Shown one piece after another: positions 1 to 64,000 of a stretch of DNA of 64,000 bases; the stretch's first letter is position 1; every line of letters begins with the position of its first letter. Position numbers and translations under genes: made by a program. Source of the stretch: Thraustochytrium sp. TN22 (lineage: Eukaryota > Sar > Bigyra > Thraustochytrida > Thraustochytriidae); the NCBI GenBank assembly GCA_013306675.1, contig JABLUY010000059.1:93327-157326 (forward strand), read 5' to 3'. Under the pieces are notes generated by a model that had not been told where the DNA came from, did no database searches, and was given only the letters and a program-made list of their open reading frames with translations.

Positions 1-245
1 GCTTGGTGCAGGCCGTAATTGCAGAGACCGTCACACAGACCAAAACAAGATGCAGATGCACGCGTCTACTTCGGAACCCCACATGCGTAGCTCTCTGGCG
101 CTCTCTGGCTTATGGAACAGCGTCATGGTGATCGTTACCACAACCTCGGGTGCCTTGGAGAGACGAGGCCCGGACTCGAACGAGAACCGAGGAAAGGATC
201 TACGCCGAGGCAGCCACAACATTGCGAAGCAGAACACAATGCAGA
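1..245. other. window edge, no gene recognised
   Basis: Sequence left of the two-exon minus-strand gene. It holds a partial B-box-like string on the minus strand near 170-185, but the surrounding bases do not fold as a tRNA. No coding pattern was found. Confidence 0.3.
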
Positions 246-741
246 TCACATGATAATGTCCAGCGAACGGTCTTGCGCCACAGCAGCAAAGTGCTCGTCG
301 TCGCGAGCCGTCCAGCGACGAAGGCGGCAGGCCGCGCCCTGATGGTACACGTAAAATGCGAGCGCCGTTTCAAGCTCAGCGACTCTGCGCAGGGTCGTGT
401 CGTCAGCATCGCCTGCGTCGTCGACTGGCGCCAATGCAACCTACCTGGCCTTGTCCACGCGCACGGTGGCGACATTGTAGCGCATGTCCACCTCCTCCAC
501 GAAGCAGGGAAAGTTCGCGCTGCCCTTCTTCCCGTAAAAGGACAGCAGCGCCGCGAGGATGACGGTGGTCACCACCTTGGCGTCCACCACCTCCTCGCGC
601 GCCTCGCCGCCTTGCTGCTGCACTCGCCGCAGCTCCCTGTCGCGCTTGAGCGCCTCGTCAGCCTCCTCCGCCTCCTGGCCGCCGCCGCCGCCATCGCCGC
701 CTCGGTCCCAGCACGCACAACCGCAGACGCAGGCGCTCCAT
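246..741 (-). CDS. small predicted single-pass membrane protein, two exons, start unresolved
   Basis: Reading the minus strand, a frame runs from about 715 down to a TAG at 443-441. It carries a basic/acidic helix, then a hydrophobic segment (VVTTVILAALLSFYG), then a folded-looking stretch. The TAG lies inside a good 5' splice site (AG|GTAGGT at 445/444). A 60-nt intron (444-385), with a CTGAC branch-like motif and a GCGCAG end, removes the stop and keeps the frame. The second exon (384-246) continues for 45 codons to TGA and ends RSLDIIM. No ATG is visible in frame upstream; the nearest ATG (741) is in another frame, so a further intron or a different start is needed. The gene is divergent from the HEATR3-like gene. 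I do not recognise the family. Confidence 0.42.
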
Positions 742-952
742 GGCGGCGCGAGGCAGCTGGGAGCTCCGCGCCGCCGCGAGCCCGCCCGCCCGCCCGCCCG
801 CGCGCCCGCTGCCCGCGCGCCCGCTGCCCGCGCGCGGCGCCAGTGGGTTGGGGTCCTGCGCGCGCGCGCTTGGCGCCATGCAGGAGGGCGCGGCACGGGT
901 GGCGCGCGGGGCCCGGCAGAGCAGAGCAGAACCGCTGGTCCTGCGCGCGCGC

Positions 953-983
<31 letters not shown>

Positions 984-984
984 G

Positions 985-2886
985 ATGGGCAAGGCGCGGC
1001 GCACCAAGGGGCAGCGCAACGCGCGGCGGCGCGCGGCGGCCGCGGGCGCGGCGGGCGGCGGCGGCGCGGGCGGCGCGGGCGGCGCGGGCGAGGATGGCGC
1101 GGGCGGCGCGGCGGGGGCGCGGCGCGGCGGCGCAGGGCGCGCAGCGCGGCAGGAGGCCGTGGCCGTGGTCAAGTCGCTGCAGGCGGGCGACACGCAGCAG
1201 CGCGTGCAGGCGCTGATTGCGCTGGGCGGGATTTTTGAAGCCGGCCCGGACAAGGCGCAGGAGCAGAGCGAGGTCTTTGAGGTGCTGCACCGCGCCGGCG
1301 CGCTGCCGGCCTTCGTGGCACGGCTCACGGACAGCGACGTGTCGGTGCGGCATCTGACCAGCGGCGTGCTGTGCAACATGTGTCGCGCCGGCGGCAGCGA
1401 GGTGGCGGACCGCCTGGTCAAGGCTGGCATCCACACGGGCGCCATTGCGCTGGCGCGCCGCGCGCTGCCAGAGGACGCCGGCCCGCGCGAGGAGGCACTG
1501 CAGACGCGCATCCGCGCGCTCGACCTGCTCACGGAGCTCTGCGTATCGTCCGCCTCGGCGCTCGGCGCGCTGCAGGACCTCGACGGCACCACCTTCGCCT
1601 CGGTGGCGTCGCTGCTGCGGCTGCCGGCCGGCGAGGCACCGCCGCAGGTCGCGGCGGAGACCATCGAGGGCGCGGCGCGCCTGCTCAACGTGGCTCTTGA
1701 GGGCAACCCGGCGCTGGCTGGCTGCGTGGCCAGCAGCGCTGACGCCAGCGGGGCACTCGCAGCGTTTTGCAGCGAGCCGGCCGCAGGTTCGGCCGTCGCC
1801 GAAGGCGGCGACACGGACCTGGCCAAGACGTGCGCGCTCTCGCACGCGCGCGCCTCCATGCACGCTGCGTCGGCGCTCCTGGCCGTGGCGGCCGCCGCTG
1901 GCGCGGCCAAGGGTGCGTCCGCAGAGGCGCAGCAGGCGCCGGCCAAGGCATTTGCACGGCTGCTGGACCTGGCGCGCGAGGTGCTCGACATGAACGAGGT
2001 GGACACCGAGACAGCCTCCCTGGTGCTCGAGGTGGTGACAAGCTGCTGCGCGCTGGACGCGGAGGAATCGGAGGCCAGCGGCGCGGGCGGCGCCCGCTGG
2101 AAGCACGAGCTGGCGCTGCGCCGCGCGTGCGCCGACGCCGTGACGCTCGACCCGATCGCGCAGCGCTGCGCGCTCATCATCAAGGGTAGCGCCGAGGCGC
2201 TCGACTCGGCCGTTGCCCAGGAGCTCGCGCCGCGCGCTTGCGGATTGTTGGACAATCTCGTGCAGAACGCGAGCTTGGACCGCGTCGCGGCGCTCGACCC
2301 GCAGGGCATGTGGGACGCCACGCACGCCGTGCTGCTCACGGCGCTGCGTGCCGCGCATGAGCAGGGCGACCAGCTCGCCTCGGCGCTCGAGGAGCTCACC
2401 TCCATGCTCACTGCCTTCCTCTGGTCGCTCGTGCGCCGCGTCAAGTCGTCTCACGAGGAGGCGCCCAAGCAGGCGCTTGCCTGGAAGCCCTCGCCCGCCC
2501 AGCTCGAGGAGATCATGCAGTTGCTGCAGACGGACCTCAACGCTTCGGCGCGCACCAACCTGCTCGGCCTGCTCGGCGTCCTCGGCTCTGATGCCGCGGC
2601 GTGGGACGAGGCCACCCTTCACAAGTTTGGCGCCGCTCTCCTCGGCTCCGTCACGGATGCTTCCATACTGGCAGCGGTGCAGGCCATCGACTCTTCCATC
2701 GACATGTTTGCCGCAGACGAGCTCCACCCACTCTTTATGTCCTTGAACGGGCTCGAGGTCCTCCGCTCCGCCGTTCCGCGCCTCAAGGTCACGCTCATGG
2801 ACAAGGACGCGCGCATCGACGCGCCGGCCGTGGCCCTGGTGCTTGGCAACCTGGAGGACTTTGTGCAGTACAAGATGGATGCGTAG
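985..2886 (+). CDS. HEATR3: HEATR3/Syo1-like ARM-HEAT protein (5S RNP import chaperone)
   Basis: A 633-residue single-exon protein. The start at 985 was chosen because MGKARRTKGQRNARRR matches the short basic MGK-R-K opening of HEATR3/symportin proteins; upstream codons are low-complexity. A Gly/Ala-rich linker follows. From about residue 60 come armadillo/HEAT helices, including a stretch close to the family (VRHLTSGVLCNMC, then GGSEVADRLVKAGI). Known role of the family: Syo1/HEATR3 escorts ribosomal proteins uL18 and uL5 into the nucleus and helps build the 5S RNP. Length fits (human about 680 residues). It is divergent from the small minus-strand gene and convergent with the kinesin, with 155 bp between stops. 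The family call rests on the N-terminus and ARM pattern only; another ARM protein is possible. Confidence 0.68.
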   Translation: MGKARRTKGQRNARRRAAAAGAAGGGGAGGAGGAGEDGAGGAAGARRGGAGRAARQEAVAVVKSLQAGDTQQRVQALIALGGIFEAGPDKAQEQSEVFEVLHRAGALPAFVARLTDSDVSVRHLTSGVLCNMCRAGGSEVADRLVKAGIHTGAIALARRALPEDAGPREEALQTRIRALDLLTELCVSSASALGALQDLDGTTFASVASLLRLPAGEAPPQVAAETIEGAARLLNVALEGNPALAGCVASSADASGALAAFCSEPAAGSAVAEGGDTDLAKTCALSHARASMHAASALLAVAAAAGAAKGASAEAQQAPAKAFARLLDLAREVLDMNEVDTETASLVLEVVTSCCALDAEESEASGAGGARWKHELALRRACADAVTLDPIAQRCALIIKGSAEALDSAVAQELAPRACGLLDNLVQNASLDRVAALDPQGMWDATHAVLLTALRAAHEQGDQLASALEELTSMLTAFLWSLVRRVKSSHEEAPKQALAWKPSPAQLEEIMQLLQTDLNASARTNLLGLLGVLGSDAAAWDEATLHKFGAALLGSVTDASILAAVQAIDSSIDMFAADELHPLFMSLNGLEVLRSAVPRLKVTLMDKDARIDAPAVALVLGNLEDFVQYKMDA

Positions 2887-3041
2887 TCGCATGTCCAATT
2901 CGAACTCGTAGATAACTAAGTTACACCGTGGAAAAGGCGAAAGACGATGCGTTATTTGAGTCAAAGCGAGTGAGAGGACAGAATGTTATGGAAGACAAAA
3001 AGGGTGGGGGTGGGGGGTGGGGGGTGATGCACGCAGCATCT
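2887..3041. other. short convergent 3' intergenic region
   Basis: Only 155 bp separate the stop of the HEATR3-like gene from the stop of the kinesin gene, so both 3' UTRs must lie here and may overlap. It holds a G-rich run near 3000-3027. Confidence 0.6.
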
Positions 3042-6000
3042 TTACATGAGCGCACAGGCCTTGGAGCCGCCGTCAGCCTTGGCCTGAAAGGTGTGTGAAG
3101 CCTCGAGCGTTTTGTTCTTGCTAGTGAGGTCCTGGATGTCGTCCTCACGACGCGTGAGCTCCTTGGTGAGCTGAGACACCCGGTCCTCGAGCTCCTTGCG
3201 CGCCTGCTCGGCGGCCGACGTCTTGGATTCGGCCTCAAGGAGGCGGGCCTGCGTCTGCGCGAGCTGCGCCTCGAGGCGGACCAGGGCGCTTGTGCTGTCC
3301 TCGTCACCCGTGCCGGCTTCCTCACCTCCCGGGCCGGTAGCGCTCGGTTCGTGGCCGGAGCGGTCCTCCTGGCCGTCCTCACCACCGCCGATGCGGCGCA
3401 CCGAGGAGGCGAAGGCGACGGACTTGCTGCCCGAGGCGTGTGGAGAGATGACCTCGTCCGTCGGGCTTGTAGGCGAGGCGAGGCCGGAGGGCGCAGCGGG
3501 CTCTGCGGCCAGTGTTCCCCAAACCTGGAACTCGAGAGGCTGGTTCTGAATGTAGGAGACAAAGGCATCGTCGACCCTGACGGAAAAGCGGTCCACGTGC
3601 TCGAAGCGTGGGTTGATGGTGTTCGACTCGCACGATGGCGTGCGGTGCGCCTCCAGGTTGAAAAACTTGTAGGAGACAGCGAGGTTGTTGCACAGTTTCT
3701 TTGGCAGGCCCTCGGCGGCGTGCACAGTGACGGCGACGCGGAGGTCGGTGCCTTGGATGTCGGCGAGCGTGGTCTCCTCCTCGGTGTCGAAGCGTTCGAG
3801 CGCTTCAATCTGCTTGTCGTCGAGCGACACGGACACGTGCAGCGCGCCGTCGGTCTTGCCCTGGAACTGAATCACCGGCGGCGTGTCGTCAATGTTGATG
3901 AAGAATCCGAGCGGCGCCAGCATGACATAGGCCTTGCCAATGAGCTGCTCCTCGGGCGGGTCGTAGAATGGATCGTACTCCTGACCGTAAATCTCGTCCA
4001 CCTCCGCCATGTCGCGGCCCGCGGCCACAAAATCCTCGTACATCTCACGCATGAGGAAGAGGCGGTTGACGAACTTCTCCAGAGACCAAACATTGGGAAT
4101 GTCTTCGTCGCCAGTGCAGACGCGGATCCACACGGTGGTCTCCATGGCGTTGGCGATGGCGTCCGCGTCGGCAGAGTCGGCCGCCGCCGCGGCCTCGGCT
4201 GCCGTAGCGACGAGCTGCAGGCCAAAGGTCTTGCCTTTGCCGAGCTCGTCGGCAATGGCGTTCGCCTCCGAGACAAGCGGGAGAGTGGAGAGGATCTCCT
4301 TCTCGAGGACGGCGTTCTTGCGGCGCTCACTCTCGCGCTGCGCGTGAAGGCGCTGCGTCGTGTCAATCTGTTCCTGCAGCTTGGCCTGCAGAGCGCGCTG
4401 ATCCGCCATCATGCGCTCACGCTCCGCGTCCGTGGCCGCGCGCGCCTCCTCCTCGGCGCGCCGGCGCTCCTCCGCCATTTGTGCCTCCAACGCGCGCACC
4501 TTGTCCTGCATGGCACGAGCCTCGCTCTCGGCGCGCTCGCGCGCCTCGCGCTCGCCCTCGGTGAGCGTCGTCATCTGCTGCTCGTTCAGCTCCAGCATGG
4601 CCCCGTCCCACGAGTGCTTGGCCAGGAGCGCCTCCTTGTCGGTCTGCGCATAGCCGCCCGGGCAGGCGGCAGGCACGACGCAGAGGAAGACGTAGTTGTT
4701 GCCGATCACGAGACGGTCTCCGTGCGCTAGCTTGACTGAGGTGGCCTGAGGCACCGGCTTACCGTTCACGAAGACCTTGGCTCCGGCGCAGGCCTCGAGC
4801 GTGAGGTCGTCGCCCATGCGTGCCACCGTGCAGTGCTCCTTCTGAATGCTCAGGCCGCTGAGCACGATGGTCTGCGGCGAGGGCGCGTCGGCGCGGCCCA
4901 GGCGCGCCAGGCCCTCCTCGAAGAAGTAGGTCAGCACGCCGGACATGAGCGGGTCTTGGTTCAAATTCATGATGTGTGGCGTGTGGCGCGCCTTGTCCTG
5001 ATCTGTGCCCATGCCGAGCTTGGCCAACGCCGCGTCGCGCTGCTCCATGTGGTCGTGCGACTCCTTGAGGCGCTCCTCCCACGGTCGCTCCGACTCGCGC
5101 AGCAGGCGCTCGTTCTCTGTCATCTCCTCACGGATGCGGCGCACCTCGGCGGTACCAGGGCGGCTCGCCTCCTCGCCCGCCCCGCCGACCGTGCCCTGGG
5201 CAAGCATGCGCTTGAGCTCCTCGATCTCCTCCTTGAGGCCACGGATCAGCTTCTGGTTTGGGTCCTCGTTTACGACGGCCTGGTTCTTGATCTGCTTGGC
5301 GCGGTCCGCGTACCGCAGCGTGCTGAGCGTCTCATCGTAGTTGACGCAGGACGGGCTGATGGCCGCGATCATCACGGTCTTGGCGTTTCCTCCCAGCGAG
5401 TTCTTGAGCAGGTGTGTCAGCACCGAGTCGCGGTACGGCACCAGCACGTTCTTCTTCTTGGCGTTGGTGGCGCGCTCTGCGAGCGCCGAAATGACGTTGC
5501 CCAGCGCGGAGAGGCTCTGATTGATGGCGCAGCCCTCCTTGAGGCGGTCGCCGCTCGCGCCCGTGCGGTCGGCGCGCTCGCTGCCGGCCAAGTCGATCAG
5601 GCTGATCGTGGACACCTTGTCCATGGCCTTGCCGGCGTCCTTGTCCACGGTCGTTTGCGTCACGATCACCTGGAAGATGGTGTGCGCGCGCGAGGAGGTC
5701 GCATTCATGGCCGTGGCGGCTACCGTCCGTGCGCGCGTGCCGGCCTCCATCGCCTTGGAGATCTCCTCGTAGCTGCCCACGGCGCTCTTGGTGAGGTTCT
5801 GCACGTACGGCCCGGTTTTGGGGTGGTCGCGCACCTTGAGCCCCTTGGCATCGCCCTCGGTCGGGTTGAAAAGGTCGCGCACCTTCTCGTTGTAGATCTC
5901 CAGCATGCTCGCCTCCACCTTGAAGGTGGTGTCCGGGTTCCCGTTCTCCATGATGCGCTCGAAGATCTGTCTGCATGCGCGCGGCACGATGCCCTCGGCG

Positions 6001-6335
6001 CCCGGGTACCCAATCATCGAGTGCGACTTGCCGGCGCCCGTCTGGCCGTACGCGAACAGGCTCACGTTGAAGCCCTTCCACGCATTGTCCAGCACGTCTA
6101 CGCCCAGGTCCTGCCACACCGTCTCTTGGGACGCGTGCTCCGGGTCATCTTCCGGCACGAACGAGTTGTACGAGAAGTCGAAGGTGTACGTCTTCTCCGT
6201 GCCCGTGTCTGGGTTCGTGATGAAGGTCTGCTGCGTCGCCCTGTCCATGCGAATGATGTTGCGCACGCCCTTGGCCTTCTCATACTCATGGATGAACGGC
6301 CGCACGCGAACCGCGACGCGCACCGCCTCCGCCAT
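3042..6335 (-). CDS. kinesin-3 family motor with FHA and C2-like regions and C-terminal CaaX box
   Basis: A 1,097-residue plus-end-type motor. The start at 6335 (MAEAVRVAVRVRPF) puts the motor at the very N-terminus as in KIF1-type kinesins; a longer in-frame start at 6509 would add 58 unlike residues. Motor motifs: P-loop GQTGAGKS (97-104), switch I NATSSRAH (211-218), switch II DLAGSER (248-254), then the neck. An FHA domain lies at about 490-600 (LSIQKEHCTVAR, FVNGKPVPQ), followed by a long Glu/Arg coiled coil. A C2-like segment at about 900-985 contains VTVHAAEGLPKKLC and FQVWG. A further coiled coil leads to the final residues KACALM. FHA after the motor is diagnostic of kinesin-3, which carries vesicles along microtubules. 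CALM fits a CaaX prenylation signal, unusual for this class. It shares a promoter region with the 376-aa gene. Confidence 0.93.
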   Translation of the reverse strand: MAEAVRVAVRVRPFIHEYEKAKGVRNIIRMDRATQQTFITNPDTGTEKTYTFDFSYNSFVPEDDPEHASQETVWQDLGVDVLDNAWKGFNVSLFAYGQTGAGKSHSMIGYPGAEGIVPRACRQIFERIMENGNPDTTFKVEASMLEIYNEKVRDLFNPTEGDAKGLKVRDHPKTGPYVQNLTKSAVGSYEEISKAMEAGTRARTVAATAMNATSSRAHTIFQVIVTQTTVDKDAGKAMDKVSTISLIDLAGSERADRTGASGDRLKEGCAINQSLSALGNVISALAERATNAKKKNVLVPYRDSVLTHLLKNSLGGNAKTVMIAAISPSCVNYDETLSTLRYADRAKQIKNQAVVNEDPNQKLIRGLKEEIEELKRMLAQGTVGGAGEEASRPGTAEVRRIREEMTENERLLRESERPWEERLKESHDHMEQRDAALAKLGMGTDQDKARHTPHIMNLNQDPLMSGVLTYFFEEGLARLGRADAPSPQTIVLSGLSIQKEHCTVARMGDDLTLEACAGAKVFVNGKPVPQATSVKLAHGDRLVIGNNYVFLCVVPAACPGGYAQTDKEALLAKHSWDGAMLELNEQQMTTLTEGEREARERAESEARAMQDKVRALEAQMAEERRRAEEEARAATDAERERMMADQRALQAKLQEQIDTTQRLHAQRESERRKNAVLEKEILSTLPLVSEANAIADELGKGKTFGLQLVATAAEAAAAADSADADAIANAMETTVWIRVCTGDEDIPNVWSLEKFVNRLFLMREMYEDFVAAGRDMAEVDEIYGQEYDPFYDPPEEQLIGKAYVMLAPLGFFINIDDTPPVIQFQGKTDGALHVSVSLDDKQIEALERFDTEEETTLADIQGTDLRVAVTVHAAEGLPKKLCNNLAVSYKFFNLEAHRTPSCESNTINPRFEHVDRFSVRVDDAFVSYIQNQPLEFQVWGTLAAEPAAPSGLASPTSPTDEVISPHASGSKSVAFASSVRRIGGGEDGQEDRSGHEPSATGPGGEEAGTGDEDSTSALVRLEAQLAQTQARLLEAESKTSAAEQARKELEDRVSQLTKELTRREDDIQDLTSKNKTLEASHTFQAKADGGSKACALM

Positions 6336-6903
6336 CCTGTTGCTGGCCGGCCTCGACGCGGCTTGCGGACCGTCGTCGCGACGGACCTGCCGGCCGGCAG
6401 AGCCGAGCTCCACGAATGGATGCACGCCGCCCCTGCCTGATGTGAGTGCGCGCGGCATCAATGCGCGCGCCGCACGGGCCGTAACGTGCATAAACCTAGA
6501 GAGGGGCACGTTACGCGCCGTGCCTTGCTGCTGCGTCGTTGCTTTCCACGCAGTGTCCGCCCCGTTGCCCCGGAAGAATCGCCCGGTGCTCCCCTAGACC
6601 GCCGTGGGAGGCAGCATGCGAGTCTAGGAGAGCCTTGACGTGTCCAGGTTCAGGTCGCGGCCGATGATTCGCTGCGCAAGGCCACGCACCCTGCCCCCCT
6701 CCCCGAGCCGCAGAACCCCTTCCAGTGATCCGGGTAACGCCTTCGGTCCCGGCCGAGCTCGGCGCGCGAATCGAGCTGGGGAGCCAGCCAGCCGGCGGCG
6801 CGCGGGAGAGCGGGCAGTCGGGCAACGCGGGGGTGGAGGCGGATAGAGCGCCGTAGAGGCGGGCGGGCATTCAGTCCCTTCTTCAAGTTCTTCTCGCGGC
6901 GCC
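6336..6903. promoter_or_regulatory. shared divergent promoter region (kinesin-3 / 376-aa gene)
   Basis: A 568-bp gap between two divergent start codons. No TATA-like box is evident. The region is GC-rich with short inverted motifs. That it holds both promoters is inferred from gene orientation alone. Confidence 0.45.
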
Positions 6904-8034
6904 GTGCCGCGCAGCGAGATGGCCGCGCAAAGCGGCGCCATGGTTGCGACGGCGGCGGCGGCGGCGGCGGCAGCGCAGCAGCAGCAGCAGCAGCAGCAGC
7001 GGCCGGTCTATGTGGTCGTGCAGCCGCAGGCTCCAGCGTCGCCACATGCCACTCTCGGCGAGCGGCTCGTGCAGTTGACAGGCCTCGCTGGGTACACGCT
7101 TGCCGGATATCGAACGTTCAAGCTCTTGCACGAGCGCAGGCTGCAACGCGTGCTGCTTCGGTGCTGGTGCTCGCTTGGCGTGCTGCACTATGCAGCGACC
7201 TGGGTGCCGCGGCTCCGGGTGATGGAGTCCCTCCTTGCGCTGCGGTTTGCGAGTTTTCTCTGCAGCCAGGAGCGCGAGGCGCCGGGCGCGGAGGCGACAC
7301 GCGACGAAGAGGCGGACCGCGCCCTCGCGCCCGCGGTCTTTGACTACGTCTACGACATGATGGCGTCGCGCTGCTGCAAGCTCTTCGACCACCTCGTGAT
7401 GCGCGTGCACAGCAAGCTCCTGGACGGGGCGCGCATCCTGCTCATTGGGGTCATTTCGAAGGTGCTCAACCTGCTCACAGCCAAGCAGTTGCACGACTTC
7501 AGACGCACGCTTACCGTCTCGCTCTCGCTACTCGAGCAGGAGCGCGCAGCGCGCAGGGGTCTTGGCGAGGAGGAGGACGTGGGGGAGCACGTGAGTCTGG
7601 CCAGCGGCGCCAGCATACCGACCGCGCGCCCTCTGCTCTGCATGACCTTCGAGCACCACGAGCACCGCGAGCTGCAACTAGAAGGGAAGCATTACGAAGA
7701 CCACGCAGGCGTCCGCGTGACCAAAATTCTCGACACCAGCAACGTGTGTGAGGTCGATGACGAGGATGACGACGAATATCTCGATGATCATATATGCGAG
7801 ATGAAGGAGGACGTCGACCCGGAGCTGTGCGCGTCGCGCAGGCCAGTCTTCGGCCGCCAAAAGTCCTTTCCCAGACAAAAGTTCGTCGAAGTCCCGCAGG
7901 ATGATGATGATGAAGTGATGAGCGACCAGGGCGACAACCAGGAGAATCACGCGACTCAGGCAGCCTTTTACGCCGCCGTCTCTCAAGAGCAGGCCACCTA
8001 CCTCGAGGAGGGCCAGATTTCCGGCATGCTCTGA
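6904..8034 (+). CDS. uncharacterised 376-aa protein with polyQ N-terminus
   Basis: A single open frame; the start is at 6904 or, equally likely, at 6919 (MAAQSG). The N-terminus has an alanine run then eight glutamines. The middle (about 45-200) is helical and hydrophobic in places (YTLAGYRTFKLLHERRLQ; ILLIGVISKVLNLLTAKQ) and could contain membrane-associated helices. The C-terminal third is very acidic (EVDDEDDDEYLDDH; VPQDDDDEVMSDQ). I do not recognise a family. It is divergent from the kinesin and convergent with ZPR1. Codon use and a clean stop support real coding. Confidence 0.72.
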   Translation: MPRSEMAAQSGAMVATAAAAAAAAQQQQQQQQRPVYVVVQPQAPASPHATLGERLVQLTGLAGYTLAGYRTFKLLHERRLQRVLLRCWCSLGVLHYAATWVPRLRVMESLLALRFASFLCSQEREAPGAEATRDEEADRALAPAVFDYVYDMMASRCCKLFDHLVMRVHSKLLDGARILLIGVISKVLNLLTAKQLHDFRRTLTVSLSLLEQERAARRGLGEEEDVGEHVSLASGASIPTARPLLCMTFEHHEHRELQLEGKHYEDHAGVRVTKILDTSNVCEVDDEDDDEYLDDHICEMKEDVDPELCASRRPVFGRQKSFPRQKFVEVPQDDDDEVMSDQGDNQENHATQAAFYAAVSQEQATYLEEGQISGML

Positions 8035-8289
8035 GGTGTGATTGAAAGCTGACGTGAAAAGTGATTTTGTGATTGAATGTGAGACGGACGAACGTGCAAG
8101 CTCTTGCCGCCACCGGCGAAGCAAGAGGCGCCATAAACCAAATCAGAGTCAGCGCCAACATCCATGCATGCAACTAACAAGCTATCGCAGTGTGAAGAGT
8201 GTACAGCCAGCCAAAGACAGGAAATCAAAATCAGGGGTGGGTGGGTGGGTTGGGAGCAGAAGAAGAGGTTTGTCCCATCAGAAGCATCT
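8035..8289. other. convergent 3' intergenic region
   Basis: 255 bp between the stops of the 376-aa gene and ZPR1. Slightly less GC-rich than its surroundings, with a GGGT repeat near 8236-8251. Nothing else seen. Confidence 0.5.
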
Positions 8290-10104
8290 TCAGGCGGCCT
8301 CGTCCGGGGCATCGGGCGGCCGGAGGATGGCAGCCTGGGGATGCGCCTCCTTGCCATCCTTCTGCAGATCGCGAAACTTGGCCTGGGCCGCCCGCGAGGC
8401 CTCGTCGCGCTGGAGCTGCTCCTGCAAGAGGTCAGTGTAATAGCCGAGGCCCTTGGCGCCAAGTCGAAAGAGCATGCCGGGCTTCGCGCCCTGAAAGGTC
8501 TCATAGGGACCGTCAAAGGCGCCCTTGTCAAGGTCCACGTGCGGCACGGAGGGGCCCTCAGCAACAGCAGTTGTGGCCGCGGCGAGCTCCTCATAGCCCT
8601 CCGTGCACATGTCGTTGAGGCCGAGGTCCTCATTGTCCTCGAAGGAGCGCTCGTAGAGCAACTCGGTGAGGCGCGGCTCGGGCTCGGGCGCCGTGGGGCT
8701 GTAGATGAAGGAGTTGGCGAGCGGGTCGCGGATGACGAGAGTGAAGTCCTCCTCGCCAGCGATCATACGCTCGAAGCGGTGCTCAAGCTCGGCGAAGCGG
8801 TCACGCGCGGCCTTGTCGGCCGAGTCGCCGGTCTGAAAGTCGGCGGCCTGACCCTCGAAGAGCGTCTCCTTGACGAGAGTCAGCAGACCCTCCACGGTGG
8901 TGTACATGCCGCCGAGAGAGCCCTGGGTCACCTCGATCTCCAGCTCCGGAAGCAGGACGCCGGCAGAGTTGCTCTTGACAACGTCGCGCTTCATGTCGTC
9001 CATCCACTCACGCGCGTCGCGGCTCTCGCGGGACGGCACAAAGAGCGAGAGCTCCTTGCCCTTGGCCGGGATCGCGCCGCCGCCCTTGACCTCGCTGGTG
9101 CGGTAGCCACACGAGTCGCTCGGGCAGTCGAACGCCATGATAACGATCTCCTGGAAGAAGGGGATGTCAGTGATGCAGGTCTTCGAGGTGCCCTCCGTGC
9201 CGCAGTTGGGGCAGTTGGACGGGATCTGGAAAACCTCCTTGTCCATGATGCGCGCCAGCGCCGCGTCTGTCTCAACCGGCTCACGATGGATGGTGGAGCC
9301 CTTGGGCGTCTGGAAGGTCTTGGCGAGCTCGGCGCGGCGCAGCTCCAGCGTGGCCTCGGCCTCGAGCTCCGTCTCGGTCTTGGTGGCCCCCGCGGCGGCC
9401 TCGTCACCGCCGTTCTCCTCGTCATACTCATAAGTCTCGAGCTGCAGGCCGAGCGCCTCGTTCTGCTCCTTCGAACGCACATAGCGGGTCACCACGAGGT
9501 TCGGGTCAGCGTGCGGCGCCTTGGGGTTCTCCAAGTACGAGTTCCCCGTGGGGTCGTCCAGCACGACGTGGCACGGGAACGAAAGGCCGCTGAGCAGCAT
9601 GGCGAGACGTGCCACGAACTCGTCCACCTGCGCGGCCGTCTCGGGCGCTACGCGGCGGCGGTCCTCCTGGCTGTCCTGCAGCTGCTCGAGCGCCGTGTGC
9701 AGCACGCCCTCGATCGTGGTGAAGACACCCTTACCCTTGGGCACCTCCAGCTCCAGCTCCTCCAGGGTCAGCGTCGCATTGTCGCCCTTGACCAGCTGCC
9801 GCTGCAGGTCCGCCGCCGACTCCAGCCGCAGCCGGTGCCGTGTGCCGCGGTCCTGCACGCGGGACCCGCTCTGGATCTCGTTGTTCTTCCACCCGCAGTG
9901 CGGGCACCGAAAGCTCATGAGGATGATCTCCCTGAAGAACGGGATGTCCGTGAACAGCAGCCGCGTCTTGCCCTGCTTGTGGCAGTTCATGCACAGGCTG
10001 TCCAGCTCCGTCGGCGCGTCCTTGTCCACGTGCACCACATCGCCAATCTTCGGGTACAGCTCCTCGTCCTGCGCCGCCTGCGCCGCCTCCTGCTGCTCCT
10101 GCTG

Positions 10105-10144
<40 letters not shown>

Positions 10145-10155
10145 TCTGCGCCCAT
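8290..10155 (-). CDS. ZPR1: ZPR1 zinc-finger protein
   Basis: A 621-residue protein with the duplicated ZPR1 architecture: a C4 zinc finger followed by an alpha/beta module, twice. Finger 1 is CMNC...CPHCGW; finger 2 is CPNC...CPSDSCGY, with four residues between its last two cysteines instead of two. Both are followed by the family's DIPFF-E-I phrase. The start at 10155 (MGAEE) is the first Met before the conserved region; it precedes an uninterrupted run of 11 glutamines in a Gln/Glu-rich stretch. Known role: ZPR1 binds eEF1A, helps it fold, and moves between cytoplasm and nucleus in growing cells. Human ZPR1 is 459 residues; the excess is the Q-rich head and a low-complexity linker. It is divergent from BRCA2. 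Confidence 0.95.
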
Positions 10156-11011
10156 CTTGCCGCCGCTCTCGCCGCCCTTTCTCTCTCTCTCCTCGCTCTT
10201 TCTCGCTCGCTCGCCCGCTTCGCGCGCGATCGGGTCTGCCCGCCCGCCCGCCCGCCCGCCCGCGCCGCCCGCCCGCGCCGAGAGCCTCCGGAACTCCTGC
10301 GCCACCCGTGGCCCGCGCCGCGCTCGGCGCCACTTGCGCTGCCCTCACGCGCCGCGCGGCCAAGTGCGCTTTCGCGAAGGCCCAAGTTTGCCAACCCCAC
10401 GCGGCCACTGTCAGGGCAAGAACAAGCTCCGAGCCACGGCGCCGTCACGGCCCGGGTCCGTTTCAAACAGCGGCAGAACGGCTGAACGGATGTTCCGGGA
10501 ACGCGTTCTCATCCCGTTCCGCGGCGCTACAGTTGGGCGGCGGCGCCGCGGTACGAGCGCCTCACGTCAAGCTGGCAGGCAGACAGGTTTTGAATTCGAA
10601 GCGGCTCGCCGCGCGGCGCGGCAGCAGCTGCGCGCGGCGCCGCGCGACGCCTGCTGCCTGGAGCGGCGCGGCGCGGCGCGGCGCGCGCGTAGTCCCGGGG
10701 CGCGCCTGGCGTTCGTCGTGCATCCATCCGGGCCGCCTGCGCAGCGAGCGCGGCAGAGGGAAAAAGCGGAGCAGAACGGCGCGGCGCGGCGCAGCGCGCG
10801 GCACCCGGCGCGCGCGTCGCGTGCATGCGCGCGGGCGCCGGGCGGAACGGCGAGGCGAGGCGAGGCGCAGCGGACGGCGGTCGCAACGCGGCGCGCGAGG
10901 CGCGCCGCGGGCCAGGAGGATCTGCGGGGCCACCGCACGGGGCCTCTCTCGACCGCGCGCGGCGGCGCTGCGTCTGCGGAGCGGCGGCGCGCGCGCTCGT
11001 GCGGGCGCGCC
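10156..11011. promoter_or_regulatory. divergent promoter region between ZPR1 and BRCA2
   Basis: 856 bp between divergent start codons. The open frames across it are low-complexity Arg/Ala/Gly strings typical of non-coding GC-rich DNA, so I place the BRCA2 start at 11012, not further upstream. It contains CCCG runs near 10239-10262 and CGGCG-rich stretches. Confidence 0.45.
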
Positions 11012-14000
11012 ATGGCGGACCCGCAGCTCGCACCAGCTGGCTCGCGCAGCCCGGACCTCATGGCCGGCCTTGACGAAGATCTCGACGCCGACCTGGACAT
11101 GGATGAGGGGGAGGACGACGAAGAGGAGGAGGAGCTCGCGGAAGAGGACAAAGCCGAGGCTGCAAGCGGCAGCGCGGGCCGCGGCCGCAGCGCCGTCTCG
11201 CAGGAGGACTTGGAGTCCCTCAGCGATGACGACTGCCAGGCTGACGAAGGGCAGGATGCCCTCGGCTCCCCTGGTGCTGATGGTGGTTCTGGAGCTGAGG
11301 CCGGGGCCGGCTCTGGTGCTGGCACCGGCGCCGCTGGTGCAGGACCCGAGTCGCAAAGCGAGGTTGGCGAGACGCCTCGGCCCGTGCGCTTCAGGTATGA
11401 CTTTGAGCTGAGCCAGGTCTCCTCGCAGTCGTCCGAGGAGCATGTCGGTTCCAAGCGCGCTGCGCTTTCGCCGGGCGGCGGTCTCTTGGACGAGGAGGTC
11501 TCCTGCAAGCGTCTGGCCGCGGCCCCGCGCGAGCCGCTGCGCCCACTCTCTGTCAACATGGCCAGCGACGATGGGCCGCGCTCGTCGCCTGGGCCACGCA
11601 TCGCGGCGCTCTTCGACGATCTCGCGGGTGAGGATGCGGAGAATCGCGATTCAGCGGAACACGACGCACCAATCTCGCGCTCGAAGCGAGCCTCGCCCCA
11701 TCACGACGCCGCCTCGCACATGAACAAGCTCCCTCGTTCTAGTGTGCACGAAAGTTCGCCTCACGAGAGTGAGCGCGCAACCGTGAGCAACGATGGCGAC
11801 CGCGACCACGCTGCTGTACAAGAAGATCTGCAGTCGATCGCCGATCTCGCGCAGCACAGAGTGCGCAAGCCTGCCCCCAATGACCCGCAAAGCAGCATTG
11901 ACGCTGTACAGAGCCTCTTTTCGACGAGTGGCGGCAAAGTTGTGAGCACCAAACGAGACGCTCTCCACAGGGCGGAAGCGTCCCTAGGCGGCGCAGGTAA
12001 TCCGGGCACAGTGCAGAGCTTGTTTTCCACAGGTAGTGGCAAGGCGGTGAACATTGGCCGAGATGCGCTCGCCGCGGCTCGCCGCTCTCTCAAAAGCGAC
12101 GCTGGACAGGTCGTCAACAGCGGAGCTGGCGAGTTGGAAAGCAATGCACGAATCGAGGTCGAGACGAAAGCCAAACGTGACTCCGAAGGTAAGACGCCAA
12201 GCAATCTCACAAGGAAAGAGCCAAGCGGTCTCAGAAGAAACGCACCAACGGTTAACAGCAGCGGGAACCACAACCCTGTGCCAAGCCTTTTCTCAACTGG
12301 CGGAGGCAAAACCGTACACGTCGACCGGGCCGCTCTCGATGCGGCGCATACCGCGTTGGGCGACAGCGAGTCGGCCAAGTCTGTGCCAAGCCTCTTTTCC
12401 ACTGGCAGTGGCAAAACGGTAAACGTCAACCAGGCTGCTCTCGCTGCGGCGCAGGGCGTGCTCGACGGCACCACACGTGTCAGCGGGGCTACGTCGAGGA
12501 CTGGCACCGACACGGATGGCTCCGTGGCGAGTCTATTCTCTACGGGCGGTGGCAAGGCGGTAAACATTAGCAGGGCTGCGCTCACTGCGGCGCAGCGCTC
12601 TCTAGGCGCTAGCGGTACGTCCGGTGGGACAAAGGACGGCACCGTGCCGAGCCTTCTCTCCACAGAAGGCGAAAGGGCTGTGGCGAGCAGCAGCGAGGAG
12701 GCTCTGGGAGCAGCACAGAGCTCTGTTGACGACACGGCCGCGCCGAGCTTGTTCTCGACTGGCGGCGGCAAGACGGTCAACATCAGCAAGACCGCTCTCG
12801 CCGCTGCGCAGAGCGCCCTCAACGATGAAGTTCCCGGCGGCGCGTCCATGTCGGGTGGCGGTTCTGCCCCAAGCCTGTTCTCGACCGGCGGCGGCAAGGC
12901 GGTCAACATTAGCAAGACCGCTCTCGCCGCTGCGCAGAGCGCCCTCAACGATGAAGTTCCCGGCGGCGCGTCCACGTCGGGTGGCGGTTCTGCCCCAAGC
13001 CTGTTCTCGACTGGCGGCGGCAAGACGGTCCACATCAGCAAGGCCGCTCTCGCCGCTGCGCAGAGCGCCCTCAACGATGACGTTCCCGGCGGCGCGTCCA
13101 CGTCAGGTGGCGGTTCTGCCCCAAGCCTGTTCTCGACTGGCGGCGGCAAGGCTGTCAACATCAGCAAGGCCGCTCTCGCCGCTGCGCAGAGCGCCCTCAA
13201 CGATGGCGTTCCCGGCGGCGCGTCCACGTCAGGTGGCGGTTCTGCCCCAAGCCTGTTCTCGACCGGCGGCGGCAAGGCGGTCAACATCAGCAAGACCGCT
13301 CTCGCCGCTGCGCAAAGCGCCCTCAACGATGACGTTCCCGGCGGCGCGTCCACGTCGAGTGGTGCGCCTGCCCCAAGCCTGTTCTCGACCGGCGGCGGCA
13401 AAGAGGTCAACATCAGCAAGACGGCCCTCGCCGCAGCGCAGCGAAGCCTGCACGCCGACAGCAACACAGCCAGCAATGCCAGTGCGCCGAGCTTGTTTTC
13501 TACAGGCGGCGGCAAGACGGTGAGCGTCAGCAGGGACGCGCTCGCTGCGGCGCAGGCGGCGCTGCACAGCGGGCCGAAAAGTGCGGCGCCGTGTTTAAAC
13601 AGGGAGGCGCTCGCGACCGCGGCAGCGAGCAAGCCACAAGCGGGCGGCGGCGCGCGAACGCCTGCTCGAGCCTTGGCACCTCAGCTGCGTGCCAAGGCGA
13701 AGCCGCAGAGTGAGGTAAGGAGAACGAGGCCTCGCGGGTTCACGACTCCGTACAAGAAGGGCGCAGCCCCCGCGCTTGCAGCAGCTGCGAGCGCGCCGGC
13801 CAAGTTGCGTAGCGCCAAAATCCTGAAGGGGTCGCTGGAGGTGGTCTCGGCCGTGCGAGGCGCCCGGCGGCAGAAGCTGGATGAGATGGCTGGCTGCATC
13901 ATGCGACGACGACCCACGGCTGCAGAATTGAGGGAGATCGCGGTGGAGCTCGGGACGCCCTCATGGCTGCTGGCGGTCACGAGCAGCTCGGCGTCGTGTG

Positions 14001-16321
14001 TCAAATTCGACGAGGCGTCGGGTGAGCCGGTGGCACTTGCGCCAGCAGCATGGAGCGAAGGCACGTCGGACGTGGCTCGGCGGCTGTTGCTGGCGCAATA
14101 TGAGGGCGTGGATGAGCGGCAGGCGAGCGCCGCGTGGGTAGCCAACCACTACCGCTGGATTGTGTGGAAGTTGACGGCCTATCAGCGTGTGCTGGGCGGG
14201 GCTTCGTCGCAGCTGGCGCGCGCCTGCTCTCTGAGCGAAGTGGTGGTACGGCTCAAGTACCGGTACGAGCGCGAGTTTGTGCTGGCGGAGCGGTCGGCGC
14301 TGCGCAAGGTGCTGGAAAAGGACGCCGCTGCGGCCGCGCACATGGTCCTATGTGTTGCGTCGGTGGCGCCGCCGGGTCGTCCATATCATCTTGTGCTCAC
14401 GGACGGCTGGTACGCCATGCAGGCGGTGGTGGACCCGGCAATGGCGCAGCTGATTGCGAGGGGCCGCGTGGCGGAGGGCGTCAAGCTGCACGTGTGTGGG
14501 GCCTCTATGGTTGACAATGAGGACGGCGTGAGCCCTCTGGAGGTGGCGACAAACCAAGTGCTGGACAGCAGCAGCTGCAGCAGCGGCGGCGGCGCGCCTC
14601 GTGTCCAGCGGGCGGAGCCGAAGCTGCGCATCTCGCAGAATTGCACCTTCCCGGCAAGTTGGGACGCTACCCTCGGTTTCCAGCGTAGCCGTGCGCCGCT
14701 TTGCAAACAGCTGGACAGGGTGCAGGAGTCGGGCGGCACCTTGGTCCCGGCGGTTCGTGTTGTGGTGGTGCGGCATTTTCGAATGCTCTTCTCGGAGCGC
14801 GAGCCGGGGTCTGGGCGGTGGGTGACGCGGTCGGCCGAGGAGGAGGAGGCGGCGCGGCGGCAGCACGACGAGGAGACTTGCCGCGCGCGCGAGGCCATCA
14901 TCAGTGAGCACGAGCGTAGCTGGGAGGACCTCTCGCAAGGATCTTCGTCCTCGTCCTCGCAGCCGCACCATCGAAAGCAGGACTGGCGCGACACAGTGGC
15001 GCGCGCGTTGGAGACCGACCCGCGTATCCCGCCGCGGCGAGAGGTCAAGACCAAGATGCGCGTGCTCCTGCAGCAGCCGGGTGGCGAGCGCTTCGCGGAG
15101 CTGACGGTGTGGACCCCGCACCCAGACTTTGTGCGCGATTTCCCTGAAGGCGCGCTGCTGGAGATTAGCGCACTCACAGTTATGGCGCGGCCGTCCTCGG
15201 GCCAGATTTCGCTGCGGTCCACGCTCGCGCTGGCGACCGGCAAGGAGACGCGCTTCAAGCTGCTGGACCGCCAGTACCGTGGCGAGGATGCCGTCAATCT
15301 CCGCTGCATTGCGCCCATCGCCGACCTCTGCGACCAGCGCACGCCCTTTGTCGACTTTGCCGGCGTCCTCGTGCACAGAACTTCCCGCCACGCCTTCTTT
15401 TGCGGCGGCGACGGCGAGGGCGACATCGTCTCGGTTTTGCTCGCGCCCACGACTGCGCTGCCGGCCGATGCCGAGCCGGGCACGGTGGTGTGCGTGCGCG
15501 ATGCGGCCGTTCAGGCGCGCGATCCGGCCTCGCAGTTTTTCGCATGCGCAGAGACCTTCCACACGGAGATGAGCGCCGGAGCGACCCACACCGACCCCCG
15601 CTGGCGCGCCTTTGAGGATCGGGCCGCCGATGTTTCGTCCATTGCTTGGCAGGACGCGCGCTGCCGAGTAGAGGCCGTCCTGTCCACTGCAGTGACGCCC
15701 AACGTGGCCAAAAGGAGCCCTCCTACTCCCTCGCCGCGCGGGAGCTTGTCCGCTCCCTCGCCTCGCGCGGCAAGCCTCCGTCCTCAGCCGTCCCCGGCTC
15801 CCTCGCCGCAGCCGCAGCTCGCGACCGCCCTCACGGACGCGGAAGCGGCTCGCCAAGAGCGCATCCGCCTCTCGCGCGAGAAGCAGGCGCAGTGGCGGGA
15901 GAAGAATCGCGACCGTCTTGCTGCCCGCGCAGCTGCGGCCGCCGCCGCGCGCGGTCCTGGCCGCGAGCCCAAACTCGAGCTCTTCATTCGCGGCGCCGAC
16001 ATCACCGACATCATGGTGGGCCGCAAGCTGATTGACGTGCGCAGAGCCACGGAGCGCATCCAAGCGCTGCGCATGAACGACCTCATCCTCTACCGCGCCG
16101 GCTCGTACGAGCAGATCGTGCGTGTCAAGGCTGCCATCCCGTACAAGTGCGTCGCCAAAGCGCTCGAGCATGAGCCCCTCGCCAAACTGTTCCCACGTCT
16201 TGAGTCCGTGGACCAAGCCGCGGAGATCCTCGGTCAGCACATCGACCCGAGCACAGCGGTGTATTCCGTCCACTTTGAGGTCCCCGACAAGGTCACGCTG
16301 CCCGCCTGGGCGAAGAAGTAA
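11012..16321 (+). CDS. BRCA2: BRCA2 homologue with about 13 BRC repeats and C-terminal ASCH-like domain
   Basis: A 1,769-residue single-exon protein. An acidic N-terminus is followed by BRC repeats at about 299-860, each with the RAD51-binding core FSTGGGK-V-(I/V)S plus AL-AAQ-AL. Twelve are well formed, one is degenerate (LLSTEGER) and a partial one follows. The BRCA2 helical domain comes next (NHYRWIVWKLTAYQ at about 1042), then OB1 (LVLTDGWYAMQAVVDP at about 1127) and later OB folds. BRCA2 loads RAD51 on single-stranded DNA for homologous recombination. After the OB folds come a Ser/Pro linker, a basic helix (REKQAQWREKNRDRLAAR) and an ASCH/PUA-like fold at about 1655-1765 (GRKLIDVRR, NDLILYRAGS, YKCVAKALEHEPLAKLFP). 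That last part is not a usual BRCA2 domain. Its stop lies 50 bp from that of RABL6. Confidence 0.95.
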   Translation: MADPQLAPAGSRSPDLMAGLDEDLDADLDMDEGEDDEEEEELAEEDKAEAASGSAGRGRSAVSQEDLESLSDDDCQADEGQDALGSPGADGGSGAEAGAGSGAGTGAAGAGPESQSEVGETPRPVRFRYDFELSQVSSQSSEEHVGSKRAALSPGGGLLDEEVSCKRLAAAPREPLRPLSVNMASDDGPRSSPGPRIAALFDDLAGEDAENRDSAEHDAPISRSKRASPHHDAASHMNKLPRSSVHESSPHESERATVSNDGDRDHAAVQEDLQSIADLAQHRVRKPAPNDPQSSIDAVQSLFSTSGGKVVSTKRDALHRAEASLGGAGNPGTVQSLFSTGSGKAVNIGRDALAAARRSLKSDAGQVVNSGAGELESNARIEVETKAKRDSEGKTPSNLTRKEPSGLRRNAPTVNSSGNHNPVPSLFSTGGGKTVHVDRAALDAAHTALGDSESAKSVPSLFSTGSGKTVNVNQAALAAAQGVLDGTTRVSGATSRTGTDTDGSVASLFSTGGGKAVNISRAALTAAQRSLGASGTSGGTKDGTVPSLLSTEGERAVASSSEEALGAAQSSVDDTAAPSLFSTGGGKTVNISKTALAAAQSALNDEVPGGASMSGGGSAPSLFSTGGGKAVNISKTALAAAQSALNDEVPGGASTSGGGSAPSLFSTGGGKTVHISKAALAAAQSALNDDVPGGASTSGGGSAPSLFSTGGGKAVNISKAALAAAQSALNDGVPGGASTSGGGSAPSLFSTGGGKAVNISKTALAAAQSALNDDVPGGASTSSGAPAPSLFSTGGGKEVNISKTALAAAQRSLHADSNTASNASAPSLFSTGGGKTVSVSRDALAAAQAALHSGPKSAAPCLNREALATAAASKPQAGGGARTPARALAPQLRAKAKPQSEVRRTRPRGFTTPYKKGAAPALAAAASAPAKLRSAKILKGSLEVVSAVRGARRQKLDEMAGCIMRRRPTAAELREIAVELGTPSWLLAVTSSSASCVKFDEASGEPVALAPAAWSEGTSDVARRLLLAQYEGVDERQASAAWVANHYRWIVWKLTAYQRVLGGASSQLARACSLSEVVVRLKYRYEREFVLAERSALRKVLEKDAAAAAHMVLCVASVAPPGRPYHLVLTDGWYAMQAVVDPAMAQLIARGRVAEGVKLHVCGASMVDNEDGVSPLEVATNQVLDSSSCSSGGGAPRVQRAEPKLRISQNCTFPASWDATLGFQRSRAPLCKQLDRVQESGGTLVPAVRVVVVRHFRMLFSEREPGSGRWVTRSAEEEEAARRQHDEETCRAREAIISEHERSWEDLSQGSSSSSSQPHHRKQDWRDTVARALETDPRIPPRREVKTKMRVLLQQPGGERFAELTVWTPHPDFVRDFPEGALLEISALTVMARPSSGQISLRSTLALATGKETRFKLLDRQYRGEDAVNLRCIAPIADLCDQRTPFVDFAGVLVHRTSRHAFFCGGDGEGDIVSVLLAPTTALPADAEPGTVVCVRDAAVQARDPASQFFACAETFHTEMSAGATHTDPRWRAFEDRAADVSSIAWQDARCRVEAVLSTAVTPNVAKRSPPTPSPRGSLSAPSPRAASLRPQPSPAPSPQPQLATALTDAEAARQERIRLSREKQAQWREKNRDRLAARAAAAAAARGPGREPKLELFIRGADITDIMVGRKLIDVRRATERIQALRMNDLILYRAGSYEQIVRVKAAIPYKCVAKALEHEPLAKLFPRLESVDQAAEILGQHIDPSTAVYSVHFEVPDKVTLPAWAKK
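12741..13380 (+). repeat. 126-bp tandem repeats encoding near-identical BRC motifs
   Basis: Inside the BRCA2 gene, five consecutive 42-codon units repeat with exact 126-bp spacing (AAGCCTGTTCTC at 12871, 12997, 13123, 13249 and 13375). They differ at only a few bases, mostly T/A, N/H and E/D/G changes, and share a VPGGAS spacer. Flanking BRC units are much more diverged, so this block expanded or was homogenised recently. Confidence 0.93.
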
Positions 16322-16371
16322 GTATGTGACCACCCTTTTGAAGGATGCACACAAACAAACACAATGTCAGA

Positions 16372-17706
16372 TTACTCCGCTGCGATGGCCGAGCCGCCGC
16401 GCGCATAGCGCTCGACGATCTGCCGAGATGCGCGGGCGTCCTCGTCATCTTCGTCGCTATCCACGTCAGCCAAGAAGGCCTCGAGCGAGGTCTTGTCTTG
16501 TGACAAGGGAGTGTCGAAGAAGGCGTCGTCCGGCGAAGCAGACGATGACGACGACGCTGCAGCCGGAGGGGGAGCCCATTTCGCGGGTTTCTCCCGCTCC
16601 GAATCCTGATGCACGAGCTTGAGCGTGGTCTCTCGTGGCGGACTAGGTGCTTGCATGGATGAATCTCGTGCGGCGGCTGGAGAAGGGGCAGCTGGTGCAA
16701 CAACAGCCGGGGCGGGAACTGCGACAGGGCCAGACACATCGGGCAAGGCAGCAGGAAGCGACGAGAGACCATGGACCATGGCAGGCTGACCCGATCCCGC
16801 TCGGCTGTGTGCGCGCCTGCGCGAGGACTCTGACAGACTCGCGCGGCCAGCGTGCAAGGAACGCTCGGTGAGCTGCGCCTGCTCAAGCAGCGCGCGATGC
16901 CGGCGGCCCAGAAACGCGAGGTTGAAGAAGGTGTGCAAAAGGTCGAGACCGCCGCCGTCCTTCATGGAGCAAGGGAAGTGAAAGAGTGCGTCGCGCGGGC
17001 GGCCTGATGCACGACAGAGCTCCTCAAGCGCCTCGTCGACGACATCGACCGGCACCAGGTCCTCCTTGGTGCCCTCGAGGTCCGCGAAGTTGCGCAGCAC
17101 GGCGCAGACGAGGTCTGGTGGCGCGTCGCGCAGAATTTCGTGCGCCTCTTCCCATGTGCGCTGCTTCCACGGGCTATAAAGCACGACGAGGCCGTCCGCG
17201 TCGCGGTAGACGTCGACCTGGCGCGCGTCGAGCGGCGCGAGACGGTGCGCCCCTGCGGCGGGCCTTGAGCGGGGCGCGGTGAGGGGCAGGGGCGCAAGGC
17301 CGGCGGGCGCGTCCTCGTCGAGGTCGGCGGCCCGCTCTCGCGCGATTCGTTCGAGCTCATCGGCCGCGGCCGCCGCGTCCGTGAGGGCGACGTCCACGAC
17401 ATCCCAGGCCTCGAGCTTGGCCACTTCGTCGGACGCGCGATTGCGCCAGTGCACATGGCTGACGGCGATCTCCGGCGTCGGCACGTAGGCACCAAGCTCT
17501 CGCGGCGCCCTGCCGCGCAGCCGCGCCAGCAGCGTGCTCTTACCGGCGCCGCGCGCCCCGCGCAGCAGCACCTTGACGTTGCAGTTCACGCCCTGGCGCA
17601 GCCGCGCCTGCAGCCGCGGGTCGAGACGCTCCACGCCCGCCGCCGCCGCCACGCCGTCGCCCGCCGCCGCTGCCGCCGCCGCCGACGAAGACGAGGCCAC
17701 GCCCAT
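16372..17706 (-). CDS. RABL6: RABL6-like (PARF) GTPase-domain protein
   Basis: A 444-residue protein. The start at 17706 gives MGVASSSS, and the conserved domain begins about 30 residues later; a longer in-frame start at 17838 would overlap the neighbouring gene. P-loop GARGAGKST is followed by RABL6 hallmarks: YVPTPEIAVSHVHWRN, WDVVDVAL in place of DTAG, DGLVVLYSPWKQRTWE, VLRNFADL and FHFPCSMKDGGGLDLLHTFFNLAFL. Human RABL6 shares these, and its G domain is atypical for switch II. A Ser/Pro/Ala-rich acidic tail follows. An Ala/Asp/Glu-rich insertion interrupts the G domain between the WDVVD and VDVYRDADG motifs. Gly2 plus Ser6 fits N-myristoylation (inference). Reported roles of RABL6 include binding ARF and oncogenic signalling; its ancestral role is unclear. 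Divergent from the GT2 gene. Confidence 0.85.
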   Translation of the reverse strand: MGVASSSSAAAAAAAGDGVAAAAGVERLDPRLQARLRQGVNCNVKVLLRGARGAGKSTLLARLRGRAPRELGAYVPTPEIAVSHVHWRNRASDEVAKLEAWDVVDVALTDAAAAADELERIARERAADLDEDAPAGLAPLPLTAPRSRPAAGAHRLAPLDARQVDVYRDADGLVVLYSPWKQRTWEEAHEILRDAPPDLVCAVLRNFADLEGTKEDLVPVDVVDEALEELCRASGRPRDALFHFPCSMKDGGGLDLLHTFFNLAFLGRRHRALLEQAQLTERSLHAGRASLSESSRRRAHSRAGSGQPAMVHGLSSLPAALPDVSGPVAVPAPAVVAPAAPSPAAARDSSMQAPSPPRETTLKLVHQDSEREKPAKWAPPPAAASSSSSASPDDAFFDTPLSQDKTSLEAFLADVDSDEDDEDARASRQIVERYARGGSAIAAE

Positions 17707-17836
17707 GCTGGCTGGCGGCGCGTGCGCGTCTTGGGCGGGCTCTGGCTTGGGTCTGTGACGGCGGCGGCGCGGCGCGGCCCAGTCCTCCAAGAGCTCGCTC
17801 GGCCTCGACCATACGACCCGGGTCAGCCCACTCGTC
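17707..17836. promoter_or_regulatory. 130-bp divergent promoter (RABL6 / GT2)
   Basis: The two start codons are only 130 bp apart on opposite strands, so the genes very likely share a bidirectional promoter and may be co-regulated. No classical box is recognisable. Confidence 0.5.
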
Positions 17837-18772
17837 ATGCTGCGCCGGGCCGCGCTGGCGGCGCCCGTGGCGGCGGCGGCCGTCTACGTGGCGCCCTTCT
17901 TGCCCGCGCCCGACTGCTGGCCCGCGGCGGCGCGCGCGGCGGTCCGCGGCGCGCAGCGGCGGCCAGACGGCCTGGACCGCGACCGCGACCACGGCGACCC
18001 GGCGCAGCTGCTCAGCGTCGTGGTGCCCGTGTACAACGAGGGCGGCGCCGGCGTGCAGCAGCTGGCCCGCGAGCTGCAGCAAAAGGCGCGGAGGCCGGAC
18101 CGCGTCGAAGTGATCTTCGTGGACGCGGGCTGCCGCGACGACTCCTTCCACGGCGGGCGCGACGTCCTGCGGGCCTGCGCTGCGCGCCTGCACGACGTCC
18201 GCCTCGCGCACTCGACCTCAGGTAGGGGCCAGGCGCTGCGCCAGGGCGCGAGCGGCGCGGACGGGGACCGCCTGCTCTTTGTGCACTCCGACTGCGCGCT
18301 GCCTGATGGCTACGACGACGCCGTGCACAGGGCGCTCGACGATCCAGAGGTGGTCATGTCTGCCTTTGAGTTCCGCATCGACTCGGGCCGCCTCCGCCAG
18401 GACATGCCGCACGTGCCTAGCCCCGCCAGCCTGGACCGCCTCGCGAAGGGCACCAACGTGCGTTCACACGTTCTGTGGCTGCCCTACGGCGACCAGGCGC
18501 TGGCCATGCGCCGCGCCGACTACGACCGCCTCGGCGGCTTCCAGCCCATGCGCATGATGGAGGACTTCGCCCTGGTCACGCAGGCCAGACGCGATGCGCT
18601 CCAAACCGGCAAACGACTGCACATCATCCCGCAGCCCGTGCTCTGCTCCCCGCGTAGGTGGCAGCAGCAGGGCTTGCTCGCCAACACTGCTCGCAACTGG
18701 GCCTTTGTCGCGGCCTACACTCTGCTCGGCGTCTCCCCGGACACCATTTTCTCCTGGTATTACGTCAAATGA
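17837..18772 (+). CDS. family 2 glycosyltransferase (TIGR04283-like)
   Basis: A 311-residue protein. An N-terminal hydrophobic segment (about 3-25) could be a signal peptide or anchor. The GT-A fold follows: LSVVVPVYNEGG, VEVIFVDAGCRDDS, DRLLFVHSDCALPDGYD, then YGDQALAMRRADYDRLGGF and MMEDFALVTQARR near the C-terminus. The last two blocks are typical of the TIGR04283 branch of GT2, mostly known from bacteria and algae, whose substrates are largely unknown. The usual DGGS-DGT motif reads DAGCRDDS. It probably transfers a sugar from a nucleotide-sugar in a secretory or plastid-type compartment, but the acceptor cannot be read from sequence. Its bacterial relatives suggest old transfer. Confidence 0.85.
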   Translation: MLRRAALAAPVAAAAVYVAPFLPAPDCWPAAARAAVRGAQRRPDGLDRDRDHGDPAQLLSVVVPVYNEGGAGVQQLARELQQKARRPDRVEVIFVDAGCRDDSFHGGRDVLRACAARLHDVRLAHSTSGRGQALRQGASGADGDRLLFVHSDCALPDGYDDAVHRALDDPEVVMSAFEFRIDSGRLRQDMPHVPSPASLDRLAKGTNVRSHVLWLPYGDQALAMRRADYDRLGGFQPMRMMEDFALVTQARRDALQTGKRLHIIPQPVLCSPRRWQQQGLLANTARNWAFVAAYTLLGVSPDTIFSWYYVK

Positions 18773-19180
18773 CGGAGGACATGTGTGTGCGGATGATGAT
18801 GCCTTCATCCGTTGTTTGATACGAGATTGAGGACAACGTGCGACGAACGAATTCGCGATGATAGAACTCACAGGGACTCTGAGCTCGCAGGGACGATTTC
18901 GCAAGGATGGACTTGCAGGAGCAGGAGTTTGCTCTCTGCGCTCACCCTGCGGCCTTTTCCGCGGCCCACCGTCACCCGCGCTGCTGCCCCGGGCCCCGCG
19001 GCCGCTGTCGTCAGGACTCCCTCCCTCCTTCCCTCCAAGCGGCGGCGGTTCCCTGGCATCCAGCCAGAGGAAAAAAAAGATCTGCTGACGCCGGAATGGA
19101 AGGCGTGCAATGCTGTTTTCATTCGCACCAGTTAGCTTCAGGCCCGGTCTAAGCACTGGGGGTGGTGCGGTCTATTACGT
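18773..19180. other. intergenic, no gene recognised
   Basis: Downstream of the GT2 gene. An A8 run at about 19071-19078 would be a T-run on the minus strand, about 100 nt beyond the tRNA-like gene, and could act as a distant Pol III stop. Nothing else stands out. Confidence 0.35.
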
Positions 19181-19329
19181 ACCGGGCATCGGGGTTCGAA
19201 CCCGAGAGAACATACGTTCAGGCGATCTTAAGTCGCACTCTGCAACAGCGACTTTTTAGTTAGCATAGTGGACAAAGGGCGCTTCGCGCGAGAAAATAAA
19301 CGCACCCTTAGCCACTCGGACATACCCGC
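19181..19329 (-). tRNA. tRNA-Leu(UAA)-like gene interrupted by a 66-nt GT-AG insertion in the D arm
   Basis: Read on the minus strand: acceptor GCGGGTA (19329-19323), T8 G9, then TCCGAGTGGCTAAGG with a good A-box. The gene breaks at 19305, and 66 nt later resumes with AG TGCGA, loop CTTAAGA (anticodon TAA at 19230-19228) and TCGCC. A class II variable arm (GAAC-GTAT-GTTC) and a perfect T arm (TCGGG-TTCGAAC-CCCGA, the B-box) follow, then TGCCCGG. Joining the parts gives an 83-nt tRNA whose D stem (TCC/GGA) forms only after removing the 66 nt. Flaws: G1:G72 and T27:C43 mismatches, and T instead of A as discriminator base. It may therefore be a pseudogene or a Pol II-borne tRNA-like element. Confidence 0.55.
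19240..19305 (-). other. GT-AG intron-like insertion within the tRNA-Leu-like gene
   Basis: A 66-nt segment starting GTGCGT and ending GCTGTTGCAG, with GCTAACTAA (branch-point-like) 15-25 nt before the end. These are spliceosomal signals. Its position, between nucleotides 24 and 25 of the tRNA, is not the usual 37/38 site of tRNA introns. Confidence 0.5.
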
Positions 19330-19995
19330 GGCGTCCAGCAAGCGATGCGCGCGCTACGGCAAACGGTAGCAGTCGCGCGGCCGGAGCAGGGCATTGCGCG
19401 AGGCGGATCTGAAAGGGGATTCATAAGCAAGCCGCGCAGCGCGGTAACGTCGGGAACGCCTGAGCTGAGCAGAGCAGAGCAGAGCTGAGCTGAAGCGACC
19501 GCGGCCGCGACTCGGACTGCAGGAGAGGGGAGGGAGGCACTGCGGGCTGGCGCGGGTCACCGTCGCGGAGCTGCTGTACCGCGAAAAGCTGCGTTAATAA
19601 CAGCGGACGATGGCTCTGTGTGGCCAGACCGTTTCTGTGCGGTCACACGAATTCATTCGAGGCCAGAATGAATGCTGTTGCTTGCGCTGCTCCTCGTGGC
19701 AGAGCTACTGAGCTGCTTTGATATCGAGGTCGTCCACAAGGCAGCTCCGACGCGACGCAAAGGGTCTGGAGCCTGGGCGAACTTGCTGCTCACGCGAGGT
19801 GTTCAAGCCGCCGGAAGGGCGCTCTCAGCTGCTCGTCAGAAAATGGGACTCAAGCGCGCTCTGCGTGGCCGCTGGCAAAACCTCTACCACCTCTAGCGCT
19901 CTAGCTGGCTCGCTTAGAAGCAAGTAGCAAGCATCGAATTCGAACCCAAGTGTTCATAATGATGAAGATAGACCCTGAGCCTACGGGTCAGAGGG
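19330..19995. other. intergenic, one possible small open frame
   Basis: No recognised gene. A 74-codon plus-strand frame at 19672-19896 begins with a signal-peptide-like string (MLLLALLLVAELLSCF) and continues basic. It has no further support and may be chance. AGCAG repeats occur near 19466-19490. Confidence 0.25.
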
Positions 19996-22900
19996 TCAGA
20001 GCTCATGCGTGGCGAGATAAACCTGCACGGCGACGCGGACAATGGCTCGATCCTTGTCCTGCTCATCCTGAGGCAGGTCTGCGTAGGCGCGGCGCTGGAC
20101 GTCGGTGACCCAGTCGTGGTGCCCGTTTCGCTTGAGCCAGTAGTCGTGCTGCTCCGCGCTGGCCTTCTCAATGAAGCTGGTGCTGGCGAGGGTCTTGCGG
20201 AAGGCGTCTGCGTTGTTGGGCACGAGCATCTGGTTCCAGCACCTGCGGATGGACTCGCAGGCTGCATGCGCGGCGAGGAGGTTCTCGACCTTAAAGTACT
20301 CGGGGAGTTGGTTGAACTCGAGGTTGGCGATGTCGTACTCGTGGCCGGCGATGACCTTGATGCGCGGCTCGAAAGTGCCGTCCGGCAGGCGCTTCCTGGT
20401 GTGGCGCCACATCTCGTGGAGCTGAGTCGCAGTGGAGATCTCAAAGGTCTGCAGCTCGCTGGCGGTGGCTTGCGCATCAATGTCAATCTCTTCCGGCTCC
20501 ATAAGCAGGTCGTCGCTTCCGTCGACGTCCTGCGCCTCGCCGTCTGCGTCCGTGTCCGCATCGTCGCCCTGCTCCTCCTCCTCCTCCTCCCCCAGGTCGG
20601 CGGCTTGCGGGTCGGCTTGCTCCTCGCCCTGGCCGGCCGTCCCGAACCCTTGCTTGGCCTGAACCGAAGTGCGCCTCCGCTTCTTGCTGGCCCAGAAGGA
20701 GAGCTCGGCCTCGCGGCGCTCGTGGATGGAGTTGCGTGAGTTGAGCAGCTCGAGGAAGAGCGCGAGCTTCTCAGCGAGCGGCCGCGTGTCCTGCTCAGCG
20801 ATCTCGTCCTTGTCGGAGGCCCATATGCGGAGTCGAGTCTGCGCGTCAGTGGAGCTGCGGTCGAGCGCGCCCCAGAGGTTGGTGCGCTCCATGAGTGCGT
20901 AGAACTCCACAATGTTCTCCACGCCGAAAAAGCGTAGTTGGGCCTCCGTCGGCACGGTGATGAGCTCCGCGACGCGACCGAGCGCCTCAAGGAAGTCCGG
21001 GTAGCTGAGTGCGATCATGGGCTCCCAGTCCTGCACCCAGTTGACCACGTTGGTGGTGGAGAGCACAAAGGCGAAGGTGGACTCACGGATGGTGAAGTTC
21101 GTCGTGTAAAGACCGAGCTGGCGCAGGCCCTGGTTCCACTCCTGAATGGCAAGGCGCTCCTTGGCCAAGCCGCCCCAGCGGGTGGTGCGCTGCGTGGTGC
21201 CGGCGAGCTCCATAAACCACTGCTGGAGCATGGCGCGGTGCACGCCAAAGGTTTTGGACACCTCCTCTGTGTACAGGCGGCGCACGCGCCAGCTGTCAAA
21301 GTCCAAGACAGTCTCCATGCCGAGGTAGCGCACCACGTGCCGCTGCAAAAGCTCGTCAAACGCCTCGGCGAGAGAGCCATCCTTCGGGTCGTAGTACTTG
21401 GCATGTGCGATGCGCAGCATCACGTCCAGAAACTCGTGGCGCATCAAGCGCCGACATTTCTTCAGGCCGAGGGGGTCGCACTTCTCGTTGAGGCGCCGCA
21501 CATGCGCGTCCGTATGTGCAGGCAACATGCTGGCGACGCGTATAAAGAGGTTCATCACCATGTGTTTGAAGGTCGAGTCCCGCTTGGTGAGAATCTTGAC
21601 GTCCGTCAGCAGCCGCAAAAAAGTTGGCGGCAGCATCGCGAACGGGTTCTGCGGCGTCAAAGCGCAGTAGAACCTGTACACAGACAGAAGCAGCGGCGCC
21701 GCGTCAATCGTTAGCTCACGCACCATCTCGACATCTTCCTCGGAGAACTGTCCGAGGAACTCGCGGAAGCCAGCCTTGCCCATGTTGAGGTCCCAGTCCG
21801 CGTGAGCGCACGCCTTGCTGATCGGGTTCTCGTCCAGGTACGCTCGGCGCCCGTCGAAGGCATCCGTGCACAACTGCTGCGCATCGCCGTCCTCCTGGTC
21901 CTCGTCACCCCCCTCGAGAATGCGCAGCACTCGCCCGGGCGCGCGAACTGCCAGGTTGAGCACCTCGTCCAGCACGACGCCCGCCGGCGTCCACCGGACG
22001 CCGGTGCCGGCCTGACCGCGCTCCACGCGCGACAGGGCGTCGTACGACTCGCCCAGGCAGGGCTCCACAAGCGGGTTGCCGTCCTCGTGATTCTGGCTGT
22101 ATGCAGGCGGTGCCTCCGGCTGGCGCACCGCAACGGAGACGCGCGGCGCCAGCACGTGCACCATCTCGGCGCCCTTGTAGACCGTCTGCATTACGCGTGC
22201 GAGGCCCGGCATCGCTTCGAGCACGTCGCGCTTCGAGAGCTCCTCCTCGTCCTGCTCCTTGTTGGCCCTGCCCAGCGCCGCGAGCGACCTCGGATCCGTC
22301 GGCGCGCCGAGTTGGTCCAGGTCCAAGAATTTGTCGATCAGATTGCGTGGCCCATTGTAAAACACGTAACCAACGCGGCCCTTGGGCGCTTCATGCAGCG
22401 GCAACTCCGCGTGCACGCGCGCCCCTGGCACGTGGCCAAAGAGCGCCATCTTCTCCCGCTTGAGGCGCTGTTGTTGTTTGCTCTTGATCATGGGCGCCAT
22501 ACGCTCCAGGTAGGCTTGCGGCGTCATGGCCGATGCCGTGGCGGAGGGGTCGGAGGCGTCTGTGAACACGAAGGCCTCGCGCTCCACGGCCACGCGCCCA
22601 GGGGTCACACGCTTGATGTACGGGTTCCATGGGTCCGTCTGCGGACTGCCGTCGGATGGCGGCCATAGCGCCTTGCTCGCGCCGCGCAGTCGCTGCTGGA
22701 AGCCCTTGTTTGCCTCCGCGACTTGCGCCTCGCTGAAGGTCGAGTGCGCCGCGTGGCGATTCGACGCCGGGTCGCAGGGCGCCAACGTGGGTTCCGCCAG
22801 CTCGCGCGCCACTTTGCGCGGCGAGGACCTGCGCGGCGAGCGGAGCTTCTCGGGTCGGTGCGGCCGCGGCGCCTCCTTATTGGTGATGGCCCATGCCAAC

Positions 22901-25900
22901 TTTTTGGCCGCCTCGAGCTGCTCGTCAAGATCCATTGTCGCAACGAGCTGTCCCTCGTCCTCCGCACGCACGTGCACGAGGCGCGTGTCACTCTCGCTGC
23001 CTCCTGTGCTGGGTCCCACGCTGTCATCGTTGTTCGCTTCGCCCTTGGCGGCGCGCTTGACCTCGTCCCGCGGCGGCTCGCTCACTCGCGCGACGAGCCC
23101 GCGAAAGGGCCAGAGCATCGACTGGTCGGGGGACTTGATCCGGTCGAAGCTCACGTGGCGAAGCGCCACGCGATGCGCCCGAAAGCACGCCATGGCCTTG
23201 CTCAGGTCGCGCATCTCTTCCGTCGCACGTATCGACTTGCACGCCGCAGCAGGCGAAGCCGAAGCCGAAGTCGAGGCCGAGAGCGCTGTCGCGCGAGTGC
23301 GTCGCGAGGCCACGCCCGACCGCGTGCTCGAGGCCGCCTGCACGAGTTCCTCGTCGAGATTGCGGAGCCACTGCTCGAACAGGGCGCGTGGGTCGTCCCT
23401 TCCCAGATGCTGCTCCTTCTCTTGCTGCTCCCGCGCCTGCTGTTCCTTCATCGCGCAGCGCTGCACGCAGCGCTGCCACTCGATGTCGCTCAACGGCGCC
23501 CAGCCCACCATTTCTTTGGCGCGTAGCTCGGCTTGGTAGATTTTGGTGCGATTGTCCGGGCTCTCGGCGAGAAGTTGCAGCAGCCCGGAGAGCAAGTCCT
23601 GCATCTCCTCCTGCTCCTGATCTGCCGCCACCCAGCACGACACGAGCAGGCGGTAGAAGCCGTGGCGCGCAATCTGGGCCTGGCCCACACGTGACTCGCC
23701 GAAACGCAGGAGCGCCAGCAACGAGGCCCGGCGCTCGGGCGCCGAGCCCTCCGTGGCGAGGTCTAGCAGTCGCAGCGCCTGGTTACTGGCCCGGAACTTC
23801 TCGTGCTGCGCAGGGCCCATGGGCAGGCGCGCGAGCAGATTTGCGCCGGTGGCACGCAAAGCGGCGCAGCTCCCGTCGACCAGGTGCATGCCGAGGTCCT
23901 GCAGCGGATTTACGTGCAGCTCACGCCGCAGCACGAGCGCAAGGTCGGCGCGTCCGTCCTCGCGCACGCGATGTGCCAGATGTGCGAGCAGGTTTGTGCT
24001 TCGCTCCCGCGCCTCGACGCACAGGCTGCGCGCATAGCTGCAAGCGTAGAGCGTCTCGAGCATCCATGCGTTCTCCTTCTTTGCGACGGCCGCTAGGAGC
24101 GCCGGATTGGCGTCCACTACGGTCCACATCACATTGAGCGCCAGCACCGCAACTCGTTGGCCGGCCGGAAGCGCCTTGACACGAGTCAGGATCCGGGCGG
24201 TGCAATGCAGCGCGCGGTGCAGCAGGCAGGCCTGCACGAAGGCCGTTTGCGTGGTGCCGTCGACTCCCAGCCGTGTTGCCTGCGCGCCCAGCACCCACAG
24301 CGCCGCGAGCGCCGCCTCAATGCCGTCCAGGCTCACGGGTTGCGGCTGCTGCAAGATGCGCATCAACGCACGCACCGTACGCGTATCTGCCACGAGCATC
24401 GCGGCATTGGCCTCGTCCCGGCCCAGGCTCCACACGGTCATGGCCAGGCACGCAGTGCTGGCTGCAGGTCCGGCCGCCTCCACCTCCTCTAGACGCTGCA
24501 CGAGAAGGCGAAGCGTGGCTGGTGCGATGCGAGCGACCGCGCGCGGCGGACTGCGCACCTGCGCGAAGTCTACTACATCCGCGTCCGCGCTGGCGCCCGC
24601 AGCAACAGGCCCCAAGGTGAACATGAGCACAGCGCTCGACAGCAGCTTGTGCGTCTCGGGAGCACGCGCGTACCTCCAGGTCGGCCGGTTCGTATGTGCG
24701 TTCTCCAGCAGCATGTGAAGGCCGCCTCGGGCCGCCACGAGCGCATGCCCGCGCTCCGTCTTGCAGAGCGCGTTCAAAAGGCCCCGCGCGAGGCACACCT
24801 CCGCCGCGGCGCTCGGGCACCTACGCACATCCATGGCACAGAATTCAGGACATGCGGTCCAATCCCACGCTTCCTGCTCCTCGGCATGCGAAGGGTCGAC
24901 CGCAGCGAGGTCGTCCTTGGGACGCTGTGCACAGCGGTTGCGTGGCAGAGCTGCTGATGGTGGTGCCTTGGAACCGTATCCGCGCAAGGCAAAATCATCC
25001 CGCACGCCGACGTCGCGCGGCCGTATCGGTCTCTGGAGCACCATCTCGTCACCGGCGTTTGGGATTGCTTTGCGCAAGAGGCGATGCGCGAGTTGCGGGA
25101 TGCAAAGAAGGCGCTCTGTGGCGAGCGCCGCAAGCCGCACCGCGGCGTCGACGCGAGCCGGGTCGACAATATGCTGCAGGCGAGCCTGCGCAATAAATGC
25201 AGCGAGCCAGCCTTCCTGTGCGAAGCCGAGCACATGCGCCAGGAAGCCGTAGACAGCGTCCACGTCGCGGTCCTGAGTTGTGCGGTATCGAACGTAAACG
25301 TGGTCGCCCGCCACAGCCTGCAGGTGTACTGCGACAGCCCAGGCAAAGCACACGTTGATGGCGTGCAGGAGCGTCTCAATGGCGAAGGCTTCAATGCGCA
25401 GGGGCAGTTTGGCATTCTGCGCGCCATGCCACTGCACATCGATGAGCTTGCCCAGCTCGTTGCCCTGAGCGCGCGCCGCGGCAAGGTACCCCCTGCGCGA
25501 CGGATCATCGGTCTCGTCCTCAAGGTCGTCGTCTGCAGTCTGCTGGTGCTGGTGCTGCTGGTGCTGAGTATGGTCCAAGAGACGCCGCAGGCGGGCCAGG
25601 CCGGGCGGCGCGTGGATGAAGCTGCGCCTGACCAGCGTTCCAGCGACGCATGCCAGCGCCCAGCGGCCGAGCATTGTCGTTGACGTACACACGAGCTTGG
25701 GCGAGCTGAGCAGGAGCTGCCGGTACGGGTGCAGGATGGGTGGGTGGTCCACGTCCGTGGGCGCCCGCAGCTGCAAGCGGCCGGCGCACGTTGGAGCGCA
25801 TCGCGTGTCCTGCGTCTCCGCGAGGTGCGCAACCTGCGCGACGAGCAGTGTCGCCGATAGCTTCACCGTGACGTCGCTAGTCTGGGCGGCACGGCTTAGC

Positions 25901-27381
25901 GCCTCGCGCAGAAAGTCTCCCAGCACCGCCGCGTTCGTGCGACAGGTGCCTACCATCATACCGCGCATCGTGCTGCGCCGCACACGACTGCGTCTAGTCT
26001 GGCGGAGACCAGACACGTCGCGCTCGAGGTCATGGTACATGTAGGCAGCCAGCTCACACGTTGGCTTCTCCTCCACTGGCCGAAGGCTTTCCGTGCTGCA
26101 AGTGCCGCTATCGCTGCTGTTGCTGCTGGTCGTGCTGCTGGTCGTGCTGCTGGTCGTGCTGCTGGCGAGGCTGCTGTCGCTTGCATTCACGGCGTGATGC
26201 CCAGTGGGCACCGCCTCGGTCTCTGGCATCAGCACGCGCGACTCTAAGGCGCGCAGATAAACGACAAAAATGGCGGCGCAGACGGGCGGCGCGGCGCCGG
26301 ACTGCAAGCAGGCGGCGAAGAAGCCGAGATTGTTCATCGCCGCCGCGAGACAGTCCGGCTCCTGCGCATAGACGGCGAGCAAGCGCAGCAGTAGAAGTGC
26401 GCTCTTGGGTGGTGGGTCGACCACCAGATTGCCAATGCCGCTGTGGATGACCTGAAAGGCGCGCGCTGGAACCTGAAGGCGCCTCAGCGCGTCGCGGCCT
26501 GTGTCGGCCGACAGGCAGAGCGCCTGCAGCGCGCCTGCCGCCAGATCTTGTACACGGCTGTAGCGCTCAGCACGCTCCAGCAGTCCCATGGCTTGCTCCA
26601 GCACCTCCTCACCGATGTACGCGTGGTTGTCCGCACAGAGGGCCAGCTCCCATAGCTCGAACAAGCCCTGCGCCTGCTGCACGCGCTGGTCGGCCTGCGA
26701 ACCGGGCACAGGCAGGTCAATATTGGCCTCGGCAGTGAGGTCCACGAGTCGCTCCACGGGAAAGGGCAGCTCCGCCTCGCCGGCGAAGGCTGTCTGGATC
26801 TGCCGCACCGCCGCGCGTATACGCGCCGCGCGCCGCTGCGCCGCCGAGGCCGCCCAACGCTCCAGCAAGGATTGCAGCACCTCGTTGGAGATGATGGGAT
26901 ACCATATGGCGCCGCCCAGGCGCAGTCGCACGTCCCGCAGTTTGGCCTCGTGCTCCTTGAGCCTGAGCAGGTTCAGCACCTGCTGCGGGCCCATGCCGAG
27001 GCGTTCGGTGTTCACGAAGACGTCCACCTTGCCGGCGTCTGGCAGCGTCGTACCGGGGCAGCTGAGCGCCACGTACTTGAGTAAGCCTTCGACCGTGGAG
27101 AATCTGAGCACCGTGGCCGCGCCTTCTGCCACGGGCTCCCGCTGGAGCAGCACCTGATCCCTGCCAATCGGCCCCAGAGCGCCCTCCTCGTCCACGAAGA
27201 TCACGCTCACGCATGGCGCCTGCAGCGCGACCAGCTCCTCTTGCGCCTCCTCCTCATTCACCTCGTCCGTCGTGGCGTGCCTCAGCAGCCCGGTTCGTGC
27301 GCGCGACATCATACGCGCGCGCAGCAGTCGGCTGCTCGTCGTGGACGACGGGTTGCTGCCTCGCCCCGACCGGAACGACAT
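19996..27381 (-). CDS. giant 2,461-aa ARM-like protein with EF-hand-like and RyR-like C-terminal regions
   Basis: One uninterrupted 7.4-kb exon. Residues about 50-250 form a compact N-terminal domain ending in an IQ-like basic helix (RAARIRAAVRQIQTAF). A Thr/Ser microsatellite (TTSSTTSS) sits near 400-420. Residues about 250-1,400 read as armadillo/HEAT helices with many Leu/Ala repeats. At about 1,900-2,150 are blocks such as FLRLLTDVKILTKRD and RHEFLDVMLRIAHAKY, a pattern I associate with EF-hand-like helices of protist cytoskeletal or ciliary proteins (memory, not tested). An acidic linker follows. The last 120 residues include EYDIANLEF-QLPEYF, YWLKRNGHHDW and LPQDEQDKDRAIV, resembling the RyR-domain phrase in which W-x-R is followed by E-x-x-KDR. 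Function unknown; a scaffold role is a guess. Confidence 0.85.
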   Translation of the reverse strand: MSFRSGRGSNPSSTTSSRLLRARMMSRARTGLLRHATTDEVNEEEAQEELVALQAPCVSVIFVDEEGALGPIGRDQVLLQREPVAEGAATVLRFSTVEGLLKYVALSCPGTTLPDAGKVDVFVNTERLGMGPQQVLNLLRLKEHEAKLRDVRLRLGGAIWYPIISNEVLQSLLERWAASAAQRRAARIRAAVRQIQTAFAGEAELPFPVERLVDLTAEANIDLPVPGSQADQRVQQAQGLFELWELALCADNHAYIGEEVLEQAMGLLERAERYSRVQDLAAGALQALCLSADTGRDALRRLQVPARAFQVIHSGIGNLVVDPPPKSALLLLRLLAVYAQEPDCLAAAMNNLGFFAACLQSGAAPPVCAAIFVVYLRALESRVLMPETEAVPTGHHAVNASDSSLASSTTSSTTSSTTSSNSSDSGTCSTESLRPVEEKPTCELAAYMYHDLERDVSGLRQTRRSRVRRSTMRGMMVGTCRTNAAVLGDFLREALSRAAQTSDVTVKLSATLLVAQVAHLAETQDTRCAPTCAGRLQLRAPTDVDHPPILHPYRQLLLSSPKLVCTSTTMLGRWALACVAGTLVRRSFIHAPPGLARLRRLLDHTQHQQHQHQQTADDDLEDETDDPSRRGYLAAARAQGNELGKLIDVQWHGAQNAKLPLRIEAFAIETLLHAINVCFAWAVAVHLQAVAGDHVYVRYRTTQDRDVDAVYGFLAHVLGFAQEGWLAAFIAQARLQHIVDPARVDAAVRLAALATERLLCIPQLAHRLLRKAIPNAGDEMVLQRPIRPRDVGVRDDFALRGYGSKAPPSAALPRNRCAQRPKDDLAAVDPSHAEEQEAWDWTACPEFCAMDVRRCPSAAAEVCLARGLLNALCKTERGHALVAARGGLHMLLENAHTNRPTWRYARAPETHKLLSSAVLMFTLGPVAAGASADADVVDFAQVRSPPRAVARIAPATLRLLVQRLEEVEAAGPAASTACLAMTVWSLGRDEANAAMLVADTRTVRALMRILQQPQPVSLDGIEAALAALWVLGAQATRLGVDGTTQTAFVQACLLHRALHCTARILTRVKALPAGQRVAVLALNVMWTVVDANPALLAAVAKKENAWMLETLYACSYARSLCVEARERSTNLLAHLAHRVREDGRADLALVLRRELHVNPLQDLGMHLVDGSCAALRATGANLLARLPMGPAQHEKFRASNQALRLLDLATEGSAPERRASLLALLRFGESRVGQAQIARHGFYRLLVSCWVAADQEQEEMQDLLSGLLQLLAESPDNRTKIYQAELRAKEMVGWAPLSDIEWQRCVQRCAMKEQQAREQQEKEQHLGRDDPRALFEQWLRNLDEELVQAASSTRSGVASRRTRATALSASTSASASPAAACKSIRATEEMRDLSKAMACFRAHRVALRHVSFDRIKSPDQSMLWPFRGLVARVSEPPRDEVKRAAKGEANNDDSVGPSTGGSESDTRLVHVRAEDEGQLVATMDLDEQLEAAKKLAWAITNKEAPRPHRPEKLRSPRRSSPRKVARELAEPTLAPCDPASNRHAAHSTFSEAQVAEANKGFQQRLRGASKALWPPSDGSPQTDPWNPYIKRVTPGRVAVEREAFVFTDASDPSATASAMTPQAYLERMAPMIKSKQQQRLKREKMALFGHVPGARVHAELPLHEAPKGRVGYVFYNGPRNLIDKFLDLDQLGAPTDPRSLAALGRANKEQDEEELSKRDVLEAMPGLARVMQTVYKGAEMVHVLAPRVSVAVRQPEAPPAYSQNHEDGNPLVEPCLGESYDALSRVERGQAGTGVRWTPAGVVLDEVLNLAVRAPGRVLRILEGGDEDQEDGDAQQLCTDAFDGRRAYLDENPISKACAHADWDLNMGKAGFREFLGQFSEEDVEMVRELTIDAAPLLLSVYRFYCALTPQNPFAMLPPTFLRLLTDVKILTKRDSTFKHMVMNLFIRVASMLPAHTDAHVRRLNEKCDPLGLKKCRRLMRHEFLDVMLRIAHAKYYDPKDGSLAEAFDELLQRHVVRYLGMETVLDFDSWRVRRLYTEEVSKTFGVHRAMLQQWFMELAGTTQRTTRWGGLAKERLAIQEWNQGLRQLGLYTTNFTIRESTFAFVLSTTNVVNWVQDWEPMIALSYPDFLEALGRVAELITVPTEAQLRFFGVENIVEFYALMERTNLWGALDRSSTDAQTRLRIWASDKDEIAEQDTRPLAEKLALFLELLNSRNSIHERREAELSFWASKKRRRTSVQAKQGFGTAGQGEEQADPQAADLGEEEEEEQGDDADTDADGEAQDVDGSDDLLMEPEEIDIDAQATASELQTFEISTATQLHEMWRHTRKRLPDGTFEPRIKVIAGHEYDIANLEFNQLPEYFKVENLLAAHAACESIRRCWNQMLVPNNADAFRKTLASTSFIEKASAEQHDYWLKRNGHHDWVTDVQRRAYADLPQDEQDKDRAIVRVAVQVYLATHEL

Positions 27382-28084
27382 CCTCCCTGCGCATCCCCGC
27401 CCGCGCGCGCGCGCGGGGCCGGCCTCGCCAATCCAAACTGCTGGCCGCTTGCGCTGCTGGCGCCCGCTTCAGGCTCGCTTTCTAAAAAGAGAGCACGAGA
27501 ACCAAGAAGCACCAAGAACCAAGAACCAGACCATCCTTTTTCCCTTCACCCCACCACCACCACACCAGAACGACACTCCGGCGTCCGCGAACGTCTACCC
27601 GGTGTGCCCCAGCGTTCCCGCGGCGGTTTCCCCGGCCCCACCCATCTCCGCCGCCTCAGCGCCCCAGCCTCACTGTCCCGCAGCCGCCCCCCTCGCCGTC
27701 CGCCTCCTCCCCCTCCTCCCTTTAGCCGCCACTGGGCATCAATGTCCCAGTGGTTCCCCACCATCCGATCACCCTGCTGCGGGCTCGTGTCGCCCAGTGG
27801 ACTAAGGTGGTGCACTGCGGGGCGTCCGGTCCCGGAGAAGCCGCGCGGAAGCGGCCTTCCTCCCTAAAATTGGGGGAGGGCACGCGCAGTGAGGTCAGGG
27901 GCCGCAGAGTCCAGCACGGCGCCCGCAGCCCCACCCAGGGCGCGGTCCCGCAGCCTCCCGCAGCCGCGCGGCGCCGAGCGGCGTGAGGCAAACCCCGAAG
28001 CGCGACAGGCGAGTCCGCGCGAGGCAAGTGATTGCCGATTGATTGGTGCATCGCGGAGGCGGCGGCGGCGCACGCGCAGGCAGG
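27382..28084. promoter_or_regulatory. divergent promoter region (giant ARM gene / DUF1664 gene)
   Basis: 703 bp between divergent starts, with A/C-rich stretches (CCACCACCACCAC near 27550) and pyrimidine-rich runs at 27690-27725. No specific regulatory motif recognised. Confidence 0.4.
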
Positions 28085-29161
28085 ATGTCGGGCGCGGCGG
28101 TGTCGATCAGCCGCGGCGCGCTGATGGCGCTGTCGGCGGGCGCCGGCAGCCTGTACATGTACACGAACGGCGCCTCGCCCTTCGGCATGTCGGCGCAGGA
28201 CCTGGCGCGCGTGGCCGCGCAGATGTCAGCGCGCAACGGCGGCTACGAGGTGCAGGGTGAGCAGGTGCCCGCGTACCTGAAGCCGCTCGCGGACCAGATG
28301 AGCGAGCTCTCGTCGGAGGTCGCGCGCATGCGTATCCACGGCCAGTACGGCCACGGCTTTGCGTACTCGCAGGGCTGGGGCCTGAGCTGGACCACCATTG
28401 CCACGGCGGGCGGCGTCGGCGTGCTCGTGCTCTATCTCAAGGGCTACTCGTGGGCCGATTTCATGTACGTAACCAAGAAGGCGCTTCAGGTGGCCGTGGA
28501 GGCCCTTGAGGAGGGCATCGAGAACCTCGGCGTCGCGCTCGAGGCCGCCAAGCGCGAGCTCACCTACAAGCTCGGCCTCGTCGAGGATAAGGTCGACGCC
28601 ACGCGGGAGGCCCTCGAGGAGAAGATCACCAGCGAGGTCGGCGACGTCAAGCGCGAGCTCGAGGTCGTCGGCAACGACGTCAAGGGCATTTCGCGTTCCC
28701 AGGACCAGGTCCACGGCCTCGTGCAGAGCATCGAGACGCAGATCGACGCCATCGAGTCCCGCATGCACGGTGTCGGCGCGCAGCTGCAGACCGCCAACCG
28801 CGGTATCTACCTGCTCTGCAACGTCGTCGCCGAGAACATGGGCGTCGCCGGTAAGGGCGGCCGCAGCAACAACGGCCCTTCCCGCGCCGCCACGCTCTAT
28901 GAGGAGCTCCTCTCCTACACTCGCGGCGCCATGGCCGGCTTCACCACCTCCTCGTCCGAGCCCACCCCGCGCGGCAACCGCGACAGCGAGACCTCTATTC
29001 TTGCGCCCGCGCTCCCGCCCTCGGCTGGCCCTAGTTCCGCGCTCGACGTCGTTCCCTCCTTCCGCGAGATGCTCTCGTCCAGCTCCTTCCACCTTCCCTC
29101 TGACCGCGCTCTTTCCTCGCGCTCGCTCGACGTCTCTGACGTCAGCAACAACGACGCCTGA
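28085..29161 (+). CDS. DUF1664 coiled-coil membrane protein
   Basis: A 358-residue protein. The start at 28085 (MSGAAVSISRG) begins just before an N-terminal hydrophobic stretch; a longer frame start 14 codons upstream is low-complexity. A second membrane segment (TIATAGGVGVLVLYLKGYSW, about 100-120) leads directly into the DUF1664 core: W-DFMYVTKKAL, then heptad repeats with EDKVDATREALEEKI and EVGDVKRELEVVGNDVKGI, and finally NRGIYLLCNVV. Plant and algal DUF1664 proteins share this order of membrane helix, F-VTK and coiled coil ending before W/IYLLC. The tail is Ser/Pro-rich. The biochemical role of the family is not established; location in an organelle or endomembrane is inferred. Confidence 0.82.
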   Translation: MSGAAVSISRGALMALSAGAGSLYMYTNGASPFGMSAQDLARVAAQMSARNGGYEVQGEQVPAYLKPLADQMSELSSEVARMRIHGQYGHGFAYSQGWGLSWTTIATAGGVGVLVLYLKGYSWADFMYVTKKALQVAVEALEEGIENLGVALEAAKRELTYKLGLVEDKVDATREALEEKITSEVGDVKRELEVVGNDVKGISRSQDQVHGLVQSIETQIDAIESRMHGVGAQLQTANRGIYLLCNVVAENMGVAGKGGRSNNGPSRAATLYEELLSYTRGAMAGFTTSSSEPTPRGNRDSETSILAPALPPSAGPSSALDVVPSFREMLSSSSFHLPSDRALSSRSLDVSDVSNNDA

Positions 29162-29899
29162 AGAGGGCTGCTCGACTCCAAGCACCACGCTTTGGCGGCT
29201 AGCTACGAGGCCTGGGCCTTCGCTGTCCTGGCCAGCCATCGCCAGAGCCTGGCAACCCGAGCTGAGACGGTCCTGTGTAGTAGAGAGTACAAAACCGAAT
29301 TCACTTCTGATTGAAGGTAATGCGGCAAGTTCTTTTGCAGCCAGCCAGGCACGCGGTAAGTTCTTGGGTGCGTGCAGAGGGCGCGCCGCTCGTACCACCA
29401 ACTTGAGGCAGGCGGCACTTGTGGCTGCCGCTACTGAACTAGCCAGCCAGGCTGTTTCCGCACTTGAGAGGCCGGAGAAAAGCGTTCCTTTCCCTTGGTC
29501 TGTGCCTCTTCGCTAGCTTCACATTCATGAGTCTTTGCCCACTGACGAAATCGCTGCCTTGCCATGCTTGCTTCTTGCATGTTCTGTAGCTGGCTGCACG
29601 ACGCGCCACGCTGCGACTCCTGCGAGTGCGTTGACTTGCCTCGGTGGCTTGCTTTGTGATTTCGCCGGCCGGCGAGAAGTGACCCCTGCACCGGACGACG
29701 CGGCGCGGTAGCCGACTGGCACACCGCCGCTCGTGGCAAAAAAAACTCTGAGACAACCTTGCGCAAGCTGCGCGCCGCGGCCCAGGCGCAGGGCAGCCCG
29801 CACGCGCGGACAAGGGCCGCGGCCGCAGCGCTCCTCCCTGCTGGTCCGGCCCGCGCACCGTCGCAGCTCAGGGCGTGCGATGGAGCCGAGCTCACATGA
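29162..29899. other. intergenic, no gene recognised
   Basis: Downstream of the DUF1664 gene. Open frames on both strands are short and unconvincing. Base composition is mixed, with lower GC at 29280-29330. Confidence 0.35.
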
Positions 29900-30480
29900 A
29901 CGAGTCATGCGGAGGTATCTACTAAGCTACGCTCGACTCACCGCCGTCCCACGATACGGCCCAGGATGTGCGGGCGAACGCCGTGGTCAAGCTCCACCAG
30001 CTCTTGTGCGCGCAGGTACGCTGCGGCTGCGAGCAGGAGTGTCCGCACAAGTCCGGAGCCTCTTCTCTCTCATCACCAGGGACGGGAGGCCGCCTCACTG
30101 GCCCTCGCCGTCTTGAACAACGCGACACACCCGCGCCGGAGAGCATGCCAAAGCTGTCCGGGCTCGCGTCTTCCTCGCTCGCTGCACGACCCTTCGGTGC
30201 ATTTCAAATTGTGTCGGTCACCACGCCTCGCTCGCACACGGCAAGCTGCACGCCGGCCCCTTCCTCACGGCCGCCTGCCTCCCTGATGATGAGCGCAGGC
30301 ATCGTGGCGTCGCAGTCTCGCCTGGCCCCTCCATTGTCGAGGCCGCCACCGCAAGCCTAGCCACGGCCCCGAACGTCCTCTCCTGCTCGATCACTCGCAC
30401 ACGAGCTTCTCCACCTCGACGGGCACCGCCACTCGAGCTGATCTCGAGGTCCACACGCAGCGCCACGCTCTGCCGCGCGA
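29900..30480 (+). pseudogene. possible spliced or decayed ARM/HEAT-like coding fragments
   Basis: Short protein-like pieces appear in different plus-strand frames: DVRANAVVKLHQLLCAQ at about 29974-30015, flanked by AG and GT; REAASLALAVLNNATH just after a CACCAG acceptor at 30079; then HGKLHAGPFLTAACLP and SIVEAATASLATAPNV. An intron from 30016 to 30079 would join the first two in frame. Later pieces need extra frameshifts, so this is either a multi-exon gene I cannot resolve or a decayed one. Confidence 0.22.
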
Positions 30481-32022
30481 CGAGCTTTGATCGACGGCCA
30501 CATCCGCGCCGGCATGGATGTAAGCTCGCGGGCCCCAGCCGCGCCTCGACGCCGTCCGTCGCACCGCGGCGCCTCGCGACCCCACCTGCGCCGCGTCGCA
30601 CCTGCGCGACGCCGGCCGCGGACACGCCGCCGCTCGCGCTCTGCGCCGCCCCCGCGCGCGCTCGCGCGACGCTCGTCCATGCGCGCGGACATCCCGGGGT
30701 CAGTTGGCCAGCTGGAGAGCGCCGTCGCCGCGGCAGGCGAGGTGAACGTCCTCGCGGCCTCGCGCTCGCCTCGCCCGCCGCCGCTTCGCGCGGCGAGGCC
30801 CTCGCGCGCGCGAGGGCGGGCCCGCGCCGCGGCCGTGGTCCGCGCGGAGGCCCGTGTCGACGGCGTGGCCCACGTCGCCAGGCCCGCGCTGGCTGAGGCC
30901 CTCGGCCGCGACGACGGGCAGCTGGGACGCGTGGGACGCGTGGATAACGACGGCACAGGCTTCGTCGAGCCATCGACCTCGCGCGGCGAGGGTCGGCGGG
31001 GCGGCGCTGTGGAGACCGCCGCCGCGATGCAGCTGCTGCGACGGCGCGACGCCCGGGGCGTGCGGGGCGTGCCGAGCTTTGTGATCAGCACGGCGGGCGA
31101 CGGCAATCGGCTCGAGCGGGAATGGGCGACGGCAGGCCGGGCCTGGACGAGGCCAAGGCGCGGCTTGGGCGGCGGCTCGCGCTAAGGCTTGAGCTATGGC
31201 AACGGCGGGACGGCGACGGCTTGAGGGCTGAGACGGCGACGGCCTGAGGGCGAGATGGCGAGAGAGAGGAGGGGCTCGAGGGCGACGACGACGGTCCGAG
31301 GCGAGGCCCGGGATGAGGAGACGGCGAGGGCGACGGCAATGCAGCGCGACTGCGATGGCGGCGCCGCCTCTGGCGAATGGTCCGGGGTCGGGGCACGGTC
31401 TACAATGCGGCCGGCTGAGGCGCTTGAGGTGAGGCGCCTCGGGGCAGGGCGTCTTGGCGCTGGAGTAGGCAGGGCGAGGGTCGTTGGCTCGCCGGACGCT
31501 CTGCGGATGAGGCCTTGCGAGGCGGGGTGCAGAGCGCGGGTGAGGAAGTGAGGGAGTCGGACGCTTGGGCATGTGTTGCGAAGGGGTTGGCAAGGGCTCT
31601 GCAACCGCTTTGCGAGGCTTTCGCGAGGGTTTGAATGGGGCAACATCAGCTGGCGGATTCTCAGCAAGGGCTTTCGTGAGGCGTCCGGTGTATCCGCCAC
31701 TGCCTGAAGTCCGCCTGTGCGCTGCGAGCCCACGCGGGGCGTAGCAAAGCGACGAAGAGCTGTTCGAGGCGCGCCTGCGTGTAGCGACGGCGCGGCGGCG
31801 AGCAGCAGCAGCGGCCGGGGCGGCGGCGGAGACGGCGGCGGCGACAGCGAGTGGCGAGGGCGCCCGCAGCAGCAGCAGCAGCAGCAGTGACGGCGGCGGC
31901 GGCGGCGGCGGCGACGGCGGCGACGGCGGCGGCAACGACGACTCACGTGGCTTAGCTCTGCTGCTCTTCGCGACTGTGCTCCTCCTCTTCGCGCAGCCCG
32001 CGCGTGCGCGCCTGGACATTGC
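30481..32022. other. GC-rich intergenic region upstream of the Q-rich gene
   Basis: Long Arg/Ala-rich frames on both strands, but no convincing start or domain. A plus-strand frame at 30487-31185 contains GVRGVPSFVIS, reminiscent of DsbA-like proteins, but lacks the CxxC helix. 31868-31935 is a CAG/GGC microsatellite. 31995-32022 is the immediate leader of the next gene. Confidence 0.3.
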
Positions 32023-33443
32023 GTGATGTGGTACTTCTCCTATGTCTGGACGACCTTCGCGGCCTTCGCGCAGCTTATGGTCCAGTCCATGGCCCCCGTG
32101 GAAAAGATCCTGCTGATCATCTCTTACGTGGAGACGGCCTACTCTGTCTACGTGCATTCCGTCTTCCCCGTCATGATCATGATTTGCAGTGTCGTTTGCG
32201 TCCTCCTCTCCACCTGGACGGCCTGTAAGGCCTTGGCGCGGCATTTTGTGGGCCCCGACGGCAGCACTTGCCACGTGATGTTTCTCAGAGCCAGGCTCGA
32301 CAAGTTTGGGAAGATCCTCTTCCATCCCGCCAGCGTGGCTTGCAGGTTTTTCTGGAAGCTTGCCAACTTGCCTTGGGCACTTCACGAACTTTACCTCATG
32401 CGGTGTGACCTGCTGCAGATGGAGCACGAGTACGAGACAAGAATGGAAGGACTTCGCCGCGCGTATCGCAAGATCAGGCGCGCACAGCAGTGCAGGTCCA
32501 TTCGCATCCGCAATGGTGCATCAGTGCGCCTCAACGAACGCCGCGCTCGCCAATCATTTCGATGCCGCCAGGTGAGGGACGTCCTCGACACGTTGGTCAT
32601 GAAAGCCAAGACCCTCCTGAGCGCCTCGGTCCGAATCGCCACTGCAAGCAACGTACGCCTTGTGCCGGCCTCCTTGGCGGCTGCGGTCGAGCGCTGGGAG
32701 GCCGAGCGCAACAGGCAAACGCAGCTCATGAGGCTCCACTTGGGTCGCAACCAAGGGCCGGGAATCTTGTATGCGCGCACGCCTTTGCAATTTGGGCAGT
32801 CGTCTTCAGAGCATACTTTGCACCAGCTCTCGCATCGTCTTTTCGAGCTGGATCCTTCTCAAGGCAATGATGTGCCCGCCCTGGCCCAGGCGAACGTGGA
32901 GCTCGCATCATTTCGACAGCATCTTCAAACCAACACGCAGCAGCAGCAACAACTTGTAAGCCAGCAGCTGCGGTTTGTTAGCCAGCAGTGGGAGCCATTC
33001 GAGCCGAGCCAGACTCAGACTTTCGAGCACAATTCGTCTTTGGAAATCGTACAGCCGCAGCAGGTGCAAAAGGGCGAGCAGCTGACACCACCACAACAGT
33101 TTTCCGAGCTGGACCAGCCTCAGGATGCCGCCGAGCAGGCCCGGGCTCTGGAGAATGATGATGCTGTCCCATCGCAACAGCCTTGTAATACTGAAATGCA
33201 GCAGCAGCAGCAGCCTGCAAGCCAGCAGCTTGCTAACCGGCAGCGACCGCCTTCCGAGCCGAGCCAGACTCAGACCTTCGAGCAGGCCCAGACTCTGGAC
33301 TCCGTGCAGTCGCAGCAGGCGCAAGAGCGGCAGCAGGTGCAGGCGCAGCAGCAGCAGCAGCAGCAGCAGCAGTCCGAGCTGGACCAGCCTCAAGATGATG
33401 CCGAGCAGGTCCAGGCTCAGGAGAATGAAAGGCCATGTCCTTC

Positions 33444-33477
<34 letters not shown>

Positions 33478-34910
33478 GGCCAGGACGAGGAGCCGCAGGT
33501 GCATCTCCATGTCATTAATTTCTTCCCGCAAGCGTCCGTGATCAACCACATCATGCCCCAAGGCGCATTTCGAATTGCCTTCGCCGAGGCCGCCTCGCGT
33601 ACCGCGAATGGCAGCACCGAGCAGCCGCACCAGCCGCACCAGCCAGGTGCCGACCCGGTGGGAAGTGTTGCTTCGCCCGTGCAGGCCCCTGAGGCCGAGC
33701 TCCGAGCAGAAGACAAAAGACTGTCGCAGGAGCTGCACGGTGCTGGCCCGTCCAGCGAGACCAGCTCGAATCTTCACAAAATGCAGGCTGAGCCACGCCA
33801 GGATCCTCAGCAGCCGGAGAATGCTGGCACACCCGTAGTAGTAGGCGACTCGCGTGCCTCGGAGGATGAGACTGCGGCTTCACAGCACATCGGCGACCCC
33901 GCCCCCCTTGGCGAAGAAATCACGCGCCCTGAGGGGGCGCAGACCGAGCCTCTCACTTCGGAAGATGATCATGCGCTGCTCGAGGTGCCACGGCAGCAGA
34001 GCGATGCTGGTGAGGCCGCCGAAGCCGACTTGCGCGCCCTGGCCGTGGACGCCGAGGCTCCACAGCAGTTGGATGCGCAGGTCCATGGCGCACTGGCCGA
34101 GGTCATGTCCAATGTTGCTGATATGCGGCGACAGCAGCAGCAGCATCAACAACAGCAGCGACAGTTCCTGCAGGACAGACTTGACAGATTTCTGCGGCTG
34201 GTGCAGCTGCAGCAGTTCTTGCAGCTGTACCTGCTCGTACACCAATGCGGGCGTCCAGCTCTCGTCTCGGCCGGTCCCGCAAGGCAGGAAGGGGCCAACA
34301 TGGCTGCCACGACTGGGCCTCTTGTCGGAGATGGCTGCGCCAAGCAGACCTCGCAGCAAGACGAAAAGGAGACGGGCGCACCTTCGCAGCAGGCCACGAC
34401 CGCGGATTTCAGGGCCAAGTCCGAGGAAGTATCGCAACAACAGGGGAGCGGCGAGATGATCAACTTGAACGAGGCAACCGAGCAGTCCATTTTGAGCGAG
34501 GATACAACGCTGCCGCAGCGAGACCGGCCGCCGACGGGCGACTGCGATGGCGTTGCCAGCAGGGACCAGCGAGCTGCCAAGGAGGCCAGCAGTGTACAAA
34601 ACAACGAGCGGCAAGAGCAGACTGCCCAAACGGACTTGCCTGTCGAGTCCAAGGACGCTCTGCGCACGGAATCTGAGGCCGGCGCGACGCCGCAAAAGCA
34701 GCGGGACAAGGCTCTGGGGGTGCACAAGGCCGTTTTGCTCACGCAAAAGGATCAATCCAAACGCCCTTCCACCCCTCCCGGCCAGGCGACTGGACCGTCG
34801 CTGCAGCAGCAGCGAAATCACGCGGATACGTCCCCAGAGGCCGGTGTCTTTGCGCAGGTCGAATACAGTGCGCAAGATTGTAGAGACGAGGAACGTGGAC
34901 AAGCACCACC

Positions 34911-34990
<80 letters not shown>

Positions 34991-37749
34991 TGAACCGTGG
35001 CAACTTGGCGTCGCCCGCCTCTGGTGAACCGCAACCGTGGCGGGAGCTGGACACTAACAACAAGTCGCAGAAACCGACTGAGCAGCCGCCCAATGAGCTG
35101 GACAGCCATGTCAACGAGTCGCACAACCCGACCGAGCAGCCGCAGCCGCCGAACGAGCTAAACAGTGCGGTGCCGGACGAGCCATGCACCTCTGACAAGG
35201 TCTCCTCTGTCTCTGAGGGGCCACAGCCGCGGCAAGAGCGCGACACCTCGATCCCGGCAAGCGAAGCCGCCGAGCCGAAGCCGGCTGCGGCGCTCGAGCC
35301 GACCGAACAGCCGCAAGCGCCGTGCGACGCGGTTTCGGCCCGCGCGGCCATCGCGTCGAAGCCGACGGAAGCGCGCGAACCGACCGCTCAGCCTCCACTG
35401 CGGCAAGTCGTGGGCGACGCGATCCCGGCCAGCGAGGCCGTCGCGTCGAAGGCAGCTGCGGCGCTCAAGCCGGACGATGCGCCGACGCCGGCCGAAGCTC
35501 GCAATTCAATCAGGCAGCCACAAGAGCGGCACGTGCTGGGCAACACGGTCCCGGCCACCGCGGCCGTCGCGCCGAAGCCAGCTGCGGCGCTCAAGTCGGA
35601 CGATGCGCCGAAGCCGGCCGAAACTTGCAATCCGATCAGGCAGCCGCAAGAGCGGCACGTGCTGGGCAACGCGGTCCCGGCCATCGCGGCCGTCGCGCCG
35701 AAGCCAGCTGCCGCGCTCAAGCCGGACGTTGCGCCCAACACAACTGCGCTCCCCAGGCAGACTGAACAACACCAAGAGCAAGCGCGTCAGGCGCGAGACA
35801 ACGCGGTCACGGGCAGCGCCGCCGTCGCGTCGAAGCCGACCGAAGCGCGCAATTCGACCGGACAGTCGCAACAATGGCACGTGCTGAGCAAGGTGGCTCC
35901 GGCTGTGGCAAACGCGCAGGGCGTCCAGAATGTGGCGCTTTCCGTACGTGGTGCAGGCAATCGGGGCAATGCTAACGTGGAGAACGTGGCGCCTTTTCTT
36001 GCGGGTCCGAACAGCTTGAAACCCATCATTGTCAGAGCCATGCCTGCTGGGGCGACATTTCGTCTCACACGTGTCGAAGCAGCCCTCGGTGACACGGCGA
36101 GATCTCTCTTGGTTCTTCGACCTGTGTTGCGTGCACTGCTCGAGATCAAGGACTCCGTCCAAAGGTATTATAGCTCCCGGCTCGCTGGCATCGTCTGTGC
36201 GGGGAGGGCGGCCAACGTGGAGGGCCGCGCGGCGATCGATGTGGAGCCCGATCGCTTTCGGGAGGAAATCTCGAAGCTCCTGGCCGCGACGGAGAAAACG
36301 GCTCAAGAGGTTCTGAAGGGGGAGCTTTGGAACATGTGCGTGGAGAGGTTGGCGGAGGACCCCGTGTTGGAAGGCGTGGTCCTTGCGGATGCGCGGCTCA
36401 GCCACGAGCTCAGAGAGGGGTTCACCGCCCTGTTCGCTAAAGTGAGCTACCTTCCGGCGAAGGAAAGGAGAATCCTTGAAGAAGATCTTCGCCTGCGCAT
36501 GGCCCCGCGCGCGGCAAAGATTGTGGACGGGCTCAGGAAGAAGGCCTTCAGCCATCCAAGGCCTGGGGCGAGCCGCACGACGCAGCGAGCGGCCTCGGAG
36601 CGCCAGCAGGGCACAGTCGACGAGCTTACTGTAATATGCGAGCGGATCCATCTCTGCGTGTCGAGCGCATACATGCCGAATCCCGCTTCGCACGACCGCA
36701 CTCGTGATGAGCGGGATTCTTGGTTGCGCCGCGGGACTGACGGGCGGCTCCATGACGCATTTGGTTTCTCGGAAGAGATGGAAGTGGACGAGCAGGCGAT
36801 TGACAGGCGGGAGGCCGGGAACGACGATGAGGATGTGCACCGCACTCGTGATGAGCGGGATTCTTGGTTGCGCCGCGGGACCGACGGGCGGCTCCATGAC
36901 GCATTTGGTTTCTCGGAAGAGATGGAAGTGGACGAGCAGGCGATTGACAGGCGGGAGGCCGGGAACGACGATGAGGATGTGCACATGTCCGCCGTGGACG
37001 ACGAAGAGCGCCAGAACATCCCGGACAATGCGCGTTCGGGTCACCTCGCGCAGTGCAGGCTTCAAATGGGTCTGCCCGCCTTGGTTATTGAACCTCGCAG
37101 ATTTGAGTTTGAGCAAAGCACACCGAGATCCGGTTTGTCGCCGCGGCTTCAGGAAAACCAGCAGATGCTTTCCCCCACGACTGGTGACAGCCTCTTCTCG
37201 TCGTCGCCGCCGCAGACGCCGGAGGACTCGGGCCACAGGCAAGAGCAAGGCCATGGCGGAGGCGGTGGTGGTGCCTCGTTCTTCGCTGACCTGCCTAACC
37301 CGGGTGCGCCGAAGCGCAAGAACGATGATGCCGACTTGGGACCTGTGAAGCGACGCAAGGTGGATGGTCTGATCCCCAAGGTGGAAGGAATGCCCGGCAG
37401 CAGCAAGGTGTGCTGGGTGCGAACGCGGCGGGGGTACACGATGCGGACGAAGCGCACATGGCTTGGGAGGGATTGCGACCAGCCTGGCCGCATCATGCGT
37501 ATGTTCGCATGTGGCCGGGCGAGGCTGGCGGAGCGCAACAAACGGCACAAGCAGAACTGGTGGGCCGAGAAGTTTTACATGCCGTTGCTCGAGCCAGGCA
37601 GGTATGGCCAGTTTTATCGGCCGGAAGAGTTCTGGTTGAAGAAGCGCCCGAGGGCTTTGGTGGAGCTTGTTCTTCCACTCCGCGCACGGCTCGGGTCTGC
37701 GGCCAAGCGGCGCAGGCTCAAGGCAGGGGTGAAGAAAGGGCAGCGGTAG
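32023..37749 (+). CDS. glutamine-rich 1,908-aa protein, N-terminal membrane helices and C-terminal basic domain
   Basis: One exon, visibly less GC-rich than its neighbours. Residues 1-70 hold two hydrophobic segments (ILLIISYVETAYSVYV; FPVMIMICSVVCVLLSTW), then a basic helical region. Residues about 300-1,300 are Gln-rich and low-complexity, with several CAG runs including (CAG)26. Tandem 42-residue units (cores PAAALKPDDAP and QPQERHVLGN) lie at about 1,140-1,260. A helical domain at about 1,330-1,520 is followed by two 48-residue units (ERDSWLRRGTDGRLHDAFGF) at about 1,560-1,654. Near the end are a nuclear-signal-like PKRKNDDADLGPVKRRK and a conserved-looking motif, HKQNWWAEKFYMPLLEPGRY. 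The C-terminal motif recurs, broken, at 53.6-55.2 kb. I do not recognise the family. Membrane helices plus a nuclear signal are contradictory, so targeting is open. Confidence 0.8.
34912..34989 (+). repeat. uninterrupted (CAG)26 tract
   Basis: 78 bp of pure CAG within the coding frame, giving 26 consecutive glutamines without CAA interruptions. Shorter CAG runs occur at about 33346-33371 and 33445-33475. Confidence 0.97.
35443..35820 (+). repeat. 126-bp tandem coding repeats in the Q-rich gene
   Basis: Units begin at 35443, 35569 and 35695, exactly 126 bp apart. The first two are close copies; the third keeps only its first third and then diverges. Confidence 0.85.
36697..36984 (+). repeat. 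144-bp tandem duplication in the Q-rich gene
   Basis: Two adjacent 144-bp units (36697-36840 and 36841-36984) are nearly identical, with one T/C difference seen (GGACTGACG versus GGACCGACG). Each encodes 48 residues. Confidence 0.93.
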
Positions 37750-38389
37750 GTTGTCTGAGCGTGTGTTGCAGGCGCTGCCTGAGAGAGGCACGCAAAGTCT
37801 CCTTTGCGAACGGAGATGCCTCTCTCTCTCTTCAGGGATGCGCTCTCTCCCTCTCCCCCCCCCCCCCCTCTGTCTCTTGTACCTTTGCAGTGTTGGCGGT
37901 ATGTAAATGCAGGGATCGCTTGACTGCGACTGCAAAGCGAGCGAGAGGCAGGCTTGAATGATGTGTCCATCCAATCCGTCTGTTCGTCCGCGCACAGGCT
38001 CCGTAGTGCGCAGAAGCTGCGCAAAACTGACTGAGTAGGCAAAGCGCGCCATCGGGGTCGTCCTTGCGAGGATCGGCGGCAGTCTCGAGAATTTGACTCT
38101 GGTCGCCCAAACGAGATCGCTCGATCACAAATGCACGCGCAAGCCATTTCGATACGATAAAGTTGGGCGAGATGGCGCGCGGAAGCTAGCTAGCTAGCTT
38201 TCAGGTTGTCCTTGCGAGTCCAACGGTCTTACACGTACGATGGGTCTTGGCCTTGACTCGAAGTGGCCAACGCGAATGCCGGACCTGACTGCGAGAGCAA
38301 GCGGGCGAGCGCGCAAGCCAAGTAGCCTCTTTCGCTAAGCTTAGATGGTCGATGGTGCATTGATGAAGATGTCACATGGTGCGCAGAAG
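37750..38389. other. convergent intergenic region
   Basis: 640 bp between the stops of the Q-rich gene and the Rab gene. Holds a C-run (about 37852-37867) beside a CT-rich run, and (TAGC)4 at about 38184-38199. No gene seen. Confidence 0.5.
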
Positions 38390-39202
38390 CTAGCAGCAAG
38401 AGTTGTTGGGGTTGGGACCGTTGGGGTTGTCCTTGCGAATGTCGACAGTCTCGCCTTCGAGCTTGACCTCGCCGTCGTCGCCAGCGCGATTGTCAGACTC
38501 GAGCGCGCGCACGCGCGTGACGTGGTGCTCGAAGACCTGCTCGACGAGGCTCTCAAAGGCGAAGCTGACGGCGTCGCCCTTGAGCGCGGAAGCCTCGACA
38601 AAGTACAGGTTGTGCTGCTCAGCGAAGGCGCGGCCCTCGTCGCGTGAGACGGCGCGCGCGTCCTCCATGTCGCTCTTGTTACCGACGACCATGAGCTTGA
38701 TATCGCGGTCGGCGTGCGACTGCACCTCGGAGAGCCAGCGCTTGAGGTTCGTGAAGGTCTCGCGGTCCGTGATGTCGTACACGAGCAGGGCGGCCACCGC
38801 GCCTCGGTAGTACGCCTTGGTAATAGCGCGGTACCGCTCCTGGCCGGCCGTGTCCCAGATCTGGCACTTGATCGTCTTACCCTGGACCTGGAGCTCCTTT
38901 GTTGCGAACTCCACGCCGATCGTGTGCTTGGTATCGTAGTTGAACTCGCCGCGTCGGTATTGGCTGAGCAAGCAAGTCTTGCCTACGCCGCTGTCACCCA
39001 CCAGCACCAGCTGCGCGCCGACCGCGTGGGCTCCTTTTTGTCAGTTTCAAGCTGCGCCACGCCTGCGCCCTAGGAGGGCCTGCCTGCCTGCCTGCCTGCC
39101 TTGGCCTGCCAGCGTGCTCGGTTGCGCCGGGCCTCCGCTGCCGCGTGCACGTACCTTGAAGAGATAGTCATAGTCGCGCTTCACGGCGTTCTGGATCGCC
39201 AT
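38390..39202 (-). CDS. RAB11: Rab11-like small GTPase, two exons
   Basis: Exon 1 is 39202-39155 ([16 protein letters not shown]); a 144-nt intron (39154-39011) has AAG|GTAC and GCGCAG|CTG borders; exon 2 is 39010-38390. Together they give 222 residues. G1 GDSGVGKT (21-28), [13 protein letters not shown] switch II, NKSD and SAL guanine motifs are all present. The effector-type stretch [12 protein letters not shown] and [18 protein letters not shown] point to the Rab11 branch, which controls recycling-endosome and trans-Golgi traffic. The C-terminus NNSCC is a double-cysteine geranylgeranylation signal. The intron position right after YLFK splits the conserved DYLFK-LVL junction. Distinguishing Rab11 from close relatives (Rab2, Rab14) would need a tree. 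Confidence 0.93.
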
Positions 39203-40677
39203 GCTGCCGGTCTTGAGCGCCGCGCGACTGTCGCGGGTCGGCTCGAGCTTCTTCTGCCCTGTTCTGCTCTGCTGCTCGCTCGCTTGTACGAGCAAATCGC
39301 GCGGGCCGGGCTCCTGCGCCGCTGCCGCCGCCGGGGCCTGCGCCGCTGGACCAGCTGTCCTCGCCGCCGCCGCCGCCGCTGCCGCCGCCGCCGCCGCTGC
39401 CACCGCCGCCGCCGACTGCCGCGGGCGAGCCTCGGGATGCCGCTCTGCGTGGCGGCCGCGATGACGACGCTGACGAAGAAGGACATCGATGATAGGGGGC
39501 GGTGATTCGGTCACCTCTTGGGCCGTTTTCTTCTTCTTCTGGCCTGACGACCGTCTCTGCACTGCACGCCTCGCAACCGGCTTTGCTTTTGGTTGGCATG
39601 CTTGTGAGCTGGCTGGCCGTTCTCGTCAGCATGACTCAGCAGCCAGCCAGAGCAGACCATGGAACGAGGCGGAGCAACGCGAGATGAAGAAGTGCTTCAA
39701 GTGATGAGTCGGGCCTGTGCGTGGAGAACTCCAAAATGCCATGCAGCATTACAGCTGCAGCGGACACGGAGGATCCTGCACGCACGTGCAGTTCAACGCA
39801 AGTTGCTGCTTGAAGCGAGCTGCCAAGCATCACGAAGGCGAGCGGAACTTGGTTCCTCAACCTGTGAAGACGTCGTGGTCACGACGGCGCCGACGTACAC
39901 TACCCGCCTCTCTCTCTTCTCTCTCTCGCACACTGATCTGAGTCAGGCTCTCTCCAACAAAAATGACATTTCGCATTCGTGCCCGCGGCCCATTTCTCCA
40001 CGTTCTGCGTCCAGCTCAGGCTCGCCGCCGCTCGCTCGCTCGCTCGCTCGCTAGCTAGAGATCCCAGTCAAGCTCGTGCCGGGCTACTAATAACCCGACC
40101 ATGGTGGCGACGGGCAGCCTCCGACGTCGGCCCGGACGCGGCGGCCAAGGCCAGAGCTAGCTAGCCTTGCGGGCACGAGAGACGGCATGAAGACCATCGT
40201 GCGCTGCGTGCAGCGGTCTGGCCTGGCCTGGCCTGGCGTTGCATTGCGTTGCATTGCGTTGCATCGCGTTGATTGCAGCGCTGCGCCTTGCCTCCCAGAG
40301 GACTCGGAGTCCATGCGAAGCGGCCCAAGCGGCGGCCTAACGCGGTTGGCGCTGCGGGCTTGTGCGCCTCTCCGCCTCTTCTCGCGCGGCGCGGCGCGGC
40401 GGCCTGCGCGGGCGCGTGCGCGCGGCAGACCGGAAGGCGGCTCGCGCGGCGGCAGGGCAGGCGACGGCGGCGGCGGCGGCGGAGCACGGCGCGGCGGCGC
40501 GAGCAGGCGGCGCCGGCAGGGCTGTGTCGCGGCGGGGCGCGGCGCGGCGCGGCGCGGCGCGCAGCGCGGATCGCGGGATCGCGGCGACGCCGTGGTCGGC
40601 GAGGGCGACGGGCAGAGGCGCGGGCAGGAAAAGGCGGCGGCGCGGCAGCAGCGGAGCGGCGGTGAGAGAGAGGCAAG
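39203..40677. promoter_or_regulatory. divergent region between Rab11-like gene and Tim17
   Basis: 1.5 kb between divergent genes. CCG-trinucleotide runs (39360-39415), GCTC repeats ending in GCTAGCTAG (40030-40060), a GCATTGCGTT repeat (40230-40270) and CGGCG runs near 40530-40560. The low-complexity frames here are not coding-like. Confidence 0.4.
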
Positions 40678-41256
40678 ATGGAGCACGGCAGGGACCCGTG
40701 CCCGTACCGCATCCTGGATGACGTCGGCGGCGCGTTCGCCATCGGCGCGGGCGGCGGCTCAATATGGTTCGCGATCAAGGGCCTGCGGAACTCGCCGCGC
40801 GGCGAGCGCCTGGCCGGCATGATGACCTCGGTGAAGACGCGCGCGCCCGTCATGGGCGGCAGCTTCGCGGTCTGGGGCCTGCTGTTCGCCTCGTTCGACT
40901 GCACGCTTGCCGCGGTCCGGAAACGCGAGGATCCGTACAACTCCATCCTGGCCGGCGCCGCCACGGGCGGTGTGCTGGCGGCGCGCATGGGCCCGCGCGC
41001 CATGGCGCAGCACGCCTTTATCGGCGGCGCTCTGCTCGCCGCCATTGAGGGCATGTCCATCTGGCTCACGCAGACGCTCACCCAGACCACGCAGGCGGCC
41101 GCCGGCCCCATTGAGCGTGCCAAGCCGCCCCCTGTCACCGCCACGCTCGGCGGCACGGGCTACCTTGACACGAGCTCGCTCGTGGACACCACGGGCCAGG
41201 CGTCCTTTGACATCAACGAGGCCGCGGCCGACATTTACTCGAACAAGCACACTTAG
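40678..41256 (+). CDS. TIM17: Tim17, mitochondrial inner-membrane import subunit
   Basis: A 192-residue protein matching Tim17 throughout. It starts [20 protein letters not shown], close to the family's start with its R/DP-P-I-D motif, then [17 protein letters not shown] and [26 protein letters not shown] with the signature Gly-rich helices. [17 protein letters not shown] and [15 protein letters not shown] give the third and fourth membrane helices. Tim17 with Tim23 moves presequence proteins across the inner membrane, and Tim17 supplies the translocation path. The tail after about residue 145 is longer and Pro/Thr-rich. The conserved acidic residues of helices 1-2 (D in LDDVGGAF, D in FDCT) are present. 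Confidence 0.95.
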
Positions 41257-41269
41257 ACTGATTTTCCGT

Positions 41270-41499
41270 GAGCTGGACTGCAAAAACGACAACCACAACA
41301 ACAACAACAACGACGAAGAACGACCGCGACGCGACGCGCTGCGGCCAGGCAGCAAGAGTGTAGCTAGCTAGGCGAGCTCAGCCCTGAGCTGGACTGCAAA
41401 AACTACAACCACAACAACCACAACAACAAAGAAGAACGACCGCGACGCGACGCGCTGCGGCCAGGCAGCAAGAGTGTAGCTAGCTAGGCAAGCTCAGCC
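41270..41499 (+). repeat. 116-bp tandem duplication just after the Tim17 stop
   Basis: Units at 41270-41385 and 41386-41499 both start GAGCTGGACTGCAAAAAC, contain CAACAA-rich and GACGCGACGCGCTGCGG segments, and end with TAGCTAGCTAGG and CTCAGCC. They differ by a few bases in the CAA tract. They lie 14 bp past the stop, so they sit in the 3' UTR or its flank. Confidence 0.92.
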
Positions 41500-42035
41500 G
41501 GGCGCTCGCAGCGGACCGCAACAGCCGGCGAACGAGCTCTGCTCTGTTTCATGACCGGGCGCACTTACCGGACCCTTACACCTCACATGACACACGCTTC
41601 CGCGCTCGATCCATCGAATCTATCTCTAGAGACCAATAACGCTATTTCACGGAGGTTTGGATGCTGCTGCATCGCTGGCGCTGACCTTGTGAGTCGAGAG
41701 AGCAAGATGACGACTACAGGCCACTAGATGGCATGACGAGAACGACATCGAGCAGCGCTGTGCGCGCGTTTGAGCTACAACGCTATCACGCGTGCACCGT
41801 CGAGCCAAACTTTCTAAGGCGCACGTTTGGGCAGCTTGCTTGTTTGACAAGCCCTTTTTCCACCAAAGGTAGCTGTCATCATCTCCCGTCGAATAAAGTC
41901 GAAAGCTCTTTCATGGCTGGCTAAGTAGCTGCAAGAGCCAAGTACCTATCAGGGTGGGTGCGCTGTGTTGCGTTTCTCGCTGTGGCCATCTGCAAGGCGC
42001 GCTCGCGGCGCTCGCACGGGAGGTAGCACGCACAA
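41500..42035. other. convergent intergenic region
   Basis: Between the Tim17 3' repeat and the stop of the SANT-like gene. Lower GC than average; no gene found. Confidence 0.45.
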
Positions 42036-43985
42036 TCAGTTGGAGCCGGACCAGTCGATCATGCCACCGAGACCCGAGGCACCCCGGTTAAAGTGGGGCA
42101 CGGGCGGCGGGGGCGGCTGCGTCTGACCAAGATGAGCAGAGGAGGAGCGGTTGACCGGGGGTTGCTGGCCCTGCTGGCCCTGGTGCTGGGACTGCTGGTA
42201 GGAGAGCTGAGAGTACTGCTGGTGCTGGTACGAGTTATCCCGCTGTGTTTGCGGATGCTGGTACTGCGGGTACTGCTGCTGCTGGTAGTACTGCTGCAGG
42301 TAGTCCTCCTGTGCCTGCTGTTGATGTTGCTGCTGGTGATGGTGCGAGTGCTGCTGCTGCTGCTGGCGCATGTAATCGGAGGCGTCGAAGCGCGAACCGG
42401 AGGGAAGGCCGGAGACGCGGCGCTTCTTGGATGCGTCGAGGCCCTGCTGCATCTGCAGCGCAGCGAGATGGGAGGGCGTGGAAGCGTTGCTCTGCGTGGC
42501 GTCGGAGAGGCCGGAGCCGGAGCCAGAAGCGGCGTCGGCGGAGAGCAGCGAGTTTAGCGCGCCCTGCTGAAAGGCGCGCTGGCCGTCAAAGCCGGACATG
42601 TCGAAGCGGCGCTGGGACGGGGAGGAGGAGCCCGGGGAGGTGGCGCCGAGGAACTTTTGCGCGTTGGCGCCGCTGGAGGCACCACCGGTGAGGCCGGAGA
42701 TCATGTTGAACATGGGGGAGCCGGCAGCCGCGCCCTGCATGTACTGCGGCAGAAACTGGTGTTTGAGGAGCTTCTGCTGATGGCCGTAGACACCGAGCGC
42801 GTCGTCGGCGCCGCCGTTGGCCGCGGCGTGGGCGGCGGCGTGGGCGGCGAGCGGGTCCGTGGAGTCCGAGGCGTTTTCGTGCATGTCGAAGCCGTAGTTG
42901 GATAGAGTCTGCGGGGTGATGAGGCCAGCGGCCGCATGCTGGAGCATCTGGCGAGCGGACGGGTTGACGGCGGCGTCGGCGGACTGGCCACCGGGGAAGA
43001 TGCCGGCGCCGCGTGCCGAGGGCGCGCCATTGGCGCCCGCGCCGCCGCGCATCTGCGAGAGGCCGGCAGCGACGGCGAGGTGCGGGTTGTGCTGTGAGGA
43101 AGAGCCCTGGCGCTGCATGCGCTTGGGCGCGTCCGCCGGGGCGAGCGCAACAAAGTGATCAACGTGCGGGAGCTCGGGCTTGCAGTCGGTGCACTCGACG
43201 TAGCCGCACTTGGCAACGCCGGTCTGCACGACGACGCGCTGGTAGATGAGGCACTTGGTGCAGTTGCCAGGAGACTCGCAGGTGCCGGCGTGCTCCTCGA
43301 GCATCTGGTCGGTGCCCTGCTTGCCGCCGGGCTGCGGCGGTATTCTGCGGAACATGAGGTGGTGGCGCACGGCCTCGAGCGTGCGCTTCTTGTCGGTTTG
43401 CTCGTTGTACCTGCGTGTAATCTCGTGCATCCACGACTTGGTGCCGTACATGCGCTCCTTGCGCTGGTGCAGAAAGGAGTGGAAGAGGCCCTCGTCCTCG
43501 CGGATGAGCTTGAAGAGCGCGCGCTTCTCGTCTTCGGAGAAGCGGCCCTTGACCACGGCCACCTTCTCGCCGTCGCCCAGGGTGGTGTCGCGCTTGCGCG
43601 AGGCGTCCTGCGTCACGATGAGCGTGGTCCGCCCGCTCGACATGGACTTGCGCTTGCAGTTTCGTTTCTTCATGGCGTCGCCAACCACCTCCTGCTTGGT
43701 CAGCACCGGGCTCTTGTCGCCGTTGCTGCCCGTGCTGCCGTTGCTGCCGCTCGTCGGCGCCGGCGGCACGGCGCCGTGCAGCGACTGGAACGCGCTCAGG
43801 TCCATGTTGCCAGCCATGCCCTGCTGGAACGGCAGCCCCTGCTGCAGCTGCAGCATCAGCGCGGCGTCCGGCTCCTGCTGGGGCGGGGGCGGGGGCGGGG
43901 GCGGCTGCTGCGGCTGCTGCTGCGAGCCCTTGCTCCCGCCGCCGTTGTTTTGCGAGTCCTCCTTGGGCGCCAACTTCATCACCAC
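42036..43985 (-). CDS. putative nuclear regulator with SANT/Myb-like domain and Cys-rich motif
   Basis: A 649-residue protein; the start is at 43985 (MVMKLAPK) or 43979. Gln- and Pro-rich N-terminus. A basic segment (MKKRNCKRKSMSSGR) is followed at about 147-215 by KGRFSEDEKRALFKLI and SWMHEITRRYNE, ending TLEAVRHHLMFRR. This reads like one SANT/Myb helical unit or a stramenopile-specific variant, but the canonical spaced tryptophans are not all there. Next is a cysteine cluster (C-x5-C-x2-C, later C-x4-C-x2-C and H-x2-H at about 235-280) that could bind zinc. The C-terminal half is Gln/Ser/Gly-rich like a transactivation region (QQQQHSHHHQQQHQQQ). A DNA-binding transcription role is inferred. 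Confidence 0.7.
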   Translation of the reverse strand: MVMKLAPKEDSQNNGGGSKGSQQQPQQPPPPPPPPQQEPDAALMLQLQQGLPFQQGMAGNMDLSAFQSLHGAVPPAPTSGSNGSTGSNGDKSPVLTKQEVVGDAMKKRNCKRKSMSSGRTTLIVTQDASRKRDTTLGDGEKVAVVKGRFSEDEKRALFKLIREDEGLFHSFLHQRKERMYGTKSWMHEITRRYNEQTDKKRTLEAVRHHLMFRRIPPQPGGKQGTDQMLEEHAGTCESPGNCTKCLIYQRVVVQTGVAKCGYVECTDCKPELPHVDHFVALAPADAPKRMQRQGSSSQHNPHLAVAAGLSQMRGGAGANGAPSARGAGIFPGGQSADAAVNPSARQMLQHAAAGLITPQTLSNYGFDMHENASDSTDPLAAHAAAHAAANGGADDALGVYGHQQKLLKHQFLPQYMQGAAAGSPMFNMISGLTGGASSGANAQKFLGATSPGSSSPSQRRFDMSGFDGQRAFQQGALNSLLSADAASGSGSGLSDATQSNASTPSHLAALQMQQGLDASKKRRVSGLPSGSRFDASDYMRQQQQQHSHHHQQQHQQQAQEDYLQQYYQQQQYPQYQHPQTQRDNSYQHQQYSQLSYQQSQHQGQQGQQPPVNRSSSAHLGQTQPPPPPVPHFNRGASGLGGMIDWSGSN

Positions 43986-46900
43986 GACGCCGCGCGCGCT
44001 GCCGCTCGCCGCCGCCGCTGCTCTCGCCGCTGCGCTCGCCGCTGCGCTCGCGATCCGGGTCTAGCTAGCTAGCTAGGTCTAACCACCTCCGCTACCGCTA
44101 CCGCTACCGCACCGTCCGGCCGAGCTTTGCTCTTCTGTGGCGCGCCGTGGCAACCCTCACTTGCACGCGCTGCTGCTACTGCCGAGAAACCGCTCCCTTG
44201 CGGGGTGCGAGCCGGGTCGCGCGCGCGGCTGGCGCGCGCTAGCTAGCTAGCCGGCCGGCCGGGCACGCTGAGCGGGGCTGCGCACGCGCGCACCTCGCGC
44301 GCTCCGCCTCGCCTCGCCTCGCTTCGCCGCGACCTCACGCCGCGCTGCGCTGCGCTCTGCGCTCGCTCTCGCGCGCGCCGAGCAGGCGGGTGGGCGACCG
44401 AGTCGCAGAGAAACCGGTAGGGAGGGACGGTGCTGCTAGGCTTGTCGTCAATCGCCGACGCCGTGCCTGCGGGGCACTGGCAGGCGAGGCGGGCGGGCGT
44501 GCTACGCGAGCCGCCGACCGGGGGCGAGGCCGCGCTGCGCTGCGCTACGCTGCACTACGCTGCGCTGCGCTACGCCGCGCCGCAACGCGCCGCTCCGTGC
44601 GCCTGCGCTGCTGCGCCGCCAGGAGCGCCGCGCCGAGTGAGAGAGTGGGTGAGGCGGGCCTACAGCCGGAGCGAGAGGCGGGACTGCCTCTCGCGCGCGC
44701 GCCTGTCTGTCTGTCTGTCTGTCTGTCTCCCTTGTGCAGCACTCCGGCCCCGCCCTGCACCCAGCCGCTCCTTTCCAGGCCTTGTACAGGCTTCAAGCGA
44801 GCCAAGCAAAGGCACGCGGCAGGCAGCGGCGATCTCTCTAGATCGCCTGCGCTCGCGCTCGCGCTCGCCCGCCCGCTCGCTCGCTGGCGCAGGACCACCC
44901 GCGCTCTAGCCCTCGACCCGGCGCTGCCACCTGCGAACGCCACCTCCGACTTGACTTGCTGCGGCTCGCTCGCTCGCTCGCGCGCGCGCTCGCTTGGCCG
45001 GCCGCCCCGCGTTAGCGCCCTGCGCGGCCCGCCGCGCGCCGCTCGCTCGCTCCGCGGGCGTCGGCAGCGCGGTCCTGCCCTCCCGCCCCGCTCGCTCGCT
45101 CGCTCTGGGCCGCCGAGCGGAGGCGGCCGGAGGTGGCCCGCCCCGACTCGCTCGCGCGCAACCCGCAGGCGCCGCTAGCCACGCCAAGGCAGTGGCTGCC
45201 GTCGCCTCTCCTCTCGTCTCCGCGCCGCTGCGCCGCCGGCGCGCGCTCGCTGCGCCGCTCGCTGCGCCGCCGCGCGCCGCGCCGCTCGCCGCCCGCCGCG
45301 CTGCGCTGCGCCGCGCCGCGCTGCGCTGCGCTGCGCTGCGCTGCCTGGCTGCTGCCGGCGGGGTCCGGGGAGGGCTCGCCCGGCGGGATGAGGAACTGCA
45401 ACCCGGAAGCAGGCACTGCAGTCCCGCGCAGCTGCGAGCGAGCTAGCTAGGTTGGCCTGGAGCGCCGAGCTCGCCGCCGGCAGCAGCGCGCCTGCGTCGG
45501 AAGCAAGCGGGCAAGGCAGGCTTCTTTCTTTCGCCGCTCTCTTCCGTCGGGTCTCGCCTCCGAGTCGTGGCTGTCGTGCCACCGAGCCCTCGGCCCGTGC
45601 CAGTGCTAGGCTAGAGAGAGAGAGACGGAGAGTGCCGCCGCGTGCTTGACGCTGAGCAGGCCTGCGCAGCGCTGGCTGCGCTGCGCTGCGCTGCGCTGCG
45701 CTGCGCTGCGCTGCGCTGCCTGCGCGGCGCTGCGCTGCTGCCCGCCTGGCTGCCTCCTGCCGGCAAGGCCCCGGCGCGGAGCGCGCGCCCGTGCAGTGCA
45801 ATGAGGTCGCCACTGCGGTGCAAGCTTCTCGGCAGGGCGCCCCCGCGCGGAAGGTGGCGCGGCACCGGTGGTGGCGGCGACGGAAGCGCCCGACTTCCCG
45901 CCGCCGCTGCGGCGCCGCCGTGAGTCGCAAGCCGGCAGCACTGGCCTGGCAGGCAGGCAGGCAGGCAGGCAGGCGCCGCACGCACGACTTGCACAGCACA
46001 GCATCGCAGCGCACCGCAGCGTGCAGTGCATTCATCGCAGTCAGGGCCCGGGCGGCCAGGCTAGGCTCGTCAAGGCCGATGGCCGGCCAGGCCGCGAGAG
46101 CGTCGCCTGTGGCGGGCGCCGGGCGGGGCCGCCGGCGCCGCTGTGCTCGCGCCGCGCGGCCTTCTTCCTGCGCGCGCCGGCACCGCAGCGCGCGCACGAA
46201 CCGCCTGGCCGTGCTTGGCTGCCAGCCAGCCAGCCAGCCTCCTCGCCTCGCCTCGCCTCGCCTCGCCCGCCTCGCCGGCCTGGTCGCGCCGCCCCAGGCC
46301 TCGCGCGCGGCGCAGCGCAGGCCGGCGGAGCCGGGGCCGCGGCCCGCGCAGCCTGGCTGGCGGCGGCCGGGCCGCGCGTGGCGCCGCGCAGGCAGCACCG
46401 CAGGCAGGCAGCTGAGGCAGCCAGCCTGGCCAGCAGGCAGCCCAGGCTGACCAGCCAGTCGTGATTCCTGCGGCGCCTTCACGGAGGAGCCTGAGGAGGG
46501 AGGGAGGGAGGGAGCGGGGGAGGGGCGGAGGAGGGAGGCGGCGGCGCGCGCACGCACGTCAGCGCGCGGTGCGCCGCGTGGTAAGATGCGCGAGCTCCGC
46601 TTCCGCGCGGCGGCGCGGGCCTGGCCGGCGCCGCGGCCTCGTCCTGTGGAGGGAGGGAGGAGCTTGGCTGCTTCCGTGAGCCTCCAGCGGACGCCGCGCC
46701 GGGCTCGGCTGGGACGGGCCGGCGGGCCCGTGAGGATCGTCATGGCCAGATTTGTTGTCGCCGCGACGATCGCCGCCGCTGCGCTCCTCCGCCCCTCCGC
46801 GCGAGCGGCGGCGAGCGGGCGGGCGAGCGAGCGTGCGTGCGTGAGCGGCGGCTGAGGCGACGCGAGGCGAGTCGACCTGGCTGGCTTCGGCGACGCCGCC

Positions 46901-49712
46901 GACAGAGGGAGGTGCCGCGCGGCGCGTTGCGGAGCGGGTGGCTGCTTGCGTGCACCGTGTTGATTTCAGGCAGCGGCGGCTGGAGCGCGAGCCCGCGCGC
47001 CTGCCAGGCAGGCAGGCCGGGAAGTCGATCATGATAGCATCGGTTAGTTTGTGGGTGGGTAAGCTCACTTGGAAAGGAAATGAGGTGAAGGCAAAAACCA
47101 TGCACTGCCAGTGGCAGCCAGCTCGAAAGAAACGTCATTGGCTGTTGGATGGCGCTAGCTAGCTAGCTAGATGCTGGCTGGTGCAGTGGCGCTGCCAACT
47201 ACGTCCGGGCTGTGGCGGCTGGGAAGTTTGAGGCGACGAGGAGAATGACGGCGAGCGCGTCCATCGGCCAGGTCAGCTGGCCCTCGGTCCGCCGCAGGCC
47301 TCGCTCCGTGCCGAGTCCGAAGCCAAGCGAAGCGCTGCTGCGCAATTGCAGCGCCGCGGCCGATTCAAAGAGCGCGCGGTGCAGAGCGCGCGTCCGTCTC
47401 CCTGCCTGCCTGCCTGCCTGCCTGCCTGCGTGCGTGCCACTGCGTGAGCCGCGCACGCCAGCAAGACAAAGCCTTGCCGTGCGGCCGTGGCTTCGGACGC
47501 GCGGCCTGCCGTCGCGCGCTACCTCGGAGGAGAAGGCTGATCATCCGGGCGGGAAGGAGCGCCAAGGAGGAAACTGCGATCTCGAGCAGATTGATCCGGC
47601 TGCGGTCCGGCGGCCTCCCAGCTTGCGTGCTCGGCGACCCGGCGCGTGAGTTGCGAGGCCATACAACCAGCGGCAGCAGATGGGCCGCCGCGCGCGGTAG
47701 CCACGGCGCGGGCGCGGGTGATGCGCCGCGTCAGACGATGCGAGACGGGTTACGACAGATATGCGGTACACTGCAGACGGTCCGGCCCGGACGCCAAGGC
47801 GTATCGACGTCGACACGCGGCTCGAAGTGAGGCGACGCGACGCCAGTCAGTGCACTGTGCAGCGCCCGCGAATTCCGTCGCGCGCCTCTGTCTGAGCCTG
47901 AGCAGAGCAAGCAAGCAAGCAAGCAAGAGAGCAAGAGCTGGCCAGCCACCTCGTTTAGTCCTTGATTGGCTCGGGCGATAGCATCTCTCTCTCATCTGTT
48001 GTTAGCTGAGCTGAGGTGCGCGCGGACTGCCATGGCCAGCGTAGCGTGTACGAGCGAGCCAGCGGAGCAGCACGCAAGAGGATTTGAAGAGCAGTGCTCC
48101 GAACACCCTAGCAACTTAGCTAATGCTTTATGCACCGCGTTGTACCACTTAGGGTGAAGGTGGCAGAAACTGAGACTCCACCTGCTGCCAACCTGCGCCT
48201 GCCAAGCTGCGCCTGCCAGGCTGCGCCTGCCAGCTAACTAGAGGTAGTTAAATTCCGCGGCCGAGGCCCGAGCGCGGCCCACGTCTTGCTGCTACGGGCG
48301 GAGCCCAAGGGTGCACGTACCTCGGTGCAGCCTACCCTGCACGCACGCATCAACATGCGGCCCGCAACTTGAACGTGTCGATCGACTGACTGCGCCACCA
48401 TTCCCCGCTTCTCCGCGATTCCCCAGCGCATTGCGCGTTCTGCACCAAAACACTGCTCGCCGACCGCCTAGCCTGCCTTGTCGGCGTTGCCGCACGGAGC
48501 GGTCCTTGGGCTACAATGGGCGCTCCGAGCGAGATGGGCTGCCCGTTGGGGGGCTCACCGGCGCACAGTCAGCCACCGATCTATCAGGTTTCCACCCCCT
48601 CCTGGCAAGCAAAAAGATGCAACCACTCACAGGAGTGGTCAAGGCTTCAACGCTCAACGCTCCGCGAAGCCTTCTCTTGCCGATTCAAAGCTGGTTACCG
48701 AGCCCGTCCGCCGATGACAACATGCCAATGGTGGATGACTGCCCGACCAGGCCTCGACGCGGCAAACCCACACGACACGACACGCCACGACATCTGTGGC
48801 TGCGGTGGGTGCCGCTCCAGCCATGGCTACCGTTAAGCGCCGTTGAGCCGGCCGCTGGCCGACGAGCTTTTCTGAGTTATATTGACCCTCGCCCGGCTCG
48901 CTGTCGCCACGCCCGTGGCGAAGTCCGGACCAGCGGTCCCGCACAAGTCGCCTTGAGGCAGTGAGCCAGAACAACCTGAAGTAGGTCCGCCGCCTGGCTG
49001 CTGTTCTGCAGCAGTCCAACGCCCTTGACCGTGGACAGGACCGCGATCCGCAGCGATCAACCCAGGCCGCCACCGGTTGGCGGCCCACGCCGAGCAAAAC
49101 GAGCGTCCCAGTCCCAGCCGCGGCCGGTAGCGGCGTCCACTGCAAGTTCCTTCCTCGCCTGCCAGGCAGAGACTGAGACTCCCACTGGCAGGACGCCACC
49201 CTACCAGACCACCTCAAGGTCACCGTCAAGCATTCGCCAGCTCGTAACTTGTTACACAACTTAAAACTGCCACTAGGCTAGGCCAGCTGCCAGCCAGCCA
49301 GCTGGCAGCACTGCACAGTGCACTCAGTGCACTGCCACTGCAGGGCAAGTGGGTCCCTCCCCAAAGCCAACCTCCACTCTGGCACTCTCCACGAGCCTCC
49401 ACCGGCGCCCAGCCGGGACCTCCAGCGCTGCAACCCGGCAGTGCACACAACCGCCCCGTAACCGCCGCCACGCGACGTTAACCGCCGCGCCGTTGGGCCG
49501 CCGTTTCGCGGCGCAAGCGGCCCAAGCGCAGCCCCGGAGCAGCGAGGAAATCCTGGAACCCTAGCCCTAGGCGCGGGTTGCGGCGGCGGCGGAAAGCGGC
49601 CTATCGCTGGCTGGCTGGCGGGCGCCAGATAGATGGAGGCGGAGGCGGGCGAGGAGGCGGGCGCGGCGGGCAGACTCGAGAGGAGAGCACCTGCAGCCCT
49701 TCCGCAGCCACC
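43986..49712. other. gene-poor, microsatellite-rich region
   Basis: No convincing gene in 5.7 kb. Open frames on all strands are Arg/Ala/Ser/Pro strings. Visible repeats: (TAGC)n at about 44061-44075, 44237-44252, 45430 and 47154-47170; CTGT repeats at 44705-44728; (GCTGC)n at about 45678-45720; GCAG repeats at 45950-45975; CCTCG repeats near 46240; TGCC repeats at 47401-47428; three TGCGCCTGCC units at about 48195-48230. 48480-48960 is less GC-rich and may hold a decayed coding fragment. Much of the front part (43986-44400) is probably the promoter of the SANT-like gene. Confidence 0.5.
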
Positions 49713-50322
49713 ATGGTACGTGCGCGCGGGCGGGCGGCGCGCCGGCGCTGCGCGGCGCTGCGCTGCGCGGCGCGGCGCGGCGCGCGGCGCTGCGCAGCGC
49801 GACGGGACGAGCTAGGACGAGGCCGGGGCGGGGGATGATGAGGACGCCGCGCACGAGGAGGACGCCGCGCTCGACGAGGACGCCGCGCTCGACGTGACGG
49901 GGAAGGGGGTGCAGGCGGACGCCGGCGAGGCGGAGAGAGCAGACGGACGGAGAGAACGGGCTTGGGAAGGGTCGGGAGTTGCGCTGCGCTGCGGCGGGGG
50001 ACAGGGAGACTGACGATCGCGACGTGCGCTCGCTTTACAGGGTCGCCGCACGAAGAAGGCCGGCATTGTCGGCAAGTTCGGTACTCGCTACGGTGCGAGT
50101 CTCCGTAAGATCATCAAGGGCATTGAGATCGCCCAGCATTCCAAGTACGAGTGCCCGTTCTGCGGCAAGACCAACGTCAAGCGCAAGGCTGTGGGCATCT
50201 GGGACTGCAAGTCCTGCAACAAGCGGATGGCCGGCGGCGCCTATGTCTTTAGCACTCCTGCGGCTGCCGACGTGCGGACCACGCTCACCCGTGTGAAGCG
50301 CAACGCCGAGCGCCTCGCGTAA
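49713..50322 (+). CDS. RPL37A: ribosomal protein eL43 (L37a), start codon alone in exon 1
   Basis: Exon 1 contributes only ATG (49713-49715, context GCAGCCACCATGG). The intron (49716-50040, 325 nt) starts GTACGTG and ends CTTTACAG. Exon 2 (50041-50322) starts [20 protein letters not shown] and finishes RLA. The product is 94 residues, close to the 92 of human eL43. The zinc-ribbon cysteines are present (CPFC...CKSC), as are [10 protein letters not shown] and GGAYVF. eL43 is part of the 60S subunit near the E site. Without the isolated ATG the frame has no start, which makes this splice model strong. Long first introns in ribosomal protein genes often carry regulatory sequence. Confidence 0.93.
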
Positions 50323-50681
50323 GCTTTATTCTCCGTGCTGCTTGCCCCTGTTTCTTTTTGCTCCTTCTGCTGCTGTTGTCTCTCTAAACGCTGGCGCGGG
50401 TGCAGTCCAGGTCACGTTTTCTGGTCTTGGTCACATGCTTGATGATGGGAAAAGTGAAAGTGAGGCGGTGATCTTGTCGAAGGGGGCGTGCGAGGACTGC
50501 GCTGGGATAGCGCGCGAAAGAAGGGGGTCAGCAAGGGCTGCTGTCGTGCGGATTCTTCCTCTCTTGAAGGAGTCCTTGCTCTCGTATGAGCTTCCTCTCT
50601 TGTAGGGGTCCTTGCTCGCTCACGTGGTCCATGGGCGCGACTTCCTGCTCAAGGCAAAGAGATTGAAAGAAACTTGACTTG
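50323..50681. other. 3' region of eL43, no gene seen
   Basis: Pyrimidine-rich just after the stop, then a repeated phrase: CTTCCTCTCTTGAAGGAGTCCTTGCT is echoed as CTTCCTCTCTTG-AGGGGTCCTTGCT about 36 bp later. No coding pattern. Confidence 0.35.
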
Positions 50682-51490
50682 TTAGTTCTCCCCAGACAAC
50701 TGAGGAAGGACACTCTGGAACATGAGCACCGCATGTAGGGGAACCAAGTGCGAGTCGGGCAGCGACGACCCTCCCGCGACGACCACGTCGTGAGATGTAG
50801 GGTTTAAAGGCCGCGCTACCGTCATGAGCATGAGTTCCCTTACGCGTGGTGCGACGATGCGCAAAGACATCCTGTCGTGGGCGACGCCGTTGAGTTTAAA
50901 GACGAGGCGGCGCGCGCACGCTCGCTGCTCAGGATTGAGCAAGCGTCTTGGCACTCGTGTCGCCTGCGACCGCCGCTCGGTGCGGCGGCGCCTCCGACCC
51001 AGGCTGCTGGGGCGGCGGCGGCGACGACGGGTCCTGCGCCACGGGCGTGGCGACCGGGACAGCGTCCTGCCGGTCTCGCACGGCAGGACGCAAGCCACAC
51101 ATGGGGCCTGAGCATCCGCGCCGCGCCGAGGCCGCGCCCTCACCGCTCTGCATGAGCCGCTTCGCCGCCTCCGGCTTCATGTACGCCTCGATCCTGCCGG
51201 CCACGTAGGCGACGGCGTCGATCAGCAGTCAGACCATGGTGAGCCTGGCCTGCACGCGCTCCGCGCGCTCGCCCGCCTCGCACGCCCGCTCGGTAGCGTG
51301 TACGCCGCGGCGCCTCGTACGTACACTGCGCACGCACGAGAGGAGTTGGCGCTCTACCTGCCGGCCGGCCGGCCGGCCGGCCGGTCGCGCGCCGCGAGGC
51401 AAAGAACCGTCGGGAAGCTTCAATAGCTCCGACGCTTGAGCTGCGCGCCGGTAAAGCCCGCCGCTCTTGCCCGTGCGGTGCGCGCACGCG
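50682..51490 (-). CDS. possible multi-exon minus-strand gene, unresolved
   Basis: The minus strand has one well-bordered exon candidate (51193-51144: AG|GATCGAG...CAGAGCG|GTGAGG) encoding IEAYMKPEAAKRLMQS. Downstream a frame ending at 50682 reads ARRLVFKLNGVAHDRMSLRIV, later VPLHAVLMFQSVLP, with less biased composition than chance GC-rich frames. If joined, these would form a gene divergent from the SH3 gene, following the window's usual pattern. I cannot fix the start or all splice sites and do not recognise the family. Confidence 0.27.
51360..51385. repeat. (CCGG)n palindromic microsatellite
   Basis: Six consecutive GGCC/CCGG units near 51360-51384, perfectly self-complementary and able to form a hairpin. 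Confidence 0.85.
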
Positions 51491-51708
51491 AGCCACTCAT
51501 GATCACTGGTGATCTGGGACATCGCACACCATCGATCCGTTGATTCCCACGATGGCTCACCATCTCTGATGATGACTGCGACCATGGTGACCATGGTAAC
51601 TCGGTCGTGGCTCGGACTCGCGCTCGAGGTCCGAGCCAAGAGACGGTCCTTCGCGGTCAAATCGCTCGCCCGCGGGCGCCACCGCCCGCTCGCATTGCGC
51701 GCGCGCTC

Positions 51709-53088
51709 ATGGCGCACGTGATCGAGCCCGTGCAGGGCGAGGTGCAAGAGGACTGTCTGGCGCTGAGCGTGCCCGGGTCCAAGGACGAGCGGCGGCGCGT
51801 ACGCAAGGGCAGCCTGGTGCGCATCACGCACGAGTACAAGTCGGCGTACTATGGCCGCCTCGAGCACGATGGGACGCCCGTCTGGCTGGAGAAGAAGGCC
51901 ATCGCCTTGCACGGGGACGCCACGCACACCTCCGAGTCCAAGGCTGACGGGGGCGGCCCCGGAGGCGAGGAAGCGAGTGCCGACGCGCAAGCTCGCAAGT
52001 CCGACGACGATGCGCTGCCGGCAGGCTTTCAGCCTGGGCCCGACGTCGACGCCGTGGCCATCTACCCCTTCGATCCTGTGCGTCAAAAAGTCCCGCGCGG
52101 TCTCGCGCTGGCCCAGGATGACACTGTGCGTATCCTCGGCCAGAGCGAGGCGTGGTTCTTTGCGCGGAATCTGCGCTCGCGACACATTGGTATTCTGCCT
52201 CAGACCTTTGTGAGGCTATTGAGTCAGCCCACCCCGGCTGCGCGCCGCCGCCGTCGGCCCTCAGCAGCCAGCGTTGCTGCGGGCGCACTCGAGGCGGCCG
52301 AGACCATGGCCACCGCTGCCGCACACGCGAAAGCTGACGTCGAGGCTGCCACGGCTGCAGACGTGGACGCCCGCGATGAAGTCAAAACGATCTCTGCGCC
52401 AGGACCGGTGCCCGGGCCCGGACCTGCGTCGGCAGCGCCGGAACAGGAAGCAAGAGGATCGCCAGCCTCGCACCAAAAGCCAGCTCCCGCGACACATGCC
52501 AAGCAGGGTGGCACATCAGCCGCCGATGCCCCGCGCGAGGCTGGGCCGGTCTCGGAGTCCCCTTGCCGCCCATCACCGGCGCCCGAGCTATCGCCCGAGG
52601 CCAAGGAGGTGCTAAACAAGCTCGAGGCTGCGCTCTCCGGCGCCGAAAAGACGCTGGCTACCGACGAAGACCAAGCCGCAGCGCGTGAGGTCCTTGGCAG
52701 CCTGCGCTGCCACTGCTCGCGCGCCCTTGCCGGCCTCCTGCTGCAGGAGTTCGCTCGTCGTGACGCGGAGAGGCAGGCCGAGGTCCGTGCCGCCGCCGCC
52801 TCTGCCAGAGAAGAAGCAGACGCAGACATTCAGGCGCTCCTGGACGAGGTGGACCGCCTCTCTGCCGCCCACACTCCGGAAGGCGTTCTCGAGCTGCGTC
52901 GCGCGCTCGAAGAGAAGACCGGCCAGCTCGCTGCTTGTGAGGCCAAGGCCAAGGACCTCCAGGCGAGGGTCGCGTCCCTCGAGAACGAGGAGTGGCTTCG
53001 GAATGAGCTCGCCTTCTTGAACAGGCCATCCTCCTCCCCCTTGACCTCCTCCCCCTCGCAGACGCGCGCCAGGTCCGCGAGCTCCTAA
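51709..53088 (+). CDS. SH3-domain protein with C-terminal coiled coil
   Basis: A 459-residue protein. The start at 51709 (MAHVIEPVQGE) is preferred over a frame start at 51607, whose extra 34 residues are Arg/Pro/Ala-rich. Residues about 115-170 form an SH3 fold: AVAIYPFDPVRQ, LALAQDDTVRIL, WFFARN, HIGILPQTFVRLL, matching the ALYDF, GD, WW and G-x-P-x-x-Y/F-V positions. The second tryptophan of the WW pair is Phe. Residues about 20-60 (GSLVRITHEYKSAYYGRLE) may be a second small beta-barrel. A low-complexity Ala/Pro linker precedes a coiled coil (about 300-435). SH3 proteins bind proline-rich partners in signalling or actin/endocytic assemblies; the partner is unknown. Confidence 0.83.
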   Translation: MAHVIEPVQGEVQEDCLALSVPGSKDERRRVRKGSLVRITHEYKSAYYGRLEHDGTPVWLEKKAIALHGDATHTSESKADGGGPGGEEASADAQARKSDDDALPAGFQPGPDVDAVAIYPFDPVRQKVPRGLALAQDDTVRILGQSEAWFFARNLRSRHIGILPQTFVRLLSQPTPAARRRRRPSAASVAAGALEAAETMATAAAHAKADVEAATAADVDARDEVKTISAPGPVPGPGPASAAPEQEARGSPASHQKPAPATHAKQGGTSAADAPREAGPVSESPCRPSPAPELSPEAKEVLNKLEAALSGAEKTLATDEDQAAAREVLGSLRCHCSRALAGLLLQEFARRDAERQAEVRAAAASAREEADADIQALLDEVDRLSAAHTPEGVLELRRALEEKTGQLAACEAKAKDLQARVASLENEEWLRNELAFLNRPSSSPLTSSPSQTRARSASS

Positions 53089-53574
53089 GGCTTATAAAAT
53101 TGTGTGTCGCAAACGAAGCTGTGAACCTCGCTCGCCTCGCGTTTGTTGGGAGATTGGTGAGATGCCTAGTAGCACTGCGGCGATCAGCTCGCCACGAGCT
53201 GGCGTGAGACAGCAGCAGCTGGACTCGAAGCCAGACTGAGCTGCCGGACGGCCGACCGATGCGGGGTCGACACGATGGTCGCGTGGGACGCAGGCGAGGC
53301 GGCGACACAGCGCGGGTCGAGCTGCGAAACACGCACAAGCTACGATGAAGGTCGAGCTGCGAAACACGCGAGCTGCGAAACACGCTCAAGTCACAATGAA
53401 GGGCTGCCGGTGGCGCAAAGAGAGAGCATGGCACCGAACGCGTTGAAGCTGAATCAGGAAGGCGTAGGCAGGAGCTTCATCGACGTGTTGGTCCTCGATC
53501 CGATAAATCACGCCGCAGCCGTCAAACTGTGCCAGCCTTGGCGTAAGCATGCTACAGGCGAAGAGGCCGGAATC
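53089..53574. other. spacer between SH3 gene and 483-bp array
   Basis: Contains three copies of GAGCTGCGAAACACGC at 53319, 53354 and 53369. From about 53410 a plus-strand frame (MAPNALKLNQEGVGRS) runs into the array's first unit and may be part of the same decayed element. Confidence 0.45.
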
Positions 53575-55507
53575 CGAGATGATGGCTCAGGCAGCAGCAG
53601 AGATATCCATCCGAAAGTCCCACAAGCAAAACTGGTGGGGCCGAGAAGTTTAGCATGCCGCTGCTCGAGCCAGGCAGGCATGGCCAGTTTGATCGGCCGG
53701 AAAGCGAGTGGCTGACACACCGAGGCACGAAGGAATCTCAGCAAGGACGCCCCCCTTCAGGCAGCACACATTGCTGCATGTCCTCGCCTGATGACAAGGT
53801 GACCTCGCCGATCTGTGTGTCGCAAGCGTCTCTGGCCATGCAAAAAAATCCAGATAATGTCACATGAATCATTTGTTCTTGTGTGTGGTCGCATGTGGTA
53901 GTTTGCCACATGAAAAGTACAGAAGGTGTCATGGTCACACATACAGCCAGACGGTCTCGTTCGTACGTTGGCTCGGTTTGTCAGGATTTCCTCGTGCCAC
54001 GTGCTAGCTCGCTGGCTCACAGAATCAGTTGGCCCTGAATGGTTGCAAGCTGGTCCTCGAGATGATGGCTCAGGCAGCAGCAGAGATATCCATCCGAAAG
54101 TCCCACAAGCAAAACTGGTGGGGCCGAGAAGTTTAGCATGCCGCTGCTCGAGCCAGGCAGGCATGGCCAGTTTGATCGGCCGGAAAGCGAGTGGCTGACA
54201 CACCGAGGCACGAAGGAATCTCAGCAAGGACGCCCCCCTTCAGGCAGCACACATTGCTGCATGTCCTCGCCTGATGACAAGGTGACCTCGCCGATCTGTG
54301 TGTCGCAAGCGTCTCTGGCCATGCAAAAAAATCCAGATAATGTCACATGAATCATTTGTTCTTGTGTGTGGTCGCATGTGGTAGTTTGCCACATGAAAAG
54401 TACAGAAGGTGTCATGGTCACACATACAGCCAGACGGTCTCGTTCGTACGTTGGCTCGGTTTGTCAGGATTTCCTCGTGCCACGTGCTAGCTCGCTGGCT
54501 CACAGAATCAGTTGGCCCTGAATGGTTGCAAGCTGGTCCTCGAGATGATGGCTCAGGCAGCAGCAGAGATATCCATCCGAAAGTCCCACAAGCAAAACTG
54601 GTGGGGCCGAGAAGTTTAGCATGCCGCTGCTCGAGCCAGGCAGGCATGGCCAGTTTGATCGGCCGGAAAGCGAGTGGCTGACACACCGAGGCACGAAGGA
54701 ATCTCAGCAAGGACGCCCCCCTTCAGGCAGCACACATTGCTGCATGTCCTCGCCTGATGACAAGGTGACCTCGCCGATCTGTGTGTCGCAAGCGTCTCTG
54801 GCCATGCAAAAAAATCCAGATAATGTCACATGAATCATTTGTTCTTGTGTGTGGTCGCATGTGGTAGTTTGCCACATGAAAAGTACAGAAGGTGTCATGG
54901 TCACACATACAGCCAGACGGTCTCGTTCGTACGTTGGCTCGGTTTGTCAGGATTTCCTCGTGCCACGTGCTAGCTCGCTGGCTCACAGAATCAGTTGGCC
55001 CTGAATGGTTGCAAGCTGGTCCTCGAGATGATGGCTCAGGCAGCAGCAGAGATATCCATCCGAAAGTCCCACAAGCAAAACTGGTGGGGCCGAGAAGTTT
55101 AGCATGCCGCTGCTCGAGCCAGGCAGGCATGGCCAGTTTGATCGGCCGGAAAGCGAGTGGCTGACACACCGAGGCACGAAGGAATCTCAGCAAGGACGCC
55201 CCCCTTCAGGCAGCACACATTGCTGCATGTCCTCGCCTGATGACAAGGTGACCTCGCCGATCTGTGTGTCGCAAGCGTCTCTGGCCATGCAAAAAAATCC
55301 AGATAATGTCACATGAATCATTTGTTCTTGTGTGTGGTCGCATGTGGTAGTTTGCCACATGAAAAGTACAGAAGGTGTCATGGTCACACATACAGCCAGA
55401 CGGTCTCGTTCGTACGTTGGCTCGGTTTGTCAGGATTTCCTCGTGCCACGTGCTAGCTCGCTGGCTCACAGAATCAGTTGGCCCTGAATGGTTGCAAGCT
55501 GGTCCTC
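53575..55507 (+). repeat. four-copy 483-bp tandem array (TBC gene tail plus decayed Q-rich-protein C-terminus)
   Basis: Units start at 53575, 54058, 54541 and 55024 and look identical in the text. Each has, in order: about 120 bp related to the C-terminus of the 1,908-aa protein; an AT-richer spacer with a hairpin CATGTGG-TAGTTTG-CCACATG; CACGTG; and the last 14 codons plus stop of the TBC gene in antisense (ending CACAGAATCAG...). The fourth unit's end is the true gene end; the other three are orphan copies. Confidence 0.95.
53595..53760 (+). pseudogene. frameshifted C-terminal fragment of the Q-rich protein family (repeated in each unit)
   Basis: The plus strand reads AAEISIRKSHKQNWW, then an extra G shifts the frame, and in the next frame AEKFSMPLLEPGRHGQFDRP-E--WL. 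The intact gene at 37.5 kb has HKQNWWAEKFYMPLLEPGRYGQFYRPEEFWL without the extra base. The same break occurs in all four units, so it preceded the tandem amplification. Confidence 0.85.
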
Positions 55508-58500
55508 CAGGTAGCCACGCCAGTCGGGATGGTCGCAGAGTTTGACTTGGTCCGAGAGGTCGTCGAGGAGGACCTGGTTCGCGCTGAGGGCGGCCTCGGC
55601 GGACTGGGCATGAATAAGATCGTGGAAGGTCTCGATCTGAAGCGCGATGTAGTCAATGCGGGTGGCGTCACAGAGGCGCGCCTGCATATTGTAAGTGGCG
55701 GAGTGGAGGCAGGCGGCGAGCTCCTTGATGAGCTGCCGGCAGGAGAGAGTCGTTGCGACGTCGGCGAGCTGAGACATTTCCAGGGTGAGGTGGTAGTTGC
55801 TGCGCAGCGCCCAGTAGAGGGCGCGCGTGAGCTGGCTTTTGCCGAGCGAGAGCGAGCGCACGCGGTGCACCTCAAGTGTTTTCAGCAGGCCGAGCGGCAC
55901 GGGCACCTCGCGTGAGAGGCGAGGCACGTCGCGGCGGTCGGTCGGCACGGTCTGGCCCGTGGGGCTGCTCCGCGAGCGCGTCTTGTGCACCGTATTCACG
56001 GGCAGCGCGCTGGGGTCTGGGCCCGAGGCCACAATCGTCCCGCGCGAGCGGCGGCTCGCCGCCGGGCTCTGTGCGTGGCTGTTGAAGCGACGGTGCGCGC
56101 TCAGCGCAGTCTCGGTGGACCGCAGGTCCGCGGCCCGTGCCTCGGCCCAGGTTGCCAGATACAGTGAGGCCCCGTAGTCGAGCCCCCACACGCGGAGCTG
56201 GTACTCGAGGGCCTGGTGGAACTCCGCCTTGGCGGAGAGCGCCTCGTCCGCGTCCTCCTCCGTGTCGCTCGTGTTGAGCGGGGCCGTCTCCTCTGTCGGC
56301 GACGTGGGCCGAGACAGCGTGCCACCGCTTCCACTCCCGCTCCCGCTGCCGGTGCGGGTGGCGCCAGACTGCACCAAGATGGCCGCGTCGACGTCATCGC
56401 GAAGCGCCGCGGCGATCTGCTCGTAGAGGCCAGCGATGCGCCCGCCCGCCTCGCTGCCCATGGCCTCGTACATGTGAATATCCTGGTTTTCCGCGTGCAC
56501 CTTGCGCGCCAGGAGGAGAAGCACCAGATGCGTGCGCCAAGTCTGGCGCTCCTTGCCCTCAAGGTCCTCCGGGTGCGTGGCGCCCAAGGCCGCGGCGGCC
56601 ACCGCGGTGGCGGCCGCGGTGGCGGCGCCCGCCTCGAAGGCCTCGCCCGTGGGCGAGGAAGGTGAGGCAAATCCCCAGTTGGACGGGCTGTTGAGCGGAC
56701 CTGGCGAGGAGGCGGATGGCGAGAGCGCGCCGGCGGTCGGCGTCGCGGCTGGCGAGGCGGCCAGGCCGGCCAGGCCGGCCGAACCGTGCGTCGGCGAGGA
56801 CCCGAGCGAGCGGCGCGGGCGGAAGACGTTGCGAAGTTTCTTGGTCCAGGGCAGCGCCTTGTTGCTGCGCTCCGCATCGCCCTTGCACAGCACCTTGGCG
56901 AGATCGCGCAGCAGGACGCCGGCGTTCTTGTAGAGCGGGATGGCGTCGCGCGCCGCGCGCAGGCACGAGTGAAGGCGATCGAGCAGCAGGCGCAGCGGGC
57001 TCTCCTCGCCCACGTCACGCGAGGCCTCGTGCACAGCGTCCATGAGACCTTCCAGCAGCGTGCGCATGCCCAGGTAGCTGTCCGGCGCGCGCCAGGCGCT
57101 GGCCGTGCTGGTTGTGGCGTCCTCAAAGGTGACCGCCTTGCCGCCCAGGTCGGACGATGTGAGCGCCTGCGCGAGGGAGGGCGGGCCGGACCTCGCGTGC
57201 GACGACTGCGTGTGTTGCGACTGCGGGCTGCTCGAAGAGAGCTTCCGCCGCAGCGGCAGGTCGCTGGCGTCGGCCGTGCCGGGCGGCGGCGCGGCGCCTG
57301 CGCCTACGCCCGGAAGCAGGGGCGAGGCGCTGGTTAGCATGCCGGAACCGCGTCCCATGTCGTTGTGCTGCTGCAAGAAGATCTCGGCGTACCCATTGCG
57401 CTTGAGGATCTCCTTGCAGGTCGCCACGGCGGCCTGGCGGTACTCTTCTGAGGTGGTGGTGGCGAAAGGGTTGCGTAGGTTGGACACGACCCAGACGATG
57501 CGCAGGTTGAGCACCTTGGAGGCAGCCGGCTCGGCGCCCGGCGCCTCGTCCAGAGACGCCAGAGACCGCAGCGAGCCGCTGCCCGGCGCCGGGTCGCGAT
57601 CGCTGTGCGAGAAGAGTTTGAGCCGGTACCGCGCCGCGAAGCCGGACGCGGGCTGCGAGCCGCCGGCACCGGAGGCGGACGCCGCGCCCGTGGCGTGCGC
57701 GGCGAGCAGCTCCTGGTCGCGCTCGCGCGCCATCTTGAGCACCAGGTCCATGTTGAACCAGTGCATGGGCGCGTTCTCGCGAAAGTCCGCGATTGTGCTG
57801 GGATCGAGGGCCATGCACCACTGCAGCAGCGAGCGGTGAAAGGTCTCCATGAAAGCCTCGTTGCCGCTCTGCATGGACTCGAGGCTCAGGTTGAGCGTGT
57901 CCATGAGCGAGCCCGAGTCGGACTGCTGCATGAGCGAGGGCACGTTCATCTTGAAGAAGGCGAGGAGCGCGGCGAAGAGCGTGGTCTCGCCGTTGGCCAG
58001 CATGACATCGTAGAACTGGTGCAGGCGCGAGCTGCCGGGCGGCAGCACGCTGCAGAAGATGCTGAGAAGCGGGCCGATGAACAGGTAGGAGACGTCCAGG
58101 TCGCACTTTTTCAGGTGCGCCATGAGTTCCGGCAGGTGCAGCTCGAGCAGCTGCTGCAGCACCCAGACGTCGCGTTTGAGGCCGGCAATGTCGGCCGTGA
58201 AGTAGTCGGGCGCAATCTGGCTCGTGTGGCACACGTGCATGACGAGCCAAAAGGCCAGCTCCTCGCTGGCCGTGACGAAGAGGAACTCGGCCGCGAAGAG
58301 GTTCATGCCCTGCGTGTAGCCGTTCTTGCGGTCGTGCACGGCGTAGGCGCGCAAGATGTGCCGCAGGCGCGCGCGCCACGAGGCGGCCTGGTCCTCCGGC
58401 AGCGCGTCCCACAGCGAGCCGGAGCGCGCGATGTCCTTTTCGATCTGCAGGCGCGACGCCTCGTCCACGGCCCCGTCCGAGACGTCCAGGCTCGCAAAGT

Positions 58501-58783
58501 AGCCCGGCTGCGCCGCCATCTCCGCCTCCGCGCGCAGCGCCACGAGCCGCCATACCTCTACGCGCGCGCACCTGCCGCCGCGGTCCGTGAGCGCGCGGAA
58601 GGCGTCCAGCAGCTCCTGGAACAGCGGGTGCGTGTACGAGACGCGCCGCCGCCGCCCGCCGCCCGCCTTGTACTTGCGCTTGCACCCCTCCAGCACGCGG
58701 AACAGCAGGTCGCTCGACACCGCCTCCGCGCGCGCGCCGGCCGCCGCGCGCTGCGGCACCGGCGGCGGCACCGCGCGCGACAT
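55466..58783 (-). CDS. TBC-domain Rab GTPase-activating protein
   Basis: A 1,105-residue protein. The start at 58783 (MSRAVPPPVPQRAA) was chosen as the first Met before folded sequence; longer frames upstream are Arg/Ala-rich. The TBC domain covers about 75-330. The arginine finger sits in IEKDIARSG (R120) and the glutamine finger in GYTQGMN (Q158), both needed for dual-finger GTP hydrolysis on Rabs. FWLVMHVC, DVSYLFIGPLLSIFCSVLP and LMDTLNLSLESMQ follow. After about 420 come Ser/Gly/Pro-rich linkers with helical blocks (LRIVWVVSNLRNPF; LLEGLMDAVHEASRD; VLLRDLAKVL), resembling no domain I can name. The final helices (QLIKELAACLHSATYN; YLEDQLATIQGQLIL) end inside the 483-bp repeat. Which Rab it acts on is unknown. 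Confidence 0.9.
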   Translation of the reverse strand: MSRAVPPPVPQRAAAGARAEAVSSDLLFRVLEGCKRKYKAGGGRRRRVSYTHPLFQELLDAFRALTDRGGRCARVEVWRLVALRAEAEMAAQPGYFASLDVSDGAVDEASRLQIEKDIARSGSLWDALPEDQAASWRARLRHILRAYAVHDRKNGYTQGMNLFAAEFLFVTASEELAFWLVMHVCHTSQIAPDYFTADIAGLKRDVWVLQQLLELHLPELMAHLKKCDLDVSYLFIGPLLSIFCSVLPPGSSRLHQFYDVMLANGETTLFAALLAFFKMNVPSLMQQSDSGSLMDTLNLSLESMQSGNEAFMETFHRSLLQWCMALDPSTIADFRENAPMHWFNMDLVLKMARERDQELLAAHATGAASASGAGGSQPASGFAARYRLKLFSHSDRDPAPGSGSLRSLASLDEAPGAEPAASKVLNLRIVWVVSNLRNPFATTTSEEYRQAAVATCKEILKRNGYAEIFLQQHNDMGRGSGMLTSASPLLPGVGAGAAPPPGTADASDLPLRRKLSSSSPQSQHTQSSHARSGPPSLAQALTSSDLGGKAVTFEDATTSTASAWRAPDSYLGMRTLLEGLMDAVHEASRDVGEESPLRLLLDRLHSCLRAARDAIPLYKNAGVLLRDLAKVLCKGDAERSNKALPWTKKLRNVFRPRRSLGSSPTHGSAGLAGLAASPAATPTAGALSPSASSPGPLNSPSNWGFASPSSPTGEAFEAGAATAAATAVAAAALGATHPEDLEGKERQTWRTHLVLLLLARKVHAENQDIHMYEAMGSEAGGRIAGLYEQIAAALRDDVDAAILVQSGATRTGSGSGSGSGGTLSRPTSPTEETAPLNTSDTEEDADEALSAKAEFHQALEYQLRVWGLDYGASLYLATWAEARAADLRSTETALSAHRRFNSHAQSPAASRRSRGTIVASGPDPSALPVNTVHKTRSRSSPTGQTVPTDRRDVPRLSREVPVPLGLLKTLEVHRVRSLSLGKSQLTRALYWALRSNYHLTLEMSQLADVATTLSCRQLIKELAACLHSATYNMQARLCDATRIDYIALQIETFHDLIHAQSAEAALSANQVLLDDLSDQVKLCDHPDWRGYLEDQLATIQGQLIL

Positions 58784-59056
58784 GGCCGCCGCCCGCCTGC
58801 TTCGAGTCGGCCGGCAGGCAGGCAGGCCGGCCTGCGCGCCCGGCCCGCCGCCGCCGCGCCCGCGCCCGCGCGCCCGCCCGCGCTTCCTCCGCCGCGCGCC
58901 GGCCGCGCCGCGCCGCGCCGCTCGCCCGCCCGCCCGCGCCCGCGCCCGCGCCCGCCCGCGCGCGCTGCAGTGCCGCCGGGGAGCGGCGGAGTTGGATGAT
59001 TGATTTGATCCACACGAGTGATGAAAATGGATGGAGGAATTGAGGAATGGATGGAT

Positions 59057-59087
<31 letters not shown>

Positions 59088-60182
59088 AACCGCCGCCGCC
59101 GCCGCGCCGCCGCCGCCGCCGCGCCCCGTTCCAGCTCCGCCGCGCTCGCCGCCGCGCCTCTCGCGCGCGGCCGCTGCGCGCAGCAGCAGCCCTGCGCTGC
59201 TTGCCGGAAGGCCCGCGCGGAGCGGAGCCGCGGGAGCCAGGGCAGGCAGGCAGGCAGGCGCTCTGCAGCGAGGCAGCCCGCCTCGCACGCCCGCAGGACA
59301 GCGCGCGCCCGCCGCCGCGCCGCTTCGCTTCGCGCCGCCGCCTCCCTCGCTTCGCGCCGCTTCGCGCCGCTTCGCGCCGCGCCGCCTCGCGCGGGACGGG
59401 CGCCAGCCCCGAGCTGGGCCGGCGGCGGCGGGACGAGGCCCTGTCGGGCGGGCCAGGCCTCCTCCGCCTCGGAGTGCGAGTCGTCGCCGGCCTTCAAGTT
59501 GCGGCCAGTGGGCAGCTGAGCCGAGCAAACTCAACTCGCAGTTGGTTAGCTTCCATCGCTGACTGTTGGCTAACCACCTGGCCGGCCGGCGAGTCCGGGT
59601 CACGGTCCGAGTCCACCGCGCGCGTGCACGGCGTGGACGCCCGCCCGCGTGCTGCGCGGCACGGCACGGCGCGGCACGGCGCCGCGCTGCCAGTGCGGCA
59701 AGGGTCTCGTCAGGCGCGGCGCGGGCGCGGCGCGGCGGCGGCGCGGGAGGCAGACCCGGCCCGCCGGCCCTACTGGCGCCGGGACGAGCGGGCGCTGCTC
59801 GGGCAGAGAGGGCGAGGAGCGCTGGCGCATGCAGGCGCTGCGCTGCGCGGGCGCCGGCGCCGGCGCAGCGAGCACGCCGCGCGCGCAGCTGGGCGTGGCT
59901 TGCGCGCGAGCTGGGCCCGGCGTGAGGGTGGCGCGATGGGACGGTCAAGCAAGTCAAGAGCAGACTTGGGCGCGTGGACGTGCAGAGAACGAGGGTTTTC
60001 ACGTGCCGGTGAGCAGATCGAGCAGATGGAGCCCGCGACGTGCTCGCACGTGCCGGCGTTTGCTCGCTCGCTCGCTCGCTCGCTCCCTCGCGCGCGCGCA
60101 AGTGTTGAAAGCGTTTTACGAGTTAATTGGGGCTGCACTGGCAGAACATGATGGCTTGTCTGTCTCAGGCTGTCGGACTCTG
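58784..60182. promoter_or_regulatory. upstream region of the TBC gene / 3' region of the next gene
   Basis: 1.4 kb between two minus-strand genes. Includes CCG trinucleotide tracts (59055-59125), CGCTTCG repeats (59340-59385) and GCTC repeats (60062-60090). No coding signal beyond GC-driven open frames. Confidence 0.4.
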
Positions 60183-62531
60183 TCATTGGTCGTCGAGGAA
60201 GGAGAGGTCGACGGAGACGTCGATCTCCGAGGCCACTGGCATGGGCGCGTTGTGGAGGAGGTCCGCAGCGGGCACGGGTCCGGGCGGCGCGAAGGCGACG
60301 GGGGGGAGGGCGACAAAGCGGGCGTCGTGCAGTGCGAGGTCCTGCGCACCCGAAGAGGTGGTGGATGCCGTGGACGGGGATGAGGTCAGCGTGAAGGGCG
60401 GCGGCTTGAGCGGCATCCAGCCCTGCTGCCAAGGATTGGCGCGCGGATTCGGCGTGTGCATGGGCGCGGCAGCGGTGGTGGTGGCAGCGGGGAGCTTGAG
60501 CTCTTGCGGCTGCTGTTGCGGCTGCTGTCGCGGCAGCGTCTGGTCCGCCTGCTTGGCTGAGGCCTGCTTGGCCGCCGCCTGCTTGGCCGCCTTGGCAGCC
60601 AAACCGCGACCACGGCTGCGGCGCGAGCGGTCCGCGCGGTCCGTCGTCGGCGTGCTCGGCTGCTGCTGCGGCTGCTGCTGCTGCTGACGCGGCTGCGGCT
60701 TGGCGGGCTTGCTTGACACGGAGCCTACGACGGAGTCTGAGCCGGCGCTGGACCCGGAGCTAGACTGGGAGGCGTTCGAGGGGGAATCTTGCGGCGCGTG
60801 GGCCTGCCCTTGGGAGCGCTTGGCGCCACCACGCCGGCCGCGTCCAGACCTGCGGCTGCGCGGTGTTCCGCCAGGAGCAAGAGCAGGAGCAGGAGCAGGA
60901 CCAAAAGTCTTGGGCGTGGTTGGGACCCGCGGCGAGCTTGCAACCTCAGCCTGGCACGACTTGGCGCGACGCTGACGAGCCGAAGCCGGCGAAGGCTGGC
61001 TCGAACCCGGACTCGGACTCGGACTCGGAGCCGGGCTCGGAACCGAGTTTGAGTTCTTGGAGCGCGTTCGTTGCTTGGGCGTGCCCACGCGCGCGCGACC
61101 CTGCGTCGTCCATTGCAGGGAGTTTGCGCTTGCACTGTGTTCATGTCCGTGCTCAGGCTCATATGCAGTGTCAATGGCAGGCGCGATGGTCTTGGTCCTG
61201 CGCGACGCAGCGCCGCGAGAAGGCTCGAGCGAGCACAGGCGGCGCTCGGCGGCGAGCAAGGCGCTGAGTGCAAAGGCGGCGGGGTCCGCATAAAAGGAGA
61301 AACCGGCAGCCGTGGTGGCGCAATACTCGACGAGCTGCTGCAGGCGCTGCGCGAAGAGAGAGCGCGCGCGGCGGTCAGCTACGTCGACGCAGGAATACAG
61401 GGCGCTCGCGGTGCGCGAGCGAGGCAGCGTAGTCTTCAGGTAGTCATCAGCGAGGTGCTCGAGGCAAATGGCCAGGCAGAGCCCGGGCGACACGTGGAGG
61501 CCGTGCTCCGCGACTGTCTCTCGCATGACCATTTCCGCGTCCTCGACGAAGCCGCGCCTCTGGAGCTGTGCACAAATCTGCTCGCGCGCCTCACGTAGGC
61601 TGTCCGGGGGCAGCGAGCGCTCGAAGAATTTGAGCGCGCTGCGCGCGTACGCTGGCTGGTCACGAACAAAGGCGAAGTGCAGGCAGGCGTTGCAGGCCTG
61701 GGCCGGCTCGTCGGCGGCGAGGCCCTGCAGCGTGGCGGGTGTGGCCAAGAGTGCGAGCATCTCGTCCAGAGCTGTGTCGTCCGAGGCCACGGCGCGGTGC
61801 GGCCGCGCCGGTGCCTGCGCAGCCGGCGGCTGCATGCGGCCCACGAGGTCGCGCCAGAGCAGCGGGGAGGCATAGTGAATATTGGCAATCTCCTGCGGCT
61901 CGAGAAACCCCAGCAACGCGTGCAGCGCAGCATGGCGCGGCTGTGGATGTCGCGCGTCCGCTGCTCTTACTGCGCCTGCTCTTGCTGGTGTACTTGGCGC
62001 ACGGGCCGATGCCAGGGATGCAATCTTGTCCAGGAGCGCCGCCAGGCGCGAGGAAAGCGTGGGTCTCTGCTGCGGAACGGGTACTTTTGCCATTGCTGTT
62101 GTTGGCGCTGGTGCTGGTCCTGATAAGGATGCAGCATCAACTTCAAGCGCTGTAACCGCTGCTGCTGCTGCTGCCGCTGGGGCCGAGGAACCTGGAGGGC
62201 TCCCTGTCGATGACAAAGTCTCTGAGTGAATAAGTGTCTCTTTGCGCGAAGAGGCGTCCGGCAACGGCGGCAACGCTGAGGCGCACGCCGCTGGTGGTGG
62301 AGACGCCGCCGGCTTATCCGCACCAGCGCAGCCCGGTACCGAGCACTCCGCGCGCATGGAGCGCCAGGGCAAAAAGCCCTGGGCGCTATCGCCCTTGCCG
62401 CCCCAGCGGCCAGCCACGTGCGCGTACGCGGCGTCCAGCAGAAAGAGCAGCACCATAGCACCGAGCAGCTCCATTGCATTCAGCAGCATCTGCTCCGCCA
62501 GCACGCCGCTGCTCGCGGCAAGCGCCATCAT
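60183..62531 (-). CDS. uncharacterised 782-aa protein with N-terminal membrane segment
   Basis: The start at 62531 (MMALAASSGVLAEQ) immediately precedes a strong hydrophobic helix (about 12-38, MELLGAMVLLFLLDAAYA); upstream frame is Arg/Ala-rich noise. Residues about 40-180 are Ser/Pro/Ala-rich. A helical region (about 180-430) contains LLGFLEPQEIANIHYASPLLWRD, weakly F-box-like, and ACLHFAFVRDQPAYARSALKFFERSLP, which reads like helical-repeat pairs; then SFYADPAAFALSALLAAERRL. The C-terminal 350 residues are low-complexity with Ser/Pro repeats, an RRSGRGRRGG basic patch and Gln runs, ending EIDVSVDLSFLDDQ. No family recognised. The membrane helix suggests anchoring in an endomembrane with the bulk facing the cytosol. 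Confidence 0.68.
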   Translation of the reverse strand: MMALAASSGVLAEQMLLNAMELLGAMVLLFLLDAAYAHVAGRWGGKGDSAQGFLPWRSMRAECSVPGCAGADKPAASPPPAACASALPPLPDASSRKETLIHSETLSSTGSPPGSSAPAAAAAAAVTALEVDAASLSGPAPAPTTAMAKVPVPQQRPTLSSRLAALLDKIASLASARAPSTPARAGAVRAADARHPQPRHAALHALLGFLEPQEIANIHYASPLLWRDLVGRMQPPAAQAPARPHRAVASDDTALDEMLALLATPATLQGLAADEPAQACNACLHFAFVRDQPAYARSALKFFERSLPPDSLREAREQICAQLQRRGFVEDAEMVMRETVAEHGLHVSPGLCLAICLEHLADDYLKTTLPRSRTASALYSCVDVADRRARSLFAQRLQQLVEYCATTAAGFSFYADPAAFALSALLAAERRLCSLEPSRGAASRRTKTIAPAIDTAYEPEHGHEHSASANSLQWTTQGRARVGTPKQRTRSKNSNSVPSPAPSPSPSPGSSQPSPASARQRRAKSCQAEVASSPRVPTTPKTFGPAPAPALAPGGTPRSRRSGRGRRGGAKRSQGQAHAPQDSPSNASQSSSGSSAGSDSVVGSVSSKPAKPQPRQQQQQPQQQPSTPTTDRADRSRRSRGRGLAAKAAKQAAAKQASAKQADQTLPRQQPQQQPQELKLPAATTTAAAPMHTPNPRANPWQQGWMPLKPPPFTLTSSPSTASTTSSGAQDLALHDARFVALPPVAFAPPGPVPAADLLHNAPMPVASEIDVSVDLSFLDDQ

Positions 62532-62781
62532 CTCGGTCCGCGCAGGCAGCAGGCGCGCGCGCGCGCGAGCGAGTGAGCGCGCGCGCGCGCGAGCGAGCGA
62601 GCGCACGCACTCGCCCCTCGCGCAGGAGCGCGCCGAGAGCAAGAGCGGAGGAGGCTTCCTCGCCTGCCGCGCCGGCCGCGCCAGGCGTCCCGTCTCCCCG
62701 CTTCCTCCCGCTCTCCCTCGCTCTCCGCGCGCCGGCGCGCAGCGCGAGCGCGGGCCGGCCGCGCCGCGCCGCCGCCGCGCC

Positions 62782-62812
<31 letters not shown>

Positions 62813-64000
62813 GCGCGGGGCGCCGCGCGCGTCGAGCGCGCCTCGCCCGGTTTGCCTTGGCTGGGTGGCGGCGCCGCCGCAGCGGACCAGGCTCCCGCGC
62901 CTCGCCTTGGCCGCCTCCGCCTCGCCGCCGCCCGCCGCGCCGCGCCGCTCCGCCGCGCCCGGCCGCGCGCGCGCCGCGCCGCCGCGCCCGCCGCGCGCGC
63001 GCCCGCCCGCGCGCCGCCGGGTCTGCCGCCGCGCGCCGCGCGCAGCGCCTGATGCGCGGCGCTCCGTGCCATGGCAGTGCCGCGGTTGATTCATGCCGAG
63101 ACGAGGCCAGCTGATGGGGCGCGCCCGGGCACGTGCGCGGAGAGCGCGGCGGCGGGAGGCGCGGCGGGGCCGGGCGGGCGCGCCCCGCGCGGGGGGCGCC
63201 GCGGGGAGCGCCGCGGCCGCCGCCGGCGGGCGCTCGCCGCCGCGCGACGCGCAGAGCGGGGAGATTTCTTGCTCCTCGCTCCGCAGGCACGGGTGTGCGC
63301 GGCAAGGGTCGGTCGTGCTTGAAGACCTGGGACCTGGCGAGAGTGTCCTGGGGGCATGGGCGAGGAGCTTGGGTGCGATGCACGGCTTGGGCGGGCTGGA
63401 CGGAGGGGCGGCGGCGCTGCTCGCCTTGGCTGCGAGCGGGCTGCGTGAGAGGCTGCTGGAGACGGCCGCTCGTGCGCTGCTTGCGAGGGGATTCAGGCTC
63501 TGTGGAGAACGCTCGCGCGCATGGCTCGTTGTGCATGGGAAGGCTGACGGACGACGACGTGTACACCACGATGCTCACCATGTTTGCGAGCGAAGCAAGT
63601 TGCTTCGTTCGTTGTGTGAAACAGCGCGCGATCTCCCGACTCCGCTGCTCTTGCTCGCGCAGTTCTCGAGGGTCCTGCAGCGCGCTGCGCTGCGTCCGAC
63701 GAGCTGGCTCCGCTGGGCTGGCTGGCGCAATTTGCAGAGAGAGACCTAGTCCGAGGCGCCAGGACGCTGCTCGCGCGGGGCGGGGCTCGCGCAGGCTCGC
63801 GCGGGCTCGCGCGGGCCGTGGTGGCCGCCGCCGGCCTCCCCGCCCGCCTCGGCTTCGCCGCCTCCGCGTCGACTCAGAGTCCTGTCACGGCGCAGGCAAA
63901 GGCGAAAAGGGCCGGCCGCTCGACGCGCGCGCGGGCGGGGCGCTGGCGGGCGCGGGCGCGAGCGCGGGCGCGGGCGCGGGCGCGAGGCCTGCTGCCCCGG
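62532..64000. other. GC-rich upstream region to window end
   Basis: Begins with GCGC-rich leader DNA of the preceding minus-strand gene (GAGCGAGC runs at 62560-62610; CCG tract at 62785-62815). A 218-codon plus-strand frame (63093-63749) exists, but its sequence is compositionally random-looking and lacks a domain. No confident gene. Confidence 0.4.

Follow-up and report, generated by a model that had tools for sequence, protein, structure and literature searches.

Ectopic tRNA introns, which lie away from the canonical position 37/38, have been described in Cyanidioschyzon merolae, in the nucleomorphs of Guillardia and the chlorarachniophytes, and in Crenarchaeota (PMC4090602, PMC3978253, PMC9602550). 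Such genes can carry several introns, and tRNA-Ile(UAU) of C. merolae has three (PMC9602550). Removal of the ectopic introns in archaea and C. merolae is attributed to the splicing endonuclease, acting on bulge-helix-bulge (BHB) motifs (PMC4090602, PMC3978253); the Guillardia introns, 3-24 nt long, are removed by a mechanism stated there to be unknown, many of them without a defined BHB (PMC4090602, PMC3978253). Short insertions in the D and T arms are reported mostly from one of many synonymous tRNA genes, and the Leu(UAA) gene of the Guillardia nucleomorph is listed as pseudo (PMC4090602).

A second related case is the U6 snRNA of Schizosaccharomyces pombe, a Pol III transcript whose precursor contains a spliceosomal, mRNA-type intron that is thought to have arisen by reverse splicing (PMC10484740). 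Splicing of tRNA, by an endonuclease and a ligase, and splicing of mRNA, by the spliceosome, are treated as separate processes, a division that would fall if the spliceosome matured a tRNA. Among the matches listed in a literature search there was no report of such a tRNA in titles and abstract openings, subscription papers and preprints lying outside its scope, and neither ‘spliceosomal intron in tRNA’ nor ‘spliceosomal introns in tRNA’ appears in the papers listed.

The tRNA-Leu(UAA) gene described here resembles the ectopic-intron genes in being interrupted more than once and away from 37/38. It differs from them in the nature of its inserts which, like that of a second gene for tRNA-Ile(UAU), are 66-70 nt long and begin with GT, contain a branch motif and end with AG, the BHB motif being lacking in two of the three. 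With U6 of S. pombe it would share the property of being a small RNA gene with an mRNA-type intron; U6, however, is part of the spliceosome, whereas a tRNA is no splicing component.

Anatomy of the tRNA-Leu(UAA) locus

The window, meaning the whole stretch of 64,000 nt that was analysed, corresponds to positions 93327-157326 of contig C408 in the Thraustochytrium sp. TN22 genome (37.9 Mb, 453 contigs). Its G+C content is 57-76% in 2-kb steps and the neighbouring frames look cellular, comprising a BRCA2-like gene, a family 2 glycosyltransferase and a 2,490-aa open frame. The BRCA2-like gene (9485-16321, plus strand) consists of a single long open frame, has numerous BRC-type repeats and matches the Pfam BRCA2 repeat (4.8e-34) and OB1 (4.6e-29) entries; the 2,490-aa frame (19996-27468, minus strand) has no Pfam match at E 0.01.

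The tRNA-Leu(UAA) gene lies on the minus strand, in three exons separated by two introns. Exon 1 (24 nt, 19306..19329) holds tRNA nucleotides 1-24, that is the 5' acceptor strand, T8, G9 and the D arm as far as G24, with the A box inside it. Intron 1 (66 nt, 19305-19240) follows between nucleotides 24 and 25 and reads GTGCGT...GCTAACTAA...TTGCAG, with a GCTAACT motif whose branch A is 20 nt from the 3' site. Exon 2 (57 nt, 19183..19239) runs from nucleotide 25 to position 71 and contains the UAA anticodon, the class II variable arm, the T arm with the B box, and most of the 3' acceptor strand. Intron 2 (70 nt, 19182-19113) starts directly after acceptor-stem position 71, thus between 71 and 72, with the 5' site GTACGT; it reads GTACGTAATAG...GAAGCTAACTGG...AAAACAG and again has GCTAACT, the branch A being 19 nt from the 3' site. 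Exon 3 (19111..19112) consists of C72, which pairs with G1, and the discriminator A73. A run of eight T residues (19071..19078, minus strand), a possible Pol III terminator, lies 32 nt past A73 once the gene is spliced, or 102 nt after 19180 in the unspliced gene. The pentamer GTGCG occurs both at the start of intron 1 (19305-19301) and near the start of exon 2 (19238-19234); this 5-bp direct repeat could be a trace of how intron 1 was inserted.

A first-pass annotation, made from the sequence, had noted the A box, the anticodon loop CTTAAGA, the class II variable arm, the T arm and the 66-nt insert, all of which are indeed present on the minus strand. It had also proposed that removal of the insert gives an 83-nt tRNA, and this is borne out by ARAGORN, which makes no call on the unspliced locus and calls an 83-nt tRNA-Leu(taa) when intron 1 is taken out. 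Three nearby joins, which take out 62, 64 or 68 nt there, are called as well; only the 66-nt join conforms to the intron grammar (GTRNGT, CTRAY, YAG). The insert and exons were as that annotation described them, but the end of the gene had been misplaced at 19181, its last residues, C72 and A73, being those at 19112-19111. Two of the three weak points it had listed, a G1:G72 mismatch and a T at position 73, disappear because a second GT-AG intron, then overlooked, is removed. The third, a mismatch at 27:43, stays; it is common to this gene and the nuclear tRNA-Ser(CGA), which also has T73.

With both inserts out, ARAGORN calls an 83-nt tRNA-Leu(UAA) with G1:C72 and A73. When seven class II tRNAs are aligned, the spliced molecule shows 19 of 20 standard pairs, 27:43 being the sole failure. 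The U10:A25 pair, one of four pair types at 10:25, forms only with intron 1 out, and G1:C72 together with A73 only with intron 2 out. An A73 discriminator is a mark of leucine tRNAs. The Leu(CAG), Leu(UAG) and Leu(AAG) genes of the genome all have A73 and all have G1:U72, in place of which tRNA-Leu(UAA) has G1:C72. After splicing, the gene has the cloverleaf, class II variable arm, B box and UAA anticodon of a nuclear class II tRNA-Leu. Its B box is intact, and its A box, near consensus, fits a loose pattern and fails a strict one. The earlier claim that a tRNA-Leu(UAA) gene is interrupted by a GT-AG intron is in this way upheld and strengthened, removal by the spliceosome being suggested by the signals. 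As a gene with two spliceosome-type introns, predicted to be spliced and functional, it would have at least one counterpart among the tRNA genes of the genome.

Splice signals and chance controls

The frequency with which intron-like joining produces tRNA-like molecules by chance was assessed in 200 dinucleotide-shuffled windows, from which any GT..AG span of 45-130 nt was removed before tRNA calling. This gave 160 false tRNA calls in 6,452,353 joins. Joining of GT..AG ends was rejected as proof in itself, because tRNA calls were made in 90 of the 200 shuffled windows; applied to the real window, the same procedure made a single false call unrelated to the locus (Ala). None of the 160 false calls involved a GTRNGT/CTRAY/YAG span, 4,468 joins being of this kind, and none had a GGTTCRANYCC B box, while a loose A box was found in three and a strict A box in one. 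The tRNA-Leu(UAA) candidate has the intron grammar, the GGTTCRANYCC B box and the loose A box together.

Independent detection of the exons was provided by a covariance model built from six other class II tRNAs, with the candidate left out. Searched against the whole window, and with E-values that are rough, the model places exon 1 first (15.5 bits, E 0.022) and exon 2 second (14.3 bits, E 0.051), the third match having an E-value of 0.88. The two leading matches are adjacent and in order. Thus, although joining alone yields spurious calls in many shuffled windows, a chance assembly of tRNA-like and intron-like words is scarcely credible, given the lack of the intron grammar or the B box in all 160 of those calls and the recovery of both exons by the independent model.

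The intron signals were compared with those of mRNA introns elsewhere in the genome, using as an outside sample eight Ras-family loci with nine gaps. Four gaps are clear in-frame introns, with joins such as VWDTAGQEQYHSLASL-YYR and LWD-TAGQED, although that on contig C17 rests on just three residues (MYY). The others were left out of the count, three (L096, L098, L102) being ambiguous, one (L100) having no solution and one (L099) appearing by eye to be coding. The four Ras introns are 81, 73, 102 and 69 nt long, with the 5' sites GTACGT, GTACGT, GTAGGT and GTACGT (GTACGT in three of four), the branch motifs CTGAC, CTAAC, CTAAC and TTGAC at 10-36 nt before the 3' site, and CAG at all four 3' ends. 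The two Leu introns measure 66 nt (GTGCGT) and 70 nt (GTACGT) and the Ile intron 70 nt (GTAAGT); their branch motifs, CTAAC, CTAAC and CTGAC respectively, lie 19-20 nt from the 3' site, and each intron ends with CAG. On this comparison set of four introns, the tRNA inserts have a 5' site, branch motif and 3' site like those of the host's mRNA introns and a similar length; what differs is that the host gene is a tRNA.

Within the window, 7 of 21,049 GT..AG spans of 55-110 nt fit the intron grammar, those of the tRNA-Leu(UAA) locus included. The minus strand has four matches to the stricter GTRNGT..GCTAAC..YAG and the plus strand none (one and zero in reversed controls). All four overlap the tRNA-Leu(UAA) locus, where they arise from two 3' ends, for each of which there are two candidate 5' ends. 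The looser GTRNGT..CTRAC..YAG is not enriched in the window over the reversed control: the minus strand has 10 in both, the plus strand 0 in the window and 7 in the control.

Canonical 37/38 introns also interrupt nuclear tRNA genes of this genome. They are shorter (13-49 nt as called by ARAGORN) and differently placed, and none of the six looked at starts with GT and ends with AG. The positions 24/25 and 71/72 in the Leu gene, and 6/7 in the Ile gene, are all different from 37/38.

A second split gene and the nuclear tRNA set

That other tRNA genes might be split by GT-AG introns had been raised in the first-pass annotation, and one with the same architecture, a gene for tRNA-Ile(UAU), was found on the plus strand of contig C287 (L094, G000:C287:22600-23500). 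It surfaced as the weakest of 63 Rfam tRNA matches (C287:22965-23025, 38.5 bits), covering model positions 7-64 only. The order there is GCTCCT, then GTAAGT...GCGCTGACC...GGCAG, then GTAGCTCAGTTGG, so that a 70-nt GTAAGT..CTGAC..CAG intron interrupts the acceptor stem at 6/7. ARAGORN makes no call on the unspliced locus and calls tRNA-Ile(tat) when the 70 nt are out; a join slid by four bases is called as well. Two mismatches, T6:T67 and T28:T42, were seen by eye. Ile(AAU), another Ile family of the genome, has canonical introns. In 134,669 bases from non-mitochondrial loci, a set that covers both split loci more than once, 59 spans fit the intron grammar, and of these only the ones at Leu(UAA) and Ile(UAU) give tRNA calls, each via two overlapping loci.

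An intact tRNA-Leu(UAA) gene elsewhere, which the first-pass annotation had regarded, together with a lack of spliced RNA from this locus, as a sign of a pseudogene here, was not found within the limits of pattern searches for a class II A box, for the D arm to the anticodon, and for the anticodon with a B box, genome coverage being incomplete. The A-box search gave 105 places, and 41 of 100 listed places were scanned with ARAGORN. AGYGGNTAAGG occurs at 24 places which, on reading and with ARAGORN, are 13 known class II tRNAs, the candidate and ten non-tRNAs. None of 63 places from the D arm-to-anticodon search ends in TTAA, and no second Leu(UAA) was obtained with TTAAR and a B box at 18-48 or 48-78 nt, or with TTAAG and a B box at 30-60 nt. 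The Leu and Ser searches recovered three Leu(CAG), one Leu(UAG) and three Leu(AAG) genes, along with Ser genes. Leu(UAA) and Ile(UAU) were each found once only.

These searches have limits. The Rfam tRNA search of the genome, with 63 places including those of the organelle, missed ordinary Leu genes, and at the tRNA-Leu(UAA) locus an Rfam E-value search gives two matches, far under their cut-offs. A search for further copies of the locus found only itself and copies were rejected, in a search so insensitive that other Leu genes were missed too. The nuclear genes for Glu, Gln, Pro, elongator Met, Cys, Leu(CAA), Ser(UGA), Thr(UGU), Val(AAC/UAC) and other tRNAs were likewise missed, which reflects the reach of these searches and not the gene content, and as several essential nuclear tRNAs were never located, the absence of Leu(UAA) elsewhere is not proven.

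Leu(CAA) was found neither by the D arm-anticodon search nor by a TCAAR..B-box search with one gap range. Because of this, it may be speculated that tRNA-Leu(UAA) also serves UUG. A TCAAR..B-box place on contig C23 was rejected as Leu(CAA), ARAGORN calling it a selenocysteine tRNA (UCA) that has no intron; a T run comes after this candidate Sec tRNA (L110, G000:C23:63200-63600). At another place (L109, G000:C101:62920-63150) there is a truncated tRNA-Tyr, identical to the L108 gene up to the end of the anticodon arm and then continuing into unrelated sequence.

UUA and AUA are rare in two long frames of 2,491 and 1,774 codons, where UUA occurs twice and once and AUA six times and not at all, respectively; UUG occurs there 28 and 16 times. 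A 22-kb contig, C318, carries mitochondrial genes, and ARAGORN calls no Leu(UAA) tRNA on it. If TTA is read as stop, its long frames shrink only at their ends (for example from 399 to 383 and from 515 to 493 codons), and the cox1-like frame of 504 codons is unchanged, so that these frames fit TTA as a stop codon. A mitochondrial code with TTA as stop is NCBI table 23 (Thraustochytrium). For a Schizochytrium mitogenome, TAA, TGA or TTA are given as stops (PMC7799850). The stop usage on C318 thus points to a host that is probably a thraustochytrid.

Proposed maturation of the precursors and competing explanations

The reading we favour, to which a probability of roughly two in three is assigned, is that nuclear tRNA-Leu(UAA), with its two GT-AG introns, and likewise tRNA-Ile(UAU) are functional genes for tRNAs that read rare codons, and that their precursors go through the spliceosome. 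The whole tRNA-Leu(UAA) unit would be transcribed by Pol III or Pol II, and the spliceosome would recognize GTRCGT, GCTAAC and CAG and join the three exons. A full cloverleaf would be possible only after exon joining, whereupon RNase P, RNase Z and CCA addition would finish the tRNA. The product would read UUA and possibly UUG. The tRNA-Ile(UAU) precursor on C287 would be matured in the same way, with one intron at 6/7. For both split genes, transcription, spliceosomal removal and function are predictions from the DNA sequence. The more specific proposition, that maturation of at least two nuclear tRNAs, for the very rare codons UUA and AUA, is the work of the spliceosome and not of the tRNA endonuclease, has slightly better than even odds. 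If it is true, spliceosome activity is directly required for the decoding of UUA and AUA, tRNA genes can acquire and retain GT-AG introns, and tRNA scanners that assume 37/38 introns overlook real, perhaps sole, isoacceptors.

The strongest rival is a dead tRNA-Leu(UAA) locus with intron-like insertions, the functional copy residing in unassembled or unsearched sequence. The 27:43 mismatch and the distant terminator are what might be expected of such a locus, an assembly in 453 contigs and incomplete tRNA searches leave room for the copy, and short D- and T-arm insertions in eukaryotic tRNA genes are taken as supposed pseudogene marks in PMC4090602. Against this, both insertions can be removed exactly to give 19 of 20 pairs and A73, and two complete sets of splice signals would be unexpected in a decayed gene. 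Moreover, no other Leu(UAA) turned up in the searches, incomplete as they were, and Ile(UAU) repeats the pattern. A dead locus is therefore considered unlikely.

Much less probable is that the inserts are ectopic tRNA introns which the tRNA splicing endonuclease removes at a bulge-helix-bulge, as proposed for Cyanidioschyzon. Multiple introns outside 37/38 are known from algae and nucleomorphs, and Guillardia, in the accounts cited above, dispenses with a defined BHB in many cases. The folding at the junctions, which had been pointed to as a discriminating feature, gives a divided answer. Leu intron 1 can form 3/4 central, 2/3 outer and 2/3 inner pairs, but Leu intron 2 forms 0/4, 1/3 and 1/3, and the Ile intron 3/4, 0/3 and 0/3. 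Six canonical introns of the genome form 2-3 of 3 outer pairs and 1-3 of 4 central pairs, hence the power of the BHB comparison is limited. Recognition by the endonuclease thus finds no support at Leu intron 2 or the Ile intron, and at Leu intron 1 it is conceivable. GTRNGT, CTRAC and CAG are present in all three inserts, and the enzyme needs none of them.

Similarly low in probability is the view that the exons are parts of a normal Pol II gene, whether for a protein or for a long non-coding RNA, in which the tRNA-like stretch has no role in translation. Joining the three exons leaves one frame open throughout, intron signals flank exon 2 on both sides, and T runs lie inside the introns. This frame of 107 aa, however, matches nothing in Pfam at E 0.01, DNA rich in G+C often has open frames, and the sequence has kept the tRNA pairs, the B box and A73.

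If the two loci are indeed tRNA genes with spliceosomal introns, their transcription signals are mixed. The A and B boxes and the downstream T runs suit Pol III, whereas the internal T5 of the Ile gene and the T4 within Leu intron 1 suit Pol II or read-through. TATAWA is present within 110 nt upstream of 12 of the 53 nuclear tRNA genes with enough upstream sequence, and of neither split gene. A run of T4 or longer lies within 0-11 nt of the 3' end in 56 of 58 nuclear tRNA genes; an internal T4 is found in one and an internal T5 in none. In tRNA-Ile(UAU) a T9 run begins one base past A73, and the T5 inside its intron argues against simple Pol III transcription. By a count from the printed list, T5 is the first run in 11 of the 58 genes, so that the one in the Ile intron should lower the Pol III yield.
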